Position numbers and translations under genes: made by a program
The notes under the pieces: model-generated
The model's input: only the letters and a program-made list of their open reading frames with translations
Told to the model about the DNA's origin: nothing
Databases searched by the model: none
Virus record (IMG/VR): IMGVR_UViG_3300048768_000063
Coordinates: 1 to 45,098 of that record
Length of the DNA stretch: 45,098 nt
Direction: 5' to 3' (one strand)
Source of the DNA: a virus
Shown here: piece by piece, positions 1 through 45,098 of the stretch
Layout of the letters: every line of letters starts with the position of its first letter
How positions within the stretch are numbered: the stretch's first letter is position 1

Positions 1-2
1 AT

Positions 3-374
3 TCTGTCAGTAGTACATCCACGACCACCCACAGCAGCACCAATAGTCTCGGGGCCACCAGCACCAGCACCAACACCAACACCGCTAGCTATAGTAGCAG
101 CAGCTCCTCTAGTAGCAGTAGCACGTCCATCTACACCGGCACGGGTACGTCGCAGTCCAGCGCCACCACCACGTCGATCAACTGGAGCACATCCACCGAT
201 GTTGCGCGGTTCATCGGCGACGGCACGATTGACCCTACCGCCGGACTTGGCATCATCCCATCCGCGCCAACAGGGCTGTCCTTCTACCGACAGTACTCGG
301 GAGGCACCCCCGCAGTGTACATTCTGTGGTGGAGCACCGGGTCCTGCTCAACTTGTTGGGCGAGGTTGAATTAG
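3..374 (+). CDS. Ser/Thr-rich virion protein, C-terminal part (5' end outside window)
   Basis: The frame is open from the window edge to a TAG two bases before the next gene. About the first 65 residues are almost only Ser, Thr, Asn and Ala (linker-like). They are followed by a more globular end with a GDGTIDPTAG stretch and a C-terminal VYILWWSTGSC segment. Third codon positions are strongly C/G in this frame, which supports it over the Pro-rich +1 frame that is also open. Position at the head of the virion block suggests a tail or fibre-type structural protein; that is inference, since no family is recognised. Confidence 0.6.
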   Translation, partial: SVSSTSTTTHSSTNSLGATSTSTNTNTASYSSSSSSSSSSTSIYTGTGTSQSSATTTSINWSTSTDVARFIGDGTIDPTAGLGIIPSAPTGLSFYRQYSGGTPAVYILWWSTGSCSTCWARLN

Positions 375-375
375 T

Positions 376-963
376 ATGCGCGTCCCACGTGTACTTCATC
401 AAATTTGGCTACAGGGTGGCCTAATTCCCGGGCTCGCTATCGCTGCTCGTTCGGTCGCTCAAGCGGCGGGGTGGGGATATGAGATCTGGAGTGCGGCGGA
501 CGTTGGCCGATTGGGTTGGGCATCACAGGTGCTCTTTCGCGCGCTTTCTCCGCGCTGTCTGCACATCGCGCAGCAATCAAACATTCTACGATACCTGGTC
601 CTGCGCGACCAAGGCGGCCTTTACCTAGACACAGACATCGATTTGCAAGCGATGCCAGAGGACCTCACGGACGCCTGGATGGCACGCTGTCATGGGCGCT
701 ATGGTGTTAGCGGGTTTGCGTTGGCGGCTCCAGCCGGTCATCTCAGCATTGAGCGACTCGTGCGAAACCTTGCGGTAAGCAATCTCATGCAACATGCGAG
801 CGCGGGGCCGGCGTTGCTCTCGCGGAATCCCGAAGGCTTCAATTTGTGGCCAATCAAAGCCTGGCGCGAGGAGGACGATAATCCCGCCACCTATGGCCAT
901 CACCTCTGTAGTGGTAGGGCTAGCGGGACTTTTATATGTCCGCCTATGGCGGTGCCCGCATGA
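376..963 (+). CDS. GT32-like glycosyltransferase with DXD motif
   Basis: The 195-residue product has the hallmarks of the DXD sugar-binding (Gly_transf_sug, OCH1/GT32-like) family: an N-terminal VLHQIWLQGG segment and, near residues 68-90, NILRYLVLRDQGGLYLDTD, where DTD is the metal/nucleotide-sugar binding DXD. Family enzymes transfer a sugar from a nucleotide-sugar donor. It starts one base after the preceding stop and its stop overlaps the next start (ATGA), so it is co-translated with virion genes. This suggests it may glycosylate a virion protein, but the acceptor cannot be read from sequence. Base composition is more AT-rich than most of the window. The family call is solid; the substrate is unknown. 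Confidence 0.75.
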   Translation: MRVPRVLHQIWLQGGLIPGLAIAARSVAQAAGWGYEIWSAADVGRLGWASQVLFRALSPRCLHIAQQSNILRYLVLRDQGGLYLDTDIDLQAMPEDLTDAWMARCHGRYGVSGFALAAPAGHLSIERLVRNLAVSNLMQHASAGPALLSRNPEGFNLWPIKAWREEDDNPATYGHHLCSGRASGTFICPPMAVPA

Positions 964-3900
964 GTGTTCTGCAGAAGCAACTGCTTGATGTCCGGCTCTT
1001 GGGCCTGGATGAGAAAGCCAATCCGCGCACGACCCAGATGGGCACTATCGTTGACGGACGGAATTGGATGATTACGAAGGAACAGCGGATCGAAAAGCGC
1101 CTGGGGTTGGGCGCCGTCCCGATGCTAGATTCCACTGGTGCCACAATCACGGGCGGTCGCGAACTTTCGTCGCATAGTGGAGAGTTGTTGCTTAATGACG
1201 GGAAGAAATGGTATAGCAGCAACCCGATCAACGGAGCCTGGATTCCGCGGGGGCGCGCCGCCTATGAAAGTCTGCGCATTCTACCTGCTGCGGCCACAAA
1301 CGCCGAATGCAATGGCGTAGATTCCCGACTGCAAATGGACACAGCGCAGATTGGTCGATATTTGTTGACGTTTCTGTCAGGTGGTAGCCAGGCTGACGAT
1401 TTATCGGAATCGGGATGGATGCTCTCCGATGCCACAACGGGCGCGATACTGCTGCCGCGGCAAACCAAGGCGTTCCAAAATGTTTCAATGGGCACCGATG
1501 GCCACACCGCAGCGCCGACCTTCGTGGGGTGGGGTTGTAAACCATCCTATCGTAGTCAGACCGATCAATGTATCAGCATGATCATCTGGGACAAGACCGC
1601 TGGGTTCGCGACGGCAGAAGATCGCACGACCATCACGGACGTTGCTTTAACGAGTGACCAAAATTCCTATAGTATGCCTCTCGGTAATCAGCTCACGTTC
1701 CCCTATGCGGTGGTCCTAGTGGCGGACAATACCTGGCTAATTGCTTACCAGCAAGAATACCAAGGGGGTTCTCGCCTTGTTGTCCGCAAAGTGACCCGCA
1801 CACTTGGAGCCGACTGGAATGTGACAGTCTCGGCCGCTACGGAGGTGACATCACTATACAATTCGTTGTGCGCAATACCCATTTCATGGTCGTACACATC
1901 GGGCGGAACGGCATATCTGGCCTGGGAAGATCAGGGCGACTGTGAGCGTGGAGAATCGGTCATGTTCGCCCCCATCAATGTCTCGACCGGGGCGGTTGGG
2001 ACCATTCTTAATACTCAGGGCGATGGGGTTCATTATTGGAATTTTTGCCGCAGTCTAAGCGTAGCTGACATCGGCGGCACTCCCTGGGTATTCATCGATA
2101 TGATATGGCACACGGCTACGCTGAGCAATCAGCGGGCCGTGTGGTTGTGGAATCCATCAGGAGCGACGTGCTCGCTTTTGCTCAATGGTGCCGGGCTGCT
2201 TACCCAAGCGTTCACCTACGCCATTCAGGATACCCTTGAAACTGGGATTGGGATTGCGTATCCATCAACCTGGCAACCTAGCGCGTTCCTAATACGTGTG
2301 CGGGTTTCCGGCAGCGCGCCAGCGGGCTGTTGTTTTGGAGGTCATCTACAGGCTGGAGATTTTGCCGGGTGTCCCATGGCTTTGCAACTACCACACTTCG
2401 CGGCGGGAGCGGCCCTTGGCATAGGTCGGATCAATAACGAGTCGTCCCCCGGCGGTTCTGGGGCGGTCATTGTTGCCATGGCGTCACTTGCGCCCGCCAC
2501 CGTCGCTGCGTATCCCACGCAGGGACAGCCAGTGGAGATTTCCAACACCACGGTGATGCCAGGGGCCGCGCTCAAAACATACGACGGCGAACACGTGACG
2601 GAAGCTCAATTTTGGTTGGGGCCGGAAACGCTAACGGTAACGGCGGCCAACACTCTCCTATATTTGACCAATGGGGGACTCCAGGTAGCTCCTGGCGCCA
2701 ATGAGGTGCTAGCGGGGACCGTGGCGCAGGGAGATTTTCAGGGGGGAGCTGGTAGTACAATATTTTTTTCCACCCCCCCGGGCTGGCCGGGAGCAGGCCC
2801 CTGGGGTGGGGGAACTTGTACCGCTACCATTTATGCCCGCATGACACAGCTACCGCCTGGGTGCGATTCGGGAACAGTTACGCTCATACTCGTAATGGAG
2901 CGTTGTTTGGCAACCGACCCACAGGGAAACACGACCGCACAATATGCGCTAAACGCCAATGTCGGGATAGTCCCCATTGATGGCACATGGGGAACGTTTA
3001 CGATTACGCTACCGGCTACTGCTATCCCGGCTGGGAATGCCAGCGATGTCTTGGGGCTTTTTGTCGCCGTCAGTTGCGATGCAACTTACGTGGGAGCACT
3101 GCTAGAAGTTTCGACGGGCGGAACACAGGCGAGCACCGTTAGCGTGCCATTGAGCGGAATGGAAATAGGAAGCCGAGAATACACTGCCGTAGCGGTGTGG
3201 ACAGACGCACAGGGACGGCTTCAACGCTCGCAACCTTCTCCTCCGGTGTCTCTCGCTAGCTCGGTGCCTGTTTCGATCAGTGTGACTATCCCTATGTTGA
3301 GCATCACGGAGCGGGGAACGCCCTTCAATCTCGATGCCAATATCCAGGCGGCCCAGATCGAACTCTACCGCACCGGAGTGAACGACCCTATCTTCTACCG
3401 AGTTGCGACGATTCCGAATGTCATCAACGGCGATCCGGTGGAAATCGTTGACATCGTGCCAGATGCCGACATTACAGCGAATGAACAACTCTACACGACG
3501 GGCGGAGCGGTCGAACACTGGCCCGTCATAGGTTGCAACATCCTAGCCTCACATCAGGGGCGTCTATTCGCCGCTACCGCTGACAATCAGGTGTACTTCA
3601 CGGCCTACCTACAGAGTGGAGAGGGGCTAGCATTTGCGGCGGAATATCAGATTGAGACGGAACACATCAATGGTCTATTGACTGGTCTTTTTTCGCTCGA
3701 TGACAAGTTGGTCATTGCTACCGCACAGGCATATGCGCCTCTGTCTGGGATCGGCCCGGAAGCAACGGGCGTTCCTGCCTATGATTCTCCGATGTTAGTG
3801 GGCAGCGGCGTAGGTCCACGCGGTCCTCGTTGCTATGTTCGCACGCCGGATGGAATTGCGATGGTCACAAATCACGGTGTGCAACTGCTAGATCGCGGTC

Positions 3901-4553
3901 TGTCTTTGCAATACATCGGTCAGCCCACCGAAATAGACGTAGCTGGTGCTGCTCCATGGTTTGCGGCGGCTTACCATCCGTCCCTGAATCAAATACGGCT
4001 ATTCCGTTCGGCACTCGCGCTTGTGTGGGATTGGACGCTAGGAGGTCCTCCGGGGAGAGCTGGGCAATGGATGCGGTGGACCTACTCCCCCGCCGACATC
4101 GTCGCCACGGCATCAGTCAATGGCTCGCTCTACTATTTGGGTTCGGATGGCGCGGTCTATGCCGTCGATACCGGGCCATCCGACAACGGGGCCGCTTTTC
4201 AAGAATGGATACAGCTCGCCGTGACTTCTCCCGCCGGCGAGAACGCTTGGGGACGCATCTTTGCAATGCGGTTGGCGTGTATACTCGCCGCTGGTTCCAC
4301 TCTCAAGGTGATCTTCACACCCGAAGAAGGCAACCTGGCCATTACGGATACCCAGACCATTGTCGCCGGTAGTGGCATGACGAACGTGATCACGAAGCCG
4401 CGATATGGAAAGTGCAGCAGTATGACGATTTGGATCGGAGAAAATGCCCCATATAGCACCACAGCGGGCATTACTCTCGACGCCATTGGGCTACTGGTCG
4501 GCACGAAGGGTGGTGCCGGAAGAATGCCAATAGCTAACCGCATGAGTAGGTGA
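960..4553 (+). CDS. Large virion protein, probable tail nozzle / DNA-stabilization protein
   Basis: A product of 1197 residues. The start at 960 is chosen because it forms an ATGA overlap with the glycosyltransferase stop; an upstream in-frame ATG at 936 would overlap more. The N-terminus (DGRNWMITKEQRIEKRLGL) resembles the 'list of contributions, then RPGL' opening of tail nozzle and packaged-DNA stabilization proteins. The C-terminal third (VEHWPVIGCNILASHQGRLF, GPRCYVRTPDGIAMVTNHG) looks like the repeated beta-propeller strands of that group. The middle is Gly/Thr/Ala-rich beta-type sequence, possibly an inserted adhesin-like domain. It is longer than typical nozzle proteins. The virion role is well supported by size, position and composition; the exact identity is inferred. 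Confidence 0.6.
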   Translation: MSVLQKQLLDVRLLGLDEKANPRTTQMGTIVDGRNWMITKEQRIEKRLGLGAVPMLDSTGATITGGRELSSHSGELLLNDGKKWYSSNPINGAWIPRGRAAYESLRILPAAATNAECNGVDSRLQMDTAQIGRYLLTFLSGGSQADDLSESGWMLSDATTGAILLPRQTKAFQNVSMGTDGHTAAPTFVGWGCKPSYRSQTDQCISMIIWDKTAGFATAEDRTTITDVALTSDQNSYSMPLGNQLTFPYAVVLVADNTWLIAYQQEYQGGSRLVVRKVTRTLGADWNVTVSAATEVTSLYNSLCAIPISWSYTSGGTAYLAWEDQGDCERGESVMFAPINVSTGAVGTILNTQGDGVHYWNFCRSLSVADIGGTPWVFIDMIWHTATLSNQRAVWLWNPSGATCSLLLNGAGLLTQAFTYAIQDTLETGIGIAYPSTWQPSAFLIRVRVSGSAPAGCCFGGHLQAGDFAGCPMALQLPHFAAGAALGIGRINNESSPGGSGAVIVAMASLAPATVAAYPTQGQPVEISNTTVMPGAALKTYDGEHVTEAQFWLGPETLTVTAANTLLYLTNGGLQVAPGANEVLAGTVAQGDFQGGAGSTIFFSTPPGWPGAGPWGGGTCTATIYARMTQLPPGCDSGTVTLILVMERCLATDPQGNTTAQYALNANVGIVPIDGTWGTFTITLPATAIPAGNASDVLGLFVAVSCDATYVGALLEVSTGGTQASTVSVPLSGMEIGSREYTAVAVWTDAQGRLQRSQPSPPVSLASSVPVSISVTIPMLSITERGTPFNLDANIQAAQIELYRTGVNDPIFYRVATIPNVINGDPVEIVDIVPDADITANEQLYTTGGAVEHWPVIGCNILASHQGRLFAATADNQVYFTAYLQSGEGLAFAAEYQIETEHINGLLTGLFSLDDKLVIATAQAYAPLSGIGPEATGVPAYDSPMLVGSGVGPRGPRCYVRTPDGIAMVTNHGVQLLDRGLSLQYIGQPTEIDVAGAAPWFAAAYHPSLNQIRLFRSALALVWDWTLGGPPGRAGQWMRWTYSPADIVATASVNGSLYYLGSDGAVYAVDTGPSDNGAAFQEWIQLAVTSPAGENAWGRIFAMRLACILAAGSTLKVIFTPEEGNLAITDTQTIVAGSGMTNVITKPRYGKCSSMTIWIGENAPYSTTAGITLDAIGLLVGTKGGAGRMPIANRMSR

Positions 4554-4556
4554 ATC

Positions 4557-5864
4557 ATGTCATGGTACAACCCGATCGATGACCTCAAAAGTGCCTGGGA
4601 TAGCACAACGAACTATCTAGGATATCAGAATCCCAATAATACTGGCTCGGCTCAGACACTGGCCGGGGACAAGGGGTTAGGTGGACCCCCACAGCTTCCA
4701 ATGACCCTTACCTTCAATGGTAAGCAGATTCCTCTATCGCAAGATGCGATCGACAAACACAACACGGCCCTGAATAACTACCACGCCACCTGGGGGGGGT
4801 CCGCGCAGGTCGCAACCGATCAGCTTGGCAATCCCATTGCGGCACCGACATTTCATCAAATCGCGCCATGGCAACAGGCCAAAACTGAGGACGCGCAGGC
4901 TGCCCGCGCCACGGCGGCGCAAGCCACGGCGGCGAGTATGCAAGGCACGCAACTCGATACCACGCAATCCGCACAGCAGCGCCAAAATCAGAACGCTCTG
5001 GAGGCAAATCTACAAGCCACCGCTGCCGGCCAGGGGCCATCGGTGGCACAAGAACAATTACGTCAGGCTACGGCCGCTAATATCAATCAGCAAATGGCAG
5101 CGGCACAATCGGCTCACGGCGCGGCTCGTCTAGCGGCACTACGTGGAGCCACATGGAACAACGCTCAGACGCAACAAACCGCCAATTCACAAGCCGCTGG
5201 GCTACGTGCGCAAGAAATTGCGACTGCCCAGGGAGAGCTGGGAAAAGTTCTTGGAACGACCCGCGGCCAGGATATTGTGACGGCTGCACAAAACGCCCAA
5301 TTAGGTGAACAAACTGGGATTGTGAATAGTGGCTATCAACAGGGGACAAATCTTGCCAACGCACAGCTTACTCAACAAAGCAATATTTGGAACGCTGGCA
5401 ATCAGACACAAAATAGCCAATTCAATGCCGGGCAACAGAATCTATCCAACCTAAACTTTGCGCAGCAAGAAAATGCTGGAACGCTCGCTGGCTCGCTGGG
5501 CAACCTCAATGCCGGCGTTACTACCAACGCGCAGAACATTCAGCGTGCCCAGGACTATGTGGGAGATCTACAGAATGCTGCTCAGGGGATCACAAACATC
5601 GACGAATATCGAGCAAATCAGGAAGCGGCGTGGAATAAGCAAAAACAAGGTATTGGGAGCGGCCTCGTGAATGGCATCGCCAACTACATGACGGCCGGGG
5701 CCTCGGGGGCGCTGGGCGGGCTGGGCGGGATGGGCGGCGGGGGCGGCTACGGTTCCGGGACAACCGGCGGCCTCGGCTCGACAACGAGCAACTCCATTGG
5801 AGGGGCCAACTTCAACGACGCCAGCGGCGGGTACGATAGCTCAGGCATGGACCTGATCAGCTAG
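4557..5864 (+). CDS. Probable DNA ejection / internal virion protein, Gln/Ala/Asn-rich
   Basis: A 435-residue protein starting 3 bases after the nozzle-like gene. Residues about 110-360 are very rich in Gln, Ala and Asn with helical character (AAGQGPSVAQEQLRQATAAN, then AHGAARLAALRGA). This type of segment is common in phage DNA-transfer and internal virion proteins that leave the capsid with the DNA. The C-terminus is a Gly-rich tail (GGLGGMGGGGGYGSG). No enzyme motif is visible. The two large genes downstream have similar composition, so the three probably form an ejection set. The function is inferred from composition and neighbours. Confidence 0.5.
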   Translation: MSWYNPIDDLKSAWDSTTNYLGYQNPNNTGSAQTLAGDKGLGGPPQLPMTLTFNGKQIPLSQDAIDKHNTALNNYHATWGGSAQVATDQLGNPIAAPTFHQIAPWQQAKTEDAQAARATAAQATAASMQGTQLDTTQSAQQRQNQNALEANLQATAAGQGPSVAQEQLRQATAANINQQMAAAQSAHGAARLAALRGATWNNAQTQQTANSQAAGLRAQEIATAQGELGKVLGTTRGQDIVTAAQNAQLGEQTGIVNSGYQQGTNLANAQLTQQSNIWNAGNQTQNSQFNAGQQNLSNLNFAQQENAGTLAGSLGNLNAGVTTNAQNIQRAQDYVGDLQNAAQGITNIDEYRANQEAAWNKQKQGIGSGLVNGIANYMTAGASGALGGLGGMGGGGGYGSGTTGGLGSTTSNSIGGANFNDASGGYDSSGMDLIS

Positions 5865-5872
5865 GAGACACC

Positions 5873-7372
5873 ATGGGCGACGAAGTGGAAGAGCAAGAAC
5901 CGCAGCCGACGGATTCCGTCAATCCTACGCCCGCGTCTGGGGCTACGGATTCCGTCAATCCTACGCCCGCGTCTGGGGCTACGGTGTTGAATCCTGCCGG
6001 GATGGCGGTTTACCCATCAACCCACACCGGCACCACGACGACGACTCAGACAGAAAGCCCCGATACGCTAGCGCTCAAGCAGGACTATGCCCAGGCCGGC
6101 ATGGCTGGGTCACGAGCCACAGTCGCCGAAGCGGAATCGAAGGCCATCGCGCAGGAACGCGCCAACGCTCTCGCGGAAGCCGAAACCGAAGAGCTACGCC
6201 GCCACAACATTGACCGTCGGGCAGCCGCCTATGATCTACAGCAGCGCATCGACACCGCCCGCCAGACGTACCTGGATCGCGTTCAGCGGGCCGCAGCGGA
6301 GCCAACCAAATTCTGGGATGACCGCACGACCGGAGACCGTACGCAGGCCCGTATCGGCGTGTTACTGGGCGTGCTCGGCGGTGCCATGAACGGAACCGGC
6401 CAGAACACCGCCCAAGACTACCTGGACAAACAGATCGAACTTGACACGCGCAACAAGGCGGCACGGTCTGAGCGTCTGATGAAGCTGGCGGACCAGTCGA
6501 GCGGCGTGCTGGCCGATGCCTACAGGGCGCGCGCTGAGGAGCTGGGCGACATGGACGCGCAGCGGGCGGCTGCGCATGCGGTTGTGTCGGCACAGATGCA
6601 GAATCTCATCAACGCCGGCATGCCGGATCAGCTGCGCCAACAGGCATTACAGCTCAAGGCAAAATGGGATCAGACGACTGCCGAAAAGCTCCAGGCGGGG
6701 GCCGAGAAAGTCGCCGGCCAGGTCGTGCAAGAACGAAGCAAGACGGAGGCCGTCAACGCCGCGTCTCAGCCGGCTCAGCCGGTCCCCGTCAGGGGACCGA
6801 GGGGCGAAGTGCTGGGATACAAGCCGGCACATGCTGCGGCTGGAATCCAGGCCGACTTGGCTTTGCGGGATGAAGCAGTTGGTTTGGCGCAGCAGCTTCA
6901 AAAGATGGAATCCGAAGGAGGACTTGCGGGCGTGGTAAATCGTACGGCGCCCACCGGCGAGGCCGCCCGGAAGCGTGAGCAGCTGACCTATCAGCTACTG
7001 GCGGTCAGCAAAAAGATCGAAGGGATGGCGATTGGTCGCGGGGTTGACAAGAATCTTCTGGGCGGCATCACGGGAGCCACCGCGGGGTCACACCTGACAA
7101 GTCGAGCGCCGGAACTTCAATCCTACATTGAGTCGCTCTATGCCGGGGCAACTCGTTTGCTGAAAATGCAGGGCATGGATGCGAAACCGCAGCTTGGTAC
7201 AGCTGAGCAACCGACGCAGAAGGCTGCGGCTCCCGCGGCGACCCCCGCGCAACAGCTCGACCTCATCAACACCCGCTACCAGGCGGCCAAGAAGGCAGGC
7301 GACAAAGCCGGCATGGCGAGGGCAGCGAAACTCCTCGACCTGCACACACAGGCATACGGGGGCGGCCAATGA
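5873..7372 (+). CDS. Probable internal virion protein, coiled coil
   Basis: The 499-residue product is preceded by AGGAG. An acidic N-terminus holds two exact copies of a 12-residue unit (TDSVNPTPASGA). Residues about 60-250 are long charged Ala/Glu/Arg helices of coiled-coil type. At about residues 155-185 a short apolar stretch, IGVLLGVLGGAM, is followed by GQNTAQDYLDKQIELD, a combination I associate with phage ejection-type proteins. Its stop overlaps the next start in ATGA. No catalytic motif is seen. The most likely role is an internal or ejected virion component, inferred from position and composition. Confidence 0.5.
   Translation: MGDEVEEQEPQPTDSVNPTPASGATDSVNPTPASGATVLNPAGMAVYPSTHTGTTTTTQTESPDTLALKQDYAQAGMAGSRATVAEAESKAIAQERANALAEAETEELRRHNIDRRAAAYDLQQRIDTARQTYLDRVQRAAAEPTKFWDDRTTGDRTQARIGVLLGVLGGAMNGTGQNTAQDYLDKQIELDTRNKAARSERLMKLADQSSGVLADAYRARAEELGDMDAQRAAAHAVVSAQMQNLINAGMPDQLRQQALQLKAKWDQTTAEKLQAGAEKVAGQVVQERSKTEAVNAASQPAQPVPVRGPRGEVLGYKPAHAAAGIQADLALRDEAVGLAQQLQKMESEGGLAGVVNRTAPTGEAARKREQLTYQLLAVSKKIEGMAIGRGVDKNLLGGITGATAGSHLTSRAPELQSYIESLYAGATRLLKMQGMDAKPQLGTAEQPTQKAAAPAATPAQQLDLINTRYQAAKKAGDKAGMARAAKLLDLHTQAYGGGQ
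5909..5980 (+). repeat. Exact 36-bp tandem duplication
   Basis: Two head-to-tail identical copies (5909-5944 and 5945-5980), beginning ACGGATTCCGTC and ending TCTGGGGCT. The repeat is in frame and adds 12 residues (TDSVNPTPASGA) to the N-terminus of the internal virion protein. Perfect identity at the DNA level implies a recent duplication. Confidence 0.97.
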
Positions 7373-9246
7373 GCGACCCACTCGACGCACTCGAAGCCGA
7401 ACTAACGGCCAAGGTCGCAGCCAAGGAGAAGCCGGAGATCCAGCGTGATCCGTTCGAGGAGAAGTACGAGGCTCTCAAGACGAAGCTGGCCGCTGATGAG
7501 AAGGCACGCGCCGGGACGCCACCGTCAACGCCGGGCCACCCGTCAGAGTGGATGCAGCGACAGATGGCGAACAACCCGCCCATTCCTGAGCCGAAGCCCA
7601 GCTTCGCCGGTGAACTCGGGACCGAGCTACTCAACAACGCCAAGGCCATCCCGGCCGGGTTCAACGATGCTTTCTCGGCTGGATTGATTCCGGCCATCCA
7701 GGAGGCCCCCGGCGGGTCCATGGCGCCAGGAACCTACCAGCGCACCATGGAGGCCGGGCCGGTCGGCGCCGCCATTGGCCAGACCGCCGGGCTTGGGCTG
7801 AGCGCTGGGGCCGGCTTGCTCAAACCCATCGGGCAACTTGCCGGAACGGTCGCTCGTGCGGTCCGTGGGGCTGTCGCCGTTGGTCAGCTCGGAGAGCGCG
7901 TCATCGGCGGGGCTATTGCGGGAGGTGGCTACGCAGCCACGGACGCAGCGTTTCGCGGCGGCAATCCGGACCAAGTCTTTGACGCCGGCATGACGGGGGC
8001 TGCTCTTGGCGGTGGAATCCCCGCGGTGGCCGGCGTCGCGGGCGAGGTTGGATCGAGCGCGAATCAGGCTGCGACCAATTCGGTCCGGCGGCACGAGGAG
8101 CGCGCGGCCCAGAAGCTACTCGACGAGGCGCGCGCATCGGCTGCCGCCAAAGCCGAGAAGAGTTTGACGGGTGTTGAGAAGGGAGCCGCATCCGGTGCTG
8201 TGGAACTGCCCGCCACACAGGAAATTCTCGACGAGGGCGGCGTCAACGTCCCAGCATCGCAGAAGGTCGCCAGGGCGGCAGAGCGCCAGGGGTTGACGGA
8301 AGAACTGACCGGACCCATCCCCAAGTTTGCGCAGAAGGTGAAGAGCGAACGCGAGGCTGTCGGGAAAGAGCTTGATCGATACGTCGCGATGGACAAGGGC
8401 CCAAAGGCAGGACCGCCGACGGCTGGCGTCCCCGTCCCCGCCGTCGTGGGAAGTCTGGAACGTCTACGCTCGCAATCGGCGCCGGGAAGCGAAGCCTACA
8501 AGGCCATCACCAGCAAGATGGAGAGCATCATGGCGGACTACGGTGAAGGCCAGTCGAACATCGGCGCGCGCGGCGTCCCGACGATTCGGATTTGGCAGTT
8601 GCATGATTTGGCGGTCGATGCGTCCAACAAGGGATACGCCAGCTCAGCCCTGAAGGCGTCCGAGGCTTCCAAGCTGAACCGGCAAATTTCCATGGCGCTG
8701 CGCGAGCCGCTCTACGAAGAGATCAACAACGTCATGGCCCGCAACCCGTCGTACGGGAACCCAGAACGATTTGCGGCCCTACGCACGCGCTACCGAGACC
8801 TGAGCGCGCTCTCGGAAATCGGCGAGGCCGCAACCCTGCGCGTGTCCAACCAGAAGCATGGACTTTTCCACAAGCTCGCCAGTATGGAAAACATGGTGAA
8901 GCTGGCGGCTTCGGCTTCGGCCGGCGGAAGTACTCACTATTTGTCCGGTGGGAACAACGCCATGACGGCTATGGCGAGCGCTCTTCCGTACGCTCCGACC
9001 GCGGTCCGCGTGACCGATACCGCGATTGCGAAGCTCATCAACGCTGCGCGCTCGGGATACCCCGCTCACATGTATCAGGCGGCGGCTGAGCAGCTTGGCG
9101 CATCACCGGAGCTGGCGACGCAAATCTGGACGCAGTTTGGAGCACCCGCAGCGGCCGTTACGCTTCCGGGGAATGGAGCGCGTGATTCAGTGCCAGCGCC
9201 ACAGACTCAGCCAGCACCCCAATCACCCAACCAACCTTCGCCATGA
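7369..9246 (+). CDS. Probable internal virion / ejection protein with Gly/Ala-rich apolar segments
   Basis: A 625-residue product linked to the previous gene by ATGA. The N-terminal 60 residues are charged. Residues about 80-230 hold long Gly/Ala-rich apolar stretches (AAIGQTAGLGLSAGAGLL, VIGGAIAGGGYAATDA) that could insert in or cross a membrane. The remainder is helical with no recognised domain and ends in a Pro/Gln tail. It is the last of three ejection-like genes, and its 3' end is overlapped on the other strand by a small membrane-protein gene. It may form or line a channel during DNA delivery; this is inference. Confidence 0.5.
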   Translation: MSDPLDALEAELTAKVAAKEKPEIQRDPFEEKYEALKTKLAADEKARAGTPPSTPGHPSEWMQRQMANNPPIPEPKPSFAGELGTELLNNAKAIPAGFNDAFSAGLIPAIQEAPGGSMAPGTYQRTMEAGPVGAAIGQTAGLGLSAGAGLLKPIGQLAGTVARAVRGAVAVGQLGERVIGGAIAGGGYAATDAAFRGGNPDQVFDAGMTGAALGGGIPAVAGVAGEVGSSANQAATNSVRRHEERAAQKLLDEARASAAAKAEKSLTGVEKGAASGAVELPATQEILDEGGVNVPASQKVARAAERQGLTEELTGPIPKFAQKVKSEREAVGKELDRYVAMDKGPKAGPPTAGVPVPAVVGSLERLRSQSAPGSEAYKAITSKMESIMADYGEGQSNIGARGVPTIRIWQLHDLAVDASNKGYASSALKASEASKLNRQISMALREPLYEEINNVMARNPSYGNPERFAALRTRYRDLSALSEIGEAATLRVSNQKHGLFHKLASMENMVKLAASASAGGSTHYLSGGNNAMTAMASALPYAPTAVRVTDTAIAKLINAARSGYPAHMYQAAAEQLGASPELATQIWTQFGAPAAAVTLPGNGARDSVPAPQTQPAPQSPNQPSP

Positions 9247-9295
9247 TGACCAACCCACACACGACGGCCATGCAGAAGCCTACAAGGTATCGCAT
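9158..9295 (-). CDS. Small membrane protein (45 residues)
   Basis: ATG lies one base after the stop of the 257-residue minus-strand gene (reading TAA-T-ATG). The peptide opens with a positive MRYLVG and then has a continuous apolar stretch of about 30 residues (FCMAVVCGLVIMAKVGWVIG and beyond), enough for one long or two short membrane segments. Its last 89 bases are antisense to the end of the 625-residue virion gene. Close coupling to the upstream gene supports it; there is no family match. A small holin-like or accessory membrane role is possible but unproven. Confidence 0.5.
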   Translation of the reverse strand: MRYLVGFCMAVVCGLVIMAKVGWVIGVLAESVALALNHALHSPEA

Positions 9296-9296
9296 A

Positions 9297-10070
9297 TTAC
9301 TTGTCCGCCAGCTTCTGCGTCGGTGTCGCCTGGTCCGCATGCATCTGGACGTCGTGCGCCCGCTGCTGACTCTCTTGTTGGCTTGCCTGGACCGCGCCTT
9401 CAATGTCATCCAGCAGCGTCTTGCTTATCGGGTTGACGCCCAGGAGCGTACAGAGTTGCATCCGCAGCCACCACGGCGGGGACCACTTTTCGTCTTCCGC
9501 GACCTTCTCGGCCAGGCCGTTGCCAATCGCGCCCGCCAGCTCGGCGAAGATGGCCGGGAACATGGCCTGAAGGTGCTTGACCTCGCCACCAATCACTATG
9601 CCCTCGCCCATACGGTCGAGGATGCTCAGCGGATTTTGGGCCAGTTGCCACGCCCAGCCGAACTCGGCCCAATCACCCTTGCTCGGCTCATGCAGCTTCG
9701 GACCTGTGATCAACGCTTCGATTCGTCGAGGGAATACATCATTGAGATATTGAACACCGCGCGACCACACGAACGCACACGGGGCATGCAGTTCGGGCGG
9801 AACGGGAAGCAGCGACTCCGCCAGGGCGTCCTGGTCGATTCCCTTGGTCAGCTGCTTGTTGGTCTCGTGAAAGTCCGGCATCTCGACCAGCGCGGCTTGC
9901 GGCTTGGGCTTCTTCAGCTCCAGCAGCTCTTTGATTCGCTTCGGGATGGTATCGGGGAGCTTTCCCGCTCTGTGCAATTCTGCTATCGTAGGGGCCTTGG
10001 GAGACTTCGCCAGGGCATGAGCAACACCAAGCACAGCAACCAGACATTCGGCTTCAAAAACTGGGTCCAT
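9297..10070 (-). CDS. Hypothetical protein on the opposite strand of the virion block
   Basis: Read from ATG at 10070, the product has 257 residues; a GTG at 10100 in the same frame would add ten. Codon use and residue balance are clearly coding on this strand (for example LQAMFPAIFAELAGAIGNGL and WWLRMQLCTLLGVNPI), while the overlapping + frame is an Arg/Leu-rich shadow. Neither start has a good Shine-Dalgarno, and no family is recognised. The sequence is helical with two mildly apolar stretches. Reversed orientation inside a + strand structural operon suggests a later-acquired gene with its own control. Confidence 0.65.
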   Translation of the reverse strand: MDPVFEAECLVAVLGVAHALAKSPKAPTIAELHRAGKLPDTIPKRIKELLELKKPKPQAALVEMPDFHETNKQLTKGIDQDALAESLLPVPPELHAPCAFVWSRGVQYLNDVFPRRIEALITGPKLHEPSKGDWAEFGWAWQLAQNPLSILDRMGEGIVIGGEVKHLQAMFPAIFAELAGAIGNGLAEKVAEDEKWSPPWWLRMQLCTLLGVNPISKTLLDDIEGAVQASQQESQQRAHDVQMHADQATPTQKLADK

Positions 10071-10087
10071 AACTAGGAGAGTACGCC

Positions 10088-10519
10088 ATGTCCACGCCAC
10101 GAATCAAGCACTGTGAGGAAATCAAGGCCCAGGTCGTTCTTCCGGACAACTCGGGATACACGTGGCTGTTCGACAGCACGTACCTCGAAAAGTCGTTCAT
10201 GGAGGACGCCACCACCGGAAAATGCGCGCTCGGGAAATCGGCATCCGTCCCAACGGCAGGGCCAAAACGTGGAGGCGCGAAAAACTGTCGCGTGATGATG
10301 ACGGTATCGGTGACGACCACTGCCGCGACCCTGGTACGGTACAGACTCGACGGCGCCGGGACGTGGCAGCTTTACTCCACGACGACCCTCAATGCTGGCG
10401 ATACCCCGCAGAGCCTGACTTGGGACGTATCGTCTCCCGATGCCTTGATCGGAGTGCTGGCGGGCGCCACCGCCCCAACTGCCATCGCCACCACGTTCTT
10501 ACTGAAAGAACAGCCGTAA
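10088..10519 (+). CDS. Small beta-rich virion-type protein
   Basis: A 143-residue product with a good ribosome site (AGGAGAG about 9 bases upstream). The composition is Thr/Ala/Ser/Val-rich and beta-strand-like (VMMTVSVTTTAATLVRYRL), with an even spread of small residues typical of phage decoration or fibre domains. It lies between ejection and fibre-like genes. No family is recognised. Confidence 0.6.
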   Translation: MSTPRIKHCEEIKAQVVLPDNSGYTWLFDSTYLEKSFMEDATTGKCALGKSASVPTAGPKRGGAKNCRVMMTVSVTTTAATLVRYRLDGAGTWQLYSTTTLNAGDTPQSLTWDVSSPDALIGVLAGATAPTAIATTFLLKEQP

Positions 10520-10528
10520 GGAGCCACC

Positions 10529-11059
10529 ATGGCAAACCCAGTAGACATCATTGAAACGGCAGAGGGCGTGCCCATCACCGCTCCCCAAGCCGCCGCAGTC
10601 GCGAACCTGGCGGCGCAGGCGGCCAACACACTGACGGGCAACAACACCGGTAGTCCCGCTGCGGCTGGTGGGTTGACGGTTGCGCAGGTCAAGATGCTGC
10701 TGGCATATGTGGCGACCGACCTCAATCTGGATGCACTCGTCAGAGGCACAGCCATTGCCGACAGTTCAATCACGATCCACCCTGGCACTGACAAGGCGAG
10801 CCAGTACGTTCTGCCCGTTGCCACACTTTCGACGAATCGAACGACAATCCTCGACGGCGCGGGAACTCCAACGAGTGGGCACAGCGTTTGGCTCACTCGT
10901 CGCGATCTGACGGCAAACACTTGGACGATATCCGATAGCGCGCTCGGGGTAATCATCGTCCTGCCCGCTAGCCCAGCAACACCCGTCGCGGTCTGCGTGA
11001 AGTGGAATGGCTCCAACTGGGGTAGTGCCCCGTCGTCTGTCCAATACCTGACCGCGTAG
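10529..11059 (+). CDS. Tail-fibre-like small virion protein
   Basis: A 176-residue product preceded by AAGGAG. Residues 35-60 (TGNNTGSPAAAGGLTVAQVKML) resemble the linker and helix that repeatedly open phage fibre proteins. The remainder is Thr/Ser/Val-rich beta sequence including DKASQYVLPV and SGHSVWLTR. Genes on either side share the same ribosome-site spacing and beta-rich character, so this is probably a set of small fibre or decoration proteins. Function is inferred. Confidence 0.6.
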   Translation: MANPVDIIETAEGVPITAPQAAAVANLAAQAANTLTGNNTGSPAAAGGLTVAQVKMLLAYVATDLNLDALVRGTAIADSSITIHPGTDKASQYVLPVATLSTNRTTILDGAGTPTSGHSVWLTRRDLTANTWTISDSALGVIIVLPASPATPVAVCVKWNGSNWGSAPSSVQYLTA

Positions 11060-11068
11060 GAGACGCAA

Positions 11069-12079
11069 ATGCTGTTTGGTGGACGACGTATCTCAGGATT
11101 CATCACCAGATGGACTGTTGCGGGCGATGCGACGGCGCGCACCATTACGCTTCCGCTCGTCAATACGCGGGCAGAAGGCGCGCTCGCCTACAACTGTACC
11201 GTCGACTGGGGAGACGGCTCCGCGTTGTCGACTGTTACGACGTACAACGACGCCAACCGCGTTCACACGTATGCGAGCAACGGCACCTACAACGTTGAGA
11301 TCAAAGGCACCTGTGAGGGGTGGAGCTTCAACAACGGCGGGGACAAGCTCAAAATCGTAGCCGTCGTCAACTGGGGAACCGTCGGCGGTCACAACGGCTG
11401 GAAGTACCTGGCCCACGGATTCGACGGTTGCACAAACCTGACCAGTCTTGGTCTTGGTAGCATCCTAGCGAGAGGGACGGGTATTCTTACGGACGGGTTC
11501 GCTTACACATTCCAGAATTGCAGTTCGTTGGCTTCTCTCCCCGCCGACTTGTTCCGCTACAACACGGCGGTATCAGTGAACGGGTTCGCTTACACATTCC
11601 AGAATTGCACCAAACTGCAAGTGCCGTCTAACACGTTTTATGAACCTGGCGAGGAGGCGACACGCTTCCTTAACCAGGCATCTGACTTCACGTATGCATT
11701 TTGGCGCAATCCCTTCTCTGGCACGCAAGGCACAGCCCCTACATTGTGGCTATGCGACTACGGCGAAACCATCACGCTCGACGTTGCGCCCGTCACCGAC
11801 TGGGTAGGTGGTGACATCATCACAGGACAGACAAGTGCCACGACGGCGGTTGTAGTGGCGAAGGTCTCCACATATGTTTACAAGATCAAGCAGCACTTCG
11901 GAGTTTTCACACTCGGAGAAGTCATCGGCGTGACAGGCAACGCCAACAAACTTGCCGACCAAGGCGCTGCCAATCCAACCTTTGCGGGCGGGCCGGTCTC
12001 TGCCGGTTGCTTCGCCGGCGCTGGCAATTCAATCGCATCTCTCAGCAACTACAACGACATCCCTGCATCTTGGAAATAG
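11069..12079 (+). CDS. Fibre-like protein with PKD-type and BspA-like repeat segments
   Basis: A 336-residue product. Residues about 45-85 carry a PKD-like strand pattern (CTVDWGDGS, then VHTYASNGTYNVEI). Residues about 115-185 contain two copies of a Phe/Cys/Leu unit (DGFAYTFQNCSSL, NGFAYTFQNCTKL) like BspA/DUF285 surface repeats. Both modules are usual in extracellular binding proteins, so a host-attachment or fibre role is plausible. The C-terminal half is Thr/Gly-rich beta sequence. It has an AGGAG-type ribosome site and sits amid other small virion genes. Confidence 0.55.
   Translation: MLFGGRRISGFITRWTVAGDATARTITLPLVNTRAEGALAYNCTVDWGDGSALSTVTTYNDANRVHTYASNGTYNVEIKGTCEGWSFNNGGDKLKIVAVVNWGTVGGHNGWKYLAHGFDGCTNLTSLGLGSILARGTGILTDGFAYTFQNCSSLASLPADLFRYNTAVSVNGFAYTFQNCTKLQVPSNTFYEPGEEATRFLNQASDFTYAFWRNPFSGTQGTAPTLWLCDYGETITLDVAPVTDWVGGDIITGQTSATTAVVVAKVSTYVYKIKQHFGVFTLGEVIGVTGNANKLADQGAANPTFAGGPVSAGCFAGAGNSIASLSNYNDIPASWK
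11493..11609 (+). repeat. 30-bp direct repeat inside the fibre-like gene
   Basis: Identical 30-base copies lie at 11493-11522 and 11580-11609, both encoding the core GFAYTFQNC. The 87-base spacing is a whole number of codons, so this is a recent in-frame duplication of a BspA-like repeat unit. Confidence 0.95.
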
Positions 12080-12088
12080 GAGATCACC

Positions 12089-12511
12089 ATGGCCACGAAC
12101 ATCAATCTCACGACCAACATTCCCGTCGTCAACAACATTGCGAACATCGTCAAGTGGGGCGCAATTCACGCCGAAGACTTCGACACGGAGACGCCACCCT
12201 ACCTGATCATCAAAGTCCAGGCGTACGGGAGCGGAGCTGGCTCATCGTACCCCTACGCCAATGCCTTCACTCTCTGCATTCGCGATGGCAGCGCGCTATC
12301 GACGTGCCTGAGGGTGAAGGGCACACCACAGAAAATGGATGACCAGCTCGAAGTGTTTGACCAAGTCATCGGCGGGACCCCATACACGACCCTTGCGGCG
12401 CTGTACGCGGCGAACGTCACGGGAGGGGCAACAAACGCCAAGCGGCTGCAGGCACTACAGGGCGGGATGGTTGCGGCCGGGGCGGTGTCGGCAGCGTTCG
12501 CGGGAACATAG
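12089..12511 (+). CDS. Small virion-type protein
   Basis: A 140-residue product with an AGGAG ribosome site. The N-terminus, ATNINLTTNIPVVNNIANIV, and the Ala/Gly-rich C-terminus resemble the small structural proteins upstream. It ends the virion block: the next gene 63 bases on has a membrane segment. No family is recognised. Confidence 0.6.
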   Translation: MATNINLTTNIPVVNNIANIVKWGAIHAEDFDTETPPYLIIKVQAYGSGAGSSYPYANAFTLCIRDGSALSTCLRVKGTPQKMDDQLEVFDQVIGGTPYTTLAALYAANVTGGATNAKRLQALQGGMVAAGAVSAAFAGT

Positions 12512-12574
12512 CCTAGCCCATGCACCCCACCCACGAAAACACGCCGCGGCCGTTGACCTGATAGGAGTAGCACC

Positions 12575-12994
12575 ATGGGCCGCCGCCACGCAGGCAGCGA
12601 CGAGAAGACGCCAACGTCGGAGCATCCAGGACAGCATCGGCGCTGCGACGACGTGGACAACCGAGGTGCGGGACATCGATTGATAGACGACCTGCACATC
12701 CCCGCGCAGCGCGCGCTGCGGGAGTTCATCACGTTGATCATCACGATTGTCGTGGCGGTGGCAGGAACGGTGGGGACCGTGATCACTGCATACCGGGTAC
12801 TGCAATCCGCCGACGCCCAGGCGTCTGCGCGGATCAAACAGATCGAGGACCACGTCGCCACGAAAGCCGATTTGCACGCGCTCGCGCAAAGCCTGAGACT
12901 GTGCATCGTTCAGCCGTCGTCTTGTTTTGAGCTTGACGGCGCTGGGAAAGCGGCGAACCATACAATGTCTCCCACGAAAGGACCGACACCATGA
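12575..12994 (+). CDS. Single-pass membrane protein, lysis region
   Basis: A 139-residue product with an AGGAG ribosome site. A hydrophilic N-terminus of about 50 residues precedes one strong membrane segment (FITLIITIVVAVAGTVGTVI, about 51-70). A soluble helix rich in Ala/Gln/Lys (SARIKQIEDHVATKADLHAL) follows. The next gene starts in its stop (ATGA) and is also membrane-bound, and an endolysin is downstream, so a holin or spanin-like part in lysis is likely. Sequence alone does not decide which. Confidence 0.55.
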   Translation: MGRRHAGSDEKTPTSEHPGQHRRCDDVDNRGAGHRLIDDLHIPAQRALREFITLIITIVVAVAGTVGTVITAYRVLQSADAQASARIKQIEDHVATKADLHALAQSLRLCIVQPSSCFELDGAGKAANHTMSPTKGPTP

Positions 12995-13593
12995 CCAAAT
13001 TGCAAACCGTTTTGCTCGCCATCGCATCGGCTATCGCCGCTGCCGCCGTGTACAAGTTCGCGCCGGGGTTTGCCGACAACGCCCTGGCCCTTGGGCTGGC
13101 CGGCCTTTGCACTACTCTGCTCGGCTGGGCCAAGCAGCACCCCGACGACGCAAAAGCGCTGGAGGCCGCGAGCACCACGACTACCGTGTCCGAGACTGTC
13201 ACGAAACCCACCGAGGTCATACCCATCGCGGGAAACAAAGGCGTCGGCTACCCTGGCAAGGGTGGCGCGCTTCTGATCTTTCTCATCTCGGCGATGCTCG
13301 CTACTTCGTCCTGTGCGTGGTGGCAGAAGCACGGCCCGCAGATTGACTGCGCGGCGCTTGCGACCGTCGTGGACGCGCCCCAGCTCGTAGCCATCGTGGA
13401 GGGCTGCATGGCCATCGCGGTCACGCCTTCCGCTATCCCGGCGTGTGTGGCTGCGGCGGCTGAGTCCAAGTGGGCCTCGGACGTTCTCGGATGCTTCGAA
13501 CGGGCCGCACAGGGTAAGGCGAGCTGTCCCGCCTTCAAGGCCGGACAGATTAAGCTCAAGGCGATGCGGGCCAGCGCAGGGGCCAGCAAGTGA
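12991..13593 (+). CDS. Holin-like membrane protein with internal lipobox-like site
   Basis: A 200-residue product. Two apolar segments at about residues 5-22 and 30-46 form a holin-like hairpin. A Thr-rich linker follows, then a third apolar stretch at about 92-107 ending in a lipobox-like TSSC (Cys108) and a Cys-rich soluble domain. An N-terminal holin-like part joined to a lipoprotein-like part is unusual and might be a fusion, or hide an internal start for the second half. It is ATGA-linked to the previous gene and shares its stop with the GTG of the next. Confidence 0.5.
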   Translation: MTKLQTVLLAIASAIAAAAVYKFAPGFADNALALGLAGLCTTLLGWAKQHPDDAKALEAASTTTTVSETVTKPTEVIPIAGNKGVGYPGKGGALLIFLISAMLATSSCAWWQKHGPQIDCAALATVVDAPQLVAIVEGCMAIAVTPSAIPACVAAAAESKWASDVLGCFERAAQGKASCPAFKAGQIKLKAMRASAGASK

Positions 13594-13916
13594 CAAGGCC
13601 GCAAATCGCAGTCGCGCGCGGCATCGAGCAACAGCTCGATGCGCTGCCGCTCGATGACCGCATTGAGGTGCTGGTCAGCCTGCTGGTCTGGCTGGGGCCA
13701 GCGATTCAGGACGCACGCGAGCGAGTCGAGTACGAGGAAACACGATCAATTGGTGACCTACTGCTGTTCGCGCAGGCATACGTGGGGGCGCGAAGATCAA
13801 ACCTCAGCCCCATGGCCGCCGCTGATTGTGCAGCCAGCGAGGTATTTTTGCTCCGTTCGGTCGACGTGGGAAAACTTTCGCCCGCAGCCAGGATCTTGGT
13901 CGAGGGGATGAGATAG
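13590..13916 (+). CDS. Hypothetical protein
   Basis: A 108-residue product with a GTG start overlapping the previous stop (GTGA). It is predicted soluble and largely helical (IEVLVSLLVWLGPAIQDARE in the middle). No family is recognised. It is co-translated with the membrane proteins before it and precedes the papain-like peptidase. Confidence 0.6.
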   Translation: MTRPQIAVARGIEQQLDALPLDDRIEVLVSLLVWLGPAIQDARERVEYEETRSIGDLLLFAQAYVGARRSNLSPMAAADCAASEVFLLRSVDVGKLSPAARILVEGMR

Positions 13917-13927
13917 GAAGGTTAGTC

Positions 13928-14782
13928 GTGATCCACTTTCAGCGTCTTGGCCTAGACAAGCCCGCATCCGACTACCGCCCGCCGCGTGCAAAGCGCATGG
14001 TGATGCCATGGCATATGCACCCCAAGACGACGCGGTTCAGCCAGCTCACCGCGAGCGACCTCACGCCGCACATGCCCCCCATTGGCGACCAGAATCGCAT
14101 TGGAGCCTGCAGTGCCTACGGCACTAAGGATGGCATCTGGACGTCAATGTCAGCCGCCCAGTGTCCGCCTCCCGGGTATTTTGCGGCCCTCCCGCTGTAT
14201 CGGGCTGTCCGCTGCGTGGAGCGCAGCGGGCCGAGTGAGCCTCTCACCGATTGCGGCGCGGACCCAGATGACGTCCTGAAGGTCGCGCAAGTTTGGGGCA
14301 TCCAGACCTCGCAGCGAGAGTGCGGACAACCTGGCCCGTCCCGAGAACTCAGCCAGTACGAGGACCAGCACGTCAACGATGAGCCGACGTTGGAGGAGTT
14401 TCAGCAGGACGCGACGTTTCGGATCGTGGGCGGCTTCGATATCGTTTCGACTGGTGCCCAGCGGCTGCTCGACGTGAGCAACGCGCTTGCGAGTGGGTTC
14501 GCGGTGGGCATCTCGGTTGCCGCCAGTGACGACCGCTATCAGCAGTACGACGGCGGCATCCTGGCCGACCCGCCTGCGGGGGCAGAGTTGGATCACTACA
14601 ACTACCTAGCGGGACTCGACCTGTCGACGGGCTCCCCCCTGTTCGTGGGCGTGAATTCGTGGGACGTGGGATACGGCCGCGCGTGGGGCTCAGCCCCAGG
14701 CGGATGCTGGCTTGGCGGCTCGGCCATCATCCACGCGTCTGATCGCCTCGTCGTCTATGCCGTCCAAGGAGCCACCACATGA
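13928..14782 (+). CDS. Papain-like (C1 family) cysteine peptidase
   Basis: A 284-residue product. GTG at 13928 is chosen because AGGAAGG lies just upstream; the longer open frame has no such site. The C1 catalytic set is visible: Gln55 and Cys61 in PIGDQNRIGACSAYG, His223 in LDHYNYLAGLD, and Asn243 in GVNSWDVGYGRAWG, matching the papain NSWG..WG element. Papain enzymes cleave peptide bonds by a Cys-His pair. No signal peptide is seen. The setting, between membrane proteins and an endolysin, suggests attack on wall cross-links or host proteins at lysis. The family call is firm; the target is unknown. Confidence 0.8.
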   Translation: MIHFQRLGLDKPASDYRPPRAKRMVMPWHMHPKTTRFSQLTASDLTPHMPPIGDQNRIGACSAYGTKDGIWTSMSAAQCPPPGYFAALPLYRAVRCVERSGPSEPLTDCGADPDDVLKVAQVWGIQTSQRECGQPGPSRELSQYEDQHVNDEPTLEEFQQDATFRIVGGFDIVSTGAQRLLDVSNALASGFAVGISVAASDDRYQQYDGGILADPPAGAELDHYNYLAGLDLSTGSPLFVGVNSWDVGYGRAWGSAPGGCWLGGSAIIHASDRLVVYAVQGATT

Positions 14783-15054
14783 GACGCTTCATCTTCGCTC
14801 TCACGGTTTCGTTCTGTGGCTGCGGCGCCACGTGTGCGACCGGCATTCAGCCCGGGCCGCAGCCTACGCCGACGGCCGCCACGGCCTGTGACAACCTGGC
14901 CCGGCTGGGCTGCCCTGGCGGCATCGACTCGACATGCGTAGTCATCCTCCAACAGATGGTCGACCAGCACATGACCCGCATCGACCTGGGCTGCCTAACC
15001 GGCGCACAGACGCAGGATGCGGCGCGGGCGTGCGGCGGGGTGACGTGCCGATGA
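14779..15054 (+). CDS. Cys-rich exported protein or lipoprotein
   Basis: A 91-residue product ATGA-linked to the peptidase. It starts MRRFIFALTVSFCGCG: a positive N-terminus, a short apolar core and Cys at 13 and 15, compatible with a lipoprotein signal. The mature part is Pro-rich and then Cys-rich. A small lipoprotein next to lytic genes recalls an outer-membrane spanin, but this is a positional inference. Confidence 0.55.
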   Translation: MRRFIFALTVSFCGCGATCATGIQPGPQPTPTAATACDNLARLGCPGGIDSTCVVILQQMVDQHMTRIDLGCLTGAQTQDAARACGGVTCR

Positions 15055-15392
15055 GCCGCCGCACGAAATACGACTACCTAGTGGGCATTCGTGAAAAGCG
15101 CGAGGTATCTCCGTCTGGCCAGGGCGCCGCGAACTTCTGCGAGAACCACCGTAGCGGGTGCCCCACGTGGTCAATTGGGCAGAGGTTCTACAACCCCGGC
15201 TGCCGCATGTGCGAAGAGAAGGCCGAGAAAGACCCGACGCTGCGAACGGCCCCGACGGTGTCTGAGTTGTTTCGCCGGTACAAGGAATCCAAACGCAAGA
15301 GCGCGGCCGCGTTCAGCCGCGAGGTCGCGGCGAAGCGGGCACAGCGATTCGCGCGGCTCGGGCCGCTGGTGTTCAGGGGAGCCACACCGTGA
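15051..15392 (+). CDS. Small Cys-containing protein
   Basis: A 113-residue product from ATG 15051, which overlaps the previous stop (ATGA). Cys and His spaced as FCENHRSGCPTWS and NPGCRMCEEK could bind one zinc. The C-terminal half is basic and helical (KESKRKSAAAFSREVAAKRA), so nucleic-acid binding is possible. No family is recognised. Confidence 0.6.
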   Translation: MSRRTKYDYLVGIREKREVSPSGQGAANFCENHRSGCPTWSIGQRFYNPGCRMCEEKAEKDPTLRTAPTVSELFRRYKESKRKSAAAFSREVAAKRAQRFARLGPLVFRGATP

Positions 15393-15586
15393 CCGAAAAG
15401 CAAATTCGCGAACGATTGCAGCAGCTCGAAAAGGAGCTGGCCGATGAAAAGGCCAAGAACGAACGCGCGCAGCAGACCATCGCCGACCTGGCCCAGGCGG
15501 CGGCGTTCCCGCCGGCGCCGACCTTCACCTACTCGACGTTTACGGTCCCGCCGGCCAACCCGCCCAAGGGCAGCAAGGCGAGGTGA
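15389..15586 (+). CDS. Small coiled-coil protein
   Basis: A 65-residue product with a GTG start in the previous stop (GTGA). Residues 4-35 form a charged coiled coil (IRERLQQLEKELADEKAKNE), followed by a Pro/Thr tail. It sits directly before and overlaps the endolysin gene. Its role is unknown. Confidence 0.55.
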   Translation: MTEKQIRERLQQLEKELADEKAKNERAQQTIADLAQAAAFPPAPTFTYSTFTVPPANPPKGSKAR

Positions 15587-16185
15587 CCGACTACCCGCTC
15601 TGGCGACGCCGACCGCCCGCGACCTGGCCCAACGAAAGGCGAAATGTGAACATCCTCACTCAGTCAGCCCTCGACATAGCCCGTGGCTTCGTCGGCGTGA
15701 AAGAATCAGGCGGCAACAACTGCGGGCCAGAGGTCGAGGCGTGGCTGCGCCGGGTAGGGCTCGCGCCCGGCAACGCCTGGTGCATGGCGTTCGCCTGGTG
15801 CTGCGTCGACGATGCGTTCCGCAAGTTGGAGATCCCCAACCCGATTCGACCGTGCGCCTCGGTGGTGCGAACGTGGCACGCGCTACCGGACAACTGCAAG
15901 CTGACCGAACCGGCGCCGGGCGTGTGGGCGTTCCACCACGACAGCGCGAATCCCAACCTCGGGCACGTCGAGTTCATCGACGCCCTGGATCCGCTGGGCA
16001 AGGGGACCTACACCGTGGGCGGCAACACCAACAGCGAGGGCTCGCGCACCGGTGGCGGCGTCTGGCGGCACACGCCGGCGATTCGCCCGCTCGGATACTG
16101 GAACCTGGGCTTCGCGGACTACAGCGTCGTGGCGGCAATCTGCTTACCCACGGTAAGTACATCGGGACCGGACGTGATCCAGTAG
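15583..16185 (+). CDS. Endolysin with CHAP-type domain
   Basis: A 200-residue product. CHAP/NlpC-like hallmarks are the catalytic Cys67 in GNAWCMAFAWCC, His128 in NLGHVEFID and GGNTNSEG after it. CHAP enzymes cut peptidoglycan peptides or the amide to muramic acid. GTG 15583 overlaps the previous stop; a GTG at 15646 preceded by AAAGGCG would give 179 residues beginning NILTQSALD and may be the real start. There is no signal peptide, so it would need a holin such as the upstream membrane proteins. It is the last gene of the + operon, converging on a minus-strand operon. Confidence 0.8.
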   Translation: MTDYPLWRRRPPATWPNERRNVNILTQSALDIARGFVGVKESGGNNCGPEVEAWLRRVGLAPGNAWCMAFAWCCVDDAFRKLEIPNPIRPCASVVRTWHALPDNCKLTEPAPGVWAFHHDSANPNLGHVEFIDALDPLGKGTYTVGGNTNSEGSRTGGGVWRHTPAIRPLGYWNLGFADYSVVAAICLPTVSTSGPDVIQ

Positions 16186-16250
16186 CCACCGCGTCCAGAC
16201 ACGTGATACCATGGCGGCAAGCTGTCCGTTGGGCCCGCCCAGACTGTACG

Positions 16251-16288
16251 CCACCGGGCCGCTGTCAGTCGCATCAAGAGCCCGGTGG
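16251..16288. terminator. Candidate bidirectional terminator hairpin
   Basis: A perfect 9-base inverted repeat, CCACCGGGC and GCCCGGTGG, with a 20-base loop lies between the convergent endolysin gene and minus-strand operon. It has no U-run on either strand, so it is at best a weak or factor-assisted terminator. Confidence 0.35.
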
Positions 16289-16324
16289 AACCTACTTCCG
16301 TTTTGGAAATAGCTGCCGCTCTGC

Positions 16325-16504
16325 CTAATTCGCCCCCAACGCTCGGAGACAAAGTTCGTCAAGTTCTTCCACGGTCAGGCAGTTAAGAACCTCTGCGCTG
16401 GTAATGTTGATCCCAGCACCAGGCACGTACCACACCGCGAACGCCATCGACGGGACGAACCCATTCGCTGTCATCACGTCGATAATTTCTTTGTCTGAAA
16501 TCAT
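16325..16504 (-). CDS. Small hypothetical protein
   Basis: A 59-residue product from ATG 16504, which overlaps the stop of the upstream minus gene (ATGA). The sequence is balanced and apparently folded (MISDKEIIDVMTANGF, then VEELDELCLRALGAN). It is the last gene of the minus-strand operon; its function is not recognised. Confidence 0.6.
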   Translation of the reverse strand: MISDKEIIDVMTANGFVPSMAFAVWYVPGAGINITSAEVLNCLTVEELDELCLRALGAN

Positions 16505-16800
16505 GTAACCCTGGCCTTCGCCCACCTTGCCCGCGCTGCCTTCCCGGCCCGCGCCTTCCGTTGAGCCGGCGTGAGCTTCGCGGCGCTGGCCCTGCCGGCT
16601 TTGCTAGCGCGCTTCGCCCGCTGCTTCGGTGTGAGTTTCGCCGCGCTCGCCTTCCCGCCCTTGGCACCGAATAGGCTGGACGAGATGGCGTTGGCGCAGA
16701 TACGTGGGGCGGAAATCTTGGGGAAATGCGAGAAGAAGCACGCCGAGCAAACCGCGCTCCCCGGTGCGGCCTTGCGTGGGCAGAGAAGGCACGTCGTCAT
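16501..16800 (-). CDS. Zinc-ribbon protein with basic Ala/Lys repeat tail
   Basis: A 99-residue product. The N-terminus has CLLC and CSAC (residues 4-21), a likely zinc ribbon. Residues about 45-97 carry repeats of the GGKASAAKLTPKQR / KAGRASAAKL / KAARARWAKA type, known from small bacterial proteins and likely to bind nucleic acid. It is ATGA-coupled to the next gene. Its role in the phage is unknown. Confidence 0.65.
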   Translation of the reverse strand: MTTCLLCPRKAAPGSAVCSACFFSHFPKISAPRICANAISSSLFGAKGGKASAAKLTPKQRAKRASKAGRASAAKLTPAQRKARAGKAARARWAKARVT

Positions 16801-16861
16801 GACCTATCTGACCGCCAGTGCCAATGGCAGAGTGGGTGTCTCTCTGATTTTTCCGGGATGT

Positions 16862-17083
16862 TCAGCCGGTACACCGTGCTCTGCCGATTTTTGGTATCAT
16901 TGGTCCATCGTCTTCGTAGTAACATTTCCAGATGTCCATGTCGTGCGTGATCTTCTGTGCGCGATGGCAGCGCGTGCAACGGTAGGCGTTGACCTTCTTG
17001 GCTGGAGTGAGCTGCTGGTGCAGGAGCCTGCAGTAGACGGAGTCGCACAGCGACGGGACGGTCAGCGTGAGTTTCGTGCTCAT
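16862..17083 (-). CDS. Small zinc-ribbon-like protein
   Basis: A 73-residue product; its ATG overlaps the preceding stop (ATGA) and GGGGAAA lies upstream. The cysteine pattern is LCDSVYC and YRCTRCHRAQ, a probable zinc site. No family name can be given. It belongs to the minus-strand operon of Cys-rich small proteins and an HNH nuclease. Confidence 0.65.
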   Translation of the reverse strand: MSTKLTLTVPSLCDSVYCRLLHQQLTPAKKVNAYRCTRCHRAQKITHDMDIWKCYYEDDGPMIPKIGRARCTG

Positions 17084-17277
17084 AAAGTTTCCCCACGACT
17101 ACCCAGGGCAGCATCATCTTCTCCACATGTGGCGTCGTGGGCTCCCCCGGTCGCATGGAAATAGCAACACGTTTTCCCGTCGCGTGCGACGATCTCTTCG
17201 TCGGTATCTGCCCTCAATCGACCGTGTACGGGGCACACAGGTTCGTCACAAAATACATCGCAATTACACCTAGCCAT
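17080..17277 (-). CDS. Small Cys-rich protein
   Basis: A 65-residue product; GGAGGA lies upstream of the ATG and the stop overlaps the next start. Seven Cys and several His (CNCDVFCDEPVCPVHG, CCYFH) suggest metal binding. Unknown family. Confidence 0.65.
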   Translation of the reverse strand: MARCNCDVFCDEPVCPVHGRLRADTDEEIVARDGKTCCYFHATGGAHDATCGEDDAALGSRGETL

Positions 17278-17563
17278 GGCGTCCTCCTAATCTGTGCATG
17301 CACTTGCCGGGACCGTAGGCGGCGTCGAAGTCAACCTTGGTTCGGAGCGCTGGCTTATCGGCCACGAGAGAGTCGAGATGGCACTGCCGGCACTCGCACG
17401 GCTCGCGCGTGGAGTCCGCCGTGTCGAGGGCTACCTCGGCCAGTCGGCGCAGCGTCACATTGTCGCGCGCCTCGGTCTCGACGCGCTGGGGGTGCCAGCG
17501 TCCGTGGTGTAGCTCGACCACCATAGCCTGCGCGAGGGAGTGGATGCGGTCGTCGCGGGTCAT
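17270..17563 (-). CDS. Hypothetical protein
   Basis: A 97-residue product from ATG 17563, which overlaps the HNH gene's stop (ATGA). It has an N-terminal helix (DDRIHSLAQAMVVELHHGRW), a CECRQC motif near residue 62 and a basic end. The stop overlaps the next gene. No family is recognised. Confidence 0.65.
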   Translation of the reverse strand: MTRDDRIHSLAQAMVVELHHGRWHPQRVETEARDNVTLRRLAEVALDTADSTREPCECRQCHLDSLVADKPALRTKVDFDAAYGPGKCMHRLGGRHG

Positions 17564-17952
17564 GACTCCCCTGCCCTTCGGCGATGCCACAGAATTTCAA
17601 ACCAAAACATGCAGTTGTCCTGGCTGAACTGCCGGAAGAGATCGCGCCAGCGCTCGTGTCGAAATTTATCCTCACCGCGCGACCGCCACGCCTCCAGCAC
17701 GTGTGCTTTGAACTGATCGAGTGTCAGGCTTCCCTTGAGCTGATTGCAGTTGCGGCACGCGGGCAACATGTTCTCGCGTGCATTGTTACCTCCTAAAAAC
17801 TTGGACCTCACGTGGTCGTATGTGACAGCAGCGCGGGCCGTGGTTTCGACCGCGCATAGCTTTCGGCCACAGTAGCTGCACTTGCGGCCAGTCTTCTCTA
17901 GCAGCCGCACCTTATGCCGTTGGTGGATAGGGATCTGAGTATCGCACGTCAA
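17560..17952 (-). CDS. HNH endonuclease
   Basis: A 130-residue product with a TTG start overlapping the previous stop. The HNH core is plain: CSYCGRKLC, then TYDHVRSKFLGGNNARENML with the metal-binding DH, and the closing CRNCNQLKG knuckle. HNH enzymes nick or cut DNA. Phage copies act as free-standing homing enzymes or in packaging. Placement in an early-type minus operon far from the terminase favours a homing or host-directed role. Confidence 0.8.
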   Translation of the reverse strand: MTCDTQIPIHQRHKVRLLEKTGRKCSYCGRKLCAVETTARAAVTYDHVRSKFLGGNNARENMLPACRNCNQLKGSLTLDQFKAHVLEAWRSRGEDKFRHERWRDLFRQFSQDNCMFWFEILWHRRRAGES

Positions 17953-18161
17953 GGCCTTATCACCTCGTCTTTCTCGTCGGCGCAGATGGGGCGAAGCTGG
18001 GCCAGCGACTCGGCCGCGTCCAACAGCTCGGCATAGTGCGGCCGTACCGCTATCATGAAATCCTGCTCAGCGACAGCTCGGTTGAACGGATTCCCCACAA
18101 GAGTCCGGTGCAGCAGGCTCCGCAGTTCCGCGATTCGCGCCGGCGTGAGTTGGTTTGCCAT
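17949..18161 (-). CDS. Small hypothetical protein, first gene of minus operon
   Basis: A 70-residue product from ATG 18161. This ATG sits 6 bases downstream of a CACGAT -10-like box with TTGCAT 17 bases further up, so it is probably leaderless. The sequence is helical (PARIAELRSLLHRTLVGNPF). Its stop overlaps the HNH start. Function unknown. Confidence 0.6.
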   Translation of the reverse strand: MANQLTPARIAELRSLLHRTLVGNPFNRAVAEQDFMIAVRPHYAELLDAAESLAQLRPICADEKDEVIRP

Positions 18162-18167
18162 TCCCGA

Positions 18168-18196
18168 ATCGTGCGCGCGGACGCGGAAGAATGCAA
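18168..18196 (-). promoter_or_regulatory. Leaderless-type promoter of the minus operon
   Basis: Read on the minus strand: TTGCAT, 17 bases, CACGAT, 6 bases, then the ATG at 18161. The spacing matches four other promoters in the window; the -10 box has C instead of T at its first position. Confidence 0.5.
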
Positions 18197-18209
18197 GAAC
18201 TTTTATCCG

Positions 18210-18238
18210 TTGCGGAGCGAATCGACATATGATAGCGT
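18210..18238 (+). promoter_or_regulatory. Leaderless-type promoter
   Basis: TTGCGG (18210-18215), 17 bases, TAGCGT (18233-18238), 6 bases, then the ATG at 18245. It is divergent from the minus-operon promoter, and both lie within 85 bases between the first genes of the two operons. Confidence 0.55.
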
Positions 18239-18244
18239 ACCCAC

Positions 18245-18427
18245 ATGGCAAGAAAACAAGGACGCCCTGAAGTAGCGGTGAAGCACGGAAGTTGCGTTTC
18301 CATCTGGCTCACCGAGGAAGAAAAGGAAACGATCAAGAAAGCTGCGGCCCAAGGGAGGTCACAGGTAGGCCCCTGGGTAGCACGCATCGCGCTCGATAGC
18401 GCCAGGCGTATCCTGGGAGTACCATGA
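18245..18427 (+). CDS. Small ribbon-helix-helix-like regulator
   Basis: A 60-residue product. After a basic N-terminus (MARKQGRPEVAVKHG) comes VSIWLTEEEKETIKKAAAQ and GPWVARIALDSARRIL, the strand-helix-helix plan of CopG/Arc-type DNA-binding proteins. Its position at the divergent promoter pair suggests control of one or both operons. No Shine-Dalgarno is needed if the transcript is leaderless. The fold call is by pattern only. Confidence 0.6.
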   Translation: MARKQGRPEVAVKHGSCVSIWLTEEEKETIKKAAAQGRSQVGPWVARIALDSARRILGVP

Positions 18428-18468
18428 GCCAGGTCATCTACATCTATGGTCTGTGCGACCCGCGCTAG
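18424..18468 (+). pseudogene. Truncated GIY-YIG nuclease start
   Basis: ATG overlaps the stop of the RHH gene (ATGA) and encodes MSQVIYIYGLCDPR before a stop. The IYIYGLCDPR segment closely resembles the beginning of GIY-YIG endonucleases (YIYxLxDP). The remaining roughly 80 residues of the domain are absent. This looks like the 5' relic of a homing-type nuclease removed by deletion; the downstream 100 bases are non-coding and carry a promoter. Confidence 0.5.
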
Positions 18469-18538
18469 AGGCCATGCGCACGCACCGACGTGCTAGGCTA
18501 TCGGCATGCGGCTAAGTAAAACTATTATAAAATATTTC

Positions 18539-18566
18539 TTGAATCTCTAATCCAATCCAGTAGAGT
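18539..18566 (+). promoter_or_regulatory. Leaderless-type promoter with AT-rich upstream tract
   Basis: TTGAAT (18539-18544), 16 bases, TAGAGT (18561-18566), 6 bases, then the ATG at 18573. Just upstream, 18517-18538 is almost all A/T in an otherwise GC-rich region and may act as an UP element. Confidence 0.55.
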
Positions 18567-18572
18567 AGGCAC

Positions 18573-18737
18573 ATGACTCCAGAACGTAAATATCTAGCTG
18601 CTCTTCGCCAGGCCGATAGCTACGACGACGTGGCCGACGCTGAGGAGCAACTGCGCCAGGACGAGCTGGCCGAGGAACTTGCAGCCGACTCAGCACAGGA
18701 CGATTTTGACGACCCGGGCGACCGAGTGCCCTACTAG
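18573..18737 (+). CDS. Small acidic protein, first gene of early operon
   Basis: A 54-residue product, very acidic (DDVADAEEQLRQDELAEEL, then DDFDDPGD). It begins at a likely leaderless promoter and its stop is followed at once by AGGAGG for the next gene. Small acidic early phage proteins are often host- or DNA-mimic effectors, but nothing here proves that. Confidence 0.55.
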   Translation: MTPERKYLAALRQADSYDDVADAEEQLRQDELAEELAADSAQDDFDDPGDRVPY

Positions 18738-18748
18738 GAGGAATGACG

Positions 18749-18901
18749 ATGGACCGAGAACACGAAATGCCCAGTAAAGACCCGCCTCGAAATCTGGCAG
18801 ACGAGAAATTTGATGACCTGCTGGCCTGGTTCGCGGGTGTCATCACCGGGGCCAACCAGGAACAGGCTGAGCGCGCGGTCATCGAGGGGGATTGCACATG
18901 A
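18749..18901 (+). CDS. Small hypothetical protein
   Basis: A 50-residue product. ATG 18749 is preferred over 18743 because AGGAGG (18737-18742) is then 6 bases away. The sequence is helical (DEKFDDLLAWFAGVITGANQ). ATGA overlap with the next gene. Function unknown. Confidence 0.6.
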   Translation: MDREHEMPSKDPPRNLADEKFDDLLAWFAGVITGANQEQAERAVIEGDCT

Positions 18902-19161
18902 CCACCGCACCGATGGCCGCCGACCTGGTCCCGATTCTCCGCGCACACCGCAAGCCCCTGAGCGAGTGCGAGCTGGAGTTCTACGATTGGCAATTGCGCG
19001 AGGCCATGGCCGAAGACCTGCGCGCGACCCACGGCAAGAACGGCGTGCCAGAGCTGCCCGCGGTTGACGGCGGTGCGTGGACCGAATCGCTCCCCGGCGT
19101 TGTCGTCCACGCGGCACTGTTGTTGGGCGCGGTCGCGTCGATTGGGATGGTGCTGCCATGA
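18898..19161 (+). CDS. Small C-terminally anchored membrane protein with THGKNGVP motif
   Basis: An 87-residue product from ATG 18898 (ATGA overlap). The N-terminal 45 residues are soluble and helical. A THGKNGVP motif (about residues 44-51) follows, and then one membrane segment (GVVVHAALLLGAVASIGMVL) at the C-terminus. The same motif precedes the membrane segment of the gene at 23702. Function unknown. Confidence 0.6.
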   Translation: MTTAPMAADLVPILRAHRKPLSECELEFYDWQLREAMAEDLRATHGKNGVPELPAVDGGAWTESLPGVVVHAALLLGAVASIGMVLP

Positions 19162-19397
19162 CCGCCAAGGCAGCCGCCATCGCGGCCCGTGCCAAGAAGC
19201 TCGAAGCACAACGCCGCGAATGCACGGCGGCCACGTATCGGCAGTTCGTCTACGCAAACCGCGGCGAAGTTCCTCCGGGCAACTACTACGACGCCAGCGA
19301 GGAAGCCAAAGAGACCTGGAGAGTGCAGGCCGAAAGCGCGGCCGTGGCGCTCGGGCTGAGGACAACGACTGAACCCAACAAGGAGACCGACCAATGA
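19158..19397 (+). CDS. Small hypothetical protein
   Basis: A 79-residue product starting at the ATGA overlap. The N-terminus is basic and Ala-rich (AKAAAIAARAKKLEAQRREC) and the rest mixed. No family is recognised; it is co-translated with its neighbours. Confidence 0.6.
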   Translation: MTAKAAAIAARAKKLEAQRRECTAATYRQFVYANRGEVPPGNYYDASEEAKETWRVQAESAAVALGLRTTTEPNKETDQ

Positions 19398-19678
19398 AGA
19401 CCATCGATATCGTTTTTGGCGGCCCGCCTTCCCACGGGTCGGGGCGATTCGTCGAGGTGGAGAGTGACGGTAAGAGCATTAGGCTGGGCGAGTGGGTTCA
19501 CCGCGCAGACGGCTACTGGGCGCTGCGCATTCCTGACCCTGAGCACCTGAACGCGGAGTTGCAAGAAATCAGGCTCTTGGCCGCAGCCTGTTTCATCCCG
19601 AGCTGGCGGGAACTCATCCCGGCCAGGCTGGATGCTCTGCTCTTTCCCGTGCCCACGACTGAAACCAAGGAAGGATGA
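19394..19678 (+). CDS. Hypothetical protein before the exonuclease
   Basis: A 94-residue product. The N-terminal half is beta-like (DIVFGGPPSHGSGRFVEVES) with GEWVHRADGYWALRIPDP; the C-terminal half is helical. ATGA overlaps on both sides tie it to the recombination genes. Function unknown. Confidence 0.6.
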   Translation: MKTIDIVFGGPPSHGSGRFVEVESDGKSIRLGEWVHRADGYWALRIPDPEHLNAELQEIRLLAAACFIPSWRELIPARLDALLFPVPTTETKEG

Positions 19679-20625
19679 CCACCATGGACGTGCAACTCAC
19701 AAAGTACAATTCGCGCGAGGAGTGGCTGGCGTCGCGTACGGCGACCATTGGCGCATCCGAGTCTGCCGCCCTCCTGGGCTTGGCTCCCGAGGGCCGCGAG
19801 TCCGAGTTCTCGCTGTGGACGAAGAAGACCGGACTGGTCCCGCCCGAGGAACTCGATGGCGAGTGGTTGGAGTGGGGCCAGATTCTCGAAGAGCCTATTG
19901 CCCAGCGCTACGCGAAGCGAACGGGCCACGTACTCTGGACACCCCCCACCCCGTGGTGTGTTGCGGTCCATCCGCGCTTTCCGTTTCTGACTGCGACGGT
20001 GGATCGTTGGATCATCGAGGCTGCCGGCCACGAGGACCGCGGCGACTTGGAGATCAAGAACGTCGGCGCCTTCAATTCCGACTGGCGCGATGGCAAGGAC
20101 GTCTCGCTCCCGCTATATGTACAGGCGCAGGTTCAACATCAGCTCGCCGTCACTGGTTTCGGCTGGGCCGTCGTAGCGGCGCTTATCGGCGGCAACAGTC
20201 TCAAGACTATCGAGGTCGCGCGCAACCAGGAATTCATTGACGAGCTGGAAGCCAAGGCGGTAGAATTCTGGGACAGAGTGCAGCGGAAGGAAGCGCCGCC
20301 CATCGACGCCAGCCAGGCCAGCAACAAGGCAATCAAACGGCTGCACCCAGACGATTCAGGAGAAACGCTCGACCTGACCGATGATGCGGCTGCCTGGGCT
20401 ACGGTGCTGGGTGATGCCAAGGATGACGAGAAAGCAGCCCAGGCCGCGGCGTTGGAAGCCGACAACAAGCTGCGGGCCATGATCGGCAAAGCCACGTTTG
20501 GCAAGCTGCCCGATGGCCGAGTCATCAGCCTCAAGACCACCGAGAAAGCCGGTTACACCTCGACGGTGAAGCCCTCGAAATTCAGAACCCTCAAGATAAT
20601 CGAACCGAAAGGAAAGACCACATGA
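19675..20625 (+). CDS. YqaJ-family viral recombination exonuclease
   Basis: A 316-residue product. The start at 19675 is an ATGA overlap; an ATG at 19684 is also possible. The YqaJ/lambda-exonuclease active site is visible: an early EEP (about 72-74), TATVD (Asp110), DLEIKN (Glu126, Lys128) and YVQAQVQHQLAVTG (about 148-161). These enzymes resect double-stranded ends 5' to 3' and hand the strand to an annealing protein. The next gene, overlapped by ATGA, is the likely partner. The C-terminal 80 residues are a charged helix and a basic beta-rich tail. Confidence 0.85.
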   Translation: MTTMDVQLTKYNSREEWLASRTATIGASESAALLGLAPEGRESEFSLWTKKTGLVPPEELDGEWLEWGQILEEPIAQRYAKRTGHVLWTPPTPWCVAVHPRFPFLTATVDRWIIEAAGHEDRGDLEIKNVGAFNSDWRDGKDVSLPLYVQAQVQHQLAVTGFGWAVVAALIGGNSLKTIEVARNQEFIDELEAKAVEFWDRVQRKEAPPIDASQASNKAIKRLHPDDSGETLDLTDDAAAWATVLGDAKDDEKAAQAAALEADNKLRAMIGKATFGKLPDGRVISLKTTEKAGYTSTVKPSKFRTLKIIEPKGKTT

Positions 20626-21605
20626 ACGACAAGACCGACATGGTGCGAGTCCCGAACGCGGGCGAGCTGGCAAGGCAGGATTTTGGCGGGTCGAGCCTAG
20701 AACACCGGGCCGAGACCGCCAGCACGGCTCTCGCCGAACAGGCAAAGGCGGCAGTGCAGGCCCGCTACATCATGGCGATGCAGCGCCCGCGCGACTTGTT
20801 CCAGGTACGCGAGAAGCTGCTGGCTGACTGCAAGCGCCCGCTCTTTGCCGAGAAGGCCATCTACAACAAGCCCATCGGCAAGGGCGTGGAGGGGCCGTCC
20901 ATCCGCATGGCCGAGGCCGCTAGCCGGGCCATGACCAACGTGTTCACCGACGTGTTCGCCGTCTACGACGATTCAAGCAAGCGCATCGTGCGCGTGTGTG
21001 CCAGCGACCTGGAGGCGAATGTCACGTACACCAAGGACGTCACGGTCAACAAGACCATCGAACGCCGGGCACAGTTGGAGGGCCGCAGGATACTCAGCCA
21101 GCGGATCAACTCCAAGGGTGACACCACCTATACATTCGAGGCAACCGACGACGAGATTCTCGACCGCGAGAACGCGCTGGCGTCCAAGGCGATGCGAACT
21201 TGCCTGCTGCGCCTCGTGCCGGGCGACATCCTAGAAGAAGCCATTGCGGCCTGCTACGCCACGATGGAGAACAAAGACGCGGCCGACCCAGCGGCGGCGC
21301 GCAAGGGGATGTGTGATTCATTCGCAGACATGGGCGTCCCAGTCGCGGCGCTCGTCGAATACCTCGGGCACACCATCGAACTGACGACTGCGGCCGAGAT
21401 GAAGACACTACGCGGGCTGTTCAACGCCCTCAAGGACGGCGAGACCACATGGGCGCAGGCCATCGAAGCGAAGGGAAACAAGCCCAGCGAGAAGACGCCA
21501 GCGCCAGAGACAAAAACCGCGGTGAAACCGCAGACACTGGGCGATGCGGCTGCGCAGTCGAGGGCCAAGCGAGAGGGGAAGGCTGAACCGGGAAGTGCAG
21601 GCTAG
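20622..21605 (+). CDS. Probable single-strand annealing recombinase
   Basis: A 327-residue product directly coupled to the YqaJ exonuclease. Residues about 80-100 (IGKGVEGPSIRMAEAASRAM) and the following strands resemble a phage family usually found beside YqaJ nucleases and thought to act like RecT/Red-beta. The C-terminus is a Lys/Pro/Ala tail. Annealing proteins pair the single strands made by the exonuclease for replication-linked recombination. The call rests mainly on gene pairing and the conserved GPSIRMAEA block. Confidence 0.55.
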   Translation: MNDKTDMVRVPNAGELARQDFGGSSLEHRAETASTALAEQAKAAVQARYIMAMQRPRDLFQVREKLLADCKRPLFAEKAIYNKPIGKGVEGPSIRMAEAASRAMTNVFTDVFAVYDDSSKRIVRVCASDLEANVTYTKDVTVNKTIERRAQLEGRRILSQRINSKGDTTYTFEATDDEILDRENALASKAMRTCLLRLVPGDILEEAIAACYATMENKDAADPAAARKGMCDSFADMGVPVAALVEYLGHTIELTTAAEMKTLRGLFNALKDGETTWAQAIEAKGNKPSEKTPAPETKTAVKPQTLGDAAAQSRAKREGKAEPGSAG

Positions 21606-21653
21606 ACCAGAATCAGAAGCGCTCGCAAGTCGCGGGCGTTTGGGCCGAAGGAA

Positions 21654-21679
21654 CTCTGAACCGGCCGGTTCGATCAGAG
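21654..21679. promoter_or_regulatory. Palindromic operator candidate
   Basis: CTCTGA and TCAGAG flank a perfect 12-base palindrome (AACCGGCCGGTT) in the 116-base gap before the HTH gene at 21722. The dyad has no loop, so protein binding is more likely than a terminator hairpin. Confidence 0.4.
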
Positions 21680-21721
21680 CAGCCTACGTCACTGGGCAGG
21701 TCAGTGTCGGTCCTCAGCAAC

Positions 21722-22141
21722 ATGAGTAAGAGACTCCCAATCCCCGCCGCCCGCATCGCCGAAGTCGCGAACGCTGCCCACGTGTGCGCCCGCACGGTGC
21801 AGAAGTACCGCGATGGCTTGCACGTGCTGGACGTAGTCGAGATGGCCGTCACGGCAGCGATTCGGGGATTGCCCGAGGATGCACAGCTACAGATTCCGAG
21901 CGTGGCGGGTCAACAGCCGCCCAAACGCCTGTTGAGGGTCTCGCCGACCATGGGGCAGCCCGGCGAGGTTCGATCCTGCCCAGTGGGTCCAGACGACTGT
22001 ATGTCGCCGACCCCCACCACGCCGGCTGGGAGGTCGGCGTCCAAACCGAAACCCCTCCCGCGCCTGAAGCTGGAACTGCCCGACGGGGTCGAAGCGCCGG
22101 AGCCGGACGGGCGACATTGGTACGAAGAAAGGACATCATGA
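21722..22141 (+). CDS. Helix-turn-helix protein
   Basis: A 139-residue product from ATG 21722 (an upstream in-frame ATG at 21704 adds six residues). The N-terminal 45 residues (PAARIAEVANAAHVCARTVQ, then KYRDG) fit a helix-turn-helix. The C-terminal half is Pro-rich and probably disordered. There is no clear ribosome site, and a palindrome lies 43 bases upstream, so it may be autoregulated. Its stop overlaps the next start. Confidence 0.6.
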   Translation: MSKRLPIPAARIAEVANAAHVCARTVQKYRDGLHVLDVVEMAVTAAIRGLPEDAQLQIPSVAGQQPPKRLLRVSPTMGQPGEVRSCPVGPDDCMSPTPTTPAGRSASKPKPLPRLKLELPDGVEAPEPDGRHWYEERTS

Positions 22142-22221
22142 AGTTCGCCAAGGTACTCGCCCCTGGCCACGGATTTAACAGCGAGAGAAGTCAACGCGCA
22201 GAGAACGGAGGCCGACCGTGA
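22138..22221 (+). CDS. Very small peptide (27 residues)
   Basis: ATG overlaps the previous stop (ATGA) and the stop overlaps the next start (GTGA). The peptide, MKFAKVLAPGHGFNSERSQR and seven more residues, has no recognised family. The overlaps on both sides are the main support; it may serve only to couple translation. Confidence 0.4.
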   Translation: MKFAKVLAPGHGFNSERSQRAENGGRP

Positions 22222-22445
22222 TTTTCATTGAGGTTCGTTGCGATAAGTGCGGAAAGGTCGGGTTATCGCGGCGTTGCTTCTACGCCCACCAGATGCGTGA
22301 GGAGTTGAAAGCGTCGGGGTGGAAGCACGTTGCCGAGGGCGGAAAGGACTTTTGCCCCAGGTGCAAGCCCCGGCGAAAGCCTCGCAGGCGCTCACGTACG
22401 ACGGTCGTGCTGGTAAACAGCGAGAGAAAACCGGAGCGGGGTTAA
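22218..22445 (+). CDS. Zinc-ribbon protein
   Basis: A 75-residue product with a GTG start. It has a CDKCGKVG pair at the N-terminus and FCPRCKPRR near the middle, forming a four-Cys ribbon, followed by a strongly basic tail (RRKPRRRSR). It probably binds nucleic acid. Unknown role. Confidence 0.65.
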   Translation: MIFIEVRCDKCGKVGLSRRCFYAHQMREELKASGWKHVAEGGKDFCPRCKPRRKPRRRSRTTVVLVNSERKPERG

Positions 22446-22448
22446 CAG

Positions 22449-22883
22449 ATGCCCACTCCGTATTACGACCACGGTGGGATCACGATCTATCACGGGGATT
22501 GCCGCGAGGTGCTGCCTACGGTCACGGACGCGAGCGTTGACCTCGTGCTCACCGATCCGCCCTACGGGCACAACAACAACAACGGTGACCTCGCCCATCG
22601 GTGGGAGGAAGCCCTTGGCCTGGTGAAACGTGGTGTGGCTACGGCCGGGGAGGCCAGGCCAATAGCCAACGATGGCCCAGAGGCGAACGAGATGGTCCGC
22701 TGGATGTTCGGACACGCAGCGAGGGTCATCAAGCCTGGCCGCTCGGCTAGGTGTGACTGCCACCGACGTACTGGCGATGGCCGAGACTCTCGGTCCGGCC
22801 CGCACGGTCCATCCTGCGGACCTGGCGTCCGAGCGTCGTCATCAGGATGCCCAGATGACTCGCAGCCAGCGCGCTGCCTTTGA
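22449..22883 (+). pseudogene. Truncated DNA methyltransferase (N6/N4 type)
   Basis: The first about 97 residues are a normal start of an N6-adenine/N4-cytosine methyltransferase: YHGDCREVLP and LVLTDPPYGHNNNN with the catalytic DPPY (36-39). After ARVIKPG the frame turns into low-quality Arg/Ser/Gly sequence. The expected target-recognition part and the C-terminal AdoMet-binding F/GxGxG motif are missing. From about 22740 the DNA is instead coding in another frame, so a deletion has joined this gene to the end of a different one. The product should be inactive. Confidence 0.7.
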
Positions 22884-22899
22884 CCACGAGGAGGACTAG
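22753..22899 (+). CDS. Small protein or fragment after the broken methyltransferase
   Basis: From GTG 22753 the frame gives 48 residues (VTATDVLAMAETLGPARTVH, then RSQRAAFDHEED) with good codon use. The frame extends upstream into the methyltransferase relic without a break, so this may be the 3' remnant of a longer gene fused by deletion. Unknown family. Confidence 0.4.
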   Translation: MTATDVLAMAETLGPARTVHPADLASERRHQDAQMTRSQRAAFDHEED

Positions 22900-22902
22900 A
22901 CC

Positions 22903-23139
22903 ATGACGACCACGACCCTCAGCATCACGACCAAGGCCGGATACGTAGTGACCGACCCGCGCAGCCCGCTTCTGACCGCGGCCGCGCACGGCACGCTGAT
23001 GGCGCGCCTCGGTCGCCGCCTGGACGGTGGCGCCAGCTACGAGGCCCGCCGCGCCTACGCACAGGAGCAGGATCGCGCAATCCAGTCCCGCCCCCGAAGA
23101 CGGATGTCACTCGCGGCAGCTATACGCGCCCTCTCGTAG
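22903..23139 (+). CDS. Small hypothetical protein
   Basis: A 78-residue product with a GAGGAGG ribosome site. The N-terminus is Thr-rich and beta-like (TTTTLSITTKAGYVVTDP) and the C-terminus basic and helical. No family is recognised. Confidence 0.6.
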   Translation: MTTTTLSITTKAGYVVTDPRSPLLTAAAHGTLMARLGRRLDGGASYEARRAYAQEQDRAIQSRPRRRMSLAAAIRALS

Positions 23140-23238
23140 TCCCTCGCGGTCCTGGCGCCTCCACGAGACGCCCGGCACGAGGAGGACCACCACTCATCCC
23201 GAGCCGCACGGATTGCGGCGACGAACGAAGGAGACTCC

Positions 23239-23709
23239 ATGGAAACGACATCATCGACTCTCAACCCGATCGAGAAGCTGACTCAGCTCTGCGCGCAGCG
23301 AACGGCTCGCACCGACCGCCTGCACAGCGCTGTCCGCACTCTGACCGACGCGCTGGAAGCGGCCGGAGCGCGCCCCGGCGAAATCAACGCGACGGTGGAC
23401 GGTTGGACACTGAGCTACAACGATGTCCGCAGCAACGTTGGAGTGCGCGACTGCTGGAGTTTTTTGCGCACGGCCAGTGACTACGAGGGCTGCACCGACC
23501 TCGGCCTGGCGGTCAATCACGACGGCTATCTACACGGCGATTTCAACTGCCCGGTGACCGGCCCGACCCGCGCGCAGTTGATCGCATTCGGCCAGCGGGC
23601 CGCACAATTCGTCGAGGCAATCACCGCGCAGCTCACCCACGACGTGGCGGCTCTGGACGCCGCAGTTGAGCAAGTCGATTCAACCACCGAGGAGGTGTCC
23701 CGTGTTTAG
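23239..23709 (+). CDS. Hypothetical protein
   Basis: A 156-residue product with AAGGAGA upstream. It is helical at both ends (IEKLTQLCAQRTARTDRLHS and FGQRAAQFVEAITAQLTHDV) with a central beta-like part (TVDGWTLSYNDVRS). No family is recognised. The gap of 99 bases before it shows nothing identifiable. Its stop overlaps the next gene. Confidence 0.6.
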   Translation: METTSSTLNPIEKLTQLCAQRTARTDRLHSAVRTLTDALEAAGARPGEINATVDGWTLSYNDVRSNVGVRDCWSFLRTASDYEGCTDLGLAVNHDGYLHGDFNCPVTGPTRAQLIAFGQRAAQFVEAITAQLTHDVAALDAAVEQVDSTTEEVSRV

Positions 23710-24379
23710 CTCTTGGATCATCTCGACCATCCGCGCTCAAGAAACTGTCAACGTCACCAGCCCGTCCGCGGTGCTGGCAAAACTGGAGCGCGACGAGCTG
23801 GCCTATGTCCAGTACGTCAGCGGCTGCGACCGCGCAACAATGGGCCACGTGATCAAATGCACCGGGCTGTCGCTGGAAGATACGGTCAATGTAATCAGGC
23901 GGAACCGTGCGCTGCGACGACTCAAGCAGACCCACGGGAAGAACGGCGTGCCCTGCCTGACGGCAATCGTCGGCCTGGCACTGGCGCTACTGGTTGGCTG
24001 CGACGCCACCGGCCTAACGGTCGAGCAGACGGCCGACACGCCCGCGGACGTCCCGCAGTCCATCGCCCCGCAGCCCGCGCCGGTGGTGCCACCGCCTGCC
24101 CCAGTCCCGCCGCCGGTGGCAGTACCAGCACCGCTACCAGTGCCCGTTCCGCCACAGGCCGCCCCGGTGCAGCCCCCACTCGCGCCCGGTGCCCCACTGC
24201 CAGCACCGACTCCACCGCCGCCGGTGCCCCCGTGTTTCGATCGCGACCTCGGTGTCATCTCACCGTGCGCTGGTCGTCTCGACTGTACCGTCAGCTCGAC
24301 CGTGACCGAGAGGACCATGTGCCAGGCGGGTGGCGTGGTCTACGTCCCAAGCTGTGAGACCTGCGCCGGGGTTTGGTGA
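23702..24379 (+). CDS. Pro-rich membrane protein or lipoprotein with THGKNGVP motif
   Basis: A 225-residue product from GTG 23702 (GGAGGTG upstream). The N-terminal 75 residues are soluble and helical. THGKNGVP precedes an apolar stretch ending LALALLVGC, a good lipobox at Cys100. A long Pro/Ala/Val tract and a Cys-rich end follow. A lipobox this far in suggests either a membrane anchor or a second start (GTG within GVPC) making a separate lipoprotein. Pro-rich lipoproteins recall outer-membrane spanins, but this gene is not next to the endolysin. Confidence 0.5.
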   Translation: MFSSWIISTIRAQETVNVTSPSAVLAKLERDELAYVQYVSGCDRATMGHVIKCTGLSLEDTVNVIRRNRALRRLKQTHGKNGVPCLTAIVGLALALLVGCDATGLTVEQTADTPADVPQSIAPQPAPVVPPPAPVPPPVAVPAPLPVPVPPQAAPVQPPLAPGAPLPAPTPPPPVPPCFDRDLGVISPCAGRLDCTVSSTVTERTMCQAGGVVYVPSCETCAGVW

Positions 24380-24383
24380 CACC

Positions 24384-24443
24384 GTGACCCTCGCCGCCGA
24401 GTCGATGCGCAGGGCGAGCGCCCAGCGGGAACTGTTCCGATGA
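24384..24443 (+). CDS. Tiny ORF (19 residues), possible HNH relic
   Basis: The GTG-started frame overlaps the HNH start in ATGA. It ends AQRELFR, nearly the same as the C-terminus of the HNH protein (QQRELFEPG). 15 bases are identical at 24423-24437 and 25091-25105. It may be the remnant of a duplicated nuclease end rather than a working gene. Confidence 0.3.
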   Translation: MTLAAESMRRASAQRELFR

Positions 24444-25117
24444 GCCATAAACGTGCTTGGACAATGCAGGATTCGCTTCCCGTCAAACGGCCGGGCGAGG
24501 CTGAGCGGCACTGCCGGTTCTGTGGCGGCGTAGTGGCGCGCCCGCGGCTGACGTTCTGCTCGCAAGCGTGTGTCGACCAGTGGACTCTGCGTACCAGGCC
24601 GCAGGATGCCCGCAAGGCCGTCGAGAAGCGTGACCATGGCGTCTGTGCGGTCTGCGGTGTCGACACTCAGCGGCTCGAACGGCTCGCGCGCCGGCTTGAC
24701 CTGTTGGCGTTTGGGGCCTGGCGGGTACGTGACTACGGAATCGAATCTCGCCCAGACGTAGATGATTCCGAACTCGGCGTGCGGGCTTCGTCATGGCACC
24801 GCTACCCAAGCGCCGCCAAGGCAGCGGGTTGGCTCGATTGGCTGCTTCATGGGATACTATGGTGGTTCGGCGTGTGGGGCGGCAAGGGAGAACCAGGTGG
24901 CGACCTGTACCCATCACGCCTCGGCTATTTCCGCCACCTCTGGGAGGCGGACCACATCGTGCCGGTCGTCGAAGGCGGGGGAGCGTCGAGAGACGTAGAC
25001 CCGTTGGAAAATCTGCGCACGTTGTGCCGGCACTGTCACAAAGCCGAGACCCGCGCGCTGGCGTCCCGTCGGGCGAAAGCTCGGCGCCAGCAGCGGGAAC
25101 TGTTCGAGCCGGGGTAA
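24440..25117 (+). CDS. HNH endonuclease with N-terminal zinc finger
   Basis: A 225-residue product. The N-terminal finger is Cys25, Cys28, Cys40 and Cys44 (HCRFCGG, LTFCSQACVDQW). The nuclease core is CAVCG (69-72), WEADHIVPV (Asp171, His172), PLENLRTLCRHCHKAET (Asn191, Cys196, Cys199). About 95 residues separate the first knuckle from the DH, much longer than in compact HNH domains, so there is an insertion carrying an apolar LLHGILWWFGVWG stretch. The type fits a free-standing homing nuclease. Confidence 0.8.
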   Translation: MSHKRAWTMQDSLPVKRPGEAERHCRFCGGVVARPRLTFCSQACVDQWTLRTRPQDARKAVEKRDHGVCAVCGVDTQRLERLARRLDLLAFGAWRVRDYGIESRPDVDDSELGVRASSWHRYPSAAKAAGWLDWLLHGILWWFGVWGGKGEPGGDLYPSRLGYFRHLWEADHIVPVVEGGGASRDVDPLENLRTLCRHCHKAETRALASRRAKARRQQRELFEPG

Positions 25118-25120
25118 CAC

Positions 25121-25339
25121 ATGACCGCGTACTACAACGAGATCGACAAGTTCGCTGCCCAGTGGCTGCGTAACTTGATCGCCGCTGGCCACATCGCGCC
25201 CGGCGAAGTCGACACGAGGAGCATTGACGATGTCAAGCCCGATGATGTGCGGCGTCTGCTGGCGCTTGAGTTTGGCATAGCCGAACCCGCGACCACCATA
25301 TCCTTGGGAATTATATACTTGACTCCCTTGGCAGTTTAG
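25121..25339 (+). pseudogene. Probable C5-cytosine methyltransferase gene cut by the transposon
   Basis: The first about 43 residues (MTAYYNEIDKFAAQWLRNLI, then GHIAPGEVDTRSIDDVKP) match the conserved opening of phage Dcm-like cytosine methyltransferases, where a QCHFFAGIG motif should follow. Here the sequence changes, runs into the transposon's left inverted repeat at 25304 and stops inside it at 25339. No remainder of the gene appears beyond the right end. The call of a methyltransferase start is from memory of that N-terminus. Confidence 0.55.
25304..25328 (+). repeat. Transposon left inverted repeat
   Basis: Begins TTGGGAATTA and ends TTGACTCCCT. It is identical to the reverse complement of 28052-28076. 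It contains the TTGACT used as the -35 box of the transposase promoter. Confidence 0.95.
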
Positions 25340-25347
25340 GGTAGATT
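25319..25347 (+). promoter_or_regulatory. Transposase promoter
   Basis: TTGACT (25319-25324) inside the left repeat, 17 bases, TAGATT (25342-25347). A leader of about 15 bases with GAGG precedes the GTG start at 25370. Confidence 0.55.
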
Positions 25348-25369
25348 TGCTGTAGAAAGTGAGGCCGTC

Positions 25370-26293
25370 GTGAGCCAATCTACCATCTCAACCTTCCAGC
25401 TTTTCCAGATGTTTCCCGACGCGGAAACCGCTCGAATCTACATGGAAAAGCGCCTCTGGCCGTCTGGCCCCACGTGCCCCTGCTGTGGCCTTGGCGAGCG
25501 CATCACGACGCGCAAGGATGGCTTCTACCGCTGCAACCAGTGCCAGGAAGACTTCACCGTCAGGACCGGCACCATCTTCGAGCGAAGCCACGTTCCGTTG
25601 CACAAGTGGCTCTACGCGATGTACCTGCTGGTCACGGCCCGCAAGGGCATCTCATCGATGCAGCTTGCCAAGGAAATCGGCATCACGCAGAAGTCCGCCT
25701 GGTTCGTCCTGCATCGTATCCGCGAAGCGTGCGGCCCGGACATGAAGAAGCTCCAAGGGATCGTCGAGGTTGACGAAACCTACGTGGGTGGCAAAGAGAA
25801 GAACAAGCACGAGAGCAAGAAGCTCCACGAGGGCCGGGGTGCAGTAGGCAAGACCGCCGTCCTGGCCCTACGTGAACGTGGCAAAAGCGGTCGCACGGTT
25901 GGATTCCCCGTGGCCTCGGTGGACAGTGCAACGATTCACGCTGAAATCCGCGCGCACGTTGAAGCGGGATCCACGCTTCACACTGACGAAGCCGTGGTCT
26001 ACAACGGGTTGGAGCCTGCCTTCAAACACGAGAGCATCAACCACAGCGCCCGCGAGTTTGCCCGTGGCAACGTAACCACCAACGGCATTGAAAGTTTCAA
26101 CGCCCTGTTGAAGCGTGGCATCCTCGGCGTGTACCATCACGTGAGCCCGAAGCATCTTCCACGCTACGTCAACGAGTTCTCATTCCGACTGAACGAAGGC
26201 AATGTCCGCAATCACACCACACAACGGCTTGACAGTCTTATCCGTCGCTCGGCTGGCAAGCGTCTCACATTGGAGGCACTGACGAATGCCTGA
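25370..26293 (+). CDS. IS1595-family DDE transposase
   Basis: A 307-residue product with a GTG start. The N-terminal zinc ribbon is Cys36, Cys39, Cys55 and Cys58 (CPCCG, CNQC), followed by a helix-turn-helix region (about 90-120). The catalytic triad is Asp135 in VEVDETYVGGK, Asp206 in LHTDEAVVY and Glu241 in NGIESFNALLKRG. Length and motif spacing are those of complete IS1595 (ISXO2-like) transposases, so it should be active. Transposition joins the IRs to target DNA. It is the first gene of the element and overlaps the small gene after it. Confidence 0.92.
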   Translation: MSQSTISTFQLFQMFPDAETARIYMEKRLWPSGPTCPCCGLGERITTRKDGFYRCNQCQEDFTVRTGTIFERSHVPLHKWLYAMYLLVTARKGISSMQLAKEIGITQKSAWFVLHRIREACGPDMKKLQGIVEVDETYVGGKEKNKHESKKLHEGRGAVGKTAVLALRERGKSGRTVGFPVASVDSATIHAEIRAHVEAGSTLHTDEAVVYNGLEPAFKHESINHSAREFARGNVTTNGIESFNALLKRGILGVYHHVSPKHLPRYVNEFSFRLNEGNVRNHTTQRLDSLIRRSAGKRLTLEALTNA

Positions 26294-26447
26294 AACAACT
26301 ACGGAAGTCCCCAAGGTGCTTGAGGCCATGGTGGACATGGTGTTGCGCTACAGACCGAAGCCGACAAGTGCTGCGCAGAAGAAGCGGAAGAGAAAGCGGA
26401 GGAAGGCGAAGGTCTTGCAATCGTGCGGCGGAATGGAGGGGGCATGA
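26286..26447 (+). CDS. Small basic transposon-encoded protein
   Basis: A 53-residue product overlapping the transposase end by 8 bases and the methyltransferase start by ATGA. The sequence is LEAMVDMVLRYRPKP followed by KKRKRKRRKAK, a strongly basic patch. Small basic proteins of this look are found beside IS1595 transposases; they may bind DNA or support transposition. Function not established. Confidence 0.55.
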   Translation: MPETTTEVPKVLEAMVDMVLRYRPKPTSAAQKKRKRKRRKAKVLQSCGGMEGA

Positions 26448-27379
26448 ATTCGGCATCAAATGTGGCTATGTCTGTGGAAACTCCCAATCGGGCTAGGCCG
26501 ATCTTGAGACGTGTCAACAACGCCCAATACTCCTTGTATTTAGGGGACTGTCTCACATGGATGGACGAAAGAGCCTCGAACTCCATCGAGGCTATAGTTA
26601 CAGATCCACCCTATGGCTTGCGGGAATACAATGAAACGGAAAAGCGCAAGCTGCGCCATGGGCGTGGTGGCGTGTGGCGCATTCCCCCCGCGTTTGATGG
26701 TTGTAACAGAAGCCCACTGCCAAGATTCACCACCTTGACCGACGAGGATAAGGACAATTTGTCGGCTTTCTTTGTGGACTTCGCTAGGCGAGCCCTTCGC
26801 ATTTTGGTTCCAGGAGGGCACATTATGATGGCCTCGAATCCACTGCTTTCACATCTGGTTTTCGGGCCATTGATGACAGCGGGCTTCGAGAAGCGTGGGG
26901 AGATCATACGACTGGTTCAAACCCTACGTGGTGGGGATAGGCCGAAGAACGCCCATGCTGAGTTCGACGATGTGACGGTGATGCCTCGTTCGGCGTGGGA
27001 ACCGTGGGGGCTCTTCCGCAAACCCTGCGAGGGAAGAGTGCAAGACAACCTGCGCAAGTGGAAGACAGGAGGACTTCGCAGGCCATCTGCCGATCTTCCA
27101 TTCAGTGACGTTATTCGCTCATCACCGACACGTCCCGAGGAACGTCGCGTGTCTCCGCATCCGTCTCTAAAGCCCCAGGCATTCATGCGGCAGATCGTCC
27201 GTGCGGCTCTTCCACTTGGGCAGGGGACCATTCTTGATCCATTTCTTGGAGGCGGTTCAACGATAGCGGCGGCTGTGGCGGTCGGATACAACTCCATTGG
27301 AGTTGAGAGCGATGTTCAATACTTCGGAATTGCCGAAAGAGCCGTGGTTGCGTTGTCTCAACTGCAAATCGATGACTAA
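26444..27379 (+). CDS. DNA methyltransferase (N6-adenine or N4-cytosine), transposon cargo
   Basis: A 311-residue product. Motif order is that of the beta-type group: YLGDCLTWM, AIVTDPPYG (DPPY 54-57), a target-recognition middle, then LKPQAFMRQIVRA and ILDPFLGGGSTIAAAV (AdoMet motif I, about 264-280). All motifs are present, so it should be active, unlike the relic at 22449. It methylates a specific base in a DNA site. The nuclease encoded convergently, ends overlapping by 4 bases, is its likely restriction partner. Confidence 0.88.
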   Translation: MNSASNVAMSVETPNRARPILRRVNNAQYSLYLGDCLTWMDERASNSIEAIVTDPPYGLREYNETEKRKLRHGRGGVWRIPPAFDGCNRSPLPRFTTLTDEDKDNLSAFFVDFARRALRILVPGGHIMMASNPLLSHLVFGPLMTAGFEKRGEIIRLVQTLRGGDRPKNAHAEFDDVTVMPRSAWEPWGLFRKPCEGRVQDNLRKWKTGGLRRPSADLPFSDVIRSSPTRPEERRVSPHPSLKPQAFMRQIVRAALPLGQGTILDPFLGGGSTIAAAVAVGYNSIGVESDVQYFGIAERAVVALSQLQIDD

Positions 27380-27984
27380 CGGTCCAAGTAGATCCAATTC
27401 TTTCTGAAGGAAAGCAGGCCGCTTTTGTCGAGAGTTGCGGTTCTTGTCCCGAGTTCGCCACGAGCATTTTTCCTAAAGTCACTCACGGACACTTTGCCTA
27501 AATACACTTCTTTGAATGACATCGGCAAACGAGACACCGCCGGTTCCGTAACGCCATCTATTGCGTAAACGAACACGCACATCCACTGGTCACGAGCACC
27601 ATGCGTATCCACAGCACCGCCAGACTTTCGAGTGGTCTTGATCTCGACGCCGTCAGCGCCAGACTGAATTCCGTTTTTTGGATACCTTCCCTGAACGACA
27701 AGATCCGGGTGCCCGTTGAAATAGGTATTCTGTACGAGGGATCGCGCGTGCTTGGCCATGCTGGCGGTCAGCATGTCGGACAACATCCCCGACATAATTG
27801 CAGGTCGCAACATGTCATCAAGCCTCTGCAATCCCTTCGTCGCCATGAGCACGTTCACATCATGGAAGAAATCGTAGACATCCTGCATGGCAACCTGGAA
27901 ATCTTCCAAACGAAGCTCGAACGGCAGATCCGCCGAATCGTTGAAGGATTTCAAGTTGACCTTGCCTCGGTTTGTCGTGGCCAT
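27376..27984 (-). CDS. Probable type II restriction endonuclease (PD-(D/E)XK)
   Basis: A 202-residue product with an ATG start. Residues 92-116 hold HPDLVV, 18 residues, then GVEIKTTRK: a PD...ExK metal site (Asp94, Glu114, Lys116) as in restriction enzymes. No helicase or specificity domain is present, and length fits a type II enzyme. It converges on the methyltransferase with a 4-base stop overlap, the usual way such pairs are packed. Recognition site unknown. An alternative is another PD-(D/E)XK nuclease, but the pairing argues for restriction. Confidence 0.75.
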   Translation of the reverse strand: MATTNRGKVNLKSFNDSADLPFELRLEDFQVAMQDVYDFFHDVNVLMATKGLQRLDDMLRPAIMSGMLSDMLTASMAKHARSLVQNTYFNGHPDLVVQGRYPKNGIQSGADGVEIKTTRKSGGAVDTHGARDQWMCVFVYAIDGVTEPAVSRLPMSFKEVYLGKVSVSDFRKNARGELGTRTATLDKSGLLSFRKNWIYLDR

Positions 27985-28051
27985 CGCCGCAGAGTCGCGC
28001 GGGAATCGCGGCGTTGCAAGTTTTTGGGCTTGCGCGCTATCCTACATCACG

Positions 28052-28076
28052 AGGGAGTCAAGTATATAATTCCCAA
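28052..28076 (-). repeat. Transposon right inverted repeat
   Basis: The exact reverse complement of 25304-25328. On the + strand it begins AGGGAGTCAA and ends ATAATTCCCAA. Confidence 0.95.
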
Positions 28077-28077
28077 A

Positions 28078-28254
28078 AATTGCACAGTTTGCGGGAAAGA
28101 GTTCACGCCAGCGCCCACGAAAAGAGCGAGGCAGAAAACATGCTCACGGGAATGCAGGTACTTGCAGTGTTCACTAACCGAGCGCCGGCCAGAAGGCCCA
28201 CGCTCCAAGTACCGGAAGAATGCCTACCCGAGCGAAGTCTCTGTGCGCCGGTAG
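28078..28254 (+). pseudogene. Zinc-finger protein gene cut by the transposon (3' part)
   Basis: Immediately after the right repeat an open frame without its own start encodes CTVCGKEFTPAP and KTCSRECRYLQC, a four-Cys finger common in phage HNH-type and homing proteins, and ends SEVSVRR. Its 5' part is missing. It is not the continuation of the methyltransferase-like gene on the left, so DNA between the two has been lost. Confidence 0.6.
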
Positions 28255-28275
28255 CGACGGAGTTTGTCAGAGCGG
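28245..28275 (+). repeat. 31-bp direct repeat, copy 1
   Basis: Begins GCGCCGGTAGCG and ends TTTGTCAGAGCGG. It is identical to 30012-30042. This copy spans the stop of the zinc-finger relic. Confidence 0.95.
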
Positions 28276-28287
28276 GATGGTGCGCGC

Positions 28288-28316
28288 TTGACGACCGGAT
28301 CCCACCGGCGTAGAGT
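28288..28316 (+). promoter_or_regulatory. Leaderless-type promoter of the MT-A70 cassette
   Basis: TTGACG (28288-28293), 17 bases, TAGAGT (28311-28316), 6 bases, then the ATG at 28323. It lies 12 bases after repeat copy 1. Confidence 0.6.
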
Positions 28317-28322
28317 ATCCGC

Positions 28323-28427
28323 ATGCGAGAATGGCCATTTCGACGGATGAAGGCTGCGCGCCCTCCCTGTGCCCATTCTCGCAAAGCGTGTTCGCGGGGT
28401 AGCAGGCGCGTGGCCTTGATTCGTTGA
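28323..28427 (+). CDS. Small basic peptide (34 residues), possible leader
   Basis: ATG is 6 bases from the -10 box, so the transcript would be leaderless here. The peptide is Arg-rich (MREWPFRRMKAARPPCAHSR). Its stop lies just before the GGAGA ribosome site of the ParB/MT-A70 gene. It may be a leader ORF rather than a functional protein. Confidence 0.4.
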   Translation: MREWPFRRMKAARPPCAHSRKACSRGSRRVALIR

Positions 28428-28441
28428 GATAGGAGAGCAGC

Positions 28442-29596
28442 TTGAAGTTCCATCCAGCCGCTGAAGTTTTTCCCCTATTGGTAGGCAAGGAATTTGCCGC
28501 CCTCGTGTCCGACATCAAGGAGCACGGGCAGATCGATCCGATCCTCGTCCTGGACGGGATGATCCTCGACGGACGCAACCGCTGGCGGGCGTGCCGGGAG
28601 GCCAGCGTTGAGCCCAAGATGAAGGATTGGCCCGGCGGAAATCCTTGGGACTTCGTTTGGAGTAAGAATGCCGAGCGACGTCACCTCGAACCGGGCCAAA
28701 AAGCGGCAATCCGCTACAAGGTCGAGAAAGGGTCCGATGCTTGGCTAGCTAAGCGGAAAGCCGCGGAGGACAAGGCGAACCGGGCCAGAAGCGAGAGCCA
28801 GAAGGGAAAGCCAAGGCCAACGCAGAAAGATCGGGAGACGGTGACGGATGGGAGGGAACGTGTCCCCTCACGAGACGGGACACGTTCCCATGGTACTCAC
28901 CAGTCCCACGCCGCATCCGCCCTTGCGGCATCGTCGCACACCAGCCGGGCCACATCGGAGCGGGTAATTGCGCTTGAGAAGAAGAACCCCGAGCTTTTTG
29001 AGAAGGTGTGCAGCGGCGAGATCAAGCTTGGAGGTGCATGCCGAGAGGCGAAACGAAACGAGTCATCCGAAAGACTCAAGGGTTTCGCGCTTCCCACTTC
29101 GGCAGACGGGCCATTCGGCGTCATCGTTGCCGATCCTCCTTGGACCTACGACAAGCGAGCGGAGGACGATACGCACCGTGGGGCCTGCCCATATCCCTGC
29201 ATGAGCCTTGACGCCATCAAGGCAATCGAGATTCCCGCAGTGAACGACGCGATCCTGTGGCTTTGGACGACGAACGCACATCTTGAGCACGCTTTTGGGA
29301 TCTGCCGCGCTTGGGGTTTTGACCCGAAGACGGTGTTGACGTGGGTTAAACAAAAAATGGGTCTCGGCGACTGGCTGCGGGGGAAATCGGAACACTGTTT
29401 GCTCGCCGTGAAGGGGCGGCCCACCGTCGTGCTCACCAATCAGACGACGGTGCTTGAAGCGGCGGCGGCAGAACATTCGGCGAAGCCTGACGAGTTCTAC
29501 TCAATGGTCGAGAAGCTGTGCCCAGACACTCGCAGGCTGGAGCTGTTCTCGCGCCGCAAGCGTGACGGCTGGTATTGCTCCGGGTGCGATCTGTGA
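28442..29596 (+). CDS. ParB-domain / MT-A70 adenine methyltransferase fusion
   Basis: A 384-residue product with a TTG start and AGGAGAGC upstream. Residues about 10-55 are a ParB/sulfiredoxin-like domain (PLLVGKEFAALVSDIKEHGQ, ILDGRNRWRAC). A helical, charged linker follows (100-205). The C-terminus is an MT-A70 methyltransferase: GVIVADPPWTYD (DPPW 231-234), ILWLWTTNAHL, KSEHCLLAVKGRP, ELFSRRKRDGW. It should methylate adenine N6 using AdoMet, with the ParB part probably helping DNA contact. Phage enzymes of this plan commonly protect DNA from host restriction. It is GTGA-coupled to a nuclease gene. Confidence 0.88.
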   Translation: MKFHPAAEVFPLLVGKEFAALVSDIKEHGQIDPILVLDGMILDGRNRWRACREASVEPKMKDWPGGNPWDFVWSKNAERRHLEPGQKAAIRYKVEKGSDAWLAKRKAAEDKANRARSESQKGKPRPTQKDRETVTDGRERVPSRDGTRSHGTHQSHAASALAASSHTSRATSERVIALEKKNPELFEKVCSGEIKLGGACREAKRNESSERLKGFALPTSADGPFGVIVADPPWTYDKRAEDDTHRGACPYPCMSLDAIKAIEIPAVNDAILWLWTTNAHLEHAFGICRAWGFDPKTVLTWVKQKMGLGDWLRGKSEHCLLAVKGRPTVVLTNQTTVLEAAAAEHSAKPDEFYSMVEKLCPDTRRLELFSRRKRDGWYCSGCDL

Positions 29597-29994
29597 GTGG
29601 CGCAAATCCTCTACGATGGGATTGCGAGAAGCGGGGATGCTTCAACGTGAAGAAGCGTCCAAAGATCGAGCAGCTCGCAGAATGTCTGCCACGTAGGTGC
29701 AAGTTTGGGGACATTGACGGTCTTGCTGAGGTGAATGGATTTGGGCTATTACTGGAGTGGAAAACAGCCGCAGCAGATCTGCCCACGGGGCAGCGGATCG
29801 CCTATGAAAAACTGAGCCGCAATGGGGTTCTGTCTGTGCTTGTGGTGGCCGGCAATGCCGAGACGATGGAGGTGCATGCGAGCGGGCGGTACTTTCACGG
29901 CAAGTGGAGTGGTTGGACCGAGGGCGATCTTGACGATGTGAAGACAGCGATCCGCAAGTGGGTCAAGTGGGCAGAGGCGAAACATGCCGATTGA
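29593..29994 (+). CDS. PD-(D/E)XK nuclease-like protein
   Basis: A 133-residue product with a GTG start in the methyltransferase stop. The core is FGDIDGLAEVNGFGLLLEWK: Asp, then E-x-K, as in VRR-NUC and resolvase-like PD-(D/E)XK nucleases, followed by GQRIAYEKLSRNG and VLVVAG strands. A Cys-containing N-terminus precedes it. Coupling to an adenine methyltransferase could mean a restriction-like pair or a recombination/repair nuclease; sequence does not decide. Confidence 0.65.
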   Translation: MSGANPLRWDCEKRGCFNVKKRPKIEQLAECLPRRCKFGDIDGLAEVNGFGLLLEWKTAAADLPTGQRIAYEKLSRNGVLSVLVVAGNAETMEVHASGRYFHGKWSGWTEGDLDDVKTAIRKWVKWAEAKHAD

Positions 29995-30011
29995 CCACCC
30001 CGACTTCCGCC

Positions 30012-30042
30012 GCGCCGGTAGCGACGGAGTTTGTCAGAGCGG
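30012..30042 (+). repeat. 31-bp direct repeat, copy 2
   Basis: The exact copy of 28245-28275, beginning 18 bases after the nuclease gene stops. The two copies enclose about 1.74 kb with the promoter, methyltransferase and nuclease genes. Confidence 0.95.
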
Positions 30043-30180
30043 CGATGAAGTGCCTGCCGGGGTAACGCGCGCATGCTCACCACCTCAACACACCCACGTC
30101 CGCCGCGTGCAGGACGTGCGCGAATTGAGAAAATGGTTGTTGACTTCGCGCGCGGGATGCGCAACTCTACTCGGACCACC

Positions 30181-30307
30181 CATGAACGAACATGATCGCG
30201 CCTTGAAATCCCTCGCCGTTCCCGCTACGTCGTTCATGGGTGGTACCTGGACCGACGCGGTTGAAGCGGCGATGGGTTTGAGGGCGCGAGATCGGGGAGA
30301 ACGATGA
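30181..30307 (+). CDS. Small hypothetical protein
   Basis: A 41-residue product (MNEHDRALKSLAVPATSFMG, then WTDAVEAAMGLR) whose stop overlaps the next ATG, which supports the frame. The same frame is open from ATG 29984, but that longer N-terminus passes through the direct repeat and reads like non-coding sequence, so the short start is preferred. Bases 30043-30180 hold nothing recognisable. Confidence 0.4.
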
Positions 30308-30513
30308 ATACCGCAATCGAGTCGCTTGCCTACTGGCCCATCCACCTTGCCGCGGCCGACGCCGCGAAGGCCAAGGGCGCGTGCTGGCTGTGCTGCACGA
30401 AGGTCGGCTGCAACGCCACGGACCCACCGGGGGAGAAGCCGCGGGAGCTGCATCCGGAGTGCGCGCGGGCGTTGGGCGCTGGGAAAGACGGCGATGAACC
30501 AACGGCAGACTGA
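30304..30513 (+). CDS. Small Cys-containing protein
   Basis: A 69-residue product, ATGA-linked to the gene before. CWLCCTKVGC and a later HPEC make a possible zinc site. It stops one base into the helicase-loader start (TGATG). Unknown role, co-expressed with replication genes. Confidence 0.6.
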   Translation: MNTAIESLAYWPIHLAAADAAKAKGACWLCCTKVGCNATDPPGEKPRELHPECARALGAGKDGDEPTAD

Positions 30514-31349
30514 TGTACCTGGAAATCGACGAAGGCTTTCCTGGTCACCGCAAGACCCTGAAGCTGTGCTCACTACTCTGTGACCCGCAGGCCGGCTGGT
30601 ACATGATCCGGCTATGGACCTGGGCGTGCCGGTCCTGCAAGAACGGCAATCTACTCGGGATGAGCCCGGCCGACATCGAGATGGCGGTCCAGTACCGTCC
30701 GTTGGACGGATCCTGCTACAAAGCCATGGCTGCGTCTGGCTACCTAGACGAGGTCAACCCCGGTGAGCCAGCAGCCATCCACGGCTGGGAAGAACACACA
30801 GGCGGAGCAATCGCCCGCATGGAGGCAAAGGCTGTAGAGACTCGGCAGCGCAGAGCGGAGGCAAAGGCGCGGCACGATGCCGAGAATGGGAAGGTACAAG
30901 CCGACGGCGTACTGGAATCGAGGCAGAATCGTACTGGTACGATCATCTCCAAGACAAGACAAGACCAGACCAGACAAGACAAGTCTCCGGATCCCTCTCT
31001 TTTCTTGGCTTCCGGATCCGGAGCGCGCGTAGCAACCGGGGTGCCAATTCAGCCCGACACGGCGCACAACCTGATCCACTGCCTCAAGGTGGCGATGGAG
31101 GCGAGACGCCCTACCCGCGGCATGTATTCCCCCGGCCCATTTGCCGACCGGGACGCAGGGGAGCTGTTGCGGGCGCTGGGCGGAGAGTCTGCGGCGGATG
31201 AGGTGGCAAAGAGGATCGCGCTGTTTGTGGCTGACGACTCCATGACGCCGTGGACGGTGGCGCGATTCTGCAAGGCGTACAACGGAATCGGTGCGCCGGC
31301 GGCCCAACGTCCCGGCCAACCCAAGCGCGGGGCATGGCCATCGCTATGA
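30513..31349 (+). CDS. Probable replication organizer / helicase loader
   Basis: A 278-residue product directly before DnaB. The N-terminus (MYLEIDEGFPGHRKTLKLCS, then AGWYMIRLWTWACR) resembles the winged-helix opening of phage replisome organizers. A charged, Gln/Arg/Lys-rich linker follows (about 105-165). The C-terminal 100 residues are helical and end in a basic Pro-rich tail. Such proteins bind the origin and load the helicase. The call depends on the N-terminal pattern and its position next to DnaB. Confidence 0.6.
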   Translation: MYLEIDEGFPGHRKTLKLCSLLCDPQAGWYMIRLWTWACRSCKNGNLLGMSPADIEMAVQYRPLDGSCYKAMAASGYLDEVNPGEPAAIHGWEEHTGGAIARMEAKAVETRQRRAEAKARHDAENGKVQADGVLESRQNRTGTIISKTRQDQTRQDKSPDPSLFLASGSGARVATGVPIQPDTAHNLIHCLKVAMEARRPTRGMYSPGPFADRDAGELLRALGGESAADEVAKRIALFVADDSMTPWTVARFCKAYNGIGAPAAQRPGQPKRGAWPSL

Positions 31350-32827
31350 CGGACCCTACCCGCATTCCCCCGCACGACCTGGATGCAGAGGCCAGTGTGA
31401 TTGGCTGCGTCCTGCTGGGCGCCGAGAAGGCGCTGGCGTTGGTGTCGGACTTGCGGGCCGACGACTTTTTCGCGCCTGAGCACCGGGAGGTATGGGCGGC
31501 CGCGGTGGCTCTTTTAGGGCGGGCCGTGCCGGTGGATGTTGTGAGCCTGGGCGGGGAACTCAAGGCCCGTGGCGTGGCGGCTAGGTTCGATGGCGGGTGG
31601 GGGACATGGTCGGCCAAGACCGCGAGCAGCGTCTCGGCCTGGCACAACGTCCAGCACCACGCGCTCATTGTGCGAGAGCGGGCGACACTGCGCCGGCTGC
31701 TGGCCCTTGCGACCGAGGTAGCGTGCCGTTGCTACACCGGCGAGTCCGTGGCGGAGGTGTTGGGGCAGGCCCGCGAGGGCGTGGCGGCCCTGGAGGTTGA
31801 CGGGCAGGAAGGCGGGCCGGTCAAGATCGGCGACGCATTGAGCGAAGCTATCGAGGTCGTGCAGTCTCGCGCCAAGGGCCAGGTGTCGGAGCACATGGTG
31901 CTGACCGGGATCGAAACGCTCGACTTCGAGATCGGCGGGATGGCGCCTGAGGAGGTCGTGGTCGTGGCCGGCCGGCCGGGTCACGGAAAGACAGCCTTCG
32001 CTGATTGCGTGGCGGTCAACTGCAGTCTGGCCGGCGTGCCCTGTTTGTTCTTTTCGTTGGAGATGAGCCTACAGCAACTGGTTGAGCGCGTTCTTTCGAT
32101 GCGCAGCCAGATACCGGCGAGCCACCTACGGTCAGGGCGTGGCGAGGGATACAGGCCGCTGGACAAGGAAGCATTCGGGAAGCTGACAGACGCCTCGAAT
32201 GAACTCTACGGCGTGCCGCTATGGATTGAGCCGCGCTCACTGCCGCTTGGGCGAATTGTGGGCGAGTCTCGCCGATGGCACGCCCGCCACGTGCGCGGGA
32301 AGGGTAAGCAGCTTGCCCTCATCGCCATCGACTACCTGCAACTGGTCGAGGTCGAGACACAGCGACGCGGCGGCAATCGCGAGGAGGCGGTGGCGCAGAT
32401 TTCCAAGACGTGCAAGCGGCTCGCGAAAGACCTTGGGCTGCCGGTGTTGGCGATGTCGCAGCTCAACCGCGAGATCGAAAAGAGCAACCGTGAGCCCCAG
32501 ATGTCGGACATTCGCGAATCTGGGGCAATCGAACAGGACGCCAGTATCATCCTCTGCCCGTGGCGCGGCGAGATTGCGACGGACCCCGAACGCAAGAACG
32601 AGGACTGTGACGCCGACATCATCATCCTGAAAAACCGCGGCGGGCGAACCGGGAAGGCCCCGGTTCGATGGCACGCGAAGACGATGGAGTTTAGGCACGA
32701 CTGGAGCCGTAGCAAGACCGGGCGGCCAGCGGACTTCGGCGGCGAGCGGTCGCTGATTGACGACTACCAACCACGCTCCAATGGTCACAACGACCGCCCC
32801 GCGCCGAACTACCAGGACCGAGAATGA
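31346..32827 (+). CDS. dnaB: Replicative DNA helicase, DnaB family
   Basis: A 493-residue product; the start at 31346 is an ATGA overlap and gives the usual MTDPTRIPPHDLDAEASVIG opening. The DnaB N-terminal helical domain covers about 10-110. The RecA-type ATPase starts at about 180 with Walker A GRPGHGKT (209-216), FFSLEMSLQQL, Walker B ALIAIDYLQLV (324-334), the MSQLNREIEK segment and an arginine-finger region near DIRESGAIEQDA. It unwinds the replication fork 5' to 3'. The length is normal and the gene appears intact. Confidence 0.95.
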   Translation: MTDPTRIPPHDLDAEASVIGCVLLGAEKALALVSDLRADDFFAPEHREVWAAAVALLGRAVPVDVVSLGGELKARGVAARFDGGWGTWSAKTASSVSAWHNVQHHALIVRERATLRRLLALATEVACRCYTGESVAEVLGQAREGVAALEVDGQEGGPVKIGDALSEAIEVVQSRAKGQVSEHMVLTGIETLDFEIGGMAPEEVVVVAGRPGHGKTAFADCVAVNCSLAGVPCLFFSLEMSLQQLVERVLSMRSQIPASHLRSGRGEGYRPLDKEAFGKLTDASNELYGVPLWIEPRSLPLGRIVGESRRWHARHVRGKGKQLALIAIDYLQLVEVETQRRGGNREEAVAQISKTCKRLAKDLGLPVLAMSQLNREIEKSNREPQMSDIRESGAIEQDASIILCPWRGEIATDPERKNEDCDADIIILKNRGGRTGKAPVRWHAKTMEFRHDWSRSKTGRPADFGGERSLIDDYQPRSNGHNDRPAPNYQDRE

Positions 32828-33087
32828 AGTTCTCCGACCCGCAAACTTGTCCGTTCTGGCGCACGCATTGCCGCCATTGTATAGGGGAGATTGGCACACT
32901 TGAAGTGATGTTTCTCGACGGGAACTGTGAGCGATGTTCGGAAAAGCTAATTGCTGAGGCAAGAGAATGCATCACTAACCCAGACGGCCCTGCGCCCGTA
33001 TACCGCGGCGATTGGTGGGGAGCTGTCCATCTGTATCGGAGAGAAATCCCCCACGCCTCCCCGCCGTCCTGGCATGAGCGAGACTGA
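32824..33087 (+). CDS. Small zinc-ribbon-like protein
   Basis: An 87-residue product, ATGA-linked to dnaB. Cys/His are spaced CPFWRTHCRHC and NCERCSEK, a likely zinc site. The C-terminus is Trp/Pro-rich. No family is recognised; it is co-expressed with replication genes. Confidence 0.6.
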   Translation: MKFSDPQTCPFWRTHCRHCIGEIGTLEVMFLDGNCERCSEKLIAEARECITNPDGPAPVYRGDWWGAVHLYRREIPHASPPSWHERD

Positions 33088-33107
33088 CAGCGAAAGGACG
33101 AACCACG

Positions 33108-33545
33108 ATGGCTCGCATCGCCCTGATAGCCCGTCTCGGCCGCCGGCCAGAGATGCGCGAGATCACTAGGCACCTTGAGTCCATGGGGCACGTCATGTGC
33201 TCACGGTGGGTGCGGCTCGATACCGAGGACGACGAAATGGATCAGTACGGGAAGGCGAACTCAGCGCTACAGAATGCCGACGATCTGGAGAGTTCCCACC
33301 TGGCCATTGCGTTCACCGAGCGGCGGCCATTCACCCCGGGGACCGCGCGCGGTGGCCGACACGCTGACCTTGGGTACGCTCTCTCGGTTTGCTCGCGGGT
33401 TATCGTTGTAGGGCCTCGGGAGAACATCGCGTACTTTTCGCCAAAGATCGAACTGGTCGACACGGTCGCGCAGTTACTGGAGCTGCTGCGAAATCCCAGC
33501 CGAAACAGCAGAGAAAGAAAAGTCTTGCGCAAGCGTATTGAGTGA
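33108..33545 (+). CDS. Nucleoside 2-deoxyribosyltransferase-like protein
   Basis: A 145-residue product with an AAAGGA ribosome site. The C-terminal half (GGRHADLGYALSVCSRVIVV, then GPREN) matches the deoxyribosyltransferase family, which swaps bases on deoxynucleosides. The family's catalytic residue in this segment is normally Glu (H-x-E-x-G); here it is Asp87, so activity or specificity may be changed. A role in nucleotide or modified-base metabolism is possible. The fold call is good; the reaction is uncertain. Confidence 0.65.
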   Translation: MARIALIARLGRRPEMREITRHLESMGHVMCSRWVRLDTEDDEMDQYGKANSALQNADDLESSHLAIAFTERRPFTPGTARGGRHADLGYALSVCSRVIVVGPRENIAYFSPKIELVDTVAQLLELLRNPSRNSRERKVLRKRIE

Positions 33546-33553
33546 TATAGGGT
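33525..33553 (+). promoter_or_regulatory. Leaderless-type promoter
   Basis: TTGCGC (33525-33530), 17 bases, TAGGGT (33548-33553), 6 bases, then the ATG at 33560. It has the same spacing as the promoters at 18210 and 28288 and overlaps the end of the preceding gene. Confidence 0.55.
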
Positions 33554-33559
33554 GATGTC

Positions 33560-33703
33560 ATGGAACCAAAGGGCGTGCTTCTAGTCAGGCTGCCACTAGA
33601 GCTGATTGCAACGATTCGCCACGAGGCTGGCATCAAGGGGCAGACACTCAGCGAGTACGTCAAGCGCCAGCTCGAACTGGCACGAAAGGAAAAACGAAAA
33701 TGA
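33560..33703 (+). CDS. Ribbon-helix-helix DNA-binding protein
   Basis: A 47-residue product. KGVLLVRLPLELIATIRHEA and LSEYVKRQLELARKE give the strand-helix-helix of Arc/CopG repressors. It starts at a likely leaderless promoter and its stop overlaps the next ATG. It probably regulates its own operon or another of the phage promoters. Confidence 0.65.
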   Translation: MEPKGVLLVRLPLELIATIRHEAGIKGQTLSEYVKRQLELARKEKRK

Positions 33704-34014
33704 TAGGACAACTGCGACATGGGGATCTGAACTTTTTCGACGAAGCTACGGCCACCGAGGCGGGCATATCGCTGCCGAACAAGGGCGCCAAATATGAGGC
33801 CGTGTGTGACGTGGTGCTGGCTGGAAGCCACGGCGGAGCACACATACTGCACGGCCCGGCCGAAATTCTCAGGATTGATGATCGCGTGCAGTGGGTGCGC
33901 ATCCCACACGACACCCGCGTGTCACACGCAGATCGTCACCTGGATGGGGCACAACCCGCTGGCCTATACGCAATAGTGCGGATGCGGGACGCTGACGGAT
34001 TGGTGGAGGATTGA
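33700..34014 (+). CDS. Hypothetical protein
   Basis: A 104-residue product, ATGA-linked to the RHH gene. It is mostly beta-like (AKYEAVCDVVLAGSHGGAHI, VQWVRIPHDTRVSH). No family is recognised. Confidence 0.6.
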   Translation: MIGQLRHGDLNFFDEATATEAGISLPNKGAKYEAVCDVVLAGSHGGAHILHGPAEILRIDDRVQWVRIPHDTRVSHADRHLDGAQPAGLYAIVRMRDADGLVED

Positions 34015-34016
34015 CC

Positions 34017-34940
34017 ATGGCTATCATGTCGGCTGAGCAGGCAATAGATTATGTGTCGGGCCTGATGCTCACGCACCGAGGACCGAACGCGGACGGAGTG
34101 GCGCCGTCTGACGAAGCGATTGAGGCGCTGCGAGCGGAAATACTCGAAGCATTTCCCCAGAAGTGCCCGGTCGTCACGGTCGTGGCAAGGTCGCAACTAG
34201 ATGCTGTGCGTATTGCGCAGGAGCATGGGTGTCCAGCGGAAGAGTTGTATTCACGGGGCGCCGCTGGAGAGATGCAGTTGCAGTACGATTCGTTTGGGGC
34301 AGCGACTTCAAGCTACTCGATAGGAGGTACGCTGGTCGCGCATCTGTGTGGTGAATATGACCTCAAGGAGATGGCAGGACCAATTGAACACGCAGTGCGG
34401 ACGGTGCATGCGGAAATAGCCGGATCGATTTTTCTGGAAGGCGATGGAGAGCCCTCGGTGTTAATCATCGTTCCATTGCCAACGCGCGAACGCCGAGACG
34501 AGTTGAAGCGATTGCACTGCGCCGATGGCCCCGCAATTTCCTACATCGATGAAGATCGGTGGTATTGGCACGGGATGGCGGTGCCGCGCGACGTGATCAT
34601 GCGAGATCAATGGAGCACCAGTGAGATCGACGAACTCCCCAACACCGAAATACGCAGAGCGCTCGCCGAGCGACTGGGCGGGGCGAAGACATTGGATATG
34701 ATGGGCGCTACGACCATCGACGAGCGCGACGGATACAAGCTGGTCGGCGTCGCACGGGTAGCAAAACGCTATCTCGTGATGACGTCTCCAGTGCTCCGGG
34801 ATGGGACTACCCCGATCTATATCGAGTCAGTGTCTCGTAATTGTGAGACAGCATTGGGGGCGAGAAAATGGCGCGTGACTGAACTGTCTGAGAGTGAGTG
34901 TGACGAAAACCCAGCTCTTAAATATGTCATGGAGAGCTAG
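34017..34940 (+). CDS. DUF6745-like protein
   Basis: A 307-residue product; ATG 34017 has GTGGAGG about 8 bases upstream. The middle (LHCADGPAISYIDEDRWYWH, VPRDVIM, then NTEIRRALAERLGGAKTLDM) follows the pattern of DUF6745 proteins, whose role is unknown. The N-terminal 150 residues are mixed helix and strand. The gene lies just before the low-complexity array. Confidence 0.6.
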   Translation: MAIMSAEQAIDYVSGLMLTHRGPNADGVAPSDEAIEALRAEILEAFPQKCPVVTVVARSQLDAVRIAQEHGCPAEELYSRGAAGEMQLQYDSFGAATSSYSIGGTLVAHLCGEYDLKEMAGPIEHAVRTVHAEIAGSIFLEGDGEPSVLIIVPLPTRERRDELKRLHCADGPAISYIDEDRWYWHGMAVPRDVIMRDQWSTSEIDELPNTEIRRALAERLGGAKTLDMMGATTIDERDGYKLVGVARVAKRYLVMTSPVLRDGTTPIYIESVSRNCETALGARKWRVTELSESECDENPALKYVMES

Positions 34941-34941
34941 T

Positions 34942-35085
34942 GTGACTCGCGTAGTACCGAAGCACCAGCGGGCGTCGTGGTCGTCGTGGGCGTCGTGGGC
35001 GTCGCGGTCGTCGTGGGTGCGGTCGTGGTCGTCGTGGGCGTCGTGGTCGTCGCGGTGGTCGCGGTCGTCGTGGAGGCTGCCATGA
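34942..35085 (+). CDS. Array ORF 1: Ser/Trp-rich small protein
   Basis: A 47-residue frame from GTG 34942 (in-frame ATG at 34924): an MTRVVPKHQR-type head, then a body of Ser, Trp, Ala and Arg only, ending WRLP. The stop overlaps the next start (ATGA). Translation is unproven. Confidence 0.35.
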   Translation: MTRVVPKHQRASWSSWASWASRSSWVRSWSSWASWSSRWSRSSWRLP

Positions 35086-35246
35086 CTCGCGTAGTGCCGA
35101 AGCACCAGCGGGCGTCGTGGTCGTCGTGGGAGTCGCGGGCGTCGTGGGCGGCGTGGGCGTCGCGGTCGTCGTGGGCGGCGTGGGCGTGGCGGGCGGCGTG
35201 GTTGTGGGCGTCGTCGTGGTCGGCGCGGGCGTGGAGGCTGCCATGA
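35082..35246 (+). CDS. Array ORF 2: Ser/Trp-rich small protein
   Basis: A 54-residue frame: MTRVVPKHQR, Ser/Trp/Ala-rich body, WRLP end. It is ATGA-linked on both sides. The conserved head and tail around a variable body are the main reason to list it. Confidence 0.35.
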   Translation: MTRVVPKHQRASWSSWESRASWAAWASRSSWAAWAWRAAWLWASSWSARAWRLP

Positions 35247-35458
35247 CTCGCGCAGTGCCGAAGCACCAGCGGTCGTCGTGGGAGTCGCGGGCGTCGTGGG
35301 CGTCGCGGGCGTCGTGGGCGGCGTGGGCGTCGCGGGCGTCGTGGGCGGCGTGGGCGTCGTGGGCGGCGTGGTGGTCGCGGTCGTCGTGGGAGTCGTCGTC
35401 GTGGGCGTCGTGGTCGTGGCGGGAGTCGTCGTCGGCGCGGGCGTGGAGGCTGCCATGA
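35243..35458 (+). CDS. Array ORF 3: Ser/Trp-rich small protein
   Basis: A 71-residue frame: MTRAVPKHQR head, Ser/Trp/Ala/Arg body with SWASRASWAAWA-type repeats, WRLP end. It is ATGA-linked on both sides. Confidence 0.35.
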   Translation: MTRAVPKHQRSSWESRASWASRASWAAWASRASWAAWASWAAWWSRSSWESSSWASWSWRESSSARAWRLP

Positions 35459-35664
35459 CTCGCGCAGTGCCGAAGCACCAGCGGTCGTCGTGGGCGTCAT
35501 GGGCGTTACGGGCGTCGTGGGCGTCGTGGGCGGCGTGGTGGTCGCGGTCGTCGTGGGAGTCGTCGTCGTGGGCGTCGTGGTCGCGGTGGTCGCGGTCGTT
35601 GTGGGAGTCGTCGTCGTGGGCGTCGTGGTCGCGGTGGTCGCGGTCGTTGTGGAGGCTGCCATGA
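35455..35664 (+). CDS. Array ORF 4: Ser/Trp-rich small protein
   Basis: A 69-residue frame: MTRAVPKHQR head; the body includes a duplicated SSSWASWSRWSRSLW block; WRLP end. It is ATGA-linked on both sides. Confidence 0.35.
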   Translation: MTRAVPKHQRSSWASWALRASWASWAAWWSRSSWESSSWASWSRWSRSLWESSSWASWSRWSRSLWRLP

Positions 35665-35846
35665 CTCGCGCAGTGCCGAAGCACCAGCGGTCGTCGTGGG
35701 CGTCATGGGCGTTACGGGCGTCGTGGGCGTCGTGGTCGTGGTGGTCGTGGTCGTCGTGGGCGTCGCGGTGGTCGCGGTCGTCGTGGGAGTCGTCGTCGTG
35801 GGCGTCGTGGTCGCGGTGGTCGCGGTCGTCGTGGAGGCTGCCATGA
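35661..35846 (+). CDS. Array ORF 5: Ser/Trp-rich small protein
   Basis: A 61-residue frame: MTRAVPKHQR head, Ser/Trp-rich body, WRLP end. Its stop overlaps the ATG of a normal-looking small membrane protein that also begins MTR. Confidence 0.35.
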   Translation: MTRAVPKHQRSSWASWALRASWASWSWWSWSSWASRWSRSSWESSSWASWSRWSRSSWRLP

Positions 35847-35941
35847 CTCGCGAACGGTTTCACTTCGAGATCGAGGGCCTGCTCTGGCGCGCGCTGTTGG
35901 TAGGGCTGATCTTCTCGTGCGCGTTCGTTACGAAATGCTGA
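35843..35941 (+). CDS. Small membrane protein after the array
   Basis: A 32-residue product: MTRERFHFEIEGLLWRALLV then GLIFSCAFVTKC, with one apolar segment. It begins in the stop of the last array ORF and ends one base before the transglycosylase ATG. It may be the original member from whose start the array grew, and could take part in lysis with its neighbour. Confidence 0.45.
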   Translation: MTRERFHFEIEGLLWRALLVGLIFSCAFVTKC

Positions 35942-35942
35942 C

Positions 35943-36611
35943 ATGAACACCTTGGCCCTTCTCCTTGCCCTCGGCTTCCCCGCGCTGGGCGCGTCCCACG
36001 CGCAGGCGGAGCCGGTCAAGCCGTCCCTGGTGTGCCAGGTCCAGCACGCAATCCGCTGGCGTGACCCCGCATGGACCGAGCAGCAATGCCAGGCCCGCGC
36101 GCGCGAGTTCATGGCTAGCGGTCAGCGCTGGGGATTCGCGCCGGTGCAGCTCCTGGCCATGGCCATCGACGAGAGCGACTTGCGGCCAGAGGCCATGCGC
36201 GAGGACCGCGGTGCCCTGGACGTGGGGCTGATGGCGGTGCGCTGCCATCTCAGGCGGACGATTATTCCAATGGCAACCAGCGACGGCAAACAACCAAATG
36301 ACGCGCGAAATATTCCAAAGAATATTCCATCGCCCACCTGCACGAACAAGCCGGTGCGCGGCCTCACCCCGGCTCAACTCATGCGGCCCTCGGTCAACAT
36401 CGACATGGGGGCGCGCATCCTGGCGACGCTCCACCGTGGCAGCCTAGCCGGCTACAACGGCGGACCGAACGCCCGCGAGCATGGATATCCCGAGAAGGTG
36501 GCGGCCATCATGGCGGCGCTCGGCGGCGTGGAAGTGCGAGTCTCGGGAAAGCGGATGCGAAAGCTGGTCAGGCAGATTGTCATAGCTACAACAAAGAAAG
36601 GCGAGAAATGA
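35943..36611 (+). CDS. Exported lytic transglycosylase (SLT-like)
   Basis: A 222-residue product with a signal peptide (NTLALLLALGFPALGASHAQ, cleavage after AQA near 22). The SLT fold is seen as LLAMAIDESDLRPEA (probable catalytic Glu77), ALDVGLMAV, LMRPSVNIDMGARIL and GSLAGYNGGP. The enzyme cuts the glycan strand of peptidoglycan. As an exported protein outside the lysis region it may help at entry or complement the CHAP endolysin. A segment of about 50 residues between GLM and LMRP is longer than usual. Confidence 0.75.
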   Translation: MNTLALLLALGFPALGASHAQAEPVKPSLVCQVQHAIRWRDPAWTEQQCQARAREFMASGQRWGFAPVQLLAMAIDESDLRPEAMREDRGALDVGLMAVRCHLRRTIIPMATSDGKQPNDARNIPKNIPSPTCTNKPVRGLTPAQLMRPSVNIDMGARILATLHRGSLAGYNGGPNAREHGYPEKVAAIMAALGGVEVRVSGKRMRKLVRQIVIATTKKGEK

Positions 36612-36877
36612 GCATGTTCAAGTTTGAGAACGGGGCGACGGTAAAGGACTCTGTCACTGGGATTCGAGGTATGATAGTGGGGAGAACTGATTGGAGGTTC
36701 GGCTGCAAGAGATACATCGTGCAGCCGATTGAACTGCAAGAAGGCAAGCCGTTAGACCCGGTCAATTTCGATGAACAGCAACTGGTATTGATCAAGCAGT
36801 CTTCCGATTCAAACCCAGTTGAAGCTGGGGGTGATAGGCCGTCGCCGATGCGTAGCGCATCTCCCACTAGACGGTGA
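36608..36877 (+). CDS. Small conserved KOW/SH3-like phage protein
   Basis: An 89-residue product, ATGA-linked to the transglycosylase. FKFENGATVKDSVTGIRGMI, then CKRYIVQPIELQEGKP and FDEQQL, matches small SH3-barrel proteins found in many phages and some bacteria. Function unknown. Confidence 0.6.
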   Translation: MSMFKFENGATVKDSVTGIRGMIVGRTDWRFGCKRYIVQPIELQEGKPLDPVNFDEQQLVLIKQSSDSNPVEAGGDRPSPMRSASPTRR

Positions 36878-37008
36878 CCATCCATGTCGCGGACGCAGAG
36901 GCAGCGCTGGCAGATTGTCGCGGCGGTGGCCGCAGAAGGGAAGCCATGACGAAAGCACAACGGGCGGACGCGCTGCTATGGGCGGCGAAGATAAGTCTGG
37001 AGGAATCC

Positions 37009-37221
37009 ATGACCGATAGATACTATGCTCTGACGGTTGCGCTTGAGCACGACGTGCGTGCTGACGATGCCCAGAGAATTATCGAAGCCATCAAGCGGAT
37101 ACGCGGGGTGCTGAGTGTCGAAGGCAACGTGTCCGACACGACCAACTGGGTGGCCGAGGAGCGTGTTCGGAGGGAACTTGGGGAGAAGCTATTCGCCGTG
37201 ATCACAGGGGGGACGAAGTGA
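37009..37221 (+). CDS. Small conserved phage protein
   Basis: A 70-residue product. ATG 37009 has GGAGG 7 bases upstream and begins the conserved part (MTDRYYALTVALEHDVRADD, then IKRIRGVLSVE). The frame is open further up (ATG 36946, GTG 36874), so the protein may be longer. A 21-residue frame at 36893-36955 overlaps the 36946 ATG. Proteins of this type occur widely in phages without a known function. Confidence 0.65.
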   Translation: MTDRYYALTVALEHDVRADDAQRIIEAIKRIRGVLSVEGNVSDTTNWVAEERVRRELGEKLFAVITGGTK

Positions 37222-38195
37222 ACGGTTGGCAATACGCACGGAAATGCAACGAAAAGGCGGCCGTGCTGCGACTTGCTCAGTCGCAGGCGGAAGAGGCAAT
37301 GCGGCTGATGAGCAAACACATGATCGAGCATAGCCCACTCGGCGCAACGGCTGAAGCGCACCTAGCAATAGAGGACGCCGTGCGGGCCTTGAAGCCGGGT
37401 GCTCATAATGATTTGCCATTGGCAATCGCGCTGCAATTCTATCCAGGCGATCAATCCAAGGCGCTACGGCTCGCTCGCTTTCTGGCAGACCTAGAACCGG
37501 AGTATCGAGACGACGTGCTGCTGATTTTTGCTGAGAGATTCGATGTCGAGCAGAACTCGGGCCTATCGGCTGCTATACAGCATTGCGCGCGGAAGTTTCC
37601 CGTAACCCAGCTTAGAAGCCAGCGGCCTGGCGCCGGCCACCTCGAAGGATCGTGGGGGCTATTCGCGGGAATCGCGGATCTATGCTATCGCAACTACTGC
37701 CACATTTGGCCCTGGTCCAATGTGTTTTTCGCGGAGGCGGACGGAATACCGCTGCGATGGGATTGGATCGACGTGTTGAAGCGGGCGCATGCTGAGAATC
37801 TCGCACGCGACAAGCGCGTGACTGGGTCTCTAATGGCCGCATATGGTGGTCACGTCGGAGGGTCTCATGTTCATCATTGCTCGTTCTGGGGAGATCATCA
37901 AAGCTTGCAACACTGCCGCAGGGGCTGTGCTTGGGATTTGTTCCACGCTCAGGTGCTGAAAGCAGAACTAGGTTCAGCCCCCGCCATAGCTAATCTCTAT
38001 GGGGCTCAGAGTATTAGCCCGAGCGTGTTTCGGACGCTGGGGAACGAATACGGGCATGCCTGGCTGGCAAACGCAAAAGACGAAAGCGCCTGGCAATGTG
38101 CCCAGGCGCTTCTGCCTAACACGGATGCCCGCAGAACACGAAGGCGTCAAGGTTCAGAAAAAAGCGAAGGAGTACACGATGAAAATAGTGACTGA
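37218..38195 (+). CDS. Glycosyltransferase-like protein
   Basis: A 325-residue product with a GTG start overlapping the previous stop. After an N-terminal helical part, residues about 57-220 look like a GT-A domain: NDLPLAIALQFYPGDQSKAL, LFAGIADLCYRN, FFAEADGIPLRWDWID (acidic site), and a later GGHVGGSHVHHC segment where related proteins have a conserved HxNG element. The next gene is a second glycosyltransferase-like protein overlapping by 17 bases. The acceptor may be phage DNA, a virion protein or host glycan; nothing here decides. Confidence 0.5.
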   Translation: MNGWQYARKCNEKAAVLRLAQSQAEEAMRLMSKHMIEHSPLGATAEAHLAIEDAVRALKPGAHNDLPLAIALQFYPGDQSKALRLARFLADLEPEYRDDVLLIFAERFDVEQNSGLSAAIQHCARKFPVTQLRSQRPGAGHLEGSWGLFAGIADLCYRNYCHIWPWSNVFFAEADGIPLRWDWIDVLKRAHAENLARDKRVTGSLMAAYGGHVGGSHVHHCSFWGDHQSLQHCRRGCAWDLFHAQVLKAELGSAPAIANLYGAQSISPSVFRTLGNEYGHAWLANAKDESAWQCAQALLPNTDARRTRRRQGSEKSEGVHDENSD

Positions 38196-38946
38196 CCTTT
38201 TCTTGATTACGTACCCGCAGGACTACGACTGGTTGCCCTACCTGTTCCGATCCATCGTCAACAATGTCAGCGGGTACGACCGGCTAATCGTGGTCATCGA
38301 GGAAGGACACGAGTCGCCCAGGGAGATTCTGCTTGCTCATGGACCGCGCCGGTGGTCGATTGAGCGCTGCCGGGCGTATGCCGGGACGGATTTCCCTGGC
38401 TACAGTGGACAGGCTATAGAAAAGCTGCGGGCCTGGGAGTACAGCAGCGCCGACCGCGTGCTTATCGTGGATAGCGACTGCGTGTTCACGAGGCCCGTGG
38501 ATTTGGAGACCGACTCGGCGGCCAGCATTGCGAAGCCGATTGTCCTATGGAGAGAATGGAAGGAGGCAGGAGATGCGAATTGCTGGAAGGCGAGCACAGA
38601 TGAGCTACTCGGCTTCGGCGCTCCACACGAAACGATGTGCCGGCATCCGTTCATTTTCCCGACGTGGATGATTCACGAACTATGGGAGCACATTGGGGGA
38701 GAAGAGCGGCTGCTGCAACACAAGACTTTGAGCGATTTCAACCTGATGGGAAACTTCGCGCTGGTGAAACATCCCGAGTTGTTCATCCCGTTGCACTGGC
38801 AAGGTCCAGTCGACAACCACACAGAAACAGCCGGAGCGTTTGTCGGGGATAGCGTGCCGGCTGAGTGGGTGCATCAGTTCTGGAGCCATCACCGGGCAAC
38901 AAACCCGGCAGTGCAGAAGGTACTCGGGACGCTGGGGCTGCTGTGA
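38179..38946 (+). CDS. Glycosyltransferase-like protein with DxD
   Basis: A 255-residue product from ATG 38179 (AAGGAG upstream). The GT-A-like start is KIVTDLFLITYPQDYDWLPY and YDRLIVVIEE, followed by RVLIVDSDCVFTRPVD with a DxD (DSD) and a C-terminal NHTETAG, VHQFWSHH part. It is co-expressed with the preceding glycosyltransferase-like gene, so they may add successive sugars. The substrate cannot be told from sequence. Confidence 0.55.
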   Translation: MKIVTDLFLITYPQDYDWLPYLFRSIVNNVSGYDRLIVVIEEGHESPREILLAHGPRRWSIERCRAYAGTDFPGYSGQAIEKLRAWEYSSADRVLIVDSDCVFTRPVDLETDSAASIAKPIVLWREWKEAGDANCWKASTDELLGFGAPHETMCRHPFIFPTWMIHELWEHIGGEERLLQHKTLSDFNLMGNFALVKHPELFIPLHWQGPVDNHTETAGAFVGDSVPAEWVHQFWSHHRATNPAVQKVLGTLGLL

Positions 38947-39143
38947 AGATTGGGAGAGCCAAGCGACCGCCGGGGCTTTCGTCTGACGTAGCGTTGCGGA
39001 TGTGTCTACCGTCCGGGCCGGGACCGCGAGAGGCGGCGAAGACCATTGCGGGCCGCATCGCCATGGTCGGTTACTTCAAGCGGCTCGACAAGAAGAACCA
39101 GGCTAAACTGATGCGGCTGATGACAGGATGGAGAAGTCCCTAG
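38943..39143 (+). CDS. Small basic hypothetical protein
   Basis: A 66-residue product with a GTG start in the previous stop (GTGA). It is basic (KIGRAKRPPGL, KRLDKKNQAKLMRLMTGW) and predicted helical at its end. No family is recognised. Confidence 0.55.
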   Translation: MKIGRAKRPPGLSSDVALRMCLPSGPGPREAAKTIAGRIAMVGYFKRLDKKNQAKLMRLMTGWRSP

Positions 39144-39217
39144 CGATTGCATCTCCTACGGATAGGCATCGGTGACGAAACGATGACGGTGAAGAAGATT
39201 GAACGGAGGTCCAGGAG

Positions 39218-39349
39218 ATGACGATTTGCCCGCATGGCGTATGGCGCGCGTACCGAGTGTGCGAGTTTTGTGATTGGGACGAAGGGCACAACGGCGCTCC
39301 TGCGTGGATCAGGTTATGGGGCGAAGATGGAGTGTACTGCTGGAGGTGA
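39218..39349 (+). CDS. Small Cys/Trp protein (43 residues)
   Basis: ATG with GGAGG 7 bases upstream. The sequence has ICPHGVWRAYRVCEFC and a later VYCWR, a compact possible zinc site. A 12-residue frame at 39183-39221 overlaps its ATG. Unknown role. Confidence 0.5.
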   Translation: MTICPHGVWRAYRVCEFCDWDEGHNGAPAWIRLWGEDGVYCWR

Positions 39350-39764
39350 ACATACTTTGGCAGGGAACGATTCGCATAGGGCTTGACGACATCGACGAAA
39401 GCGGTCACCATGGTCGGCGGTGCGAATGAATTTCCCCATGACCAAGCCGGCGAGGCAAGCGGACCCTACCGTAGCTGACTGGCGAGTCCCGCGCGCGAGT
39501 GGCGCAGGGGCGGAAACACGGGTTGCCCTCACTGGCTGGGAGACCCGCTCGGGTGGCAGGGGGCGCGCTGGAGACATACGGACGGGGCGCGCAGCTTAGA
39601 GCCGCGCTGACGTTCGGACCTGCTGGCAGATTAGGAGATCTGGCCAGGGTTGAAGTTAAGAGAGAGCCCATATTGTGGGTTGCGCGGAGTCAAAGACAAT
39701 ATGGCTTGACTTTCGGCGCGGGGAAGCCGACGCTTGAAGGCATCGCGCGCGCGCGTCGTAGAAC
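39350..39764. other. Non-coding stretch before the packaging genes
   Basis: No convincing gene. A frame from 39499 shares its stop with the next ATG but is Arg/Gly/Ala-rich and unlike neighbouring proteins. Nested inverted repeats lie at 39668-39711. No tRNA T-arm is found. The region probably holds regulatory sites for the packaging operon. Confidence 0.5.
39668..39711. promoter_or_regulatory. Overlapping inverted repeats upstream of the packaging operon
   Basis: CCATATTGT (39668-39676) pairs with ACAATATGG (39696-39704), and AGTCAA (39688-39693) pairs with TTGACT (39706-39711). The two stems are mutually exclusive, like an operator pair or an RNA switch. TTGACT could also be a -35 box, but no good -10 follows. 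Confidence 0.4.
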
Positions 39765-40085
39765 ATGAACCGAACCCGCGACATTCGAGAAATCATCGAG
39801 TCAGGCGTGGAAGCACTGGCCGAGACGATGGACATGCTGCGCGCTGTTCCAGCTGACGACCGGCTGGACCAAGTCTATCTCAAGGGTCTCACGGCCTGCA
39901 CCCGCGCTGCCGTTGAAATCGCGAAGGACCAGCGCGACTGCGCCGACTTCCTGGCGCGCCAGAAGCTTGACGAGGCGTCACTGAACAAGTTGCTTCGTGA
40001 ACATCTGGCGAAGATGCCGCCCGAGCAGCTGGCGGAATTGCTGCCGCGGTTTGGCGATGCGACGCCACCGGAGAAGCACGCGTGA
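39765..40085 (+). CDS. Possible terminase small subunit
   Basis: A 106-residue helical, acidic protein (TRDIREIIESGVEALAETMD, then PEQLAELLPRFGDATPPEKH). It opens the packaging operon two genes before the large terminase, where the small subunit usually lies, and the size fits. No DNA-binding motif is clear, so the call is positional. Confidence 0.4.
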   Translation: MNRTRDIREIIESGVEALAETMDMLRAVPADDRLDQVYLKGLTACTRAAVEIAKDQRDCADFLARQKLDEASLNKLLREHLAKMPPEQLAELLPRFGDATPPEKHA

Positions 40086-40504
40086 GTGAGTTCGCGATTC
40101 GCCCGGCCGGCCCTGACGACATGGCGTTTGTGATCGACGCTTGGCTTGAGGGCTATTGGATGGATGGCCCGTTCTCGCTCGTGATGCCAAAGTCCATGTG
40201 GTGGCCGCGCTGGCATCGCGTGATCGAGAATATCCTGACCGACGAACGCACCCGCACGGTCATCGCGTGCCTGGAAGAGCGGCCGGACCAGCTGATGGGC
40301 TTTGCGTGCAGTAGGCCCCCGGACATCCTGCACTGGGTGTACGTCAAGCAGGCGTTTCGTGGGAATGGGATAGCGATAGAGCTTCTAGACGTGGAGCTTC
40401 CCGCGAGGTGCAGCCACTGGACGGTAAAGGCGAATCGCTTCAACTGGCATCAGTCGGAATGTTGGAGCTACGACCCTGCCATCATCAAGGAATACCAACC
40501 ATGA
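40082..40504 (+). CDS. GNAT-like acetyltransferase
   Basis: A 140-residue product, GTGA-linked. It begins FAIRPAGPDDMAFVIDAWLE and contains MGFACSRPPDILHWVYVKQA followed by FRGNGIAIELL, the acetyl-CoA binding pattern (R/Q-x-x-G-x-A/G) of GNAT proteins in weakened form. Phage GNAT-like genes near the terminase are common; the target is unknown. Confidence 0.6.
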   Translation: MSEFAIRPAGPDDMAFVIDAWLEGYWMDGPFSLVMPKSMWWPRWHRVIENILTDERTRTVIACLEERPDQLMGFACSRPPDILHWVYVKQAFRGNGIAIELLDVELPARCSHWTVKANRFNWHQSECWSYDPAIIKEYQP

Positions 40505-40800
40505 TCAAGGTGACGTCGATCCGCTGGGGTGCCAACGTGGAGCTGCGCGGGCGAGAATCGCAGCGCAGGGTCGAGGGCGATGGCATCCTGTACGACGAGC
40601 ACACCGGGAACGTCGAGGTTGACGACGGTGGATGCCGGGCTATCGTGGTGCCACCGCAGGGGACGGTGATTGTGCTGGGAGAACGGTTGCAGGATGGCAT
40701 GCACGCGAAATCACCCGAATTGAAAGCAGTCATTGAACCCCCTCGAAGTCCAGCTAGCCCTGACCCTCCGTCAGCGCGCCCAATCAAAACGCGCCGCTAA
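40501..40800 (+). CDS. Hypothetical protein overlapping the terminase start
   Basis: A 99-residue product from ATG 40501 (ATGA overlap). The first 75 residues are beta-rich (IKVTSIRWGANVELRGRESQ, GCRAIVVPPQGTVIVLG); the Pro/Ser tail lies within the first 68 bases of the terminase gene in another frame. Unknown function. Confidence 0.6.
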   Translation: MIKVTSIRWGANVELRGRESQRRVEGDGILYDEHTGNVEVDDGGCRAIVVPPQGTVIVLGERLQDGMHAKSPELKAVIEPPRSPASPDPPSARPIKTRR

Positions 40801-42151
40801 GTTCAGCGCGGAGGCTATCTGCTTCGACGAGCAACGGGCCTGGGTTCGTGACGACTCGCCATTTGCCGTAGCATGCACGACTCGCCGAAGCGGAAAGACC
40901 TTTGGCGATGGGACGGCTCTACTCGTGACGGCGCTAGGTGAGCCGAACGTCACGTGTATCTACGCGGCGCAGACCCGCGGTGTTGCCGAGGAGCTAATGT
41001 GGCGGCATCTCAAGATGGAAAATGAAGCGTTTGCACTTGGTGGCGTCACCAACGAAAGCAGACTGATCTTCACGTTGCCGAACGGCAGCCGCATTCGGCT
41101 GGGCGGCGCCAAGGATCGCAAGGAAGCCGACAAGTTCCGCGGTGTCAGCAAAGTAAAGTTGGCCATTGTCGATGAGGCGCAGAATTTCCGTTCGTCGGTG
41201 TTGAGCTATTTGATCGATGACATCCTAGAGCCCGCCATGCTCGACGTGGACGGACGCATGCGGTTGTCGGGCACTCCCGGACCGCTCGCCGCTGGGTATT
41301 TCCACGACGCCTGCCACAACCCGAACATTCCGCGGTACTTCTGGACGCTCCACGAAAACAAGCACCTCGGGATGGACCCGCAGCTTTTTCTCAAACGAAT
41401 TCGTGAACGGCGCAACATCACCGAGGCAGACCCGACGTATCAGCGAGAATACTTGGGGCGCTGGGTACGAGATGAGAACGTGCTTGTTTTCAGGTACTGC
41501 CCATCGGCGGAGTACGAAAACGCCCCGGTTGGCGGCGGAAAGTGGAATTACTGCATCGGCGTCGACCTAGGCTTCGAAGACCGCGACGCCATCGCGGTTG
41601 GAGGCTGGCGCACCGGTGAGAGGACGGTCTACCTGCTGGAGGAACACCAGGCGCCAAAGCAGACCATCACGAAGCTTGCCGAACAAGTCGCGCCACTGGT
41701 CGAGAAGTACCGGCCACGCAAGAGCGTGTGGGACTTCGGCGGGTTGGGGAAGAAGATCGCCGAGGAGGTGCGGAGTAGATGGCCCATGCCAGTCGAGGCA
41801 GCCGATAAGACCCGCAAGCTAGAGCACATCGAGCTGCTCAACAGCGCGATGCTGGCTGGGGCATTCAAGGCGCGCAAGGGTGGCCCGTTCGCCGAGGATT
41901 GCGAGCTTGTGCAATGGGATCAGGACGCGCGCGCTAAGGGAATCCGCAAGGTGGCTGACGACTACCACAGCGACATCACCGACGCGGTCCTATACATGTA
42001 TCGGGCGTGCCGGGCCTTCATGGAGCGCGAAGAGGAGCCGTGCGATGCGAACTACCATGAGCCAACTGAATTCACGCGTAGGCAGATGGACGAGCAGAAT
42101 CGGTTCAGGGGGCGAGACCCACTAGGCGTTGCGCTCGGGTTCGACGACTAG
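40733..42151 (+). CDS. terL: Terminase large subunit
   Basis: A 472-residue product with a TTG start. ATPase: adenine/Walker A region CTTRRSGKT (about 48-56), Walker B KLAIVDEAQNF (142-152), coupling motif SGTPG (179-183). RNase H-like nuclease: IGVDLGFEDRDAIAVGG (Asp278), DFGGLGKKI and the late ITDAVLYMYRA. The enzyme cuts concatemeric DNA and pumps it through the portal. Length is normal. It overlaps the previous gene by 68 bases and ends 4 bases into a convergent minus-strand regulator. Confidence 0.93.
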   Translation: MNPLEVQLALTLRQRAQSKRAAKFSAEAICFDEQRAWVRDDSPFAVACTTRRSGKTFGDGTALLVTALGEPNVTCIYAAQTRGVAEELMWRHLKMENEAFALGGVTNESRLIFTLPNGSRIRLGGAKDRKEADKFRGVSKVKLAIVDEAQNFRSSVLSYLIDDILEPAMLDVDGRMRLSGTPGPLAAGYFHDACHNPNIPRYFWTLHENKHLGMDPQLFLKRIRERRNITEADPTYQREYLGRWVRDENVLVFRYCPSAEYENAPVGGGKWNYCIGVDLGFEDRDAIAVGGWRTGERTVYLLEEHQAPKQTITKLAEQVAPLVEKYRPRKSVWDFGGLGKKIAEEVRSRWPMPVEAADKTRKLEHIELLNSAMLAGAFKARKGGPFAEDCELVQWDQDARAKGIRKVADDYHSDITDAVLYMYRACRAFMEREEEPCDANYHEPTEFTRRQMDEQNRFRGRDPLGVALGFDD

Positions 42152-42357
42152 GGCCGCTTCCCTTCCGCGTCTCGCTTCTCGATCATTTCGGCCACCCGAT
42201 ACGCGAAGTACGGATGTACCGGCAGCCCTCCCGCCGCCGCCTTGATGGTTTGTCGGCAGCACCCAAAGATGCGGGCGGCGCCTGACTTGTTTTTGGCCGC
42301 GACGATGGCGGCAAGGCGCCTTTGGTGTGCCTCGGGCAATGGTTGGTAGTTAATCAT
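42148..42357 (-). CDS. Small helix-turn-helix protein
   Basis: A 69-residue product. HQRRLAAIVAAKNKSGAARI followed by FGCCRQTIKAAAGG fits a helix-turn-helix, then PYFAYRVAEMIEK. It is encoded against the packaging genes, its stop overlapping the terminase stop. It has no ribosome site but does have a near-leaderless promoter. Perhaps it represses the packaging genes or its own promoter. Confidence 0.6.
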   Translation of the reverse strand: MINYQPLPEAHQRRLAAIVAAKNKSGAARIFGCCRQTIKAAAGGLPVHPYFAYRVAEMIEKRDAEGKRP

Positions 42358-42365
42358 CGGTAGCT

Positions 42366-42395
42366 AGTTAACATAAAACCATCGCCCGCTGTCAA
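42366..42395 (-). promoter_or_regulatory. Promoter of the minus-strand HTH gene
   Basis: On the minus strand: TTGACA (42395-42390), 18 bases, TTAACT (42371-42366), 8 bases, then the ATG at 42357. The -35 is perfect and the -10 weak. GTTAAC and TAGCTA palindromes overlap the -10 and could be operator sites. Confidence 0.5.
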
Positions 42396-42438
42396 GCAAT
42401 TAGTGCGAGGCGTCCGCAGTTCATGCGACCCTATGGGC

Positions 42439-42717
42439 ATGCGCGTTGGCCAGCTCCGTAGCCTGTTGCAGGTTCTGCGGGCCAATGGCGTGACGGAGTA
42501 CCAGGGCGTCGACGGTAAGGGCACGGTGACGCTCAAGCTGACTGGCGCCGTGGCGCCGCAACCGGTGGCGAAGGGCAAGGCCGCAAAGCCTGAGCCGCCG
42601 CTTTCTGAGGCTGGTCGTGTCATGCAGCAGCTCCAGACGCCCGAGGCCGTCGATATGCTGAAGAAACTCGGCGTCCCCGCTGAGACGATGGCAGATGCGC
42701 TGGTGGGGCTTAGCTGA
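42439..42717 (+). CDS. Small protein before the portal gene
   Basis: A 92-residue product from ATG 42439 (ATG 42433 and GTG 42403 are in frame). The start MRVGQLRSLLQVLRANGVTE is helical; GKGTVTLKLTG is strand-like; a Lys/Pro linker and a helical end follow. No ribosome site is clear. Its stop overlaps the portal ATG. A head or packaging accessory role is possible. Confidence 0.5.
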   Translation: MRVGQLRSLLQVLRANGVTEYQGVDGKGTVTLKLTGAVAPQPVAKGKAAKPEPPLSEAGRVMQQLQTPEAVDMLKKLGVPAETMADALVGLS

Positions 42718-44744
42718 TGGCGCGCAGGCTAAAGATCCCAGGCCGCCTCACGTATCGTATGCCTCACTCGACCGGCACGACGGCCGCCAACGGCGACGCC
42801 ATGGGGAATCATGGCCGATGGTGGGACATCGAGGACGAGGACAAGGCGCGTGCCTGTGCGCTCGACTGCTGGCGGCTACTGATTTCCTGCCACACCACCC
42901 GGCTGCTGAAGGATGCGCTCCACCAGGCACTCTATGATGGCGAGCCGCCCTACTGGCTTGGTTCGATGGTTCCTGGATCGCCGCTGCTTTATCAGGCGTC
43001 CAGCACCATCGACGGCTACACGAAGGCGCGCGCGAACGTGATTCGGCGTTGTGTCGACACTGCGGCGTCGATGATCGCCAAGAACGTGGTGCAGATTTCC
43101 TGCTTGACCGACGGTGGCTCATGGAGACTCCAGAAGAAAGCTCGGCAGAGAAGCAAGTTCATCAACGGGTTGTTGCGCGAGATGGACTTTCATTCTGCCC
43201 AGCAATGGGCGTTCGTCGACGGGATGCTGACCCGTTCTGGCGGCATGGTAAAGTTGTGGATCGACCGGGAGAACAAGACGATCCGTTGCGGGCGCCGTCA
43301 CTGCACCAACTTTGCTTGGAATGAAGCCGAGGGGCGCAATTTGCGAAACCTCTACGAGTGCACGCCTACTAGCCGAGATGAACTTCGGTTGCAGTTTTCC
43401 AAGATGGCCAAGGAAATCGACGGAGCGAAGGCATCGGAATATCGAGCCAATCAGGCATATAAGCGCCTTCAGGCAAACGATACCATCGCCGACATGGTTG
43501 ACTTGTACGACTGTTACCACCTGGGCATCAGCGCCGAGAAGCCAGGCCGCAGAATTCTCGCCCTGAATAACGTCACGCTGGTCGATGAGCCGTGGGAGTT
43601 AAGCAAGTTCCCCTACCCGCGCTTCTGCTGGGACAACGCGGACACGGGCTGGCAGGGGCGCCCGGCGAGTGACACCCTGATCGGGTATCACTACGAGGTC
43701 GGGAAGACGATGCGGAAGATCGCGCGCGGGCAGAGCCTGGCGTGTATTCCGCGCGTGTCGATTGAGCTGGGGAGCGAAGTCCAGGAAGACGAATTGACGA
43801 ACGAAATCGGCGGCGTCATGCACCATAGGGGGAACCCGCCCGTTTTCGGTCCCGCTAGCGCATTCCCGCCCGAGGTGTATCACTATCTCGATTGGCTGAT
43901 CGAACAGGCGATGGCGGACGTTGGGATCAACCAGATGCAGAGCCAAGGGCTGAAGCCAGCGGGGATTGATGCCGCGGTCGCGATACGCGAATACAACGAC
44001 GTCGGGAATACGCGCCAGATCACGAAGGGGCAACGGTTGGAACGACAGACCGAGGACGCGGCCGAAATCATCATGTACCTCGGGAGCAAGCTGGCCAAGG
44101 AAGACAAGGCGTTCTCCGTCCAGGCATTGGGCGCCGGATCCTACAACAAGATCGCATGGTCAGACGTCAACGGCGACGACAACGACATCCGCATCCACAG
44201 CGACCCAGTGAGCGCGCTACCGTCAACTACGGCGGGGAAGATTCAGACTGTCACTGACCTGATCAAGGGCGGCCTACTTCCCCCTGAGGAAGTACAGGGC
44301 GGCCTGGCGCTAAAGCTGCTCAACTTTCCTGACCTCGAAAAGATCATCACAATGGAGACGGCTAACCGTGAGCTAGCGGAAATGCAGGTCGACCTTGCAC
44401 TCTACGAGGGCAAGTACCTGGCGCCAGAGCCGTATCAGTCCAGCACCGGGCTGAAGCTACTCAAGACGCTAGCATGCCGCCAATACTTCGTGGCGTTGGG
44501 GCTTGACGATGTCCCGCCCAAGCATATGGACTTGCTACGTCGACTGATGAGCGAGGCCGATAGCCTCGACCAGCGGCTACAGGCGCCAGCACAGACCGTA
44601 GCCATCGACCAGCCGATTGCGACGCCACCGCCGCCTGCGCGTCCCATGCTGCAACAGTCGGAGATAGCGCCTCCCATCGTGCCAAGCCCGGGGGCCCCCG
44701 GTGGCGAGCCGATGCCGGCGCCTACGCAGGGAGGGCCGCAGTGA
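42717..44744 (+). CDS. Portal protein
   Basis: A 675-residue product with ATG overlapping the previous stop by one base. It has the layout of large phage portals: an alpha/beta clip region with YTKARANVIRRCVDTAASMI, a central FPYPRFCWDNADTGWQG part, the long helix around DWLIEQAMADVGINQMQSQG, then GIDAAVAIREYNDVGNTRQI and a C-terminal Pro-rich tail. Twelve copies form the ring through which DNA enters and leaves the head. Position right after the terminase supports the call. Confidence 0.8.
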   Translation: MARRLKIPGRLTYRMPHSTGTTAANGDAMGNHGRWWDIEDEDKARACALDCWRLLISCHTTRLLKDALHQALYDGEPPYWLGSMVPGSPLLYQASSTIDGYTKARANVIRRCVDTAASMIAKNVVQISCLTDGGSWRLQKKARQRSKFINGLLREMDFHSAQQWAFVDGMLTRSGGMVKLWIDRENKTIRCGRRHCTNFAWNEAEGRNLRNLYECTPTSRDELRLQFSKMAKEIDGAKASEYRANQAYKRLQANDTIADMVDLYDCYHLGISAEKPGRRILALNNVTLVDEPWELSKFPYPRFCWDNADTGWQGRPASDTLIGYHYEVGKTMRKIARGQSLACIPRVSIELGSEVQEDELTNEIGGVMHHRGNPPVFGPASAFPPEVYHYLDWLIEQAMADVGINQMQSQGLKPAGIDAAVAIREYNDVGNTRQITKGQRLERQTEDAAEIIMYLGSKLAKEDKAFSVQALGAGSYNKIAWSDVNGDDNDIRIHSDPVSALPSTTAGKIQTVTDLIKGGLLPPEEVQGGLALKLLNFPDLEKIITMETANRELAEMQVDLALYEGKYLAPEPYQSSTGLKLLKTLACRQYFVALGLDDVPPKHMDLLRRLMSEADSLDQRLQAPAQTVAIDQPIATPPPPARPMLQQSEIAPPIVPSPGAPGGEPMPAPTQGGPQ

Positions 44745-44932
44745 TGTTACGCCCGTCGTATTGGTTTCGTTGGGGGTCGCCCCTCGTGGTGAACGGCGTG
44801 GAGTGTAACAAGCCTCGGCAGGTTGTGCTGACAGACGATGAACGCGCCATATTCCGCATTGGATTCACCATGTGTGGGATGGAGGCTGCGGGCGAATTCC
44901 AGGAAAGCGAGAACAATTATGGGATGGTTTGA
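44741..44932 (+). CDS. Small hypothetical protein
   Basis: A 63-residue product with a GTG start in the portal stop (GTGA); ATG 44744 is an alternative. The sequence is YWFRWGSPLVVNGVECNKPR then DDERAIFRIGFTMCG. The end overlaps the next gene by 14 bases. No family is recognised. Confidence 0.55.
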   Translation: MMLRPSYWFRWGSPLVVNGVECNKPRQVVLTDDERAIFRIGFTMCGMEAAGEFQESENNYGMV

Positions 44933-45098
44933 CACTGAGAATGAGAATAGGAGGACCGTCACTTCGACTCCTCAAGGACCACCGCCTCCACCGAGCACTG
45001 GATTGACAGGTCAAGGACCACCTCCGCGACAATTCGCGACATCACCACCGCCTCCACCGAGCACTGGATTGACAGGTCAAGGACCACCTCCGCGACAA
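44919..45098 (+). CDS. Pro-rich repeat protein, N-terminal part (3' end outside window)
   Basis: ATG at 44919 with AGGAAAG about 12 bases upstream. After MGWFDTENENRRTVTSTP come two copies of a 22-residue unit with PPPPPSTGLTGQGPPPRQ and FATS between them. The frame is still open at the window edge. A gene after the portal often encodes a head protein, scaffold or maturation protease; such a Pro-rich repeat start is a disordered tail and does not identify it. Confidence 0.55.
   Translation, partial: MGWFDTENENRRTVTSTPQGPPPPPSTGLTGQGPPPRQFATSPPPPPSTGLTGQGPPPRQ
44978..45098 (+). repeat. 55-bp direct repeats with 66-bp period at window end
   Basis: Identical copies lie at 44978-45032 and 45044-45098, the second ending on the last base. 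The period equals 22 codons, so more in-frame copies may follow outside the window. Confidence 0.95.

Follow-up and report, generated by a model that had tools for sequence, protein, structure and literature searches.

A restriction-modification (RM) pair lying between the ends of an insertion sequence (IS) in a phage genome raises the question of whether such an element can carry restriction systems from one phage to another. According to earlier reports, restriction systems are otherwise almost missing from phages. The window analyzed here is 45,098 bp long and constitutes one entire IMG/VR record, IMGVR_UViG_3300048768_000063, whose phage nature is evident from genes for a terminase, portal, DnaB-like helicase, RecE-like exonuclease, and endolysin. 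The original prediction, made from the sequence of this record, included an IS1595-type element with a type II-like methyltransferase (M) and nuclease (R) as passengers, and the analysis supports this part of it.

Architecture of the element and its insertion site

The 25-nt inverted repeats that had been claimed to be perfect are indeed 100% complementary (25304-25328 and 28052-28076). Comparison with sister elements places the element proper at 25306-28074 (2769 bp), starting with GGG and bounded by 23-bp terminal inverted repeats, which assigns the outer TT/AA to the flanking or target DNA. All four genes expected between the repeats were found (Table 1), and the composition is AT-richer than that of the phage, as had been stated: GC content is 55.4% in the element and 61.3% in the rest of the record, with the lowest value in R (51.7%) and 58.8% in the transposase gene.

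Table 1. Features of the element and its left flank in window coordinates.
Feature	Position	Strand	Remarks
N-terminal remnant of phage C5 DNA methylase	25121..25273	+	Left flank of element
Left terminal inverted repeat	25306..25328	+	GGGAATTATATACTTGACTCCCT
Promoter-like TTGACT-17-TAGATT	25319..25347	+	Points into transposase gene; consensus match only
IS1595-family DDE transposase, 307 aa, intact	25370..26293	+	Matches PF12762, NF033547
Basic two-helix protein (predicted), 53 aa	26286..26447	+	Start overlaps transposase stop
DNA N4/N6 methyltransferase (M)	26423..27379	+	Listed GTG start at 26423
PD-(D/E)XK nuclease (R), 202 aa, likely EcoRV-class fold	27376..27984	-	Convergent with M
Right-end leader reaching R start codon	27982..28076	-	97% identical in sister L095
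Right terminal inverted repeat	28052..28074	-	Pairs with left end; common to sister elements

Membership of the IS1595 family is indicated by an ISXO2/IS1595 DDE domain (PF12762, 2.5e-46; NF033547, 2.3e-61) with an N-terminal zinc ribbon (PF12760, 4.6e-8) and by the matching inverted repeats around the transposase gene; residues D135, D206, and E241 belong to those invariant in the family. The left terminal repeat includes an inward TTGACT resembling a -35 hexamer and an outward TATAAT. Across 93 related elements delimited in viral contigs (see below), a -35 hexamer followed 16–18 nt on by a -10-like hexamer occurs in 31 left ends and 2 right ends, so that the operon is probably driven from the left end. 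The left repeat would thereby supply the -35 box for an overlapping operon of transposase, small basic protein, and methyltransferase, and the nuclease would be read inward from the right end. M likely starts at ATG 26444, which overlaps the stop of the small ORF (ATGA), and the M and R stop codons overlap by 4 bp.

The 8-bp target duplication expected at this copy is absent (ATATCCTT vs AAAAATTG), and no alternative duplication of 3–12 bp was found around it. The C5 methylase gene in the left flank retains the N-terminal 43–51 residues only, with the remainder absent from the record. A deletion adjacent to the insertion probably removed most of this phage gene and is proposed to explain both the truncated methylase and the missing duplication. 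The remnant is of the same kind as the C5 methylases carried as cargo by two sister elements, L145 and L283. When the neighboring phage gene, which encodes an MT-A70 type methylase (28442-29596), was used to search for a relative with an empty site, only an identical contig and distant phages were returned. That contig holds the whole unit at the same site, matches the present record at 100% identity over the 17 kb that were aligned, and represents the same phage in another metagenome. A search for the complete 2.77-kb unit elsewhere had been proposed as a check on the prediction; no independent copy of the four genes with the same ends was found beyond this identical phage, so that independent movement of the whole is at most a possibility. 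The element could accordingly be a former transposon that has become fixed in a phage lineage, its RM pair now an ordinary phage cassette, which would fit the missing duplication, the adjacent deletion, the two identical contigs sharing one site, and the existence of sisters with truncated transposases; we regard this as doubtful, however, given that the intact transposase ORF, its conserved catalytic residues, and the perfect 25-bp repeats suggest recent activity.

A conserved methyltransferase–nuclease module

M is readily recognized by its matches to PF01555 (6.7e-15) and to the PADLOC MTase_II model (7.2e-120), and displays DPPYG and DPFLGGGST motifs. Its neighbor has no match in Pfam, NCBIfam, or PHROGs and no sequence match in the PDB, gives only a weak REase_II match in PADLOC (0.028), and has plasmid homologs annotated as 'hypothetical protein'. 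R might on these grounds be a homing nuclease, a DNA-repair nuclease, or the like, linked to M by chance. This is very improbable in light of the genomic distribution of the pair. In one scan of GTDB genomes 200 relatives of R were found (65–74% identity among the best 80 of the 200), spread over Acidobacteriota, Nitrospirota, Chloroflexota, Planctomycetota, Verrucomicrobiota, Pseudomonadota, and other phyla. With the identical phage left out, an M homolog adjoins R in 82 of the 83 loci checked, as the original prediction of co-occurrence had anticipated; the two genes are convergent in 77 of 81 measured pairs and separated by a median of 24 bp between aligned matches. The putative active site of R (PD94...E114xK116) is invariant across 42 aligned sequences.

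The predicted structure of R argues in the same direction. In a Foldseek comparison of the model (pLDDT 90) with the PDB, the first 36 matches were all type II restriction enzymes, with EcoRV, NaeI, NlaIV, BglI, and SfiI ranked ahead of everything else. Since the best E value was 4e-3 and TM-scores were 0.3–0.4 (with probabilities to 0.97), assignment of the fold to the EcoRV class of PD-(D/E)XK nucleases is likely rather than certain. Three features of a type II RM system are present: a methyltransferase with its motifs, an adjacent nuclease with a predicted restriction fold and active site, and conserved linkage between the two. By these comparisons M and R form a genuine conserved module, which we read as an uncharacterized, predicted EcoRV-class type II restriction system. 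Fold, motifs, and linkage suggest that M would methylate a site that R would cut when unmethylated, and an enzymatically active pair may defend the infected cell or stabilize the phage. As a putative restriction nuclease, R is widespread and highly conserved, yet it goes unrecognized in Pfam, NCBIfam, and PHROGs.

A phage-associated transposon family with exchangeable cargo

The exact 23-bp end is present in 49 viral contig stretches, and a profile search recovered at least 418 related transposases from IMG/VR. From the loci fetched, 93 distinct elements with paired ends were delimited, all of them found via transposase or ends and not via cargo, the window's own element excepted. They range from 1.16 to 3.5 kb, so that every one holds DNA beyond its transposase gene. 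Perfect 8-bp duplications (84% A+T) flank 65 of the 93, and near-duplicate elements among them sometimes have different duplications and are thus separate insertions of similar elements. The proposal that the same ends and 8-bp duplications would be found elsewhere therefore stands for the transposon, represented by at least 92 other elements with related transposases, 65 elements having duplications; for the complete unit, the identical phage is the only match. Short elements with the same ends and no transposase also exist (213–391 bp), one of which, L125, has a perfect duplication. The M-R pair occurs without the transposase in nearly all genomes, as would be expected if the pair had long resided in the phage and merely adjoined an IS with no relation to it, the repeats being fortuitous. 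That account is barely credible, as the same 23-bp ends bracket related transposases and variable cargo in 93 elements, 65 of them with perfect target duplications, and fortuitous inverted repeats as such were ruled out by these matching ends.

When the 53-aa ORF and related sequences were combined into a profile, it matched 86 of the 93 elements, in 85 cases on the transposase strand, usually directly after the transposase gene or approximately 150 bp before the right end. In three loci (L113, L281, and the bacterial L227) the small protein is fused to a methylase, and a diverged version occurs in L098. Neither the bacterial RM loci nor the remaining IS1595 loci fetched from bacteria contain it, with the exception of L214/L227, a close relative of the phage-associated clade and the sole checked bacterial locus in which it occurs. 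The small protein is a hallmark of this transposon clade. In its model (pLDDT ~92 in the core), an RPKP linker joins a first helix to a second, basic one, and we infer that this clade-specific accessory protein, brought to light here, most simply binds DNA to assist transposition or regulates it.

DNA methyltransferases are the commonest recognized cargo, accounting for 17 of 75 cargo ORFs in Pfam searches (11 C5, four N6/N4, one D12, and one Dam); each of the other functional families is limited to a single ORF. Flanking ORFs on the same contigs contain methyltransferase families in at least 3 of 140 cases, a lower bound based on 25 of the 68 families matched there; the difference has a Fisher p of 2e-6 for a flank count of 3 and would have one of 9e-5 if the count were 6. 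Methylase-bearing elements are a minority, most elements carrying short ORFs without a recognized family. Where a methylase is present, its company varies. C5 methylases are found with an Eco29kI-like GIY-YIG nuclease (L095; PF09517, 7.5e-16), with REase_II and Vsr (L098), with REase_II (L113), or with an unrecognized 245-aa protein (L281); D12 methylases are found in L177 and, beside an unrecognized 361-aa protein, in L128; and L163 carries an 883-aa HsdR_N/N6-methylase fusion. Selection could act on the methylases, shielding phage DNA from host restriction, with the nuclease of the window being incidental. Most methylase-bearing elements have no recognizable nuclease, solitary methylases are frequent in phages and have been proposed as antidotes (PMC4176335), and the window phage has further methylase genes of its own, the MT-A70 type and the broken C5 type. 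We nonetheless consider this explanation rather unlikely, because several sisters hold complete and unrelated methylase–nuclease pairs and because the nuclease ORF in the window is intact, with active-site residues invariant across its 42 homologs.

The extent of cargo exchange is illustrated by L095, L163, and L177, whose transposases are 93–95% identical to that of the window over the retained C-terminal part and whose cargo is in every case different; by sequence, near-identical transposases carry different restriction systems. Both ends are recognizable only in L095, L163 having one and L177 none. At the right end, the window and L095 are 97% identical over the terminal 95 bp, as far as the nuclease start codon, whereas the nucleases themselves are unrelated. 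The phages carrying L095 and L163 are related (backbone 70–77% identical), and in both a homologous head-morphogenesis-like gene lies upstream of the element, although the restriction cargo differs. No matching duplication was found at L095. Since only the C-terminal half of the transposase remains in L095 and L163, recombination inside phage genomes, and not transposition, may account for part of the cargo variation.

The original prediction also called for a search of bacterial genomes, which yielded a degraded alphaproteobacterial relative with the same M family and no copy of the whole unit. This genome (G487) retains the left end and a degraded sister transposase; behind them come an M with 71% identity to that of the window, to which the small-protein motif is fused, and a different 188-aa ORF. 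The order-level search around G487 yielded a single genome. This M (locus L227) groups with those of the window and of viral contig L085 in a clade (support 98/94) that excludes the other M sequences. These findings suggest a mobile sublineage of M in which R has been exchanged. Close relatives of the transposase are otherwise scarce in the bacterial genomes, plasmids, and phage records searched. No match at E <= 1e-90 was obtained in 369 genomes of one class, and 385 genomes of another class yielded one partial match (64%); the best plasmid matches reach 47%, the best phage-record matches <=37%, and IS1595 elements in genomes sharing the same R are more distant (<=52%). Specificity for phages is not proved by these figures, the bacterial, plasmid, and phage samples being small beside IMG/VR.

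Proposed movement of restriction cassettes and comparison with known systems

The explanation that best accommodates these observations, and one we hold to be quite probable, is a phage-associated clade of IS1595 'transporter IS' shuttling RM cassettes among phages. The unit in the window would then probably be one that mobilizes such cassettes. Whether a phage-adapted lineage defined by GGGAATTATATACTTGACTCCCT-type ends, the two-helix protein, and an exchangeable slot shuttles both methylases and complete RM systems is, in our estimation, evenly balanced. The transposase would act on the 23-bp GGG...CCC ends and insert the element into AT-rich 8-bp targets, as is seen in the 65 sister copies with duplications, and the cargo slot would be refilled repeatedly, its recognizable contents being mostly DNA methyltransferases and including several complete, unrelated restriction systems. 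The likely benefit would be modification of the carrier phage's DNA combined with either the exclusion of competitors or an addiction effect that favors the carrier. If this is true, the clade constitutes a mobile reservoir of restriction systems among phage genomes. With a length of about 3 kb, a transposon small enough for a phage genome that repeatedly swaps restriction systems is a concrete and testable vehicle, and the family may explain how restriction and methylase systems travel between genomes. No description of an IS1595 element with RM or phage methylase cargo, or of a phage-associated IS1595 clade that has its own small protein and swaps restriction genes, was found in open-licence papers; because the literature search was limited to these, the family is only provisionally regarded as apparently undescribed.

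IS1595 'transporter IS' with passenger genes are already known (Siguier, Gagnevin and Chandler 2009, cited in PMC3129680). The window clade shares with them a zinc ribbon and ISXO2-type DDE transposase, inverted repeats starting with GGG, 8-bp AT-rich duplications (in sister copies), and passenger genes beside the transposase. It differs in having been found mainly in viral contigs, in its dedicated small basic protein, and in the enrichment of its cargo for DNA methyltransferases and restriction systems; among bacterial and plasmid transposases, the nearest mostly reach no more than 52% identity, with one partial match at 64%.

RM systems have likewise been known to travel with IS or within transposons (PMC3031569; PMC4176335). 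In the case of PaeR7I, an external chromosomal IS joined a plasmid in the laboratory (Takahashi et al., 2011; PMC3031569). Both there and here RM genes travel with an IS and restriction can select for retention, whereas in the window one and the same IS encloses the RM genes between its two ends. With the EcoRV, NaeI, NlaIV, and BglI class, the window pair has in common its best fold matches, the PD...ExK motif, and a methyltransferase partner, but R is without sequence similarity to these enzymes and its TM-scores are low. Eco29kI-type systems are paralleled by L095, in which a C5 methylase and an Eco29kI-like GIY-YIG nuclease lie between the same ends as in the window; the enzymes of L095 differ from the window pair, and it is in this difference that the exchange of cargo is apparent.

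Ends, derivatives and cargo of the transposon family

The 23-bp end shared by the transposon family contains an inward-facing TTGACT and an outward-facing TATAAT, boxes found at 67 of the left and 59 of the right ends of the 93 delimited elements, and through this arrangement insertions could switch on adjoining genes. Elements of 213-391 bp that retain the family ends without a transposase (L120, L101, and L125), one of which is flanked by a perfect 8-bp duplication, are MITE-like derivatives within viral contigs. Several sister elements also have PAPS-reductase/PP-loop-like proteins as cargo (L134, L139, L156, L241, L246, L248, and L294), a likeness judged by eye, with only one meeting the Pfam threshold.

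Other features of the phage genome

The opening of one phage ORF resembles that of an N4/N6 DNA methylase (DPPYGHNNNN), but the reading frame closes prematurely, which suggests that this second phage methylase may be broken. Elsewhere, a GC-rich repeat tract with strong strand skew holds several mutually overlapping low-complexity ORFs; window 35001-36000 is 72% GC, with an AT skew of -0.54.

Features of the phage and of loci related to the methyltransferase-nuclease (M-R) pair
Feature	Location	Note
Methylase-like ORF	window 22449-22883	premature end
ParB-N/MT-A70 type methylase	window 28442-29596	apparently intact
Repeat tract	window 34927-35852	low-complexity ORFs
M-R pair	L085 3990-4880	tandem
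ORF after M	L227 10766-11332	188 aa
M-R plasmid	NZ_CP104462.1	2150 bp
M-R plasmids	several from Klebsiella/Citrobacter	4938 bp

The M-R pair in other settings

The same M-R pair is present on very small plasmids, whose R homologue (about 65% identity) is annotated as a hypothetical protein. In an alphaproteobacterium (L227), the ORF following a transposon-borne M has a possible PD...ExK pattern and is perhaps a different nuclease partnering the same M family. On another viral contig (L085), the pair adjoins an apparent IS1-type transposase, suggesting a putative second insertion sequence association, and is arranged in tandem whereas that of the window is convergent.
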